DNA of 40,481 nucleotides from Bacteroidota bacterium (GTDB taxonomy: Bacteria; Bacteroidota; Bacteroidia; Bacteroidales; VadinHA17). This document shows, in pieces, positions 1 to 40,481 of the stretch (positions are counted from its first letter, which is position 1; every line of letters starts with the position of its first letter). The notes below the pieces were generated by a model. That model searched no databases and was not told where the DNA came from. It saw nothing but the letters and a program-made list of their open reading frames with translations. The stretch lies in assembly GCA_011049175.1 (NCBI GenBank), contig DSCJ01000122.1, positions 1 to 40,481 of the forward strand, given 5' to 3'. Both the position numbers and the translations under genes were made by a program.

Positions 1-172
1 CAAATTTAATTTCCGTATTTTTACTCATGTTGTTGTTTGTTTCCGCAAAAAACAAATCTACAACATGAAGGGGAAACCTCAGGGGAGTACCCTTCTCTTT
101 ATTTTTTTAGTCGGACACTACTGTAAAGTAACAATAAATCACGGTTATAAATTTTATTCTAATCAGAAGAAA

Positions 173-796
173 ATGAAACGCTTATTGAAAAGAGTGCCCG
201 GCATGCTCCTCCTTGTGACGGTTTTTTTCGGCGCATGTAAAAAGGAACCTATTGAGGACCCGAAAGATAAGCTGAGAAAATATCCGGGCGTTAACCTGAA
301 GGTTGACTGGCCAGGCGGGAAGGAAAGTTATTTTATTACTACCATTACGAACGGTGATACGTTGAACGGGACATACCCTGGCTGGTGTCTTGATACTGAC
401 AAACACCTTTTGTCTGATACCCTGTATACCGTTAAGGTGGTTGCGCCGGATGATGAAATATTATCATTGTTTATCGAATGTCCGGAAAATATAGATCTGA
501 TGACTTATATTATCAATGCTGAATATGTAGGACAGCCTGCTTACAGCGGGGGGCAATTTACCTATGGTGATGTGCAGCTTGCTATCTGGTCATTGATTGA
601 TGATAACCAGTCCCATGTGGGTCTGGATGACTGGGATCAGGACCGGGTAAATGAGATAATAGATGAAGCTCTGCAGTATGGAGAAGGCTATGTTCCCAAA
701 GTGGGAGGGGTAACTCCCATTGTATTTATTCCTTACATGGAGAATACACTGTATACTGCCCAGATTTCCATCATTGAATATCCGCTGGGGGATTAG
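173..796 (+). CDS. Putative lipoprotein with thioester-domain-like signature
   Basis: A 207-residue protein of unknown role, probably anchored in the outer or inner membrane by lipid. The ATG at 173 is preferred over the in-frame ATG at 65 because it places a classical signal peptide (basic start, hydrophobic stretch 8-20) directly before Cys22 in the context FFGAC, then KKE. Mature residues include GWCLDTD with Cys72 and YGDVQLAIW with Gln135. A Cys in a (Y/W)C(L/I)D context followed far downstream by QxAIW is the pattern of thioester-forming adhesion domains (TED/TQXA), where Cys and Gln form an internal bond. That assignment is inference from two short motifs. The gene stands alone; its neighbour is convergent. 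No clear promoter was assigned. Cys103 could alternatively form a disulfide with Cys72. Confidence 0.7.
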   Translation: MKRLLKRVPGMLLLVTVFFGACKKEPIEDPKDKLRKYPGVNLKVDWPGGKESYFITTITNGDTLNGTYPGWCLDTDKHLLSDTLYTVKVVAPDDEILSLFIECPENIDLMTYIINAEYVGQPAYSGGQFTYGDVQLAIWSLIDDNQSHVGLDDWDQDRVNEIIDEALQYGEGYVPKVGGVTPIVFIPYMENTLYTAQISIIEYPLGD

Positions 797-854
797 TCTG
801 GCTGAATGAATGATCCACTTTGATCCAACGGGTTGATCTGAACAGCAAGGATCC

Positions 855-874
855 TTTTCCTGGAAACAGGAAAA
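855..874. repeat. Small perfect hairpin in a convergent intergenic gap
   Basis: An 8-bp perfect inverted repeat (TTTTCCTG ... CAGGAAAA) around a GAAA tetraloop lies between the convergent lipoprotein and metallophosphoesterase genes. It could act as a weak bidirectional terminator through its A/T-rich stem base, but no separate T-run follows on either strand. Confidence 0.35.
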
Positions 875-923
875 TATGAACATTTAGATGATCAGGGACC
901 AACGATAAAAAGCTATCGGACGG

Positions 924-1831
924 CTACCGGGACACCTCCCACCCGTAGTCTATATATTCCCAGTTAAACTCGTTGCCTTTTACATGTATCATAACGAATC
1001 CTTCTTCCATGCCCAGGCGCGGGCCGTTCCACCAGGAAGCAGACACGGCTCCCCCTGTGATAAACCGGATTCCCATGGCCGATATTTCTTCCAGGAAATG
1101 CAGATGCCCCTGCAGCACAAGTTTCAGATTGTGGCCGGAAAACCTGTCGAGTACCTCCTTTGAGTTAATCACTACCAGGCTTTCTTCGTTTGGAACCGTG
1201 GAGCCGGCCAGCAGCTGGGTTTGTACCGTGATCAGCGGTATGTGCATGACCACCACAATGGGGGTGGAGGGATTTACCCTGCCCAGCTCACGGTCAAGCC
1301 ATTCAAGTTGTACCGTATCCACCTTTCCGATATATGTACCATCCTCGTCTTTTTCAATGGAATCGAGGATATAAAACCGCCATCCTTTATAATCGAATGC
1401 ATAAAATCGTTTCCCTATCCTTTGCTCGTACATTTTTTTCCCATAAAGAGGATGAGCAGGATCAATCCCGCTTTTCCCGGATGATAACCGAATATTTCGT
1501 GATTTCCAATGGTATTGTATACGGGAACCTGTATCAGGGCGGAAAGGGAGTCGTACAAACTGTACAGGGAGTCGACCCGGCTTTCCTGCTGGTTCAGGGC
1601 ATCCATGATCATATCACCGCCCATAATGACGAAATCAGGTTGTAAACTGTTTACCCTGTCGATGGCTTTTTTAAAACCCTCGGCAGCATTCTTTTCGGGT
1701 TGTACATGAATGTCGGTCAGAAATGCAAAGCTGAAATCTGTGGTGGGAGAATCTTTTCTCATGCATGATCCGGCTGCAAAGAGAATGAGCATGACAGGGA
1801 AAAGGACGAGTGATTTCGGAAAGGATTTCAT
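924..1831 (-). pseudogene. Metallophosphoesterase lipoprotein, interrupted by a frameshift
   Basis: A calcineurin-like phosphoesterase split between two reading frames. The 5' part (start ATG 1831) has a lipoprotein signal ending in AAGSC (Cys23), then the metal-binding motifs DIH, GGDMIMD and GNHE. The 3' part, in another frame (924 to about 1475), holds the remaining motifs VVMHIPL and GHLH. All five family motifs are therefore present, but the frame is lost at about 1470-1480, at a short T4C3 run on the + strand. Adding one base there gives a continuous GKSGIDPAHPLYGKK passage; the frame as written ends soon after in a hydrophobic nonsense tail. The product would hydrolyse phosphate esters outside the cytoplasm; substrate unknown. 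The break could be a real recent mutation or a sequencing or assembly error at a homopolymer. The well-kept codons on both sides favour recent origin or error. Confidence 0.8.
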
Positions 1832-1922
1832 GGGAAATGGTTTTTATTGAACAGAATCTGACTTGTCCAGCGGGAATTTAAAATTATTCCATAATAAATA
1901 TACAAAACCTGCCGATTTCCGT

Positions 1923-2501
1923 TCATTCTTCCAGGTATTTATCAATGAACTCTCCCAGATTTCGGTAATTTTCTTCCATTACAGGTTTTTTTAGCGGATC
2001 AAAAAGAAGAGCGGTGGGATGCCTCAGCGGATAAACCGAATACCTGCCGGCATGAAACACCTTGCCGAACAGAAAATGGAATTTCTTTCTTTCTGGCCGC
2101 GGCAGATTCCAATGCATCAACAAAAAACGCGTGGCATGAAACCCCAGGGGTACAATCAGTTCCGGGTTGACAGCCTCCAGTTCCCTCAGCAGATAGGGGC
2201 TGCATGCATTGATTTCGTTCCGTGAGGGCCGGCGGCATTTCGGCAGGAAACATTTTATGAGATTGGTGATGTATATCTGTTCACGATCGAGTTCGGCTAT
2301 GGCCAGCAGATGATCCAGATGGGGGCCGGAAGGACCTGTAAACATGCTGCCCGACTGATCTTCCACCGGGCCCGGCGCCTGTGCGATCATGAAGATCCTG
2401 GCATGGATATTCCCTTCTCCCGGCAGAGCATGTTTCCTTGTAAGGTGCAGCGGGCAGACAGTGCAGTTTCGAATTTCCTTTCTGAATGCTTCCCAGTTCA
2501 T
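1923..2501 (-). CDS. Uracil-DNA glycosylase family protein (family 4-like)
   Basis: A 192-residue cytoplasmic repair enzyme expected to remove uracil from DNA and start base excision repair. Cys13-x2-Cys16, Cys84 and Cys100 fit the four ligands of the [4Fe-4S] cluster of family 4 enzymes. The active-site loop AQAPGPVED (40-48) corresponds to the family GEAPGxxED motif, and HPTAL (161-165) to motif 2. The usual Gly-Glu at the loop start is Ala-Gln here, a modest departure. Cys89 is an additional nearby cysteine. The length is normal for the family. The gene is divergent from the sigma-factor gene and shares with it the palindromic promoter region at 2521-2538. A TSS near 2524 would leave a leader of about 23 bases. 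Confidence 0.9.
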   Translation of the reverse strand: MNWEAFRKEIRNCTVCPLHLTRKHALPGEGNIHARIFMIAQAPGPVEDQSGSMFTGPSGPHLDHLLAIAELDREQIYITNLIKCFLPKCRRPSRNEINACSPYLLRELEAVNPELIVPLGFHATRFLLMHWNLPRPERKKFHFLFGKVFHAGRYSVYPLRHPTALLFDPLKKPVMEENYRNLGEFIDKYLEE

Positions 2502-2520
2502 GAATTCATGAAAAAAGAGT

Positions 2521-2538
2521 TACTTTTGTTCAAAAGTA
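2521..2538. promoter_or_regulatory. Palindrome with face-to-face Bacteroidota -7 elements
   Basis: TACTTTTGTTCAAAAGTA is a perfect palindrome with a TT centre, and each half reads TACTTTTG, matching the Bacteroidota -7 consensus TAnnTTTG, one for each strand. It lies between the divergent glycosylase and ECF sigma genes. No good -33 element was found on either side, so this could equally be an operator. Confidence 0.4.
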
Positions 2539-2622
2539 CTGATTTCATATGTTTTTCGGCAGTTCAGTTCCCGGGAGGGAATAAAAACCATGCACGAGTT
2601 GTCTAAAGATTGAACAATCGCC

Positions 2623-3180
2623 TTGACATCGAAGAAGATCCATAACGATTGGGAGCTGGTTGAAATGGCCAGGCAGGGCGATATGAACGCGTTTGCAGAG
2701 ATTGTCAGCCGGTATGAAGGGAAGATTGCCAGAACAGTGATTGGCATGCTGGGAGAAACGGCTGAAGCAGATGATGTGGGACAGGAAACATTTATCAGGT
2801 TCTTTAAATCCATTCATTCATTCCGCGGGGATTCGTCTCTGGGAACTTATCTGACCAGAATTGCCATCAACCTGTCGTACAATGTGCTGAAAAAGGGCAA
2901 AAGAACAGGCTCGCTGGTGCAAATATGGAACGAAGAAGAAAAAGAAATGGATATTGTGGATGAGTCGCAGGATCATGAAGAAAAAGAAAAAGGAGAAATG
3001 ATCGACAAGGCCATTCAATCGCTCGAACCTGGTTTCAGGGCTGTGGTAAACCTCCGGCTGGTTCAGGGGTATACCACGAAGGAAACCGCCGAAATACTGG
3101 GACTGCCTCTGGGTACGGTCCTTTCGCGCCTGTCACGGGCTCAGATGCAACTGCAAGGCAAACTTAAACACCTCATCTAA
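2623..3180 (+). CDS. ECF-type RNA polymerase sigma factor
   Basis: A 185-residue sigma-70 family factor of the extracytoplasmic-function type. Region 2 lies at about residues 10-90 with the promoter-melting stretch DDVGQETFIRFFKSIHSFRG, and region 4 (helix-turn-helix, about 125-180) contains TTKETAEILGLPLGTVLSRL. Region 3 is absent, as in all ECF factors; the acidic linker between is ordinary. The only workable start is TTG at 2623: a stop codon lies in frame at 2611, and the first in-frame ATG would remove the start of region 2. It is followed without any gap by a membrane protein that is its likely anti-sigma factor, and then by a Spy/CpxP-like protein, so the unit probably senses envelope stress. 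Confidence 0.93.
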   Translation: MTSKKIHNDWELVEMARQGDMNAFAEIVSRYEGKIARTVIGMLGETAEADDVGQETFIRFFKSIHSFRGDSSLGTYLTRIAINLSYNVLKKGKRTGSLVQIWNEEEKEMDIVDESQDHEEKEKGEMIDKAIQSLEPGFRAVVNLRLVQGYTTKETAEILGLPLGTVLSRLSRAQMQLQGKLKHLI

Positions 3181-3597
3181 ATGAAGCGTGGAAAATTTTA
3201 CCGCTGGTTGTGGATGTCAGAGGAAAATGCTCTGACGGAAACCCGGAAAAAAAAGCTTGACCGGGCCATGAAGAAAATGCCTGACCTGGAAAAAAGCAGG
3301 AGGGAGATCAGAAAACTTTCGGAACTCCTGTCGGAAAGAGATTATCATTTCCGGCCAGGTTTTGTTGACCGGACCATGAACCGTATTGCATCGCAGGTAA
3401 TACAATCACAAAATGCCGAGCTCTTTCCTGGCATTGCTCCTGCCTTTAAATGGATCTCCATTGCAGGAGTGGCCGCACTGTTTATCCTGGTATTTAGTTT
3501 TTATCTGTCCCAGGGTAGCCTGTCAATCGAATCGTTTTTCGGTACCAATTCTTTTTCAGATGATAATTTGATCAGTTACCTGCTGTATCAGAACTAA
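3181..3597 (+). CDS. Probable membrane anti-sigma factor
   Basis: A 138-residue protein starting at the base after the sigma factor stop codon, which implies translational coupling. Residues 1-90 are basic and helical, with many Lys/Arg and an LSELLSERDYHF stretch; a single membrane segment follows at about 97-113 (SIAGVAALFILVFSFYL), then a short exported tail of about 25 residues. This one-membrane-pass layout with a cytoplasmic sigma-binding part is common among anti-sigma factors, but there is no recognisable zinc-binding HxxxCxxC motif. The role is inferred from position and topology, not from a family match. Confidence 0.75.
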   Translation: MKRGKFYRWLWMSEENALTETRKKKLDRAMKKMPDLEKSRREIRKLSELLSERDYHFRPGFVDRTMNRIASQVIQSQNAELFPGIAPAFKWISIAGVAALFILVFSFYLSQGSLSIESFFGTNSFSDDNLISYLLYQN

Positions 3598-3611
3598 TCA
3601 AAACACGTATT

Positions 3612-4157
3612 ATGAAAACCCGTTCCATTATTATTCTGATCTGCACCCTGGTGCTGGGCTTCCTGCTGGGAATGGCCACATCGGCCTGGATCAGACACAA
3701 CAAAATGAAAGATTTCAGGGCCTTTAACAGCATTGAAGCTTTCCGTGTAAGGACCCTTTCCATCCTTGATCCAACCCCGGAACAGAAAGAAAAGATCGTT
3801 CCTGTAATCATCAAATACGGGCAGAAAAATTATGAACTGAAAAAGAAATACAGGGAAGAATTTATTGCCCTGATGAAAGAGTATCGGGATACCCTCTATC
3901 CTTTGCTTACCAAAGAGCAGATTGAAAAACTGGAAATGGGACCTCTCAGGGGTCGTGACGGTGACCGTGACAGAAGGGACCGGGAGGATGGGAAAGACCA
4001 CGATGACTTCAGAGATAAAGATTACCGGGACAGGCACGACAGATCGACCCGTCGCGACAGCGGGGACTACCGGCAAACCGATCCTCCTCCCAGGCCGCCG
4101 AAAAGAACTCTTTCGTATATGCCGAAAGAATGTGAATTTCCCTGGTATTTCTTTTAG
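3612..4157 (+). CDS. Spy/CpxP-like envelope protein with Asp/Arg-rich tail
   Basis: A 181-residue protein with one N-terminal membrane anchor (5-26) and a helical exported part. The region PTPEQKEKIVPVIIKYG and the later LTKEQIEKLEMG resemble the LTxxQ repeats of the periplasmic Spy/CpxP/CnrX group, which sense or chaperone under envelope or metal stress. From about residue 114 the sequence becomes a dense run of Asp, Arg and Lys (RDGDRDRRD and similar), followed by a Pro-rich end. The tail is of low complexity and probably disordered. It is the third gene of the sigma-factor unit, 14 bases after the membrane protein, and may be the sensing partner. The family match is weak and rests on two short motifs. 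Confidence 0.75.
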   Translation: MKTRSIIILICTLVLGFLLGMATSAWIRHNKMKDFRAFNSIEAFRVRTLSILDPTPEQKEKIVPVIIKYGQKNYELKKKYREEFIALMKEYRDTLYPLLTKEQIEKLEMGPLRGRDGDRDRRDREDGKDHDDFRDKDYRDRHDRSTRRDSGDYRQTDPPPRPPKRTLSYMPKECEFPWYFF

Positions 4158-4195
4158 CAGACCGCTTACACAGCATTGACATTATGCTTTTATTC

Positions 4196-4217
4196 AGGAG
4201 GTCCGGCCGGACCTCCT
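4196..4217. terminator. GC-rich palindrome between convergent genes
   Basis: A perfect 22-bp palindrome (two 11-base arms, AGGAGGTCCGG and its complement) lies 38 bases after the Spy-like gene and 3 bases before the stop of the convergent TPR gene. It probably ends transcription from both sides; the T-tract is poor. Confidence 0.6.
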
Positions 4218-4220
4218 TTG

Positions 4221-6458
4221 TTATTCATTATCCAGGCTGTACAGCAGGTAGTCGAGAAGAATGGGAATATCATCAGGGTTTATTCCGTATGAGGTCAGTA
4301 TTTCCGTATCCTCCGCCACCATCTCGGTTATCTTTTCAGGCGGAAGTTTCTTTTCCAGGATGGCCCTGCGGTACCATTCCACTGCCTGTTGCCGGTTTCC
4401 GGCACTCCATTCCATGTGTCCCCGGTTTACCATATCATACATCATGATGTGTTCATCGGGAATTTTATCCATATATTTCCTGGCCTGGTCCAGCTTACCG
4501 GTGACAAAGTAACACCAGGCAATGGGTCTGAGCACCTTCTTGTTTTCATGATCCTGAAATTCCACCTTGAAATAATATTTCAATGCCTGGTCGTATTTTT
4601 TCAGGTCCAGATAGCAACGGCCGATGGAAGCCTGAAGATACAGATCGTCAGGTTGCAGTTTTTCGGCTTCCGTATAATATTCCAGGGCTTCCTGGGGCAT
4701 TTTCATCTTCCGGTAGCAAAAAGCGATCTTTTTCAGGTTCCATAGCCGGTTGGTATCGAAAAGTTCCGCCTGTTTGTAGTATTTCAATGCTGCCTGGTAA
4801 TCTCCCAGCCGCTGGTAACAGTATGCTGTTTTTTCCGTAATCTCTGCCGATGGTTCTTCGGTAAGCAGTCGCAGGTATATTTCCAGTGCTTCTTCAAAAT
4901 AGTCCTTTTCAAAAAAGTATTCCCCAATTTTTCTGATGATGTTACGGTCGTTGATGAGCTGCCTGAAAAAAGCTGCATCGTAGATGTTCAGCTTTCCTGT
5001 AAAAATATCGGGAAATTCCCGTTTATCAGGATATAGCTTAAAGAACCGGTACAGATCCTGTATATACTGTGTGAAAACTGCCTGGTTCCTTGCCTCCGGA
5101 TGATGCATATTCTCCTGTTCGGTCATTTCACGCATGCCGTCCAGTTCCATGCTGAACAGTTTCAGCACCATGTTTTTTTGTTTGGAAGGCATTTGTTTTA
5201 CATTCAGAATGAAAGAGTATTTATCTGAATTACACAGGAATGCCGATCTGTAAAGACCTTCAGTGAAGGTATGGTGGTCAATAACGGCATCCTCGTTTCC
5301 AAGCGATTCATCAATGATGTCATTTTCCGGGTAAAAGGGAAGGAACCAGTTGCTGATCTCCCGGAAGAAATCAAAATGTTTCAGCAGGGAAAAAGCCGAC
5401 ATGAACACATCGGCACCTTCCATTTGAAGCCGGGAGAATTCTTCCATTTTTCCGAAAAGATCTTCTGAATCCTCAAATACTTCTTTCCAGTCGGGATTCC
5501 TTTCATCTGCCAGGTCGTCTTTCAGCAGGTTATCCAGATCCAGTTTTTCCTGAATATTCGGCGTGAGTTTGGCCATTTCGGGAATAATCTCTTCCCTGAG
5601 TCTTCTGGAGATTTTTTCCGTTTCTCTGGAACGGATGATCTGCAGGATGATTATTTCCAGGTTCTTCTCAATGCCCGTTTTTTCTGCCATGGCTTCAAGC
5701 CGGTGCATGATCTCCGGGAATATGAACAGCCGGCTGTCAAAATGGTACAATGCAAATACCAGCCCCGTCAGGGCGCGCTGCCATACCTGATCTTCTCCTT
5801 CTTCAAAAAAATCAAACAGAATGCGGAATTTTTCTTCGTGGAAATACCTGATCAGGGAGAGGGTAACCGCACTGACAAAGACACTCCGGTCGTACCATGA
5901 AAAACGTTCCCTGTTCCGTATGATCTTTACCAGTTCCAGTTCGGCTTCCCGGTATTTGTCACTCAGCCACAGATGCCTGAATATTTTGATCCTTAATTCC
6001 TTGTATTTTTTTGAACGCAGAGTATATGCTTCCTCAGATATGGCAGCCGATTCATGCAGCAGTTCATCCAGTTCTTTTTTGAAGGTAAGGTCTTCCAGTT
6101 TTTCAACAATATCCACACCGGTAAGCTTCTGCTCTTTTCCCAGCTCCTCCTTCAGCCAGTAAAGATGCCATCCTGAGTGGTGCGACATGAGATATTCCCT
6201 AACATCCTGTGCCAGTTGAAGGATCGAGGCCAGTAGTTTATTGTAAATACGTTGCCTGTCGGGGTCCTGTACTCCCTCCAGGGTGTACTTCAGCATCTGG
6301 CGGTATGTTGATTCCAGATGTTCCAGCTGGATGCGATGATCTCCCATGCCGGTCTGTCTGATCATGGTTTCCACCAAAACCAGCGCTTCCTTGATCCTTT
6401 TGGAAGTGACCAGCCGGCAGATCTCCCTGTATTTCCTTGAAATGGTTTCTACTTGCAT
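4221..6458 (-). CDS. Large tetratricopeptide repeat protein
   Basis: A 745-residue, highly charged, wholly helical protein without signal peptide or membrane segment. The C-terminal part (about 510-715) contains a run of at least five tetratricopeptide repeats, visible as FEEALEIYLRLLTEEP, YQAALKYYKQAELFD, PQEALEYYTEAEKLQP, YDQALKYYFKVEFQD and NRQQAVEWYRRAI. The N-terminal 450 residues are helical but show no motif I recognise. TPR arrays bind partner proteins; no enzyme domain is visible. The gene lies alone on the minus strand. Proteins of this type are common in Bacteroidota and usually have no assigned role. Confidence 0.85.
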   Translation of the reverse strand: MQVETISRKYREICRLVTSKRIKEALVLVETMIRQTGMGDHRIQLEHLESTYRQMLKYTLEGVQDPDRQRIYNKLLASILQLAQDVREYLMSHHSGWHLYWLKEELGKEQKLTGVDIVEKLEDLTFKKELDELLHESAAISEEAYTLRSKKYKELRIKIFRHLWLSDKYREAELELVKIIRNRERFSWYDRSVFVSAVTLSLIRYFHEEKFRILFDFFEEGEDQVWQRALTGLVFALYHFDSRLFIFPEIMHRLEAMAEKTGIEKNLEIIILQIIRSRETEKISRRLREEIIPEMAKLTPNIQEKLDLDNLLKDDLADERNPDWKEVFEDSEDLFGKMEEFSRLQMEGADVFMSAFSLLKHFDFFREISNWFLPFYPENDIIDESLGNEDAVIDHHTFTEGLYRSAFLCNSDKYSFILNVKQMPSKQKNMVLKLFSMELDGMREMTEQENMHHPEARNQAVFTQYIQDLYRFFKLYPDKREFPDIFTGKLNIYDAAFFRQLINDRNIIRKIGEYFFEKDYFEEALEIYLRLLTEEPSAEITEKTAYCYQRLGDYQAALKYYKQAELFDTNRLWNLKKIAFCYRKMKMPQEALEYYTEAEKLQPDDLYLQASIGRCYLDLKKYDQALKYYFKVEFQDHENKKVLRPIAWCYFVTGKLDQARKYMDKIPDEHIMMYDMVNRGHMEWSAGNRQQAVEWYRRAILEKKLPPEKITEMVAEDTEILTSYGINPDDIPILLDYLLYSLDNE

Positions 6459-6629
6459 ACAATATTCCTCTGATTGATAAACACTGACAAAAGTGCAGTA
6501 TCATGTAAAATATGGTAAAGGTCAATAATCTTGCCAAAAGTCATACCAATAAAAAAACCGGATTGGATTATTCCCGCTCGGTCTTTGCGCCTGATGATTC
6601 TTTCTGTTTCAGCCCGGGGGTGGACACAC

Positions 6630-7358
6630 TCATGAGGCGTTTTTCTTTTCCCTGGCGTGTCTTGAATAATGCAACAGCATGCTGGCAACGATCAGGATAC
6701 TTCCCGCAATATGCCATTCCCAGGCAAACCGTTCGGGTACATACCGGCTGACTGCTTCTATCAGAGCCTGATTGTTCAGAATCGAACCGGAATCTTCGTG
6801 CAGGGGAGTTTGAAACAGGATTCTGGTGTAATCGATAACATAGCTGATAAAGGTAAGCAGAGCCCCCGTTCCCAGCACTAGCCAGGCCTTCAGATTATAG
6901 CCGTGCCTGAATCCCTTCTTTTTCAGATGCAGGATCATAAGGCAGAGAAAGATCATCAGCAGGGAACTGATCACAGGAGCCAGGACTGGACCCACCCATA
7001 CCACAGGAATCAGAAATAAAATATCCCAGGTGAGAAGTGATTCCGGCCAGTTCAGTAATACCTTCAATGCCACATAATAAAGAATGTCCCACACGGCGAA
7101 GGAGAACAGAAACCATCCGAACCGCTCCCAGGCTGTTTTTCCTGCCAGAATGCCAACGGTAAGCAACATGACCAATGTGGAAGCTTCACGGATGATCTCG
7201 GTTAGATAGATCTTTTCCGTCATCATCTGCAGGGGAAAGGTGAACCCCCCGGGATAATACAGTTCTCTCAGATACACCACCACCACAGCCTCCAGAAATC
7301 CCATAGCGGTGGCAAACAAGGTGATGATCAAAAGCTTCTTTAAATCTTCCTTTTCCAT
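6630..7358 (-). CDS. Polytopic membrane protein of unknown function
   Basis: A 242-residue inner-membrane protein with about six hydrophobic segments (roughly residues 8-28, 60-75, 82-100, 110-140, 158-178 and 215-232). Conserved-looking features are an early acidic residue inside the first segment (GFLEAVVVVYLRELYYP) and the motif WDILYYV in the middle. No family is recognised. A basic tail ends the protein. The gene lies between the methyltransferase and TPR genes on the same strand; the 171 bases after it before the TPR gene hold no visible promoter or repeat. Confidence 0.75.
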   Translation of the reverse strand: MEKEDLKKLLIITLFATAMGFLEAVVVVYLRELYYPGGFTFPLQMMTEKIYLTEIIREASTLVMLLTVGILAGKTAWERFGWFLFSFAVWDILYYVALKVLLNWPESLLTWDILFLIPVVWVGPVLAPVISSLLMIFLCLMILHLKKKGFRHGYNLKAWLVLGTGALLTFISYVIDYTRILFQTPLHEDSGSILNNQALIEAVSRYVPERFAWEWHIAGSILIVASMLLHYSRHAREKKNAS

Positions 7359-7411
7359 AGTTGCTTCCCTTTTCCCGATGTGTTTGGGCTTTGTGTTATA
7401 AAGGTATGATT

Positions 7412-8236
7412 CTATGGAAAATACCGTTGCGCTTTTCCGGTCATGGGGACAAATCGTACCTCATATTGCCGGTTTTTCCTGATGTTCCCTTTTTTATCCT
7501 TTTCAACAAGCACCAGCACCTGTGTTTCCCACGGATCACCCAGGGGGATGACAATCCTTCCGCTTGGTTTGAGCTGCTCAATCAGAGATGGCGGAATATC
7601 ATCGGGAGCGCAGGTAACAATGATGCCGTCATAAGGAGCTTCTTCCGGCCATCCTTCGTATCCGTCGCCAATTTTCACCCGGATGGTTTCATATCCCAGC
7701 CTGTGCAGTAACTGTGCAGCCTGTTTTCCCAGTTCTTCTACAATCTCGATGGTGTATACATGTGGGGTGAGCTCTGACAGAACGGCTGCCTGGTAGCCGC
7801 TGCCGGTACCAATTTCCAGAATTTTATCCCCGGGTTCTACTTTCAGCAGTTCGGTCATGTGAGCCACAATAAATGGCTGGGAAATGGTCTGGCCGTATCC
7901 GATGGAAAGCGGGTAATTCTGGTATGCTACCGCCTGAAGGCCTGGAGGTACAAATTTATGCCGGGGAACATGCCGCATGGCCTCGAGTACTCTCTGGTCG
8001 CGGATGCGGTGATAAGGATAATTGGCCAGCGCATCGCGTACCATTTTTTCTCTTTCTTCCCTGCGTTCGCTGAAGCGGGGTCTTTTCCACCAGATACTGT
8101 CGGCGGTGGGCACATTTTCCTGTTCTTCCGTCTTCATAACAGCCGATGTTTCCTTTTTTTTTCTCTCACCGGAACGGTCACAGCCCGGAGAAAGGAAAAA
8201 GGATGTGAAAAAAAACAATAGAACCGACATCCACAT
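7412..8236 (-). CDS. pcm: Protein-L-isoaspartate O-methyltransferase with lipoprotein-like signal
   Basis: A 274-residue protein. Residues about 75-274 form a complete L-isoaspartyl methyltransferase, which uses S-adenosylmethionine to start repair of damaged Asp/Asn residues: IGYGQTISQPFIVAHM is the substrate/cap motif, GDKILEIGTGSGYQAAVL the SAM-binding motif I, and the family end FVPMTG is present. Unlike the usual cytoplasmic enzyme of about 210 residues, it begins with a hydrophobic stretch (3-18) ending in LSPGC, Cys19, then a charged linker of about 55 residues. This looks like a lipoprotein signal, although Pro before Gly is unusual for a lipobox. An exported SAM-dependent enzyme would lack cofactor, so the signal may instead be a membrane anchor or be wrongly read. 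Divergent from xylB. Confidence 0.9.
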   Translation of the reverse strand: MWMSVLLFFFTSFFLSPGCDRSGERKKKETSAVMKTEEQENVPTADSIWWKRPRFSERREEREKMVRDALANYPYHRIRDQRVLEAMRHVPRHKFVPPGLQAVAYQNYPLSIGYGQTISQPFIVAHMTELLKVEPGDKILEIGTGSGYQAAVLSELTPHVYTIEIVEELGKQAAQLLHRLGYETIRVKIGDGYEGWPEEAPYDGIIVTCAPDDIPPSLIEQLKPSGRIVIPLGDPWETQVLVLVEKDKKGNIRKNRQYEVRFVPMTGKAQRYFP

Positions 8237-8331
8237 GTTTTCCTGTTTTTTCTACCAAGTTACTTCATTTTTTCGTGTGTGTCAATTCTCTGTAACCGAA
8301 ATGGGAGAACCCGCGGGTTCAAAAAATCGTG

Positions 8332-8339
8332 TAAATTTG
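8332..8339 (+). promoter_or_regulatory. Candidate -7 element for xylB
   Basis: TAAATTTG matches TAnnTTTG and lies 66 bases before the xylB start in the divergent pcm/xylB gap. No matching -33 element was found at the usual spacing. Confidence 0.35.
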
Positions 8340-8404
8340 TCCTTTGAAACTTCCCTAAAAATCACAGGTTTGTTATTATTGTATGGTATATAAAACAGCT
8401 ATCT

Positions 8405-9916
8405 ATGTATTTATTAGGAATTGATCTGGGAAGCTCGTCGGTTAAGGCTTCTGTTGTGGATGCGAAAACAGGGAAATGCCTGGTTTCCGCCATGCATCCC
8501 AAAAAGGAAATGGAGATCATGGCCGGGCAAACCGGATGGGCTGAACAGGATCCTGAAGTTTGGTACAAGCATGTCAGAAAAGCCGTTTGGGAAATTATCA
8601 GCCTTTCTTCAGTGGAACCTGACGAAATTTCGGCTATTGGCATTTCATATCAGATGCATGGCCTCGTAATGGTCGACCGGGAACTGAATGTCATCCGGCC
8701 TTCAATCATCTGGTGTGACAGCCGGGCTGTGGATATTGGCCGCAAGGCATTTCAGGAACTGGGCCCTGACCGTTGCCTGAAGAGCCTGCTGAATTCACCC
8801 GGTAACTTTACGGCCTCAAAACTGAAGTGGGTAAAAGACCATGAGCCCGATCTGTATGAAAAGATCTACAAAATCATGCTTCCGGGTGATTACATTGCCA
8901 TGAAACTGACCGGTGAGGTAAAAACCACTATTTCGGGGCTTTCAGAAGGGATATTCTGGGATTTCACGAAGAATGAACTGGCAGGATTCCTCATGGATTA
9001 TTATGGTCTGAATCCGGAACATATACCGGAAATCGTTCCTGCTTTTTCGGTTCAGGGTAAATTAACCGCACAGGCTGCTGAGGAACTGGGACTCGAGGTC
9101 GGTACACCGGTATCCTACCGGGCAGGCGATCAGCCAAACAATGCTTTTTCCCTAAAGGTGCTGAATCCGGGTGAAATAGCGGCCACGGCGGGCACATCGG
9201 GGGTAGTGTACGGTATCAGCAATGAGGTAAAATATGATTCCCTTTCCAGGGTCAATACCTTTGCCCATGTGAATCATGATCCTGACAAGCCCAGGCTGGG
9301 AGTATTGCTTTGTATCAACGGAACGGGTATCCTGAATGCATGGATTAAGAACAACGCCACGCCGGAAGCCCTGTCGTATGCCCAGATGAATGAGATGGCC
9401 CAATCGGTTCCAATCGGTTCGGAAGGACTGACGGTACTGCCTTTCGGAAACGGAGCGGAAAGGATCTTTGAAAACCGGAATATCCATTCTCATATTTTGG
9501 GCCTTGATTTCAATATTCACCGGCATGCGCACCTGCTCAGGGCGGCTCAGGAGGGTATTGTATTTTCTTTTGTTTACGGGATGGATATTATGAAGGAAAT
9601 GGGGATTACACCGAAGGTTATCAGGGCAGGTAAATCAAATATGTTCCTGAGCGGGATTTTTACACAGACACTTGCCACCCTGTCCGGCGCAACCATCGAA
9701 TTGTACAATACCGACGGGTCACAGGGCGCTGCCAGGGCCGCGGGAATAGGCGCCGGAATTTATGCCGGACCTGAAGAAGCTTTTGCCAACCTGAAAATAA
9801 CGGATGTAATTGAACCCAAAACTTCTGTACAGCCAGTTCTTCAGGAAACCTATGGCCGCTGGCTTCATTATCTGCATCAGTTTTATCATCATGAACAGAA
9901 TGATGAGGAAAAGTAA
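8405..9916 (+). CDS. xylB: Xylulokinase (FGGY family)
   Basis: A 503-residue FGGY carbohydrate kinase that phosphorylates D-xylulose to xylulose 5-phosphate, feeding the pentose phosphate pathway. The N-terminal lobe opens with the phosphate-binding LGIDLGSSSVKASVV; QMHGLV (about 84-89) is the MHG substrate motif of xylulokinases; WCDSRA and the ATP-lobe stretch RAGDQPNNAF, then TAGTSGVVYG follow. The C-terminal FGGY signature region is at about 405-440 (GKSNMFLSGIFTQTLATLSG), and the Asp of the DQPNN motif is the likely catalytic base. Length is standard. It precedes a GH127 arabinofuranosidase by 57 bases, so the two may form a unit for plant pentose use; no xylose isomerase is in view. Related FGGY kinases for other sugars cannot be wholly excluded. 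Confidence 0.92.
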   Translation: MYLLGIDLGSSSVKASVVDAKTGKCLVSAMHPKKEMEIMAGQTGWAEQDPEVWYKHVRKAVWEIISLSSVEPDEISAIGISYQMHGLVMVDRELNVIRPSIIWCDSRAVDIGRKAFQELGPDRCLKSLLNSPGNFTASKLKWVKDHEPDLYEKIYKIMLPGDYIAMKLTGEVKTTISGLSEGIFWDFTKNELAGFLMDYYGLNPEHIPEIVPAFSVQGKLTAQAAEELGLEVGTPVSYRAGDQPNNAFSLKVLNPGEIAATAGTSGVVYGISNEVKYDSLSRVNTFAHVNHDPDKPRLGVLLCINGTGILNAWIKNNATPEALSYAQMNEMAQSVPIGSEGLTVLPFGNGAERIFENRNIHSHILGLDFNIHRHAHLLRAAQEGIVFSFVYGMDIMKEMGITPKVIRAGKSNMFLSGIFTQTLATLSGATIELYNTDGSQGAARAAGIGAGIYAGPEEAFANLKITDVIEPKTSVQPVLQETYGRWLHYLHQFYHHEQNDEEK

Positions 9917-9973
9917 AAAGAAACGGGGAAAAGGAATGTGGATAAGAGAAAACAGAATGAAAAATGAGAAGTT

Positions 9974-11950
9974 ATGAATATGAAAGAGAAAAGAATGAAA
10001 ATGCTCATTTTTAGTGTGTCCGGTTTTTTTCTGGTTACATCGGGTTGCACGGATATTTCCCGCAATGTTGGCGATTATCCCATCCGGCCGGTGCCTTTCA
10101 CTTCGGTAACCATGGCCGATTCATTCTGGGCCCCACGTATCAGGAAAAACCATGAGGTGACCATACCCATCGCCATTGAACAATCTACACGTACTGGAAG
10201 GATCAGGAATTTTGAGATTGCCGGAGGACTGGCGGAAGGGAATTTCGCTTCGCAGTACACTTTTGATGATTCCGATGTATTCAAAATCATCGAGGGGGCC
10301 AGTTATTCTTTAAAAACCATTCCCGACAGCCATATGGAAGAATACCTGGATTCTCTTATATATATAATTTCCATGGCTCAGGAAGAGGACGGGTACCTGT
10401 ATACCTACCGTACCATTATGGGGGATGGCAGCCATGAATGGATCGGCGACAGCCGGTGGGAGAAAACCCATATACTGAGTCATGAGCTCTATAACCTGGG
10501 TCACATGATGGAAGCGGCAGTGGCCCATTATCAGGCTACCGGCAAAAAAGCCTTTCTTGATGTGGCTGTCAGGGCAGCCGACCTGATAGACCATGATTTT
10601 GGGTGGGGAAAAATAGAAAATTACCCTGGCCATCAGGAGATTGAAATGGGCCTGGTCAAACTTTACAGGGTTACCGGCGAAAAAAGGTATCTCGATCTGG
10701 CGAAATTCTTTCTTGATGTCAGAGGTCCCGGAGGGGAGGAATATAACCAGGCACACCTGAAAGTGACCGATCAGAGAGAAGCGGTGGGGCATGCTGTCAG
10801 GGCCTGCTATATGTATTCCGGGATGGCAGATATCGCTGCCCTGTATAACGATACTTCGTACATGGCTGCCCTTGACCGGATATGGAATGATGTGGTGCAC
10901 AGAAAAATATACGTAACCGGTGGGATCGGAGCCACCGGGGGCAATGAAGGGTTCGGGGCGCCTTATGATTTGCCCAATATGACTGCCTACTGTGAAACCT
11001 GTGCCTCCATTGCCAATGTTTTCTGGAATTACAGAATGTTTCTTCATCACGGCGAGGCAAAGTACCTGGATGTGCTGGAACGTACCCTGTACAATGCCCT
11101 TCTTTCGGGGGTATCCCTGAGCGGCGATCTGTTTTTTTATCCAAATCCCCTGGAATCAGAGGGACAGCACAAGCGAAGCCCCTGGTTTGGATGTGCCTGT
11201 TGCCCCTCCAATATCAGCAGGTTCATTCCCTCTCTGCCCGGATATCTGTATGCCACTGCCCCGGGTTCGCTTTACGTGAATCTTTATGCTTCCAGTACGG
11301 CTACTGTGGATGTGGACGGCAAGGAAATAAAAGTGGTTCAGGAAACCGGTTTCCCATGGGAAGGAAAAGTAGCGCTGATTCTGGAACCGGAAACCATGCA
11401 CCGGTTTACCCTCAGATTGCGTATTCCCGGCTGGGCCCGGGAACAAGCTATTCCGGGTGACCTGTACCGGTTTGCTGCTCCCCTGGAGGAAAATGTACAA
11501 CTGAAGCTGAACGGGGAAGAATTGACTGCAGATATTCAAAACGGATACCTTGCACTGGAAAAGGTATGGAAAAGCGGGGACCGCCTGGAACTCATCCTGC
11601 CAATGGAGGTCAGAATGATCAGGGCAGATGAAAGGGTGGAGGCCGACAGGAACCGGATTGCGGTTCAGCGTGGACCGTTCGTTTACTGTGCCGAATGGCC
11701 TGACCAGCCCGATGGAAAAGTGCTGGATTGGATGTTTCTTCCCGGATCGGAATTTAAGGTATTTCATGAGCCGGATCTGCTGGGGGGTATCAGGATAGTG
11801 GAAGGACAGGCTGTTTCCCTTGAGAATGCCAAAGAAATAGGCAAAGGCAAGGAACCTATTCAGAAGGTAACCCTCATTCCATATCATCTGTGGAACAATC
11901 GCGGACCGGGTGAAATGCGTGTGTGGTTTCCTGTTGCTGAAGAGCAGTGA
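9974..11950 (+). CDS. GH127 family beta-L-arabinofuranosidase, lipoprotein
   Basis: A 658-residue glycoside hydrolase (DUF1680 family) expected to release beta-L-arabinofuranose from plant glycoproteins or pectic side chains. All residues known from the Bifidobacterium HypBA1 enzyme can be placed: acid/base Glu325 in GGNEGFG, zinc ligands Glu341 and Cys343 in CETC, and nucleophile/zinc cysteines Cys409-Cys410 in GCACCPSN. The mechanism is the unusual zinc-held cysteine nucleophile. The N-terminus carries a lipoprotein signal ending in VTSGC (Cys25), so the enzyme acts in the periplasm or on the cell surface. The (alpha/alpha)6 barrel spans about 60-430 and beta domains follow. It is linked to xylB; L-arabinose would need isomerase and ribulokinase genes that lie elsewhere. 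Substrate range is inferred. Confidence 0.92.
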   Translation: MNMKEKRMKMLIFSVSGFFLVTSGCTDISRNVGDYPIRPVPFTSVTMADSFWAPRIRKNHEVTIPIAIEQSTRTGRIRNFEIAGGLAEGNFASQYTFDDSDVFKIIEGASYSLKTIPDSHMEEYLDSLIYIISMAQEEDGYLYTYRTIMGDGSHEWIGDSRWEKTHILSHELYNLGHMMEAAVAHYQATGKKAFLDVAVRAADLIDHDFGWGKIENYPGHQEIEMGLVKLYRVTGEKRYLDLAKFFLDVRGPGGEEYNQAHLKVTDQREAVGHAVRACYMYSGMADIAALYNDTSYMAALDRIWNDVVHRKIYVTGGIGATGGNEGFGAPYDLPNMTAYCETCASIANVFWNYRMFLHHGEAKYLDVLERTLYNALLSGVSLSGDLFFYPNPLESEGQHKRSPWFGCACCPSNISRFIPSLPGYLYATAPGSLYVNLYASSTATVDVDGKEIKVVQETGFPWEGKVALILEPETMHRFTLRLRIPGWAREQAIPGDLYRFAAPLEENVQLKLNGEELTADIQNGYLALEKVWKSGDRLELILPMEVRMIRADERVEADRNRIAVQRGPFVYCAEWPDQPDGKVLDWMFLPGSEFKVFHEPDLLGGIRIVEGQAVSLENAKEIGKGKEPIQKVTLIPYHLWNNRGPGEMRVWFPVAEEQ

Positions 11951-11998
11951 GAATTTGCATTTCCGTTCTTTTTTAGATGGAAATGAAAAAAACCATTG

Positions 11999-12006
11999 TA
12001 TTTTTG
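11999..12006 (+). promoter_or_regulatory. Candidate -7 element ahead of the CarboxypepD_reg-like gene
   Basis: TATTTTTG matches TAnnTTTG and lies 35 bases before the ATG at 12041. It also overlaps the alternative TTG start at 11996, which makes that start unlikely. Confidence 0.4.
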
Positions 12007-12040
12007 CTATGAATCTTATGCCAGGTTAAAATGTGAGCCA

Positions 12041-13324
12041 ATGAAAACAATCCCTGAAAGAAAATATTTTCGGGTAATGATCCTTCTCCTGCTTATTATG
12101 CATCCGCTATGGTCTGCAGGCCAGCTGGCGCCGCAGGATACCCTGCGCACTATGTCTTTCCAGGGTACGGTGCTCGATAAGTGGACCCGTGAGCCGGTGG
12201 TTTTTGCGAATGTATATATCGTTGGTACTAATATTGGAACAGTTACCAATGCCGACGGTGGATTTATGATCAAGGTCCCCAGAAGGTATCTTAACCGGAA
12301 GCTGGGTATCACCTGCCTTGGATATAAAAACATGGAATTTCCCATCCACAGCCTCAATCCCGTGGGAAACCGGTTTGAGATGGAGCCTGCCCCCATTCCT
12401 ATTCGTGAAGTGATGATCGTGCAGAGCGATCCTGTTAAACTGATCCGGGAAGCCATTGACAAAATTCCTGAAAACTATTCTTCGGAACCGGTGATGATGA
12501 CCTCATTTTACCGCGAAACGATCATGAAAAACCGCACATATGTTGCGGTGGCCGAAGCGGTGCTGGAAACATACAAAGCCAGTTACAAACGTCTTGCAGA
12601 AGGCGACAGGGTGAGAATTTACAAGGGCAGAAAAAGCGAAGACCTCCGGAGGCTGGATACCGTTTTGCTGAAATTTCAGGGAGGACCCTATACTGCTTTC
12701 CTGCTCGATGTGGCGAAAAATAACGGGAATCTGCTGATGCCCGATTTCGAGGATTATTACAACTACAGTCTGGCAGGAAATATTGAGGTAGATGATCGTC
12801 CTGCATATGTGATTGAATTTGACCAGAAAGACGGGATCAATTTCCCCCTTTACAAGGGGAAAATGTTCATTGATATGGATACCCATGCCTTTGTAGGGAT
12901 GGAATTTTCTGTCAGCCCCAAAATGATCGAACATGCTACACCTTACTTTATTGTACGTAAACCGGCAGGTATGAAAATTGAGGTGCAGGATGCCAATTAT
13001 CTGATGCGTTACCGTTTGATCGACAATACCTGGTATTTCAGTTATGTACGGGCTGAACTCCGGATCAGGAGCCGGTGGAGGAAAAAATTATTCAGTTCAC
13101 GGTATACCATTGTGTCCGAAATGGCCGTGACAGATATCGATCCGGAAAATGTGGTACGTTTCAGAATGCGCGAAACCACCCGGCTAAACGACGTACTGGA
13201 AGACCAGGTGGCAGATTTTGAGGATCCCGATTTCTGGGGTGAATACAACGTGATCAAACCCGACGAGTCGATCGAGGAAGCCATAGAAAAACTGGGAAGG
13301 ATACTCAGAAGAAGGGCCGATTAA
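12041..13324 (+). CDS. CarboxypepD_reg-like domain protein, exported
   Basis: A 427-residue exported protein. The ATG at 12041 is chosen rather than the in-frame TTG at 11996: it gives a regular signal peptide (hydrophobic MILLLLIMHPLWSAGQ) and follows the -7 element. After cleavage, about residues 40-120 form a carboxypeptidase-regulatory-like beta-sandwich (FQGTVLDKWTREPVVFANV ... TVTNADGGFMIKVP ... ITCLGYKN). The rest, from VKLIREAIDKIPENY onward, resembles the long beta-rich region following such domains in many Bacteroidota surface proteins of unknown role. There is no TonB-dependent receptor barrel: the protein ends after about 300 further residues with a charged helical tail. It lies 90 bases after the GH127 gene but has its own promoter candidate. 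Function unknown. Confidence 0.85.
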   Translation: MKTIPERKYFRVMILLLLIMHPLWSAGQLAPQDTLRTMSFQGTVLDKWTREPVVFANVYIVGTNIGTVTNADGGFMIKVPRRYLNRKLGITCLGYKNMEFPIHSLNPVGNRFEMEPAPIPIREVMIVQSDPVKLIREAIDKIPENYSSEPVMMTSFYRETIMKNRTYVAVAEAVLETYKASYKRLAEGDRVRIYKGRKSEDLRRLDTVLLKFQGGPYTAFLLDVAKNNGNLLMPDFEDYYNYSLAGNIEVDDRPAYVIEFDQKDGINFPLYKGKMFIDMDTHAFVGMEFSVSPKMIEHATPYFIVRKPAGMKIEVQDANYLMRYRLIDNTWYFSYVRAELRIRSRWRKKLFSSRYTIVSEMAVTDIDPENVVRFRMRETTRLNDVLEDQVADFEDPDFWGEYNVIKPDESIEEAIEKLGRILRRRAD

Positions 13325-13358
13325 CCACGGCAAAAATTTACCTGCCAGATAGCGGAGG

Positions 13359-14483
13359 TCAGAATAGTTCGGTTGCTGTTTCTTTTGCCGCTTTCTCCAG
13401 AAAGCCCGCCGCTTCTGCCAGAGCTTTTTCCAGAGCGAAGGAGGGGGGGGTAACCTGGATCAGGGATTGGACCCCCATTTCATAAAAACCTTCGGCTCCC
13501 TTTCCCAGCGAACCGGCAAAAACAAGCACCGGCTTATTGAATTTCCGTGCCATACCGGCAATGCCCGCCGGCGCCTTTCCGTGCAGGGAAGAGGCATCCA
13601 CTCGTCCCTCTCCGGTAACAACCAGGTCACACTCCCTGATCTTCTCTTCCAGTTGCAGATAATGACTGATCAGTTCAAATCCGCTTTCCAGGGAAGCCCC
13701 CAGAAATGCCGTCAGACCTGCTGCCAGTCCACCTGCAGCGCCAGTTCCGGAAATTCCGGAAATATCTTTACCCGTGGTTATTCTGATCAGTTCAGCATAC
13801 CGTATCATCCCTTTCTCAAGTTTTTCCACCATGGACTTACTGGCACCCTTCTGAGGGCCATACACACGGGCCGCCCCTTCTTTTCCGGTCATGGGATTCT
13901 GTACATCACAGGCCACACGGATGCGGACATCCTTGACCCGGGGATCGAGCCGGGTGGTATCGATGGTTTTGATCAGGGAAAGAGCCCTCCCTCCCCTGGA
14001 CACAGTCATGCCTTTCTTGTCAAGAAACTGTATTCCGAGTGCCATGGCCATTCCGGTTCCCCCATCCACCGTAGCGCTTCCGCCCATACCTACAATAATC
14101 TCCCGGCAGCCACGGTCCAACGCCTCCCTGATCAGTTCCCCGGTTCCGTATGTGGAAGTGTACCACGGATTCCTTTCTGCCGGTTCCAGGAGTTCCAAAC
14201 CGGAAGCAGCTGCCATTTCTACCACGGCTGTTGATCCGCCGTCGATCAAACCCCACCGGGCCACAACAGGACGACCGAGGGGATCACACACTCTGCTGTT
14301 AATAAATTTCCCCTTTCCGGCATGTACCAGGGCCTCCACCGTTCCTTCTCCTCCGTCGGCAACAGGGAGCACAATAAGGTCCGCTCCGGGTATGGATTGA
14401 CAGAATCCCCTGGCCAGGGCTTCGGCGGCTTCCCGGGCGGAAAGGCTGTCTTTAAAAGGGGCGGGAGCGATCAGAATTTTCAT
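13359..14483 (-). CDS. glxK: Glycerate 2-kinase (GlxK/GarK family)
   Basis: A 374-residue kinase that phosphorylates D-glycerate to 2-phosphoglycerate, linking glycerate or serine breakdown to glycolysis. The start KILIAPAPFKDSLSAREAA and the motif VLPVADGGEGTVEAL are family hallmarks, as are GMGGSATVDGGTGMA (about 130-144) and the later VTGEGRVDASSLHGKAP (about 285-301). Length matches the family. The gene is convergent with the CarboxypepD_reg-like gene (34 bases between stops) and lies alone. The coding sequence includes a run of eight C (13443-13450 on the other strand) near the C-terminal VTPPSF; the frame is intact, but the run could slip. Confidence 0.92.
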   Translation of the reverse strand: MKILIAPAPFKDSLSAREAAEALARGFCQSIPGADLIVLPVADGGEGTVEALVHAGKGKFINSRVCDPLGRPVVARWGLIDGGSTAVVEMAAASGLELLEPAERNPWYTSTYGTGELIREALDRGCREIIVGMGGSATVDGGTGMAMALGIQFLDKKGMTVSRGGRALSLIKTIDTTRLDPRVKDVRIRVACDVQNPMTGKEGAARVYGPQKGASKSMVEKLEKGMIRYAELIRITTGKDISGISGTGAAGGLAAGLTAFLGASLESGFELISHYLQLEEKIRECDLVVTGEGRVDASSLHGKAPAGIAGMARKFNKPVLVFAGSLGKGAEGFYEMGVQSLIQVTPPSFALEKALAEAAGFLEKAAKETATELF

Positions 14484-14569
14484 TGTGTCATGTACATCGG
14501 TGGTAAAACAAACATTTTTTAAAAATATGTATTACCATTGTTCTATCAAATTTTCATAAGCCAGTAGTT

Positions 14570-14932
14570 ATGGAACTGGAATACCATACCATTGACGGAT
14601 CGATTTATGCTGAGTTAAAAGGTCCCGCTCATTGCATACAGGATACACAGGATATGCTTGATCTGATAGCTACCGCAAATTATTACCGGGGTGCATCAGG
14701 GATCATCATCAATGAAACCCATCTTCCTGTGGATTTTTTTGATCTGCGCACCGGACTGGCCGGCGAATTTTTACAAAAATGCTCCAATTATCGGTTCAAT
14801 CTGGCAATAACCGGTGATTTTTCGAATGTAAAAAGCCGAAGCTTGCGCGATTTTATTCGAGAAAGTAACCAGACCGGAAGAGTTTTATTCGTTTCAGAAA
14901 TCCGTGAGGCAGTGAAAAAATGGGTCCGCTAA
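14570..14932 (+). CDS. DUF4180 domain protein
   Basis: A 120-residue soluble protein. The central LPVDFFDLRTGLAGEFLQKC and the later KSRSLRDFIRESNQ are the recognisable marks of the DUF4180 family, small single-domain proteins found across bacteria with no defined role. It covers the entire domain; no signal peptide or membrane segment is seen. It lies alone between divergently and convergently placed neighbours. The 59 bases between its stop and the THX gene hold no clear terminator. Confidence 0.85.
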   Translation: MELEYHTIDGSIYAELKGPAHCIQDTQDMLDLIATANYYRGASGIIINETHLPVDFFDLRTGLAGEFLQKCSNYRFNLAITGDFSNVKSRSLRDFIRESNQTGRVLFVSEIREAVKKWVR

Positions 14933-14991
14933 ACCATATTGCCAGTTAAAAGGTACAAGGTACTGAATGAAGCAGCCTAAGTCCCTCGTGT

Positions 14992-15474
14992 TTATTCTGC
15001 CTTCTCTTTCTTTGAACCAGTTTTTGCAGTGGTTTTTTTTGCAGCCGGTTTTGCTGTGCTTTTTTTCTTTTTTTCCGGTGTCTCAGCAGCTTTTTTCTCA
15101 GAAGCCTTTGCCTCGCTGTCGGCCTTTGTTTTATCTTCTTTGACTTCCTTTGCTGCCGTGGTTTTCTCTTTTGCCGCAGTGGATGACTTTCTGGTTACTT
15201 TTTTCTTAGTTTTAGGGGCTTCTTTCTTTGCCTTTGCAGCAGGTTTTTTTTCTTCTTTTACCTTATTTTCCGTTGGTTCTGCAATATCCCGGGTAGCCTC
15301 TTTTTTTTCTTTTACGGGTTTTCCGGTATCAGGCGCATGCGAATCTGCTGCATTTCCGATTTTTTTCGAAGGGGGGGAAGGAATGACATGTGTGCGCTTT
15401 TTTCTTCTGCGCGTTTTTCCGTATGTTCCCCTGAATAGTTTCCCTCTTCTTGTTTTTATGTCTCCTTTTCCCAT
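14992..15474 (-). CDS. Ribosomal protein THX with long Lys/Ala-rich tail
   Basis: A 160-residue, very basic protein. Residues 1-26 (MGKGDIKTRRGKLFRGTYGK and the following basic residues) match the entire small ribosomal protein THX (bTHX), a 26-45 residue peptide that fills a cavity in the head of the 30S subunit. From about residue 30 it continues for 130 residues of Lys, Ala, Glu, Thr and Pro with repeated KKE, AAK and TAK motifs, like histone H1-type or DNA-binding tails. Bacteroidota THX genes usually stop soon after the conserved part. The tail is disordered by composition and could bind RNA or DNA; it may be a natural fusion. The frame is free of breaks, and the long antisense reading frame opposite it is a composition artefact. 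Confidence 0.85.
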   Translation of the reverse strand: MGKGDIKTRRGKLFRGTYGKTRRRKKRTHVIPSPPSKKIGNAADSHAPDTGKPVKEKKEATRDIAEPTENKVKEEKKPAAKAKKEAPKTKKKVTRKSSTAAKEKTTAAKEVKEDKTKADSEAKASEKKAAETPEKKKKSTAKPAAKKTTAKTGSKKEKAE

Positions 15475-15573
15475 AATAACCGGTTTAATGAATAATTTAT
15501 CTATCGATGCATAAAAGTAGTAAAACTTTTGCAGTAAAAAATAAATGAATCAAAAAGGAATGTAAAAACATGA

Positions 15574-15590
15574 TTGGCATGATAATTGTT
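15574..15590 (+). promoter_or_regulatory. Sigma-54-like promoter
   Basis: TTGGCATGATAATTGTT matches the sigma-54 consensus (YTGGCACGrNNNTTGCW) at all but two specified positions: the -24 GG (15576-15577) is 10 bases from the -12 dinucleotide, which is GT instead of GC. Transcription would begin near 15601 and run to the terminator at 15758-15788. A sigma-54 activator gene lies just beyond. Not proven; the region is AT-rich, so chance matches are possible. Confidence 0.45.
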
Positions 15591-15730
15591 TTAATTAAAG
15601 AGGTTATATTTTGTACTGCTTTCTGTTTTAAATTGTTAAAAAAATAAAAAATAATGATTTTCTATAACTTTTTGAGCCATTAAACGTATATATAGTAGAA
15701 AATATTCGTTCCCTTTCGGGAAGTTTCATA

Positions 15731-15760
15731 GGTTAAGGTTAGGTTAGGCTTAGGGTTAGG
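15731..15760. repeat. Degenerate GGTTA/GGGTTA tandem repeat
   Basis: Five consecutive units of five or six bases (GGTTA, AGGTTA, GGTTA, GGCTTA, GGGTTA) run straight into the terminator stem. G-rich spacing might permit a weak G-quadruplex in the transcript; the units resemble telomere repeats only by chance. Confidence 0.7.
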
Positions 15761-15788
15761 CCCTGCGAAAAGCAGGGCCTGATTTTTT
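15758..15788 (+). terminator. Intrinsic terminator (+ strand)
   Basis: A 9-bp GC-rich stem (AGGCCCTGC / GCAGGGCCT) with a GAAAA loop is followed by GATTTTTT. No T-run exists on the opposite strand, so it works for + transcription, where no gene ends nearby. Confidence 0.8.
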
Positions 15789-15865
15789 ATAATAATCAGT
15801 GCAATTCCGGATGATCCGGGAAATTTAACGGTTGTGGTGTGAAACTGAGGGCTTTTGGTTTGCCA

Positions 15866-17239
15866 TCAAAGCCCGAATTTCCGCATTTTATTATACAGGG
15901 TCTGTCGGGCAATCTGCAGCTCGCGGGCTGTGCGGCTCATGTTTCCCTGGTTTCGCTTCAGGGCACGCCGGATACCTTCCTTCTCGATCTCCTCCAGTGT
16001 CATGGGGTGATAAGATCCTGTATTTTTATTCAGTGGATTTTTCCCGATCAGTTCTTCGGGAAGCAATACTCCAGAGTCATTCAGTATCACCGCTTTTTCC
16101 ATGGTATGTTTCAGTTCTCTTACATTACCCGGCCAGTCGTGCATGATCAGCTGATCTGCTGCCTTTCTGGTAATTCTGGGCAAAGGTTTTCCGTATTTGG
16201 AGGCAAATTGCTTCAGAAAATGACGGGCCAGTATCAGAATATCTTCTTTTCTTTCTCTTAGGGGAGGTAACCGCAGTTCAATGGTGTTGATGCGGTAGTA
16301 CAGATCTTCCCTAAAGGTACCATTTGTTATCATGTTGTGCAGATCCTGATTCGTGGCGCAGATCAGCCTGATATCAATGGGAATGATCCTGTTGGATCCG
16401 ATGGGTGTGATACAACGGTTTTGCAGTGCATTCAGGAGTTTCGATTGCAGGGGCAGGCTCAGGTTCCCTATTTCATCCAGAAACAGACTTCCTCCCGAAG
16501 CCGTTTCAAACCTTCCTGTCCTGTCAGTGCCGGCGTCGGTAAAAGCGCCTTTCACATGCCCGAATAATTCACTTTCAATCAGGTTCTCATGCAGGCTGCC
16601 CATATCCACACTGATGAAAATTTCATTCCTTCGCCCTGAATGCCTGTGGAGTTCCCTGGCAATTAGTTCTTTTCCTGTTCCATTCTCGCCGAGTATCAGG
16701 ACATTGGCATCGGTAGCAGCAATTTTCCTGACTGTTTCGGTTACCTTTTTTATGGCTGGCGATTGTCCCAGAAAAACCGTATAATCCCTGTTCAGCTCTT
16801 CATGCAGGTGAGTCTGACGGTTTTGAAGCATTCTGATGGTTTTTTTGCTTTGTTTGAGCTGGTATGCCGAACGGAGAGTGGAAATCATCTTTTCGTTGTC
16901 CCATGGTTTCATGATAAAATCGACCGCTCCTTCCTTGATGGCTTTTATGGCCAGATCCACATTTCCAAATGCGGTGATCATGATCACCACTGCCTGGGGG
17001 TCCTGTTTCAGGATATTCCTCAACCAGAAAATTCCCTCGGTTCCGTTGTTTTTTCCCGGTGTAAAATTCATGTCGAGTAATATGATGTCAATATCCTCCT
17101 TTTTCAGAATTTCCGGGATCTGCTGAGGATTTTTCAGAGTGAATACATGGTGAAATTCGTACTGCAGGAATATCTTCAGCGAATTCAGAATACTGTAATC
17201 ATCATCCACGATCAAAATGTTGCCTTCTTCTTTCTCCAT
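15866..17239 (-). CDS. Sigma-54-dependent response regulator (NtrC family)
   Basis: A 457-residue activator of three domains. The receiver (1-120) has the acidic pocket VDDD at 11-14 and phosphate-accepting Asp56 in IILLDMNF. The AAA+ domain (about 155-390) has Walker A GENGTGKE (184-191), the sigma-54-contacting GAFTDA loop (231-236), Walker B LFLDEIG and the arginine-finger region. A Fis-type helix-turn-helix ends the protein (about 415-457, NMSRTARELQIARQTLYNKM). It therefore opens sigma-54 promoters when phosphorylated. No histidine kinase gene is adjacent in the window; it is an orphan here. A sigma-54-like site upstream of its own start and another downstream on the opposite strand suggest it may control itself and a nearby RNA. 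Confidence 0.95.
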   Translation of the reverse strand: MEKEEGNILIVDDDYSILNSLKIFLQYEFHHVFTLKNPQQIPEILKKEDIDIILLDMNFTPGKNNGTEGIFWLRNILKQDPQAVVIMITAFGNVDLAIKAIKEGAVDFIMKPWDNEKMISTLRSAYQLKQSKKTIRMLQNRQTHLHEELNRDYTVFLGQSPAIKKVTETVRKIAATDANVLILGENGTGKELIARELHRHSGRRNEIFISVDMGSLHENLIESELFGHVKGAFTDAGTDRTGRFETASGGSLFLDEIGNLSLPLQSKLLNALQNRCITPIGSNRIIPIDIRLICATNQDLHNMITNGTFREDLYYRINTIELRLPPLRERKEDILILARHFLKQFASKYGKPLPRITRKAADQLIMHDWPGNVRELKHTMEKAVILNDSGVLLPEELIGKNPLNKNTGSYHPMTLEEIEKEGIRRALKRNQGNMSRTARELQIARQTLYNKMRKFGL

Positions 17240-17281
17240 ATTATGTTTTGTGTATTAAAAGTGGACACCCGGTGTACGGTA

Positions 17282-17295
17282 ATGATACATATCAT
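17282..17295. promoter_or_regulatory. Palindromic operator candidate upstream of the sigma-54 regulator
   Basis: ATGATACATATCAT has perfect 6-base arms around a CA centre, 43 bases before the regulator start. A second palindrome, TGATGA-CCTGA-TCATCA (17521-17537), lies 26 bases before the APC permease start. Either could be an operator; there is no match to a named regulator. Confidence 0.35.
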
Positions 17296-17391
17296 GGTGT
17301 GCGGGAAACAGATAAAAAACAAATTTCACTTCTGTATCAGTTAAATAAAGTAATCGCTTCCGGGGTATCCTCCATTAATTTTATTCCTCCG

Positions 17392-17408
17392 AGCAAATAT
17401 TGTTCCAG
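17392..17408 (-). promoter_or_regulatory. Sigma-54-like promoter for the response regulator
   Basis: On the minus strand this reads CTGGAACAATATTTGCT: GG and GC exactly 10 bases apart, TTTGCT at the -12 side and TGGAAC in place of TGGCAC at -24. It would start transcription near 17381, giving a leader of about 140 bases to the regulator gene. Confidence 0.4.
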
Positions 17409-17562
17409 ATCATGATTTTGTGGACAACCCTGGGATTTGTGGAAGGAAATATTTATTTGTTTTTCTGTAAAATAAAATTCTCATTACCTTGCATAAAAAT
17501 CAGATGCATCAAACCCGTGTTGATGACCTGATCATCACCAGTCGTCTTATGAAGAATACGGC

Positions 17563-18912
17563 ATGTCAGTATACTTAAAAAACAGCGGAGTAAAAAGAAA
17601 ATTCGGCATGTTCACGGCCACCAGCATTGTGGTGGCCAATATGATTGGGGCAGGTATTTTTACCACTACCGGCTTAATGGCTCAACATCTTCCCGGGCCC
17701 TTGTGGATCATGGCCTGCTGGTTTGCCGGAGGGATCATTGCCCTTTCCGGGGCCCTGTGTTATTCTGAGCTGGCTACCCGTATGCCTGACGACGGCGGCG
17801 AATTCATATACCTGAAACGGCTTTTTCACCCGGTCCTGGGTTTTCTTACCGGATGGACGAGCTTTTTTGTGGGATTTTCAGCACCCATTGCCGGCAGTGC
17901 CCTTGCCTTTTCGGAGTATTTCCTGGCCGGGCAGGCATGGGCGGAATCCCTTTTTCCCGGCGAAAAAGCTATGGCAGTGAAAGCGCTGGGCATATTGATC
18001 ATCCTGGTATTTACGGGAATTCATTATCTGGGAGTGCAAACCGGTTCCATTACCCAGAATATTCTCACGGTGATCAAAATACTGATTATTCTGGGTCTTG
18101 GTATTGCCGGTCTGTATCTGGGGGGTGGTGACATTTCAAAGATCACCCTGTCAGTCGAAAGCGGCGGAACCATGGCCCTGGGAACGGCCATGCTGCTGGT
18201 TATGTTTTCATACAGCGGGTGGAATGCCAGCGCTTATATTGCGGGTGAAGTGAAAAATCCTGCCCGTACCCTTCCCATCTCCCTTCTTACAGGAACCTTT
18301 ATTGTGATGGGGCTGTACCTTTTTCTCAATTTCTTTATTCTATATATGATCCCTTACGGGGAAGTGACGGGTGTTATCCCTGTGGTGGGACTGGCATCGG
18401 AAAAGGCATTCGGAGCCTGGGCGGGCAGATCATTGTCCATTCTCATCAGCCTGGCGCTGCTTTCTTCACTCAGTGCCTATATTATCATTGGTCCACGGGT
18501 GTATTATGCCATGGCCAGGGAAGGTTTGTTCTTCCATTTTGCATCTCAGATCCATAAAAAATTCGGAGTCCCCGGGAAAGCCATTCTGCTGCAGGGTCTG
18601 GTTGCCGTGGTGATGATTCTGGCCGGAACCCTCGAGCAGTTGCTGGTGTATATCGAATTTGCGCTGGGGGTATTCCCTCTGGTGGCCGTTGCCGGGATTT
18701 ACCTGGCAAGAAAAAGGAAGCTGGGCGACGATACGGCTGTGAAAGTATGGGGATATCCTTTTACTCCCCTCTTTTTTCTTCTTACCAGCCTGGCCATTCT
18801 GGTGATTGCCTTTATCGACCGGCCTCTTGAATCGACCATTGCCATGGTGACTATTCTGGCGGGAATCCCCCTGTATTTTCTGATCAAAGGGATCAGAAAT
18901 CCGGAAGAATAA
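17563..18912 (+). CDS. APC superfamily amino acid permease
   Basis: A 449-residue inner-membrane transporter with about twelve membrane segments. The first segment carries the APC hallmark VVANMIGAGIFTTTGLM, whose unwound glycine-rich part binds the amino group of the substrate. Further helices follow at regular spacing, for example LSGALCYSELATRMPDDGGEF, where Glu and Gly-Gly are typical of the family. It probably imports or exchanges an amino acid; which one cannot be read from sequence. The gene stands alone on the + strand, divergent from the sigma-54 regulator; the 323-base gap between them holds two palindromes and a minus-strand sigma-54-like site but no convincing promoter for this gene. 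It is convergent with the hydrogenase operon's last gene. Confidence 0.92.
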   Translation: MSVYLKNSGVKRKFGMFTATSIVVANMIGAGIFTTTGLMAQHLPGPLWIMACWFAGGIIALSGALCYSELATRMPDDGGEFIYLKRLFHPVLGFLTGWTSFFVGFSAPIAGSALAFSEYFLAGQAWAESLFPGEKAMAVKALGILIILVFTGIHYLGVQTGSITQNILTVIKILIILGLGIAGLYLGGGDISKITLSVESGGTMALGTAMLLVMFSYSGWNASAYIAGEVKNPARTLPISLLTGTFIVMGLYLFLNFFILYMIPYGEVTGVIPVVGLASEKAFGAWAGRSLSILISLALLSSLSAYIIIGPRVYYAMAREGLFFHFASQIHKKFGVPGKAILLQGLVAVVMILAGTLEQLLVYIEFALGVFPLVAVAGIYLARKRKLGDDTAVKVWGYPFTPLFFLLTSLAILVIAFIDRPLESTIAMVTILAGIPLYFLIKGIRNPEE

Positions 18913-18918
18913 CTTCTT

Positions 18919-19803
18919 TTATTCATCTTCTTCCGTTCTTTCAGGAAAAGGAGAACGTTCGTCTTCCCTGGCCCTGAGATTGAAATACAGGGTAGTGGCA
19001 AAGGCCGGAATGAACGGAAGCAATGCCCCGCTTACCGCAGCATTGAGGAGTATCATCAAAGGGTTCTGCATGTTAATGAACCGGTTGTCTGAAATCATTT
19101 CTCCGGCTACTTCGGGATGGGACATGATCTGGAACAGATTCCCGGCATAGGGAGCAGAGGCCAGGATGCCCAGCAGGAACGATACAATCAGGTACAGGAT
19201 CATGAAAACCAGTACCTGACCAACAGTAGGCCAGAAATAGCCGTGGACAAGGCTGAAACAGCGTCCGATGGTGGCAAACGGATCGCGTTTCTCCACAATT
19301 AATGCGGGGGTAACCGGGAAAAATACGGTTCCCAGATATACTGCGGCCAGCAGGCTGCCTATCACCAGAAGAAATACGCCCAAAAAGATTCCTGCAAAGA
19401 ACAGCAATCCTGCAATGATCATCACCAGCAGGTAGGGAAGATAATGTTTTGTGACGGATTCTATAAACAAAGTGCCCGCCGGCAGCCATGGTTCTTCTTC
19501 TTTTCTGATGATGAAATGGTGAAGCAGAAGGTAAAGAAGACTGTATCCCAGAAGTATGGTCACCAGATAAAGAAAAAGGTTTCCCGTCATAGAGGATAGT
19601 GCCTGCAGATTGGGTGTGGTCTGCAACTCGATGAGACTGTCCATGTCGATCAGATAAATGCCCGGGAGGGATAGCACCAGGCTGAAGAGGAAGGAATACA
19701 GGAAAAGCCAGGAAAAATGCTTCTTGTAAAGCGCCCATGTGGTGGCGAAAATACCGTCGAAATCTTGTGGCCCGTACAGGGGATGCTTGCGGAAACTGGT
19801 CAT
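18919..19803 (-). CDS. Membrane protein at the tail of the hydrogenase operon
   Basis: A 294-residue membrane protein with about six hydrophobic segments. The ATG at 19803 is preferred to the in-frame TTG at 19821. After a short cytoplasmic start (SFRKHPLYGPQDFDGIFATTW) come paired helices and a conserved-looking cytoplasmic stretch PALIVEKRDPFATIGRCFSLVHGYFW, which resembles the loops in families of membrane proteins with DUF/glycerophosphodiester-phosphodiesterase-like membrane domains. The tail is acidic. No enzyme motif is seen. It begins 29 bases after the zinc-ribbon gene on the same strand and could be the last gene of the hydrogenase operon or an independent one. The next gene on the left is convergent with six bases between stops. 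Confidence 0.8.
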   Translation of the reverse strand: MTSFRKHPLYGPQDFDGIFATTWALYKKHFSWLFLYSFLFSLVLSLPGIYLIDMDSLIELQTTPNLQALSSMTGNLFLYLVTILLGYSLLYLLLHHFIIRKEEEPWLPAGTLFIESVTKHYLPYLLVMIIAGLLFFAGIFLGVFLLVIGSLLAAVYLGTVFFPVTPALIVEKRDPFATIGRCFSLVHGYFWPTVGQVLVFMILYLIVSFLLGILASAPYAGNLFQIMSHPEVAGEMISDNRFINMQNPLMILLNAAVSGALLPFIPAFATTLYFNLRAREDERSPFPERTEEDE

Positions 19804-19832
19804 CGTATTTTTTTTCCGCAAGGTAAAAAAAA

Positions 19833-20240
19833 TCAGATGTACTTCTTATATTCGTCCGGAACATCCCAGTATTTCTGATATCTTTCGGCGTCGGTTCCGG
19901 TTTTGAATACATCTTTCCCCTTTACCTTGTAGGTTGATTCTTCTCCCACAATGTCTGAAAAGAGAATTTCATACCGATCGCCCTTCTCGTCAACCATGAT
20001 AACCTTCACCAGGTTTTTATCCACATCAGAAGTAAGGTTGGCATGGCAGATAGGACAGAAAAATGTAAGTTCTTCTCCTTCTTCCAGTTCCAGGTCTTCA
20101 TGTTTGCGGTACGTGTAATTGCCAAGCTCGGGACTCAGGATGATCAATCCCTTTTTGTTGTTTTTCTTCTTAAGTGAGAAAATCAGGTCATCACCGATTC
20201 GGAGATGCCCCCTGCAAATTGGACATATGAAATCTTCCAT
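19833..20240 (-). CDS. Zinc-ribbon protein of unknown function
   Basis: A 135-residue soluble protein with two CPIC motifs: FICPICRGHL at 4-13 and FFCPICHANL at about 60-69. Together they form one probable zinc-ribbon or two zinc knuckles separated by a basic and acidic beta-rich stretch. The C-terminal part ends in a charged YQKYWDVPDEYKKYI. No family is recognised. It follows the hydrogenase maturation protease by 11 bases, which makes a role in assembling or regulating the hydrogenase plausible, but nothing in the sequence proves it. Zinc rather than iron-sulfur binding is inferred from CPxC spacing. Confidence 0.8.
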   Translation of the reverse strand: MEDFICPICRGHLRIGDDLIFSLKKKNNKKGLIILSPELGNYTYRKHEDLELEEGEELTFFCPICHANLTSDVDKNLVKVIMVDEKGDRYEILFSDIVGEESTYKVKGKDVFKTGTDAERYQKYWDVPDEYKKYI

Positions 20241-20251
20241 GGCTTGTGGGT

Positions 20252-20755
20252 TTACAGTTTTTCTAAACAGGTGGCGGCTTCCAGTTCATCGAAACATCCC
20301 GTTCCTCCGGATGCATTGATGATCTCTGCCAGATGATCTGCGGTAGCCTGCACGTCAGGGGAGAGGCTTTCTCCGAACTCAAGACGGCGTGGCTGGATTC
20401 CCAGTACCCATACCGGCATATCGAACAGTTCGGAAACCGTTTTAAGTGAAATATGGTGTGTATGGAAAGTGGTTTCTTTCAGCTCTTCCACCGGCAGGAA
20501 TTTCCAGTATCCGGGCCGGCGTCCGAAATCAACGCAATCAACCAGTATCAGCTTTTCAGGGGCCATACGGTTGATCTTGCCAATGTAATTTTCAATGCTC
20601 ATTTCTGCCAGAAGGATCTGCCGGTTTTCAGCGGGGATGATCCTGCGGCAGAGGGTTACTCCCACACCGTCGTCCGACCGGAGCAGATTTCCGATCCCGG
20701 CGAACAGGATCCGTTCGGAATCCCCCTGACCGGTATGACTTTTGCCATCAGACAT
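20252..20755 (-). CDS. [NiFe] hydrogenase maturation protease
   Basis: A 167-residue endopeptidase of the HyaD/HycI family, which cuts the C-terminal tail off the hydrogenase large subunit after nickel has been put in. The family motif GIGNLLRSDDGVG is present at about 20-32, with the acidic residues that sense nickel, as is LVDCVDFG and the HTHHIS region. The ATG at 20755 overlaps the preceding stop codon by one base (TGATG), so it is chosen over the in-frame ATG at 20800, which would lie inside the previous gene. Its target is the operon's own large subunit, whose DPCYCCTER-M site resembles the HycE cleavage site. A tail beyond about residue 150 is unusual but short. Confidence 0.93.
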   Translation of the reverse strand: MSDGKSHTGQGDSERILFAGIGNLLRSDDGVGVTLCRRIIPAENRQILLAEMSIENYIGKINRMAPEKLILVDCVDFGRRPGYWKFLPVEELKETTFHTHHISLKTVSELFDMPVWVLGIQPRRLEFGESLSPDVQATADHLAEIINASGGTGCFDELEAATCLEKL

Positions 20756-21366
20756 CAGTAACTGATTTTGACCAGTATCTTTCTCAGGCAGTTGGGACAC
20801 ACTATGTTGAACATGTCTTTTCGCTTCAGCCCGTCACGCACACCCACCTTGATATCTTCTGCCCGGGCCAGGCGCAGTTGTTCATTGAGCACATTCAGGT
20901 TCAGCAGGCTGGAAAATGCTCTGGGTCCCAGTTTCCTGTGCATAAAGGCCAGGTGTTCTTTTGTGGTAATAACGGCTCCGCACGATTCACAGATCAGGAG
21001 TTCCTTTTCCTGCCTTTCCATCAGAACGGTTCTGTCAAACTGGGCTATGTCGTATATTTCATCCGACAGTTTCACTCCCTTGCCGGTGATACAGTGTTCC
21101 TCACACTGACCGCAAAAGATACATTTGCCGTAATCCCTTTCAATGATCCTGATCCGTTTTTCCTTGTCGTCTCTGAAGGTGATGGCTCCGGGCGGGCAGA
21201 CATTGGCACAGGTTTCACAGCCCACACAGTCGGCATCACTAACTATGGGTTTTCCCCGGTAATTTTTGAACGGAGTATGCGGTTCCTTCGGGAACCGGGT
21301 AGTATAGGCCGGGGTCACCAGGGATAATACTGCTTCCCTGAGTTCTCTCAGTTTAGGGTATCTCAT
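20755..21366 (-). CDS. Hydrogenase subunit, NuoI/HyfH-like ferredoxin with zinc-ribbon tail
   Basis: A 203-residue iron-sulfur protein bridging electron input to the membrane arm, like NuoI, MbhN and HyfH. Two [4Fe-4S] motifs are complete: Cys47-x2-Cys50-x2-Cys53-x3-Cys57 and Cys82-x2-Cys85-x2-Cys88-x3-Cys92. The C-terminal half adds CESC (126-129) and a second CPNC near the end, a rubredoxin/zinc-like site also seen in hydrogenase-4-type subunit H. The ATG at 21366 is chosen; it overlaps mrpG by 14 bases and gives the typical short start (MRYPKLREL). It is the last electron-transfer subunit in the operon, placed after the antiporter genes rather than with the other core genes. Confidence 0.9.
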   Translation of the reverse strand: MRYPKLRELREAVLSLVTPAYTTRFPKEPHTPFKNYRGKPIVSDADCVGCETCANVCPPGAITFRDDKEKRIRIIERDYGKCIFCGQCEEHCITGKGVKLSDEIYDIAQFDRTVLMERQEKELLICESCGAVITTKEHLAFMHRKLGPRAFSSLLNLNVLNEQLRLARAEDIKVGVRDGLKRKDMFNIVCPNCLRKILVKISY

Positions 21367-21721
21367 GGAGTTGTTGTTTTTTTTCTTCAATTTCAACCTG
21401 TTCCTTATAATCGTCCTTGACAGTGCCTTCGCCCAGTTTCACACCAAAATAGTATGCTCCGCGAGCCAGGGCATGTGCACCTACTGTGGAGGCAAAGAAT
21501 AGAAGAGGTATGGCCACCAGGCTTTTTACTCCGGTATCGTTGAACCCGAAATAAACCACCAGGCTCAGCAAAATGCTGCAGGTTCCCAGGGTGACACATT
21601 TGGTGGCCGACTGAAGCCGGTTGTATACATCGGGAAGCCTTACCAGTCCTATACATCCGAACAGGTTGAACAGTACCCCGATGCAGAGCAGAACGACGGT
21701 GATGATGCTTGTGCTATTCAT
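21353..21721 (-). CDS. mrpG: Mrp antiporter subunit G
   Basis: A 122-residue membrane protein with three hydrophobic segments (about 8-28, 43-63, 66-88). The stretches IGVLFNLFGCIGLVRLPDVYNRLQSATKCVTLG and PLLFFASTVGAHALARGAY are typical of MrpG/MnhG/PhaG and of MbhC in membrane hydrogenases. In the Mrp complex E, F and G form the small-subunit bundle implicated in sodium passage. Overlaps the previous gene by 8 bases and the next by 14, so translation is coupled. The Cys residues are not conserved marks of the family. Confidence 0.93.
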   Translation of the reverse strand: MNSTSIITVVLLCIGVLFNLFGCIGLVRLPDVYNRLQSATKCVTLGTCSILLSLVVYFGFNDTGVKSLVAIPLLFFASTVGAHALARGAYYFGVKLGEGTVKDDYKEQVEIEEKKQQLHEIP

Positions 21722-21980
21722 TGAGTTTCTTTTTACTGAGATATTTCGCCATAGTCAGTGTCCCGATAAAACTCAGGATGATCCAGGCTATTCCGATGTC
21801 GATGATGAACATCCTTCCCGTAAGGATGGTCAGAATGGCACAGATCCCCACAACCAGTACTCCGAAAATGTCGATCCCCACCATCCGGTCGGGAATGGTC
21901 GGACCCATAACCACCCGGTACAGGCAGAAAAAACACAGCAGGATCTGTGCATAAAGCAGAATGTGAAGAACCGTTGTCAT
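21714..21980 (-). CDS. mrpF: Mrp antiporter subunit F
   Basis: An 88-residue membrane protein with three hydrophobic segments, the shape of MrpF/MnhF and MbhB. The motif VVMGPTIPDRMVGIDIFGV, with its polar Pro-Asp-Arg in the first loop, is the family signature; the Asp is thought to lie in the ion path. It overlaps mrpE by 4 bases (ATGA) and mrpG by 8. Complete at normal length. Confidence 0.94.
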   Translation of the reverse strand: MTTVLHILLYAQILLCFFCLYRVVMGPTIPDRMVGIDIFGVLVVGICAILTILTGRMFIIDIGIAWIILSFIGTLTMAKYLSKKKLNE

Positions 21981-22462
21981 TCGAATATCATTTTTATGTA
22001 TTTTTCAAATCGGCCGGCTACTTTCCGGCTGTAGATCTCAGGTTCTACGCTGCTGACGTAGATCCAGTGTATGTATATATAATCGTCCACAATATCCACC
22101 GATATAGTACCCGGTGTCATGGTGATGGAGTTGGCCAGCATGACGCGGGCCATATCGGTTTTCAGATTCAGTTTTACCTTCACAATGCCCGGCTTGATGG
22201 GCATGGCCGGGTGAAGCACCCGGTATGCTACATCAAAATTGGCCTTGATGCATTCCCATGTAAAAATAAACAGGTAGATGACCAGCCATACGTACCTGTG
22301 GGGTTGCACCCATTTCCCTACATCTTTCACGAAATAATTCCCGAAGTAAGGGGTGATCAGCAGGGCAGCCACCGCGCCCACGATCAGGTTGTCCGTGGCC
22401 AGGCTGAAGGTCAGCAAAAGCCAGAATCCGAACAGGACGATGTATAAGGCAATGTATCTCAT
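21977..22462 (-). CDS. mrpE: Mrp antiporter subunit E
   Basis: A 161-residue protein with two or three N-terminal membrane segments and a cytoplasmic C-terminal domain, the layout of MrpE/MnhE and MbhA. Diagnostic stretches are WLLLTFSLATDNLIVGAVAALLITPYF near the start and MLANSITMTPGTISVDI in the soluble part, where LANSITLTPGT is the family signature. Starts one base after the mrpD stop. Confidence 0.94.
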   Translation of the reverse strand: MRYIALYIVLFGFWLLLTFSLATDNLIVGAVAALLITPYFGNYFVKDVGKWVQPHRYVWLVIYLFIFTWECIKANFDVAYRVLHPAMPIKPGIVKVKLNLKTDMARVMLANSITMTPGTISVDIVDDYIYIHWIYVSSVEPEIYSRKVAGRFEKYIKMIFE

Positions 22463-22463
22463 A

Positions 22464-24002
22464 TCAGATTCCTGTTATGATAGTTGAATATTCTTTCACA
22501 TTCATAACCGCCTCCACGGCCGGTGTGAGAATAAGATCACGTGGACCCGGGAATACAAGCAGGCTGAGCACCAGGCACAGGATTGCCAGGACGATCATGG
22601 AAAAACACATGGTAAAAGGTACCTCTTTGATCTTTAGTTTGTTAAAAAATCTTGATACGTTGAAAAATGCCTGTTTCTGGAATTTCAAGAAATATCCCAG
22701 CGTAATGATGCTGACCACAACGGCAAGAGCTGCCAGCAGATAAAAGTGTCCCTGTATGGCTGCAATGATGATGATCAGCTTGCTGAAAAAGCCATTGAAC
22801 GGGGGAATGCCGGATACGGAAAGCGAAGCGGTAAGGGAGGTGCCGTATGTTACCGGCATAACCGTGGAAAGGTCACCCAGTTCATCCAGGTTCCGGGTCC
22901 GGTTCTCATATTCCACGGCTCCTGCATTGAGGAATAAAAGCCCCTTGAACACGGCATGGTTTATCATATGGAACAAACCACCTCCGATGGCCAGAGCAGC
23001 AATTCCCTGATCTCCTTTTCTGGCCAGGATAATCATTCCCATTCCAATACCTGTAATGATATATCCTACCTGGCTGATGCTTGAATAGGCAAACATGCGT
23101 TTCATATCATTCTGCACCATGGCAATAAGAGCCCCAAGGACCATCGACAGAGCTCCAAGAGTGGTCAGGATGACAGCAAATTCCTCTGTCAGAATGAACA
23201 TATTGAAGAAAATCCTTATCATGCAGTAGATCCCGATCGCCTTGATAAGTACGCCCGATAGCATGGCTGAGATAGGAGAGGGGGCCGATGAATGGGCGTC
23301 GGGCAGCCAGGCATGGAAAGGGATCAGGGCTCCTTTCAGTCCGAATCCCGTGATGAAAAGCAACTGTACAAACAGATGAAATGTGCGGTCATGGGAATGC
23401 TTCAGCAGGGTAGCTGCATCGGCAATATTGAGGGTGCGGGTTTTCCAGTACACCATAGCCACCCCGAACAAGATCAGCAGGGATGCAATTCCACCCAGTA
23501 CCTGGTATTTGAAGGAGGCTTCCAGCTCTTCCTTCCCGGTTCCGAAAGCCACCAGGGCATACGATGCGATTACGGCGATCTCCAGGAATACATACAGGTT
23601 GAACAGGTCGCCCGTAAGCACCACCCCGTTCATACCTGCCACCATCAGGCACAACAGGGCATAGAAATTGTCGGGAGCGGTATATTGCTTCAGATAGGAT
23701 ATGGCGTAGAAACCCGACAAAAAAGCCATTGTGTTGATTATGGCCAGCATGATCAGGCTGAGCCCGTCGGCCACGAGGTAAATGGCAATGGGGATTCCGT
23801 TCACAGGTTCCCAGCCTCCCACCGTGTAACTCACGGCTTCCGTATTGCTGTCGAACAGGAACCACACCCCGGCGGCCGCCAGGAAAAGGAAAACCAGGTT
23901 CGACAGGGTCATCTGAAAGCCGGATACGAACTTTCCCACAATAGGGATCAGGAAGGCTGCAGCCAGCGGTAAAATAACGAATAAGGGAATGAAGGATTCC
24001 AT
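22464..24002 (-). CDS. mrpD: Mrp antiporter subunit D (NuoN/NuoM-like)
   Basis: A 512-residue antiporter-like subunit with about fourteen membrane segments, homologous to the ion-pumping subunits of complex I, to MrpD and to MbhH. The key polar residues of the channel are visible: Glu in VFLEIAVIASYAL (TM5), Lys in FGLKGALIPFHAWLPDAH (TM7), and Lys in GVLIKAIGIY (TM8), with Lys/His further on (MIQNDMKRMFAYSS, then FHMINHAVFKGLLFL). The conserved ASPISAMLSG-like loop is APSPISAMLSG. It is one of two large antiporter-like subunits in this operon. Gap to mrpC is 3 bases. Confidence 0.95.
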   Translation of the reverse strand: MESFIPLFVILPLAAAFLIPIVGKFVSGFQMTLSNLVFLFLAAAGVWFLFDSNTEAVSYTVGGWEPVNGIPIAIYLVADGLSLIMLAIINTMAFLSGFYAISYLKQYTAPDNFYALLCLMVAGMNGVVLTGDLFNLYVFLEIAVIASYALVAFGTGKEELEASFKYQVLGGIASLLILFGVAMVYWKTRTLNIADAATLLKHSHDRTFHLFVQLLFITGFGLKGALIPFHAWLPDAHSSAPSPISAMLSGVLIKAIGIYCMIRIFFNMFILTEEFAVILTTLGALSMVLGALIAMVQNDMKRMFAYSSISQVGYIITGIGMGMIILARKGDQGIAALAIGGGLFHMINHAVFKGLLFLNAGAVEYENRTRNLDELGDLSTVMPVTYGTSLTASLSVSGIPPFNGFFSKLIIIIAAIQGHFYLLAALAVVVSIITLGYFLKFQKQAFFNVSRFFNKLKIKEVPFTMCFSMIVLAILCLVLSLLVFPGPRDLILTPAVEAVMNVKEYSTIITGI

Positions 24003-24005
24003 GTC

Positions 24006-24344
24006 CTATCCTTTTAGTTGGTTGATCTTCCGTATATCAAATGTTCCGTATTTTTTATACAGCCTGATGGCAATGGCCAGCAGCATGGCATTGGTGGCCA
24101 GGCCGATTACAATGGCCGTGAGCACCATGGCCTGGGGCAGGGGATCGACAAACCCTGTGGCAGGCATTCCGGGCTGCAGGATGGGGGCCTCCCCACCCTT
24201 TACATAACCGATCAGAACCAGCAGAAGGAAGATGCTGAATTCCATGAACGACAATCCGATCACAATCTTGATCAGGTTCCTTCTGGTGAGCACCCCGTAT
24301 AATCCAACGAGGAAAAGCAAAAAGCAAAGCAGGTACAGAGTCAT
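24006..24344 (-). CDS. mrpC: Mrp antiporter subunit C (NuoK-like)
   Basis: A 112-residue membrane protein with three hydrophobic segments, homologous to NuoK, MrpC/MnhC and MbhG. The stretch RNLIKIVIGLSFMEFSIFLLLV keeps the intramembrane Glu in segment 2, and DPLPQAMVLTAIVIGLATNAMLLA, carrying the PLPQALVLTAIVIG family signature, is the third. The 4-base ATGA overlap with mrpB implies coupled translation. Confidence 0.95.
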   Translation of the reverse strand: MTLYLLCFLLFLVGLYGVLTRRNLIKIVIGLSFMEFSIFLLLVLIGYVKGGEAPILQPGMPATGFVDPLPQAMVLTAIVIGLATNAMLLAIAIRLYKKYGTFDIRKINQLKG

Positions 24345-24778
24345 TGTTTCAGTTCTTCTTTATAGATTACCAGTGCCAGAAAAATGGTGAACAGGGCTGC
24401 CGCCACCTCAATCCCTACCATGATGTTGTACAGGGGAATGACCCCCGCACTGACCAGATGGAAAAGCTGCCCTTTGGGCAGGTAGTTGTAAAAGAATATC
24501 CCTGCGCCGGCTATGATGGCTGCCACAGCCAGCAATAGAAAACCCAGAATGGCGGCACTTTCCATGATAGACGATCCGGCTTCCCTTTTCTGGAGCCGCA
24601 TCACATCGCTCCCGAAAGCCAGCACCAGCAGTATCAGTGATCCTGCCAGGATGGCTCCCCCGGCAAATCCGCCGCCTGGAGTCAGGTGCCCGTGCGTGAT
24701 GATATAGATGCCATACATGAAGATCAGCCCTGAAAGCAACTGGGCCACTTTTTTCACAATGATGGACATTCCTTGCAT
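24341..24778 (-). CDS. mrpB: Mrp antiporter subunit B, C-terminal type (MbhF-like)
   Basis: A 145-residue membrane protein with four hydrophobic segments, of the MnhB/MrpB family (MbhF in membrane hydrogenases). The family signature YIITHGHLTPGGGFAGGAILAGSLIL is clear (HGHxTPGGGFxGG, about 26-40), and the closing part LYNIMVGIEVAAALFTIFLAL is also typical. The preceding gene contains the DUF4040 and MbhE-type parts, so the standard A-B join is kept. Starts 12 bases after that gene. Confidence 0.94.
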   Translation of the reverse strand: MQGMSIIVKKVAQLLSGLIFMYGIYIITHGHLTPGGGFAGGAILAGSLILLVLAFGSDVMRLQKREAGSSIMESAAILGFLLLAVAAIIAGAGIFFYNYLPKGQLFHLVSAGVIPLYNIMVGIEVAAALFTIFLALVIYKEELKQ

Positions 24779-24790
24779 GATTACCTGATT

Positions 24791-25351
24791 TTATGAATGT
24801 TTTCCTTTCAGTCTCAATACAGTAAGTACTCCCACCACCGCGGTGAAGAGAATAGTGGCCTCACCCAGGGTGTCGTATCCCCTGAAATCGAACAGAACCC
24901 CTGTTACCAGGTTCACGCTTCCTGTCTTCCCGGCTGCTCCTTCCATATAGGCCCCTGCCATTCTCAAACCGTGTTCACCGAATTCCGTGAGATGGGCGGA
25001 AGCCAGGCGGAAGCTATAAAACAGAACCAGTCCAAGGAAAACGGCGATGAAAATGTTCCCAACCAGCCGGGTATTCATGAACGACTGGCCGTCGTGTCTT
25101 ATGGCCGCCTTTTCCTTCAGTTCGTGACGGGTGCTGTCCAGAACGATCGCCACCATAATAATCAGGGTAATGGTTTCCACCACAATCTGTACAATGGCCA
25201 GATCGGGCGCCTTGAGCAACAGAAAACAGATGACCAGGCCGTACCCCACAATCCCCATGGACACCAGGGCCGACAGGAGATCTTTTGCATGGAGGGCAAA
25301 AATGGCCCCGAGGATCATAAAGATCAGTATGACAGAAAGAATGATTTCCAT
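24791..25351 (-). CDS. DUF4040 plus MbhE-type subunit (MrpA C-terminal part)
   Basis: A 186-residue membrane protein equal to fused MbhD and MbhE, or to the C-terminal third of an undivided MrpA. Residues 1-75 have the DUF4040 pattern LSALVSMGIVGYGLVICFLLLKAPDLAIVQIVVET, with the buried Asp and Glu near its end. Residues 140-186 (VNLVTGVLFDFRGYDTLGEATILFTAVVGVLTVLR) are the MbhE/MnhB-N signature, RGYDTLGE. With the preceding 625-residue gene it totals 811 residues, the size of a full MrpA, so MrpA is divided here into two adjacent genes (5 bases between). Confidence 0.92.
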   Translation of the reverse strand: MEIILSVILIFMILGAIFALHAKDLLSALVSMGIVGYGLVICFLLLKAPDLAIVQIVVETITLIIMVAIVLDSTRHELKEKAAIRHDGQSFMNTRLVGNIFIAVFLGLVLFYSFRLASAHLTEFGEHGLRMAGAYMEGAAGKTGSVNLVTGVLFDFRGYDTLGEATILFTAVVGVLTVLRLKGKHS

Positions 25352-25356
25352 AGCGG

Positions 25357-27234
25357 TCAGAGAATTATGAATTGAAACAGGATCAGCATGAACAGCACCA
25401 GCCCGGCAAAGATCCAGATGGCATAGGCTGTCAGAACGCCGGTATGAGCTTTACTCAGAAGGTTCCCCAGTGAAAACACAATTTTTGCCGTCACATCGTA
25501 GATATCGAACCATTTCTTTTCCGCCTGCTTGTAAATCACAGAGAAAAACCTGAAGTCCTGAATGGTTTTGTAAAAACCGGTTACCGGGAAATCTGTCTGG
25601 TCCCGCGTGGTTTCACCGCCGATAAATATTTCGTCGGTGCGAAACCGGCGGACCCCGGCCAGCCAGTAAATTAACACACCCAGCACAATGGAGGCCAGGA
25701 TCAGCATGGAGACGGTGGTGGATTGCCAGATGCCCGTGTACCCGAAGGAACCGTACAAAGGCATGATGATCCGTGGAACCACCCATGAGGCGGCAAAAAT
25801 TCCGAAAACCAGGCAAACCAGAGCAAGAAGGATCCCGGGGCCCCACATAAGCGGACTGACCTCCCTGACTTTTTCCAGAGCTTTGCTTTTTCTTCCCAGA
25901 AAGATCCCCGCAACAAACTTGATGAAGCTGGCCAGCGTCAGGGCCGATCCCAGTACGGCCAGTCCCAGCCAGATGTACCATATCTGGTTCGCTGCTCCCG
26001 GTTGGGTGCCGAAATCAATGATCCCCTGGTAAATGAGCCATTTCGAGGCGAACCCGTTCAACGGGGGGACACCTGAGATGGAAAGCGCAAAAATGAGGGC
26101 CGCTACAAATGTAATCGGCATGGCCTTCGACAATCCGCCCAGGTGGTCCAGATCGTTCTTTCCGGTGGCTTTTTCCACGTTGCCTGCCACCAGGAATAAT
26201 CCCGATTTGTAAATGGCATTGTTGATCATATGGAACAACCCTCCGGCAATACCCAGGGGGGTTCCCAGAGCCAGCCCTACCACCATGTAGCCCACCTGGG
26301 ATACGGCATGGTACCCCAGAAGTTTTTTGTACTCGTGCTGGATCAGTGCCATCATCACGGCGAAAATAATGGTCATGACCCCGATCAGCAGAAGCACAAA
26401 CACCAGCCAGCCTTCCAGAATGAACATGTCCACACAGAGCCTGGCAAGGAAATAAATCCCCAGCAGCTTGTCCAGTGAAGCCGGAAGCAGGGCCGAGGAG
26501 GCGGCGGGAGCTTTCTGCGTATAATCGGGGATCCAGGTGTGGAAAGGGAAGGCCCCTGCTTTGGTGAAGCTTCCTGTTACAAGGGTAAGGAAAGCTGCCA
26601 CCAGTACGGGATAGGTAGTGGGTATGTCGAGGGCCGACATGGAAAGGGTCCCGTAAATTCTCCAGATAATTCCGATCCCGAGCAGCATGATCCCGTCCGA
26701 TGCCCCGATCATGATCAGGGTCTTCTTCGCCGCCGCCGAGCTGGCTTCGTCATGCCCCGGGATCAGCTTGTACAGGGTGATTCCCAGGATACCCCAGAAG
26801 GTAATGAAAAACAGGAGGTTGTCAGTCAGAACGGCTCCTGTGGTTAGCCCCAGGGTCAGCAGTACATAGGGATAGAAATGCCTGATTTCCCGCTCCCCCT
26901 TCATGCATGCCAGGGAATATACCGTGATCAGCACCGTGAAAACCGTGGTGCACAGGGTGATGAACCTGCTGAGCGGATCGATGTTGAAAGTGCAGAATCC
27001 GCTGATTCCCTGCATCATCCGGTTAAACAGACTGCCGGCAGCCATACCGGCCGGCACCAGGTCAGCGGTGTGAATGCCGTTTTCCCAGCCAAAAAGCCTC
27101 ACGGCAAATACCAGGGCGACCAGGCCCGTCATCAGTGCCAGGATGCCTTTTAATATCCTTGTTCCCCGCGGGAAGGCGAACAGGATGATCCCGGCAACAA
27201 TGGGCAGCAGGATGATATAATTCAGTTCAGTCAT
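25357..27234 (-). CDS. NuoL/MrpA-like large antiporter subunit
   Basis: A 625-residue membrane protein of about sixteen segments, homologous to NuoL, the N-terminal two-thirds of MrpA and the second antiporter-like subunit of MBS-type complexes. The TM7 lysine is kept in GSFTKAGAFPFHTWIPDYTQ, with Lys in SLDKLLGIYFLARL (TM8) and the polar MALIQHEYKKLLGYHAVSQVGYM. The TM5 glutamate expected in FW-E is replaced by Gly (ITFWGILGITLYKLI). The C-terminal 100 residues after FIGGETTRD probably form the long lateral helix and a last anchor (FQFIIL). It follows the hydrogenase large-subunit gene by 9 bases and precedes the DUF4040 gene. Confidence 0.93.
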   Translation of the reverse strand: MTELNYIILLPIVAGIILFAFPRGTRILKGILALMTGLVALVFAVRLFGWENGIHTADLVPAGMAAGSLFNRMMQGISGFCTFNIDPLSRFITLCTTVFTVLITVYSLACMKGEREIRHFYPYVLLTLGLTTGAVLTDNLLFFITFWGILGITLYKLIPGHDEASSAAAKKTLIMIGASDGIMLLGIGIIWRIYGTLSMSALDIPTTYPVLVAAFLTLVTGSFTKAGAFPFHTWIPDYTQKAPAASSALLPASLDKLLGIYFLARLCVDMFILEGWLVFVLLLIGVMTIIFAVMMALIQHEYKKLLGYHAVSQVGYMVVGLALGTPLGIAGGLFHMINNAIYKSGLFLVAGNVEKATGKNDLDHLGGLSKAMPITFVAALIFALSISGVPPLNGFASKWLIYQGIIDFGTQPGAANQIWYIWLGLAVLGSALTLASFIKFVAGIFLGRKSKALEKVREVSPLMWGPGILLALVCLVFGIFAASWVVPRIIMPLYGSFGYTGIWQSTTVSMLILASIVLGVLIYWLAGVRRFRTDEIFIGGETTRDQTDFPVTGFYKTIQDFRFFSVIYKQAEKKWFDIYDVTAKIVFSLGNLLSKAHTGVLTAYAIWIFAGLVLFMLILFQFIIL

Positions 27235-27243
27235 GGAATGGTA

Positions 27244-28437
27244 TTATTGTTTCTTACGGATTTCCTCGGTTTTCATGTGGGAAAGCTTCAGCAGGTCTTC
27301 CCCCGAATACAGCATGTTTCCCGTCCGCTGATCCACGGCCACAGCCATCCGTTCGGTGCAACAGTAGCAGGGATCAACGGCGGCCAGGGATATCGTGGCA
27401 TCGGAAATGGTTTGCCCGATGCAGGATTTCTTGAAGGTGGCAATGTTCACATAGCTGGGGGCCCTGATCTTGTGTCGCACGGGACCATATCCCCCGTCGG
27501 TTACCACAAAATGGAATACCTCGCCCCGGGGAGCTTCGGCCCGCCCGGTTCCCATTCCTTCGGGTATGTTTTTTACCTTTACCTCGGTGTCGCCCTCGGG
27601 TTCTTTCTCCAGTCCGTCAAGGCACTGCTCGATGATCGACACTGATTCCACCATCTCAAGCAACCTTACATAGGCCTTGGCAAACACATCTCCCTCGCCG
27701 GTAACAATTACTTTCCAGTCGACCATGTCGTAAGCTGCGTAGGGGTCGTCACGCCTTACGTCGATATCCACGCCGGAAGCTCTTGCGGTGGGTCCTACCG
27801 CTGCAAACTGGATAATGTCCTGGTGAGTCAGCACCCCCACGCCTTTGGTACGGGCATGGATCACGGGGTCGTCCATGACCGCCCCTATCAGCAGGTCGAG
27901 CTTGGGCTTGAACCCGTCCATTGCCTTTCTTACTTCAGGGATCAGGGCCATGGGAATATCCCTTCGTACCCCTCCTACCTTGAACATAGCATAGCTGTTC
28001 CGGTTGCCTGTGATCATTTCGAAAAGGTCGAGGATGGGTTCGCGGTATTTCCATGCCCACATGAATACCGTGTTGTATCCCAGAAAATGACCGGCCAGCC
28101 CCACCCACAGCAGATGGCTGTGTATTCTTTCCAGCTCGCCAATGATTGACCGGATGTATTTGGCCCGGTTGGGAATATCCACCCCCGCAATCTCTTCCAT
28201 GGCGTTGGCAAAAGCAAAGGGGTGGGAGGTGGAGCAGATCCCGCAGATCCTTTCCACCAGAAAGAATACCTGATCGAAGGTTTTCGATTCTGCCAGCTTC
28301 TCGATCCCCCGGTGATTGTAACCGGTTTCCCACTTGATGTCTTTTACGATCTCTCCCTCACAGTACAGCTTGAACAGTTCGGGTTCTTCCTGCAGCGGGT
28401 GGTAGGGTCCTACCGGTATGATTTTGGTATTGGACAT
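27244..28437 (-). CDS. Group 4 [NiFe] hydrogenase large subunit
   Basis: A 397-residue catalytic subunit, related to NuoD but a true hydrogenase: it carries both nickel-binding pairs, RICGIC (Cys65, Cys68) and DPCYCC (Cys357, Cys360). It reduces protons or oxidises H2 and, with the small subunit, sits on the NuoH-like membrane protein. After DPCYCCTER the chain runs 34 more residues from Met364; cleavage after Arg363 by the operon's protease would match the HycE site and its 32-residue tail. An extra Cys359 lies between the two ligands. Short length and NuoD-like middle (GELERIHSHLLWVGLAGHF) place it in group 4; the exact subgroup cannot be set by eye. Confidence 0.95.
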   Translation of the reverse strand: MSNTKIIPVGPYHPLQEEPELFKLYCEGEIVKDIKWETGYNHRGIEKLAESKTFDQVFFLVERICGICSTSHPFAFANAMEEIAGVDIPNRAKYIRSIIGELERIHSHLLWVGLAGHFLGYNTVFMWAWKYREPILDLFEMITGNRNSYAMFKVGGVRRDIPMALIPEVRKAMDGFKPKLDLLIGAVMDDPVIHARTKGVGVLTHQDIIQFAAVGPTARASGVDIDVRRDDPYAAYDMVDWKVIVTGEGDVFAKAYVRLLEMVESVSIIEQCLDGLEKEPEGDTEVKVKNIPEGMGTGRAEAPRGEVFHFVVTDGGYGPVRHKIRAPSYVNIATFKKSCIGQTISDATISLAAVDPCYCCTERMAVAVDQRTGNMLYSGEDLLKLSHMKTEEIRKKQ

Positions 28438-28439
28438 GG

Positions 28440-28895
28440 TTATTCCTTTTTAAGTTCCTTGCCATCTTTTCTGTACGGGTAAACGCCCAGGGCCCAGTTG
28501 CCTTCCGACAGGAGCGGTTCGGGTTCGGGGTGGTTGAGAAAGGTGATCCCGAACAGTTCATGCATTTCCCGTTCAATCCAGTTGGCTCCATCGAAGGTAT
28601 TGGCCAGCGACTCGATCTCGGGCTTGTCTTCCGGAAGCACCACATGCAGGTTCAGAACCAGTCCTGCCGGATCGTTCGAGAAATGGTAGTAGATCTCAAA
28701 TCCCCGGCGCGTATGCATGGCCGAAGCTATGATGAACCGGAAGTTCAGGTAGCTGTACAGGAAGTTGGAAATGTTCAGCAGGACCTTCGGTTCGATCGAC
28801 AGGGTGGCCCGCGTTTCGCTCTTCACCTCCACATTCAGAATGGAAGGTCCGAATTTCTGCCGGGTGCTGGCTATGAAAGTATTCGTGTCAAGCAT
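28440..28895 (-). CDS. Hydrogenase subunit, NuoC-like (30 kDa)
   Basis: A 151-residue soluble subunit homologous to the 30-kDa subunit of complex I (NuoC), MbhK and EchD. The family ending FDGANWIEREMHELFGITFLNHPEPEPLL is clear, corresponding to the WxExExxDxFGI signature, with Glu-Arg-Glu kept. The ATG at 28895 overlaps the previous stop by 8 bases (ATGCTTGA) and is chosen over the in-frame ATG at 28985, which would lie wholly inside the previous gene. It is structural, tying the large and small subunits together; it holds no cofactor. Stop is 2 bases before the large-subunit start. Confidence 0.92.
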   Translation of the reverse strand: MLDTNTFIASTRQKFGPSILNVEVKSETRATLSIEPKVLLNISNFLYSYLNFRFIIASAMHTRRGFEIYYHFSNDPAGLVLNLHVVLPEDKPEIESLANTFDGANWIEREMHELFGITFLNHPEPEPLLSEGNWALGVYPYRKDGKELKKE

Positions 28896-29322
28896 GGGCT
28901 TTCTCGGTTTTTTTCTTCTCGATAAGTTGTACAATCCCTGAGAGAATGGCCTCGGGTTTGGGCGGGCATCCCGGGATATAGGCATCTACCGGGATAATCT
29001 GATCCACCGGCCCCGCAAAGGGGTATCCTCCGGCGAAGATCCCGCCGGTGCAACCGCAGGCTCCGATGGCCACCACCAGAATGGGCTTGGGAGCCTGCCT
29101 GTATAGTTCCAGCAGCCTTTCCTTGTCTTTATGGTTGATTGAACCATTGACCAGCAACACATCTGCATGGCGGATGCTTCCCACCAGCAGCATGCCAAAT
29201 CGTTCCACATCGTACCGTGGTGTGAGGCAATCGAGGATCTCGATGTCACAGTTGTTGCACGAGGCCCCGCCGAAATGGAAGAGCCAGAGCGATTTTCTGA
29301 ATATGAAATCTTTGAATGCCAA
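28888..29322 (-). CDS. Group 4 [NiFe] hydrogenase small subunit (NuoB-like)
   Basis: A 144-residue iron-sulfur protein homologous to NuoB, MbhJ and EchC. It holds the single proximal [4Fe-4S] cluster next to the nickel site: Cys22 and Cys25 in SCNNCDIE, Cys89 in GACGCTGG and Cys119 in IPGCPPKPE. The reduced cysteine set is the mark of group 4 small subunits, which lack the medial and distal clusters of other hydrogenases. No signal peptide, so it faces the cytoplasm. Its 5' end lies 12 bases from the NuoH-like gene and its 3' end overlaps the NuoC-like gene. Confidence 0.95.
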   Translation of the reverse strand: MAFKDFIFRKSLWLFHFGGASCNNCDIEILDCLTPRYDVERFGMLLVGSIRHADVLLVNGSINHKDKERLLELYRQAPKPILVVAIGACGCTGGIFAGGYPFAGPVDQIIPVDAYIPGCPPKPEAILSGIVQLIEKKKTEKAHA

Positions 29323-29334
29323 TGCAGTATTTTT

Positions 29335-30267
29335 TTAAATTCCCAATGCAATCAGTATATAGGCAATGATCACCAGCAGGTTCATATACAGGAAAAAGAA
29401 TTTCATGGCCTGATGGATCTTGAGACGGGGGTTGGTATTCCTGATCAGGGTCAGGAGCAAAACCACCCCCAGTATTTTGAGTACCGACCACAGGATATGG
29501 ATCCCGTCCCAGTGCAGTCCGTTCATGAACAGGGCGGCCAGGAAGGCCGGCAGGGTCAAAAGCAGGATGTATTTCGACAGCTTGATCAGCGCGTAGCAAA
29601 TGCCTGAATATTCTATGAAGCAGCCGTGGTTGATCTCTGTTTCCGCCTCGGCCATGTCGAACGGTATCAGACCCAGCTTGGCCTGAATGCAGAAAACGGC
29701 CGGGATGAACAGAAGGATCCCCGATACACTGCCGATCACTGCCCCGCCGGTTTCCTGTGTCATCAGCAGGTCGGTCATTCTGATCGACATCCCCGATTTC
29801 AGGATTACGCCGGCTACCACCAGCAGAAAGGTGAGCTCATAGCTCAGAATGAGCTTGATCTCCCGTGATGCCCCCACGGCCGCCAGGGGGTTGCCTGAGG
29901 ATACGGCTCCGAGAATATACATCAGCGAGGGAATGGCCAGCAGGTAAAAAATTACGATCAGATCGCCCGAAAATCCCGTGTGAAACCCGAGCATGGGCAA
30001 CAGGATGAGAACACAGGCTACTGTGGCTCCGAATACTGCCAGTACCGGGGCCAGAAGGAACATTCCCCTGGAACCGTTTGCCGGAAGAATGGTTTCTTTT
30101 ACCAGAAGGAGCTTCAGAAAATCGTAATAAGGCTGCAGCAGGGGAGGTCCTTTCCGAAACTGCACCATGGCGGTGATCTTACGGTCGAACCAGGAAAGAA
30201 AGCCTCCTGCAACGCCTGCAAAAAGCAACCCGGGATAAACCAGAAAATAGAACAGGTCCTTTAGCAT
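29335..30267 (-). CDS. Hydrogenase membrane subunit, NuoH-like
   Basis: A 310-residue membrane protein with about eight segments, homologous to NuoH, MbhM, EchB and HyfC. Family marks are FLSWFDRKITAMVQFRKGPPLLQPYYDFLKLL near the start and IPFDMAEAETEINHGCFIEYSG in the middle (the PFDMAEAETE motif of the quinone-side loop, with its acidic residues). It docks the hydrogenase pair onto the antiporter module and passes redox energy to it. It follows the ferredoxin gene by 12 bases. Confidence 0.94.
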   Translation of the reverse strand: MLKDLFYFLVYPGLLFAGVAGGFLSWFDRKITAMVQFRKGPPLLQPYYDFLKLLLVKETILPANGSRGMFLLAPVLAVFGATVACVLILLPMLGFHTGFSGDLIVIFYLLAIPSLMYILGAVSSGNPLAAVGASREIKLILSYELTFLLVVAGVILKSGMSIRMTDLLMTQETGGAVIGSVSGILLFIPAVFCIQAKLGLIPFDMAEAETEINHGCFIEYSGICYALIKLSKYILLLTLPAFLAALFMNGLHWDGIHILWSVLKILGVVLLLTLIRNTNPRLKIHQAMKFFFLYMNLLVIIAYILIALGI

Positions 30268-30279
30268 GGGTGTGTTACT

Positions 30280-30750
30280 TTAAACGTTCCAGATATATTC
30301 CTTCACCATTACCTTGTCATTCAGCTTGTAAATATGATTCTCCGGGTCTTCTTCCCCGTTGTAATAACTCACGGTGCCTTCCGGGCATGCCCTGATAAAG
30401 AGGTCCAGTTCCTGGTCATCATTCAGGTCGTACATGCGTGCCGGAGGCTTCATCTCGAACAAATCGTCCATCAGGGTGCCGAAGGGGCATATGGCAACGC
30501 ACGATTTGCAGCGCACACACAGGTTGACATTTCTGACCACCCTGCCGGTATCGTCTTTTTCAAGGGCTTCTGCCGGGCAAACCTCTATGCAGGGGGCCTC
30601 CAGGCAGCGCCGGCAGGTGAATGAGAAGACGGCTTCTTCCCTCACAGACCGGAGTCCTTCCCGGGCGGATCCCGGGGAATATTTTCCGTCGACTTCCATG
30701 GCGGGGAAGTCGCGTATTTTGATCAGGTCAATCAGTATCTTTTTGTTCAT
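30280..30750 (-). CDS. Two-cluster ferredoxin-like electron transfer subunit
   Basis: A 156-residue soluble iron-sulfur protein. Two cysteine sets are complete: Cys46-x2-Cys49-x4-Cys54-x3-Cys58 and Cys78-x2-Cys81-x2-Cys84-x3-Cys88. The first spacing (x4) is that of HycB/HydN-type proteins, which in the formate hydrogenlyase group have four clusters; here only two are present. One further Cys lies in RACPEGTV near the C-terminus. It sits between the flavin subunit and the NuoH-like gene and is the likely wire between the NAD(P)H module and the hydrogenase. That role is inferred from position. Confidence 0.9.
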   Translation of the reverse strand: MNKKILIDLIKIRDFPAMEVDGKYSPGSAREGLRSVREEAVFSFTCRRCLEAPCIEVCPAEALEKDDTGRVVRNVNLCVRCKSCVAICPFGTLMDDLFEMKPPARMYDLNDDQELDLFIRACPEGTVSYYNGEEDPENHIYKLNDKVMVKEYIWNV

Positions 30751-30767
30751 TCCTATACCATATTATT

Positions 30768-31628
30768 TTATGACCAGATATCGGGCTGGTCTTTGATCTC
30801 GTCGTAGGTGAATACCGGCCCGTCCTTGCACACGAAGTATTTCCCCATGGTGCAATGGCCGCATTTGCCCAGGCCGCACGACATGTTCTTTTCCATAGAA
30901 AGGAATATTTTATTCTCGGGGAATCCCATCTCCAGCAGCTTGAATGTCCCGAATTTCATCATGATCGGCGGGCCGCACACCACGGCTACCGCATTCGGAA
31001 TGTCGACCCGGATCTCATCGAGCAGAACGGTGACCACCCCCACGGATTCCTCCCAGGTTTCATCGGGCTTGTCAACGCTGCGCAACACTTCGAATTTTTC
31101 CACACTTCGCAGTTCGTTGATAAAGGGCTTGTAAATACATTCCTCCGGTGTTTTCGACCCGTAACACAGGGTTACCTTCCGGAATTGGTCCTTTTCCGCC
31201 ATGAGGTTATATAACAGCGACCGTATGGGGGCAAATCCGCATCCTCCTCCCAGGATCAGGATCTCTTTTCCGTACATATCTTCCAGGGGGTAGCCTCTTC
31301 CGAACGGCCCCCTGATGCCCACCCGGTCGCCTTTTTTCAGGCGGTGAATGTAATCGGTTACATAACCCGTTTTCATGACCGTCACCTCCATCCTTTTGGT
31401 CTCCAGGGGAGAGGAAGAAGGGGTAAAGGGTGCTTCGCCTATACCCGGAATGGTGAGCTCAATGAATTCGCCCGTCTTGAATGAAAATTCCTCGTCGGGG
31501 ATCATGGCAATGGTTTTGATCGTTGGCGATTCATCAATGACCTTTTCTACCGTGGCCGGCAAAGGCGTATACATATTCCGGGCAGGCTTCCGGGTTTTTG
31601 ATCTGGTTCTGGCAGTTGCTTCCGGCAT
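30768..31628 (-). CDS. FAD/NAD(P)-binding oxidoreductase subunit (sulfhydrogenase gamma / AsrB-like)
   Basis: A 286-residue ferredoxin-reductase-fold protein. It has an FAD part (about 20-115; IELTIPGIGEAPFTPSSS is the FAD-binding RxYS-like region, with Pro/Thr in place of Arg/Tyr as in AsrB/HydG types), an NAD(P) part (EILILGGGCGFAPIRSLLY, then VVCGPPIMMKF), and a C-terminal [2Fe-2S] site Cys251-x4-Cys256-x2-Cys259-x7-Cys267. This is the architecture of sulfhydrogenase gamma, AsrB and PyrK. It exchanges electrons with NADH or NADPH. The chosen ATG (31628) lies 11 bases after the preceding gene; an ATG at 31574 would give the more usual start MYTPLPA. Confidence 0.93.
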   Translation of the reverse strand: MPEATARTRSKTRKPARNMYTPLPATVEKVIDESPTIKTIAMIPDEEFSFKTGEFIELTIPGIGEAPFTPSSSPLETKRMEVTVMKTGYVTDYIHRLKKGDRVGIRGPFGRGYPLEDMYGKEILILGGGCGFAPIRSLLYNLMAEKDQFRKVTLCYGSKTPEECIYKPFINELRSVEKFEVLRSVDKPDETWEESVGVVTVLLDEIRVDIPNAVAVVCGPPIMMKFGTFKLLEMGFPENKIFLSMEKNMSCGLGKCGHCTMGKYFVCKDGPVFTYDEIKDQPDIWS

Positions 31629-31639
31629 GGATGGAAGAA

Positions 31640-32638
31640 TTAGGCATTAAGTTCAACAAACAGTTCGTTTTTATTGATCCTGGCTATGCAGGCTTCAATG
31701 CATCGTCCGCAACCCGTACAGGCCAGGGTGTTGTATTTTTCCGGCCTCCACACGTATTTGCACAGGTAGCGATTCCTGAAACGGGCGGATTTTGAATGCA
31801 ACGGATCTTCCCCTGCCGCTACCCGTTCGAAGGCAGGATGCTGACAGGTATCCAGGCTGCGTACTTTTTCAAATTCCGGCCGGTCAATCAGCAAAAAACA
31901 GGTACAGGTGGGGCAGATGCTGGAACAGGCGCCGCAGCTAACACAATCGGCGGCATATTTTTCCCAGATATCCTCCCCGCTTTTCCTGATCAGAACACCT
32001 GTCCGCTCATATCCCGGAAGCCGGCTGTTGCGTTCCTCCAGTTCCTTTTTGAGCTGCCCGGATTTCTCCCAAACGGGGGCCATCCGGCTTTCGTCGGTTT
32101 CCCTTGCCTCTCCTGCTATGTACTCCCGCACAAATTCCTCCCCTTTTCCGGAAAGTACCGTCAGATACATATTTCCTTCATGGGAAGCAAGCCTGATATC
32201 TGCGTATTTTTCAACGGCGGGACTCACTCCGTAAGTAGTACAGTGGCAGTGCTCCTGGGCTGTGAAGCAGTCAGTTCCTATCAGCAGGGTGTTTTCCCTC
32301 CTGTCCCGGTAGTATGGATCCACATATGGCTCCTCCAAATAGAAGGTATCGAGCATTTCCAGCCCCGCCAGGTCACAGGGAGGAATCCCCAGGATGATCC
32401 TGGAGGTTCCTTCCGGTTCCCTCACCACATTTTCCTTAACGGGAAGAAAAAATGTTTTGAGCGGACTTGCCGGCTTGGCCGTATTATAAATAATGTGGGA
32501 GATGTCCTGTTCCTGCTCAACCAGTTTGTAATCCTGATGGTTTTCCCTGATCACCGGTGCATATAGGTGGTATTTGCTGATCGCCCGGTTTAGGACCTTA
32601 TCCCAGTTCTCATGAGAAATGAGATAATGCTTGGTCAT
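31640..32638 (-). CDS. 4Fe-4S subunit (sulfhydrogenase beta / AsrA-like)
   Basis: A 332-residue cytoplasmic protein of the AsrA/HydB family. The N-terminal two-thirds carry family stretches ILGIPPCDLAGLEMLDTFY and LLIGTDCFTAQEHCHCTTYG (cysteines 124, 131 and 133). Two [4Fe-4S] motifs follow: Cys232-x2-Cys235-x2-Cys238-x3-Cys242 and Cys307-x2-Cys310-x2-Cys313-x3-Cys317. In sulfhydrogenases the beta subunit carries electrons between the flavin-gamma subunit and the hydrogenase; in AsrABC it works in sulfite reduction, but no sulfite reductase is present here. It is the first gene of the operon, divergent from rex. Confidence 0.92.
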   Translation of the reverse strand: MTKHYLISHENWDKVLNRAISKYHLYAPVIRENHQDYKLVEQEQDISHIIYNTAKPASPLKTFFLPVKENVVREPEGTSRIILGIPPCDLAGLEMLDTFYLEEPYVDPYYRDRRENTLLIGTDCFTAQEHCHCTTYGVSPAVEKYADIRLASHEGNMYLTVLSGKGEEFVREYIAGEARETDESRMAPVWEKSGQLKKELEERNSRLPGYERTGVLIRKSGEDIWEKYAADCVSCGACSSICPTCTCFLLIDRPEFEKVRSLDTCQHPAFERVAAGEDPLHSKSARFRNRYLCKYVWRPEKYNTLACTGCGRCIEACIARINKNELFVELNA

Positions 32639-32640
32639 GG

Positions 32641-32664
32641 TTATGTTATTATTTTCACAAAAAG
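32641..32664 (-). promoter_or_regulatory. Rex-operator-like site at the hydrogenase operon start
   Basis: On the minus strand this region reads TTGTGAAAATAATAACATAA: the left half matches the Rex half-site TTGTGAAA and shares the 11 bases TGTGAAAATAA with the site ahead of rex. The right half is only loosely symmetric. It lies just downstream of the predicted transcription start, where a bound repressor would block RNA polymerase. Confidence 0.4.
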
Positions 32665-32670
32665 TGCAAT

Positions 32671-32701
32671 TAAAATTAAACAGGTACTTGCCTCATGTCA
32701 A
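32671..32701 (-). promoter_or_regulatory. Candidate promoter of the hydrogenase operon
   Basis: On the minus strand, TTG (in TTGACA, 32696-32701) is followed after 20 bases by TAATTTTA, one base from TAnnTTTG. A start near 32664 leaves a leader of about 26 bases before the first gene. Confidence 0.45.
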
Positions 32702-32876
32702 GTTTTTTTGTACTTTTCGTTACAATAACAACAGAAAAAAATCTTACAAGTAATCAAAATAAATTCAGCAGTTATAGAAATATTGGGTGATTTAAAACAG
32801 GATGCATTTTCTTGGAAAAAATACAAAAAATGTTACAGAACATATTTATCCGGATGGGAATTTATTCTGATTAATA

Positions 32877-32892
32877 TGTGAAAATAAGCACA
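32877..32892. promoter_or_regulatory. Rex-operator-like palindrome ahead of rex
   Basis: TGTG-AAAATAAG-CACA, within the context ATGTGAAAATAAGCACAA, matches the general Rex operator shape TTGTGAAnnnnTTCACAA apart from the centre. It ends 5 bases before the rex start codon, as expected for autoregulation. A second palindrome ATGTT-ACAG-AACAT lies upstream at 32830-32843. Confidence 0.5.
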
Positions 32893-32897
32893 ATAAA

Positions 32898-33539
32898 ATG
32901 CAGATACGGAACAATATCCGCCGTTTGCTTCAGTACCGCATGTGCCTGATCCGTTTCAGGGAGCTTGGTTTTGAAAGGGTCTATTCCTACAGTCTGGGAC
33001 GGGAAGCCGGAGTAAGCCCCGAACAGATCCGGAAGGATTTTTCCCGGTTCGGTATCAAGGGAAACAAGCGGGGAGGTTACCTGATAAGTGAACTGCTCGA
33101 TTCACTGAACTATATTTTCGGGAAAAATGAACTCCAGGATGTCATACTCATTGGAGTGGGAAATATCGGAATGGCTCTTGCACGGTACAACTGCGGCTTC
33201 TTTAAAAGAAGAAAATACATTGTGGCTGGTTTCGACATCGATCCTTCCAAAATCAGAAAGATCAATGAAATCCCTGTTTTGCCCATGGAGGTAATGCCAC
33301 GTTTTGTGAAGGAGAACGGAATTACTGTGGGAATCATGGCAGTCCCGGCTGTTTCCGCACAGGAAGTCTGCAACAGCCTGGTGAATGCAGGCATTAAAGG
33401 AATTATGAATTTTGCCCCCATTGTGCTGAAAGCGCCCAAACACGTGGTAATTGAAAACATTAACCTGTGCAATGTGCTGGAAAGTGTGATCTACTGTGCC
33501 AACTATGCCCGGGATGATCTGGGCGTGCTGGAGTGCTGA
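32898..33539 (+). CDS. rex: Redox-sensing transcriptional repressor Rex
   Basis: A 213-residue repressor that senses the NADH/NAD+ ratio: NADH releases it from DNA. A winged-helix domain (about 1-78) includes YSLGREAGVSPEQIRKDFSRFG, the recognition helix of the family, and the wing KGNKRGGY. The Rossmann domain that binds NAD(H) has GVGNIG (86-91), then GFDIDPSKI and the later AVPAVSAQEVCNSLVNAGIKGIMNFAP. Length is standard. It is divergent from the hydrogenase operon, with operator-like sites on both sides of the 259-base gap, which otherwise holds AT-rich sequence and no gene. The position implies control of the NAD-linked hydrogenase by cell redox state, and of itself. Confidence 0.95.
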   Translation: MQIRNNIRRLLQYRMCLIRFRELGFERVYSYSLGREAGVSPEQIRKDFSRFGIKGNKRGGYLISELLDSLNYIFGKNELQDVILIGVGNIGMALARYNCGFFKRRKYIVAGFDIDPSKIRKINEIPVLPMEVMPRFVKENGITVGIMAVPAVSAQEVCNSLVNAGIKGIMNFAPIVLKAPKHVVIENINLCNVLESVIYCANYARDDLGVLEC

Positions 33540-33631
33540 GGACTTTTCCTAACGGATCATTTACTTTTCCGAAGGCAATATAAACATGGATAGATACGGA
33601 ATGTCTATAGAATGAGTGTACGGAAAATAAT

Positions 33632-33681
33632 AAACTACGTAGGTAACTACGTAGGAAACTACGTAGTTACCTACGTAGTTT
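33632..33681. repeat. Perfect 23-bp hairpin of four CTACGTAG units at 12-base period
   Basis: CTACGTAG, itself a palindrome, occurs four times at 33635, 33647, 33659 and 33671, exactly 12 bases apart. The 4-base linkers differ (GTAA, GAAA, TTAC) so that the entire block also forms a perfect 23-bp inverted repeat (33632-33654 and 33659-33681) with a GAAA loop. It sits in the 166-base gap between rex and hypF, 24 bases before hypF. There is no T-tract, so it is not a standard terminator. Confidence 0.9.
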
Positions 33682-33705
33682 CCGAATCAGGTAACAGGCG
33701 GATTT

Positions 33706-35976
33706 ATGAATGAACGCAAACCGGTAACCCGGGAGATCAGAATTACCGGACTGGTGCAGGGGGTGGGATTTCGCCCCTTTGTATACAGAATGGCCCTGGA
33801 ACACGGTGTTTGTGGGTATGTAAAGAATACCAATTCCTGTGTGTTGATCAGGGCCAGCGCTTTTCCCGATGAACTGGATATGTTTACGGAATCACTCCGT
33901 TTGCAGGCGCCGCCGGTAGCCGTGATCGAAAATATACAGTGGAAGGATATTCCGGGCGAAATCTTCCGTGATTTCAGGATTGCTTCCAGCGACGACCTTT
34001 CCGAAGAAGTAACCCGGGTGAGTCCCGATATCGCCGTGTGCGACAAGTGCCTGGCGGATATGAAAAGCCAGCCCGCACGCATCGCTTACCCTTTCCTGAA
34101 CTGCACGCATTGCGGTCCCCGTTTCACCATTGTGAAAAGTTTGCCGTACGACCGCCCGCGAACCACCATGAACGTTTTTTCCATGTGTTCCTCCTGCCGG
34201 AAGGAATACGAGGACATAACCGACAGGCGTTTCCATGCGCAGCCCGTGGCCTGTTGGGATTGCGGACCCGTTTGTTCACTGATTGTTCCAGGAAAGACCT
34301 TGACCGCTATTCAGGAAATACTGGAAACAGCCTGCCGGATCATCGACGGGGGAGGGGTCCTGGCCGTCAAAGGCATGGGAGGATTCCATCTGGCCTGTAA
34401 TGCGCTGGATCAGCAGTCCGTTTTGCGGCTGCGAAACATGAAAATGCGGGAGGCCAAGCCTTTTGCCGTTATGTTCCGCGATCTGCCAGCCCTCAGAGAA
34501 TACCTGGAAGTGACCCCGGAAGAGGAGGAAGCCCTGACTTCCTGGAGACGCCCGATCGTGATCATGAAAACCCGGAAAGAACTGGCCGGACCTGTGAGTA
34601 ACGGATTTCACACCACAGGAGCCATGTTGCCCTATATGCCGCTTCATTACCTCCTATTCGAAAAACTGAAAACACCGGTGATTGTGCTTACCAGTGGAAA
34701 TCTTTCCGACGAACCCATTCTTACCGTTAATGAGGATGCCCGACGCATCATGGGGCCCCTGACCGATGGTGTGCTGGATTACAACCGCGAGATACACAAC
34801 CGGACGGATGATTCGGTGGTGATGGCAGTGCGTGGAAAGACCCGGATTATCAGGCGTTCCCGGGGTTATGTACCCAATCCCATTGTGACGAGGTGGAATA
34901 CCGAGGGAATTTTTGCCGCCGGGGCCGAACTGGTCAATTGCTTTGCCGTGGGAAAAGGCCGGTCGGCCATCATGAGCCAGTACATCGGTGACCTGAAAAA
35001 TGCGCCAACCTACGATTTCTACCGTGAAAGCGTGGAGCGTTTCTGCAGCCTGTTCCGGATGAAACCTGCTCTGGCAGTATGCGATATGCACCCCGATTAT
35101 CTTTCCACCGGTTATGCACAGGAACTGGGAGTGCCCGTGACGGACGTGCAACACCACCATGCCCACATGGCTTCGGTCATGGCCGAACACGGCCTTGCCG
35201 GGCCCTGCCTGGGAATCTGCTTTGATGGTACGGGGTACGGAACCGACGGGCAAATATGGGGCGGTGAGTTTCTGTTGGGAGACCTTACCGGGTTTGAAAG
35301 GAAGGCACGTTTCAGGTATGTTCCCGTACCGGGTGGAGATGCCGCAACCCGTGAACCCTGGCGTATGGCCCTTTCATACCTTCTGGATACCTTTGGGGAG
35401 GAGGTACGGGAACTTCCCCTATCCTGGATCGGGGAGATTCCTTCGCAACGCCTTGATCTGATTATTCATGCCTGGCAGGGACGGGTGAATGCTCCTATGT
35501 CGTGCAGTGCGGGAAGATTGTTCGATGCCGTATCGGCCCTGCTGGGGATCTGTTTGTACAGCGGGTTTCATGCCGAAGCACCCATGCGGCTGGAAAATGC
35601 GGCAGGAAAAGCCGAAGGCCCGACATATCCCTGGCAGGATGGGGAGGAAATCGATTTCAGGGATATGGTCCGGGAAATGGTCAGCGACCTGGCCGAAGGG
35701 GTTACGGTTGGCCGGATCGCTTCCCGGTTTCATTATACCCTGATCCGGATGTCGGTTGATGTAACGGAAAAGATCCTTGCCGGTACGGGTCCCCTGCCCG
35801 TTTTACTTTCGGGAGGCAGCTTCCAGAACCGGCTACTGCTGGAAGGGGTGGAAACGGAGCTGGAGAGGAAAAAGATCAAAGTGTACAGCAACCTGCGGGT
35901 TCCGGTAAACGACGGAGGTATTGCCCTGGGCCAGATGGTGATAGCTGCAGCCAGGAAGGAAGCCGGGATGTTATAA
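33706..35976 (+). CDS. hypF: Carbamoyltransferase HypF
   Basis: A 756-residue enzyme that makes the cyanide ligands of the [NiFe] site from carbamoyl phosphate, passing the carbamoyl group to HypE. Domains in order: acylphosphatase-like (about 1-95, with LVQGVGFRPFVYR), two zinc-finger pairs (CDKCLADM ... CTHCGPRF; CSSCRKEY ... CWDCGPVC, about 110-190), the YrdC-like nucleotide-binding domain (about 195-385) and the Kae1-like carbamoyl transfer domain (about 395-750) with HHHAHMASVM and GICFDGTGYGTDG. All landmarks are intact. Follows rex in the same direction with the hairpin element in between, and is convergent with hypE (29 bases between stops). Confidence 0.97.
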   Translation: MNERKPVTREIRITGLVQGVGFRPFVYRMALEHGVCGYVKNTNSCVLIRASAFPDELDMFTESLRLQAPPVAVIENIQWKDIPGEIFRDFRIASSDDLSEEVTRVSPDIAVCDKCLADMKSQPARIAYPFLNCTHCGPRFTIVKSLPYDRPRTTMNVFSMCSSCRKEYEDITDRRFHAQPVACWDCGPVCSLIVPGKTLTAIQEILETACRIIDGGGVLAVKGMGGFHLACNALDQQSVLRLRNMKMREAKPFAVMFRDLPALREYLEVTPEEEEALTSWRRPIVIMKTRKELAGPVSNGFHTTGAMLPYMPLHYLLFEKLKTPVIVLTSGNLSDEPILTVNEDARRIMGPLTDGVLDYNREIHNRTDDSVVMAVRGKTRIIRRSRGYVPNPIVTRWNTEGIFAAGAELVNCFAVGKGRSAIMSQYIGDLKNAPTYDFYRESVERFCSLFRMKPALAVCDMHPDYLSTGYAQELGVPVTDVQHHHAHMASVMAEHGLAGPCLGICFDGTGYGTDGQIWGGEFLLGDLTGFERKARFRYVPVPGGDAATREPWRMALSYLLDTFGEEVRELPLSWIGEIPSQRLDLIIHAWQGRVNAPMSCSAGRLFDAVSALLGICLYSGFHAEAPMRLENAAGKAEGPTYPWQDGEEIDFRDMVREMVSDLAEGVTVGRIASRFHYTLIRMSVDVTEKILAGTGPLPVLLSGGSFQNRLLLEGVETELERKKIKVYSNLRVPVNDGGIALGQMVIAAARKEAGML

Positions 35977-36005
35977 AGATGGCAGGCGGAAGTTTTTCCT
36001 GTGCC

Positions 36006-37040
36006 CTAACATATCCTGGGCAACTGTTCCCCTGAGATCATGTCCACAATCCGGGTGCTTCCGATAACGGTTTCCATTTCCACCAGCTTGTCGCGACTAT
36101 CGAGCACCTCACCTATACAGGCAGCCTCCTTTCCCAGCGGATCGGCCCGTATGATTTTCAGCACCTTCTGTTCATCACCGGGATCGACAATGAGCAGGAG
36201 TTTTCCCTCGTTGGCAATGTACAGGGGATCGAGGCCCAGGATTTCGCAGGCACCCTGTACGGCTCCGGCCACCGGAATGTCCTTTTCCCTGATTATGAAC
36301 CGGTAACCGCATGAACGGCTGATCTCGTTCAGTGCACTGGCCACACCTCCCCGCGTGGGGTCGCGCATCACCCGGATACCGGCTCCCGAAGCCATGATCT
36401 TTTCCACCATATGGTTCAGGGGAGCGGTATCGCTTACGATTGGCGAATCGAATTCCAGGCCGGTGCGGGTGGACATGATGGCAATGCCGTGTTCTGCAAT
36501 TTTTCCGCTGAGCAGGATTTTGTCGCCCGGACGGCATGATGCGGGCGATACCTCCGTTTCCTCTCCGATGATTCCTATGCCGGAAGTGTTGATAAAGATC
36601 CGGTCGGCTTTACCGCGGTCAACTACCTTGGTATCGCCGGTTACTACCTTTACCCCGGCCCGGTCGGCTGCTTCCCGTACCGAGCAGATGATTTTCCAGA
36701 GCACCTCCATTTCCAGTCCTTCTTCCAGGATCAGTCCCAGGGAAATATACATGGGGCGGGCTCCGCAGCAGGCCAGGTCGTTCACGGTGCCGTTTACGGC
36801 CAGTTCGCCGATATTCCCTCCCGGGAAAATAATCGGCTGGATGACGTAGGAATCGGTGGAAAAGGCTATTCGCCGGCCTTCGAGGCGGATCATGGCCCCG
36901 TCGTGCGACAGGTCAAGCCAGGGATTGCTCAGGCAGGGCCTGATCATTTTTTCAAACAGCCGTGCCGACAATTTTCCACCTCCTCCATGCGCCAGCAAAA
37001 CCCTTTCATATTCGCTGATGGGAACAGGACATGACGGCAT
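36006..37040 (-). CDS. hypE: Hydrogenase maturation factor HypE
   Basis: A 344-residue AIR-synthase-like enzyme that dehydrates the carbamoyl group on its own C-terminal cysteine to a thiocyanate, the source of the cyanide ligands. The essential end PRIC is present (Cys as the final residue). The N-terminal VLLAHGGGGKLSARL and VVTGDTKVV, RDPTRGGVASALNEI are family motifs for ATP and dimer sites. The ATG at 37040 is preferred; a TTG at 37070 overlapping the hypD stop (TTGA) is also possible and would make translation coupled. It is the third gene of hypC-hypD-hypE. Confidence 0.95.
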   Translation of the reverse strand: MPSCPVPISEYERVLLAHGGGGKLSARLFEKMIRPCLSNPWLDLSHDGAMIRLEGRRIAFSTDSYVIQPIIFPGGNIGELAVNGTVNDLACCGARPMYISLGLILEEGLEMEVLWKIICSVREAADRAGVKVVTGDTKVVDRGKADRIFINTSGIGIIGEETEVSPASCRPGDKILLSGKIAEHGIAIMSTRTGLEFDSPIVSDTAPLNHMVEKIMASGAGIRVMRDPTRGGVASALNEISRSCGYRFIIREKDIPVAGAVQGACEILGLDPLYIANEGKLLLIVDPGDEQKVLKIIRADPLGKEAACIGEVLDSRDKLVEMETVIGSTRIVDMISGEQLPRIC

Positions 37041-37066
37041 ATTCCGGATATTTTTCTCTTTTTTTC

Positions 37067-38191
37067 TCAAGACCGGTTGTTTTGGTATTTACCGTATCTG
37101 AAGTAAGCGGCGCAGGTTCCTTCGGAGGATACCATGGGAGCACCCAGGGGGTGTTCGGGAGTGCAGGTCTTCCCGAATTCCGCACACTGGGCGGGAAGTA
37201 TCTTCCCCTGCAGCACCTCGCCGGCCAGGCATTTTCCGGCGCCGTGTTTTTTCTTTACGCGGAACTCAAATGCTTTTTCTGCATCAAATTCGGCCCAGGC
37301 GGGTGACAGTTCCAGCCCGCTCATGGGAATGGTGCCCATTCCCCGCCATTCGCGATCGGTGACCTGGAATATTTCACGGATCAGCGCCTTGGCAGCCGGG
37401 TTTCCTTCTTTTTTTACGGCGCGCGCATAGGCATTGTGGACACGGTATTCCTTTTTCGCGAGCAAACGCACTGCATGCAGTATTCCCTGCAGAATATCAA
37501 CCGGTTCAAAGCCGGTCACCACGATGGGAGTACGGTAGGTTGCCGCGATGGGGATATACTCTTCGTATCCCATTACGGTGCAAACATGGCCGGCTGCCAG
37601 GAATGCGTGGATCCGCCCTCCGCCTTCGTTGAGCAGGGTGCGTATGGCCGGCGGGACCAGTACGTGGGAACTGAGCAGGAAGAAATTCTTCAATCCCCTG
37701 TTCCGGGCTTCTATTACGGCCAGGGCGTTGGCGGGAGCGGTGGTTTCAAAGCCCACCCCGAAGAAAACCACCTGTCGGGTAGGATTGTCTCCCGCAATCT
37801 TCAGGACATCCAGGGGGGAATACACCATACGCACATCGCCACCGGCGGCTTTTGCCGACAGCAGGTCGGTTTCCGATCCGGGAACCCGCAGCATATCACC
37901 GAAAGAGGCAAGAATGACCCCGTGCCTGCCGGCCAGGTCAATGGCCCGGTCTATTTTTTCAGTTGGGGTAACGCATACCGGGCATCCCGGACCGTGTATC
38001 AAGGTAATTTCCGGGGGAAGCAGGTCTTCCAGCCTGAATTTGAGGATGGAATGGGTTTGCCCTCCGCAGATTTCCATGATGGTCCATGGATGCCGGGTCT
38101 CCCTTTGTATTTTGCCTGCCAGTTCCTTCACCAGCCGGGCATCGCGGTATTCGTCAATGTATTTCAATGGCAGTGTGTTATGATGGGTCAC
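37067..38191 (-). CDS. hypD: Hydrogenase maturation factor HypD
   Basis: A 374-residue [4Fe-4S] protein forming, with HypC, the scaffold on which the Fe(CN)2CO group is built. Key cysteines are in MEICGGQTH and HGPGCPVC (the redox pair CPVC), GFETTAPA is kept, and the C-terminal cysteines ([23 protein letters not shown]) hold the cluster. The start is uncertain: GTG at 38191 overlaps hypC by 14 bases, while TTG at 38167 would give the family-like start MKYIDEYRD 10 bases after the hypC stop. No ATG lies in a suitable place. Confidence 0.95.
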
Positions 38192-38423
38192 CGGCCAGGT
38201 TGTCCATTTCCCGGAAGAGATTCAGGGTTTCCAGCGCTTCCTTTTCGTCGATCAGGCTCAGGGCAGTACCTACATGAGCCAGAATGAAGTTACCTTCTTT
38301 TGCCTCGGGCACCCATTGGATGCAGATGTCTTTTTTTACCCCGGCAAAATCCACTTTTGCCATGACCAGGTCAGGATTGCTTCTGTCAATGCTGATGATT
38401 TTTCCGGGAATGGCCAGGCACAT
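38178..38423 (-). CDS. hypC: Hydrogenase maturation chaperone HypC
   Basis: An 81-residue chaperone that carries the Fe(CN)2CO group with HypD and hands it to the large subunit. The ATG at 38423 gives the invariant start MCLAIPGKI, in which Cys2 is the functional ligand; an upstream in-frame ATG at 38459 would bury it and is rejected. Later stretches [32 protein letters not shown] match the family (a Gly-x-Tyr/Phe-x-Leu-x-His-x-Gly site). First gene of the hypCDE unit, divergent from hypA. Confidence 0.96.
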
Positions 38424-38579
38424 AATCCGCTCTTTTTTCGGTTTGAAATACTGCCTCAAAATACAAAAAAATTCACGGTTGGAGCAAACATGTTTTTTCT
38501 CTTCCCTCTGTCACCAAATTATCAGTTCTTTATCCGAACCAAAAAAAATTGAAAAATGCCGGATGTCATTGATTTTTTT

Positions 38580-38587
38580 TACATTTG
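38580..38587 (+). promoter_or_regulatory. Candidate -7 element for hypA
   Basis: TACATTTG matches TAnnTTTG and lies 25 bases before the ATG at 38612 in the 188-base hypC/hypA gap. It overlaps an in-frame TTG at 38585, so transcription would begin after it, which supports ATG as the true start. No good -33 element was seen. Confidence 0.45.
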
Positions 38588-38611
38588 ATCAGAAGGAACC
38601 CGGATAAATGT

Positions 38612-38980
38612 ATGCATGAACTGTCCATTGCTTTGAGGGTGATTGAGATAGCGCGGGAGGAAGCCGCCAGATCGGGCGCGGAAAAAATTACCGGTGTGGA
38701 GCTTGAAGTAGGAGAGCTTTCGGGTGTGATGATCGATGCACTGGAATTTGCTTTTTCTTCAGTAAGGGAAGAAAAGGGACTGGAAAATCTGCGGGTGGAT
38801 ATGCATATCATTCCGGCCAGGGCACGCTGCAGGGAGTGCGGAAAATATTATAAGGTGAAGCAGTTCTATGAAACCTGCCCCGTGTGCGGGGGAATGAACC
38901 CTGAACTGGTGAAGGGACGTGAGCTGAAGGTAAAATCGGTTACTGTGGAGCAGCCAGATACGGAAAAGAGTTCTCTGTAA
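38612..38980 (+). CDS. hypA: Nickel chaperone HypA
   Basis: A 122-residue metallochaperone that delivers nickel to the hydrogenase large subunit together with HypB. The ATG at 38612 gives the invariant start MHELSIAL, where His2 binds nickel; an upstream TTG at 38585 is therefore wrong. The zinc site has two CxxC pairs, CRECGKYY and CPVCGGMN, in the usual spacing. It is followed after 60 bases by hypB on the same strand and reads divergently from hypC. Confidence 0.96.
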   Translation: MHELSIALRVIEIAREEAARSGAEKITGVELEVGELSGVMIDALEFAFSSVREEKGLENLRVDMHIIPARARCRECGKYYKVKQFYETCPVCGGMNPELVKGRELKVKSVTVEQPDTEKSSL

Positions 38981-39040
38981 GGGGAATGAAGAGTTTATCA
39001 GAGCTAACAGGTTATTTACATAAAACCAAAAAAAATAACT

Positions 39041-39931
39041 ATGTGTGATACCTGCGGATGCGGTGAACCCGGAAACGGGTTTCTGATCACCCGGATGAAC
39101 CGGGACGGAAGCCATGAACATTTGCCCGGAGAGGGGCAGGGGGAAGGCCATACCCATACCCATGACCATACCCACGGCCATGTTCATTCCCATGAGGCTG
39201 GACATGAGCATGACCACGAGCATGAACATCATCACCATCACCATCACGGGGAAACTTCCCACGGGCATGTTCATAACACTGAAAAGAAAATTGAGCTGGA
39301 AGTGGATGTTCTCTCGAAGAACAATCTGCTGGCCGAAAGAAACCGGGGGTATTTTGAAGGAAAGGGCATTCTGGCCCTGAACTGGGTGAGTTCGCCGGGA
39401 TCGGGGAAAACGAGCATTCTGGAAAGGCTGGTGGAAGCCCTGGGAAAAGAAATGAACTTTTACCTGATAGAGGGAGACCAGCAATCGCTTCTCGATGCCG
39501 AGCGGATCAGCAAAACAGGGGTTCCTGTGGTACAGGTGAATACGGGCAGCGGATGCCATCTGGATGCAGCCATGGTGCAACAGGCGGTCAGGTCGCTCAA
39601 CCCTTCGGGCCACGGGATCCTGATGATTGAGAACGTGGGAAACCTGGTATGTCCGGCCCTTTTCGATCTGGGTGAGCATTTCCGGGTTCTGGTGGCCAGT
39701 GTGACCGAGGGGGATGATAAGCCATTGAAATATCCTGATATGTTCCAGACCTCGCAGGTGTGTTTGATCAATAAAACCGATCTGTTGCCTTACCTGGATA
39801 CCGATGTGAAGGTATTGAAGGAAAATGCCCTGCGGGTAAATCCCTCCCTGGAAATATTTGAGATGTCGGCCCGCACGGGCGAAGGGATGGAATTGTTTTA
39901 TGGGTGGTTACGCGGGAAGATGAAAAAATAA
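39041..39931 (+). CDS. hypB: Nickel-storing GTPase HypB
   Basis: A 296-residue SIMIBI-class GTPase that drives nickel insertion. The N-terminal CxxCGC site (Cys2, Cys5, Cys7) binds nickel tightly. Between residues 25 and 78 lie 24 histidines, including a run of seven (63-69), giving a nickel-storage tract as in the long-form HypB of some bacteria. The GTPase domain has the P-loop VSSPGSGKT (116-124), EGDQQS, NTGSGCHLD (metal-site Cys-His between subunits) and NKTDLLPY (guanine specificity). Length is normal for the His-rich form. Last of the hyp genes; the gap to hypA is 60 bases with nothing in it. Confidence 0.97.
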   Translation: MCDTCGCGEPGNGFLITRMNRDGSHEHLPGEGQGEGHTHTHDHTHGHVHSHEAGHEHDHEHEHHHHHHHGETSHGHVHNTEKKIELEVDVLSKNNLLAERNRGYFEGKGILALNWVSSPGSGKTSILERLVEALGKEMNFYLIEGDQQSLLDAERISKTGVPVVQVNTGSGCHLDAAMVQQAVRSLNPSGHGILMIENVGNLVCPALFDLGEHFRVLVASVTEGDDKPLKYPDMFQTSQVCLINKTDLLPYLDTDVKVLKENALRVNPSLEIFEMSARTGEGMELFYGWLRGKMKK

Positions 39932-39946
39932 ATTTTTACGAATTGT

Positions 39947-39976
39947 TTTGTGGAAATGCATTTTTATGTAATTTTG
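39947..39976 (+). promoter_or_regulatory. Bacteroidota-type promoter of tRNA-Asp
   Basis: TTTG (39947-39950), an 18-base spacer, then TAATTTTG (39969-39976) is a full match to the Bacteroidota housekeeping promoter. Transcription should start near 39983, about 50 bases before the tRNA. Confidence 0.75.
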
Positions 39977-40033
39977 CAGGGCCTTTTGAAAGCAGGGATT
40001 GCTTGTGGAAGGCAGTAATAACAAAAGTAACAG

Positions 40034-40107
40034 GGTGGCGTAGTTCAGTTGGTTAGAATGCCGGCCTGTCACGCCGGAGGTCGCGAGTTCGAGTCTCGTC
40101 GTCACCG
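40034..40107 (+). tRNA. tRNA-Asp (anticodon GTC)
   Basis: A full cloverleaf: acceptor GGTGGCG pairing with CGTCACC (one G-T pair), anticodon arm CCGGC-CTGTCAC-GCCGG with GTC at 40068-40070, T-arm with TTCGAGT, and discriminator G40107. CCA is not encoded. It reads Asp codons. Confidence 0.97.
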
Positions 40108-40115
40108 CATCCCTC

Positions 40116-40148
40116 AAAAATCCCCGCGGTTTTCCGCGGGGATTTTTT
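40116..40148 (+). terminator. Terminator of tRNA-Asp
   Basis: A 14-bp stem (AAAAATCCCCGCGG with its complement) around a TTTT loop, ending in a run of T (40143-40148), lies 9 bases after the tRNA. Confidence 0.9.
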
Positions 40149-40202
40149 GTTGGGGGGCAGCGGATCATGCTTGCATGAATCTGCTGCCCCCCAACAAAAA
40201 AC
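40142..40202. repeat. Long inverted repeat after the tRNA terminator
   Basis: TTTTTTGTTGGGGGGCAGC is repeated in reverse complement about 23 bases later (near 40183-40201), giving a hairpin of about 19 bp. It overlaps the T-run of the terminator and the first unit of the tandem repeat. Confidence 0.8.
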
Positions 40203-40481
40203 AGGTTGCGCAGCAACCGGTTTTTGAGGGATGCGGGATGGCTCAAAAAGAGTCCGCCGACCGAAGGGAGGCAATCTCGTCGTCAAGCAGGAAGGGCTGA
40301 GATATCAGGGAGTATGCTTGCATGAATCTGCTGCCCCCCAACAAAAAACAGGTTGCGCAGCAACCGGTTTTTGAGGGATGCGGGATGGCTCAAAAAGAGT
40401 CCGCAGACCGAAGGGATGCAATCTCGTCGTCAAGCAGGAAGGGCTGAGATATCAGGGAGTATGCTTGCATGAATCTGCTGC
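40167..40481. repeat. 147-bp tandem repeat, 2.1 units to the window edge
   Basis: Copies at 40167-40313 and 40314-40460 differ at two bases; a third begins at 40461. Each unit holds a terminator-like hairpin (GGTTGC-GCA-GCAACC with flanking A and T runs), a TCTCGTCGTCA stretch equal to the 3' part of the tRNA-Asp gene, and an inverted copy of the bases after the tRNA (CCGCATCCCTCAAAAA). No tRNA or coding frame is kept. The array may continue beyond the window. Confidence 0.9.

Follow-up and report, generated by a model that had tools for sequence, protein, structure and literature searches.

A tandem palindrome array ahead of hypF as one of about 25 dispersed, putative binding arrays of a small MazE/AbrB-fold protein in a Bacteroidales genome

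The window, that is, the whole stretch of 40,481 nucleotides under analysis, contains an array of short palindromes between two genes, with the following features:

32898–33539, forward strand: rex, redox-sensing repressor, upstream neighbour (Pfam PF06971 and PF02629)
33632–33681, no strand: perfect inverted repeat, two 23-bp arms with GAAA (33655–33658) between them
33635–33678, no strand: array of four CTACGTAG units with a period of 12 and the spacers GTAA, GAAA and TTAC
33706–35976, forward strand: hypF, hydrogenase maturation carbamoyltransferase, downstream neighbour (Pfam HypF domains)

Rex is the usual name for a gene with this pair of Pfam domains. A gap of 95 bp separates the end of rex from the array, and a further 27 bp separate the array from the hypF ATG (33706). 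Its units start at 33635, 33647, 33659 and 33671, and the 40-kb window holds no further exact copy of CTACGTAG. The left arm of the inverted repeat (AAACTACGTAGGTAACTACGTAG, 33632–33654) and the right arm (CTACGTAGTTACCTACGTAGTTT, 33659–33681) are exact reverse complements. The coordinates bear out both symmetries described in the initial annotation, namely, four palindromes at an exact 12-bp period and a perfect hairpin whose 23-bp stem is closed by GAAA.

The genome of the window (G000; 3.24 Mb, 98.1% complete) contains 59 exact CTACGTAG-N4-CTACGTAG pairs compared with none of the reversed control, and 100 compared with one when up to two mismatches are allowed, which is more than chance would give. 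In this genome, 23 arrays were located out of about 25 in all; four of the 59 pairs were unlisted, which would bring the number to about 27, and the arrays at the end of contig C6 and the start of contig C8 probably belong to a single array. Across 60 tabulated genomes, the window's own included, exact pairs are present in 11 of the 36 genomes of its family, and in none of the 24 genomes of other families, one of which has a single hit with the reversed control. A scan for three units with one genome per species returned 99 stretches, all from metagenome-assembled genomes titled Bacteroidales, Bacteroidetes/Bacteroidota, 'Chlorobiota' or uncultured bacterium. One viral contig was matched as well (L022:8543-8670), with three exact units and TGGG spacers in a decaying tandem repeat, and is probably unrelated to the arrays. 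Two array-less genomes (G031 and G027) showed no other tandem palindromes in 20 stretches covering 391 kb.

With regard to their anatomy, the arrays combine a strict unit with a variable, A+T-rich and symmetric spacer in the two genera profiled, an example of the 12-mer being AACTACGTAGTT. The number of units and the spacer are typical of each genome. Four units are the commonest arrangement in the window's genome (12 of 23 arrays), two units with a TATA spacer are found in all nine arrays of G018 and in the four pairs listed out of 15 in G026, and most fetched arrays of G013 and G022 carry two units with a GCGC-like spacer. The loci of JALVJE, WFRO, DQWH, JAMOUS, JAADHC and CAJWTE were drawn by a three-unit pattern, so their unit counts are biased upward; a two-unit pattern applied to G029 (the same as JAMOUS) gave 15 three-unit and 9 two-unit arrays. 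CRISPR repeats measure some 20–50 bp and alternate with unique spacers of about that length, compared with units of 8 bp and spacers of 4 bp here, so the block does not qualify as a CRISPR array. In G013 and G022 (L220-L259), the flanks of two-unit arrays are often complementary over up to 11 bp, and these are the only two of 11 genomes tested in which extension of the stem past the array is significant; template-switch correction of quasi-palindromes perhaps produced these flanks.

A candidate for the protein recognising the arrays came from their neighbourhoods. In two genera (G003 and G018), these share a gene for a protein of 59–60 residues that starts just behind an array, and the counterpart in the window's genome starts 16 bp behind one:

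G000:C63:15976-16155: gene of the MazE/AbrB-fold protein of about 60 residues

All nine proteins scanned match the MazE_antitoxin family PF04014, with 26.0–34.1 bits against a cut-off of 24.7, and a ribbon-helix-helix binder, the first guess, was dropped once this protein had appeared. Members of this fold are homodimers with a swapped-hairpin β-barrel. The structure model, built from five sequences (pLDDT 63.8), is a β-β-α-β-β monomer, the nearest solved structures by fold being the EcMazE–DNA complex and AbrB (best 2mru, Z 5.6, rmsd 2.4, 50 aligned residues). The best Foldseek E value was 0.087, a five-row profile matched AbrB with an E value of 0.024, a phmmer search of solved structures returned only two unrelated weak matches, and no NCBIfam model scored above its cut-off in eight proteins.

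The gene starts 15–55 bp after a CTACGTAG array in 9 of the 11 array-bearing genomes (the exceptions being G005 and G011), the distance to the ATG being also 15–55 bp in the 12 genomes tabulated, and 23 bp in G026. The family protein is encoded in 10 of the 11 array-bearing genomes (not in G011) compared with 6 of 25 array-less ones of the family (Fisher p = 2.7e-4). Searches for it gave hits in 22 of 59 genomes belonging to the window's family and in 4 of 295 sampled from the order. In 7 of 12 genomes, a TAnnTTTG box, the Bacteroidetes promoter motif, starts 23–24 bp before the array. In the largest group of arrays at a common position, the array stands between cvpA and the MazE-like gene in five of seven genomes (G013, G022, JAMOUS, JALVJE and WFRO), while the window's genome and DQWH have the cvpA array, with the MazE-like gene elsewhere. 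In a MazEF toxin-antitoxin module, the toxin gene directly adjoins that of the antitoxin; here, the next gene in the two loci examined codes for a 206-residue protein without significant family (L040) and for a serine hydrolase (L086). Two genomes speak against the link: G005 harbours 11 CTACGTAG arrays, none of them beside its sole detected homolog, which has a different upstream repeat, and G011 has one pair (L218) and no detected homolog.

The repeat upstream of the gene changes with the paralog. Inspected by eye, the upstream regions of 30 homolog loci contain exact CTACGTAG arrays in ten cases and a degenerate one in G032 (a genome with no exact pair elsewhere), TAACGTTA-like units in five, ATTTAAAT with ACCT/AGGT in five, other repeats in seven and nothing in two. 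Of 30 upstream regions, 24 match themselves best at a lag of 12, compared with 109 of 1168 controls, and 21 of the 30 exceed the 99th percentile of the controls, one of 31 regions (CAJWTE included) having been dropped as too short. Two of these other repeats are themselves dispersed in some genomes that have the corresponding paralog: among nine genomes searched, type B TAACGTTA pairs number 13 in G061 and 6 in G028, with none in the other seven, and the type C sequence ACCTATTTAAATAGGT occurs 36 times in G034, 21 in G066, 4 each in G029 and G012 and once in G005, with none in four others. The correspondence has its exceptions, since no exact TAACGTTA pair is found in G033, G022 or G062 despite type B proteins, no exact type C site in G022 despite a type C protein, and the single type C site of G005 comes with no detected type C protein. 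A loop of the protein, LTKxxGGxSY, varies with the type and reads GGKSY in all five type B rows of the alignment. Two homologs were left out of that alignment, one of which has GGKSY but lacks an array. As each type takes its name from the repeat upstream of the gene, this match of protein and repeat is not a blind test. The homologs G062:C291 and G069:C274 lack an upstream array, the former having the type B loop GGKSY, and type E upstream regions are weak. Regarding homologs outside the family, G289 has units with a TACGTA core and a period of 12 ahead of the gene, and the upstream region of G279 is A+T-rich with no clear array.

Sequence comparison shows the arrays, their dispersal and shared positions, their link to the gene and the change of upstream repeat with the paralog. 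Taken as a whole, the block ahead of hypF is very likely one of about 25 arrays, dispersed through the genome, to which this small MazE/AbrB-fold protein binds. Among the possibilities raised in the initial annotation, an operator array for a protein fits best, since the same kind of array precedes the MazE/AbrB-fold gene and many paralogs have 12-bp-period repeats of their own. We infer that one dimer would occupy each 8-bp palindrome (core TACGTA), and that dimers on adjacent units, at a distance of 12 bp, would bind cooperatively. In front of the protein's own gene, the array is placed downstream of the likely promoter and upstream of the ATG, so that the protein should repress itself. The array ahead of hypF ends 27 bp before the ATG, and local repression of hypF is therefore possible. 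Elsewhere, the arrays lie mostly between genes and away from promoters, and would probably be fixed anchoring or roadblock sites.

The genomic positions of the arrays are based on simple ORF calls. Coding sequence holds 12 of 126 arrays, whereas 85% of random points fall there. Another 25 arrays, near the end of a stretch, were unclassified, and the remaining 89 comprise 50 co-directional, 20 convergent and 19 divergent gaps, for expected shares of 51, 21 and 28%. The arrays are thus mostly intergenic, without clear orientation bias. A role as promoter operators for all of them was rejected, as divergent gaps are not enriched and the TAnnTTTG box is found on the far, upstream side of 1 of 116 arrays, being absent from the other 115. 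Gene starts within 300 bp of arrays lie at a median distance of 156 bp. A position in common with another genome was observed for 101 of 182 arrays, forming 38 groups, one of which spans seven genomes. A group was defined by one homologous flanking neighbour on the same side at a similar distance, and the counts are raw ones; JAGGWN, identical to G013, was counted apart, which makes one array double and a five-genome group one of four. In two groups, a single genome contributes two arrays, and gene families may have caused such groups to fuse. The arrays of one group are located within the same gene in four genomes, LuxC-like in the copy scanned, and no functional theme emerged among 20 neighbouring proteins scanned. 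The initial annotation had held that many copies at random places would speak against a specific element: the copies are indeed many, but their places, mostly outside coding sequence and in many cases held in common between species, are not random.

This distribution lends itself to the idea that the protein bridges distant DNA at its arrays, like a sparse nucleoid protein, which would be a special case of the preferred explanation. The arrays are dispersed, mostly intergenic and mostly off promoters, show no clear preference for orientation and share positions between genera; on the other side, no partner protein is known, and we consider such bridging possible, though somewhat doubtful. In a broader and equally tentative proposal, Bacteroidales may have an orphan MazE/AbrB-fold family in which each member is specific for its own 8-bp palindrome at a common 12-bp pitch. 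The members' own operators would have been copied chromosome-wide, up to tens of sites, giving rise to paralog-specific binding networks, and the arrays would then have been kept over genera, the protein acting as a chromosome organiser rather than a promoter regulator.

The manner in which the arrays spread leads to a different explanation, according to which they are REP-like selfish palindromes, i.e. short mobile repeats spread by copying, with the MazE-like protein merely using one of them as its operator. Several sets do have a copied appearance. An identical, asymmetric 36-bp sequence is present in 15 of 19 fetched type B arrays, only one of the six arrays of G028 is orthologous to any of the 13 in G061, type C copies reproduce, by eye, the variations found within the repeat ahead of the gene itself, and the uniform TATA spacers of G018 and of the listed pairs of G026 point the same way. 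However, the CTACGTAG arrays hold positions in common across genera, copying alone does not explain why each paralog goes with a repeat of its own, and no match to the Y1 transposase (PF01797) exists in the window's genome or in the array-bearing G018 and G029, some being found in the other eight array-bearing genomes. Mobilisation of the RAYT/REP kind by a Y1 transposase is thereby rejected for the window's genome. From the sequences compared, some sets look copied, and the CTACGTAG set appears to be older and to have kept its positions. The earlier alternative of a simple mobile hairpin is consequently favoured by the copied-looking arrays of some relatives but opposed by the lack of a Y1 match in the window's genome, and REP-like selfishness as a full explanation appears unlikely.

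Traces of insertion were seen at the arrays themselves. Six contigs of the window's genome end 109–125 bp past a CTACGTAG array (C6 end, L143; C8 start, L144; C13 end, L150; C18 start, L162; C4 start, L161; C34 end, L155). The ends of C13 and C18 share sequence with the start of C9, where it lies inside a helicase gene. The C6 end and C8 start have 16 bp in common, then diverge, and in the sister species a single unbroken array of four units aligns with the two of them. This suggests an insertion into a unit, probably with an 8-bp target duplication, although no sequence connects the two contigs. Nothing strong matched the C4 and C34 ends among the loci compared. The arrays thus look like insertion hotspots, two pairs of contig ends sharing IS-like sequence. 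Inspected by eye, four arrays of the same genome (L145, L152, L158 and L161) have a repeat in common next to them, around GTGCAACTTACTGAATGTTGCAC / CTTGAACTCAA; it is an inverted repeat as well and perhaps a second dispersed element.

As to the hairpin, the initial annotation had also considered an RNA element for hypF and an RNase stop protecting the rex mRNA. The region 33620–33695 does fold strongly (-40.6 kcal/mol, z -8.75 compared with shuffles), but the L141 and L148 arrays, with unpaired spacers, fold about equally well against their own shuffles (z -7.45 and -8.85) because each unit is a palindrome by itself. In 27 four-unit arrays, Watson-Crick spacer pairing shows a modest excess (88 of 162 compared with 73.8; 11 of 2000 permutations), lost when G-U pairs are allowed (98 compared with 91.5; 235 of 2000), and in 85 three-unit arrays pairing stays at the permutation level (182 of 340 compared with 174). 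Perfect pairing is a minority feature (10/27 four-unit arrays, and 13/88), so the stem of the window is real but not defining. It is followed by no T-tract, no pairing kept by compensatory change was seen, which leaves neither an intrinsic terminator nor a conserved RNA hairpin, and the Rfam matches are all far below the gathering score. The RNA stem is in consequence unsupported as a conserved feature. The block is not specific to hypF either: 40 genomes had a hypF match, and an array precedes the gene in 2 of the 30 loci examined, those of the window and its sister species, where it occupies the equivalent position but has only three units and no GAAA loop. Control local to hypF or rex, by an operator or an RNA hairpin tuning hypF or protecting the rex mRNA, is quite improbable despite the strong hairpin and its conserved place in the sister species, given that similar arrays adjoin unrelated genes and even lie within the LuxC-like gene.

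The binding-array reading connects a dispersed repeat of no known role with a protein, in more than one instance. The palindromes differ between paralogs whose recognition loops differ, but the pitch of 12 bp is common to them. The paralogs thus form a natural set from which the DNA code of AbrB/MazE proteins could be read, and the operator appears to have been turned into a genome-wide repeat. The role of a small regulator at many conserved non-promoter sites becomes testable.

Among the matches listed in a literature search, such arrays were not found in titles or abstract openings. Comparison with known systems starts with MazE and AbrB (SpoVT-AbrB fold), also small proteins of PF04014. The AbrB domain of E. 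coli MazE binds an operator at its own -10 region (PMC9477884). Here, no toxin gene adjoins in the two loci examined, and the putative operator consists of tandem 8-bp palindromes with a 12-bp period, of which operator-like arrays are dispersed in the genome. Bacillus AbrB is a global transition-state regulator of more than 100 genes that binds varying DNA sequences (PMC4022651). An AbrB-fold protein with many genomic targets would thus be common to both cases, whereas the site described here is a strict repeated palindrome, mostly off promoters. REP/BIME elements go with RAYT transposases, and a CTAC/GTAG motif and IS targeting are characteristic of them. They are dispersed intergenic palindromes in regular clusters (PMC2817692). 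Dispersed intergenic palindromes, the motif and apparent IS targeting are found here too. In contrast, no Y1 transposase was matched in the window's genome, the tandem order follows a strict 12-bp period, and the protein linked to the arrays is predicted to bind DNA rather than to act as a nuclease. The met boxes of MetJ likewise are tandem 8-bp palindromes, with dimers bound side by side; they differ from the present arrays in that MetJ is a ribbon-helix-helix protein acting at promoter operators with a period of 8, whereas here the period is 12, the predicted fold is that of AbrB and the sites are dispersed.
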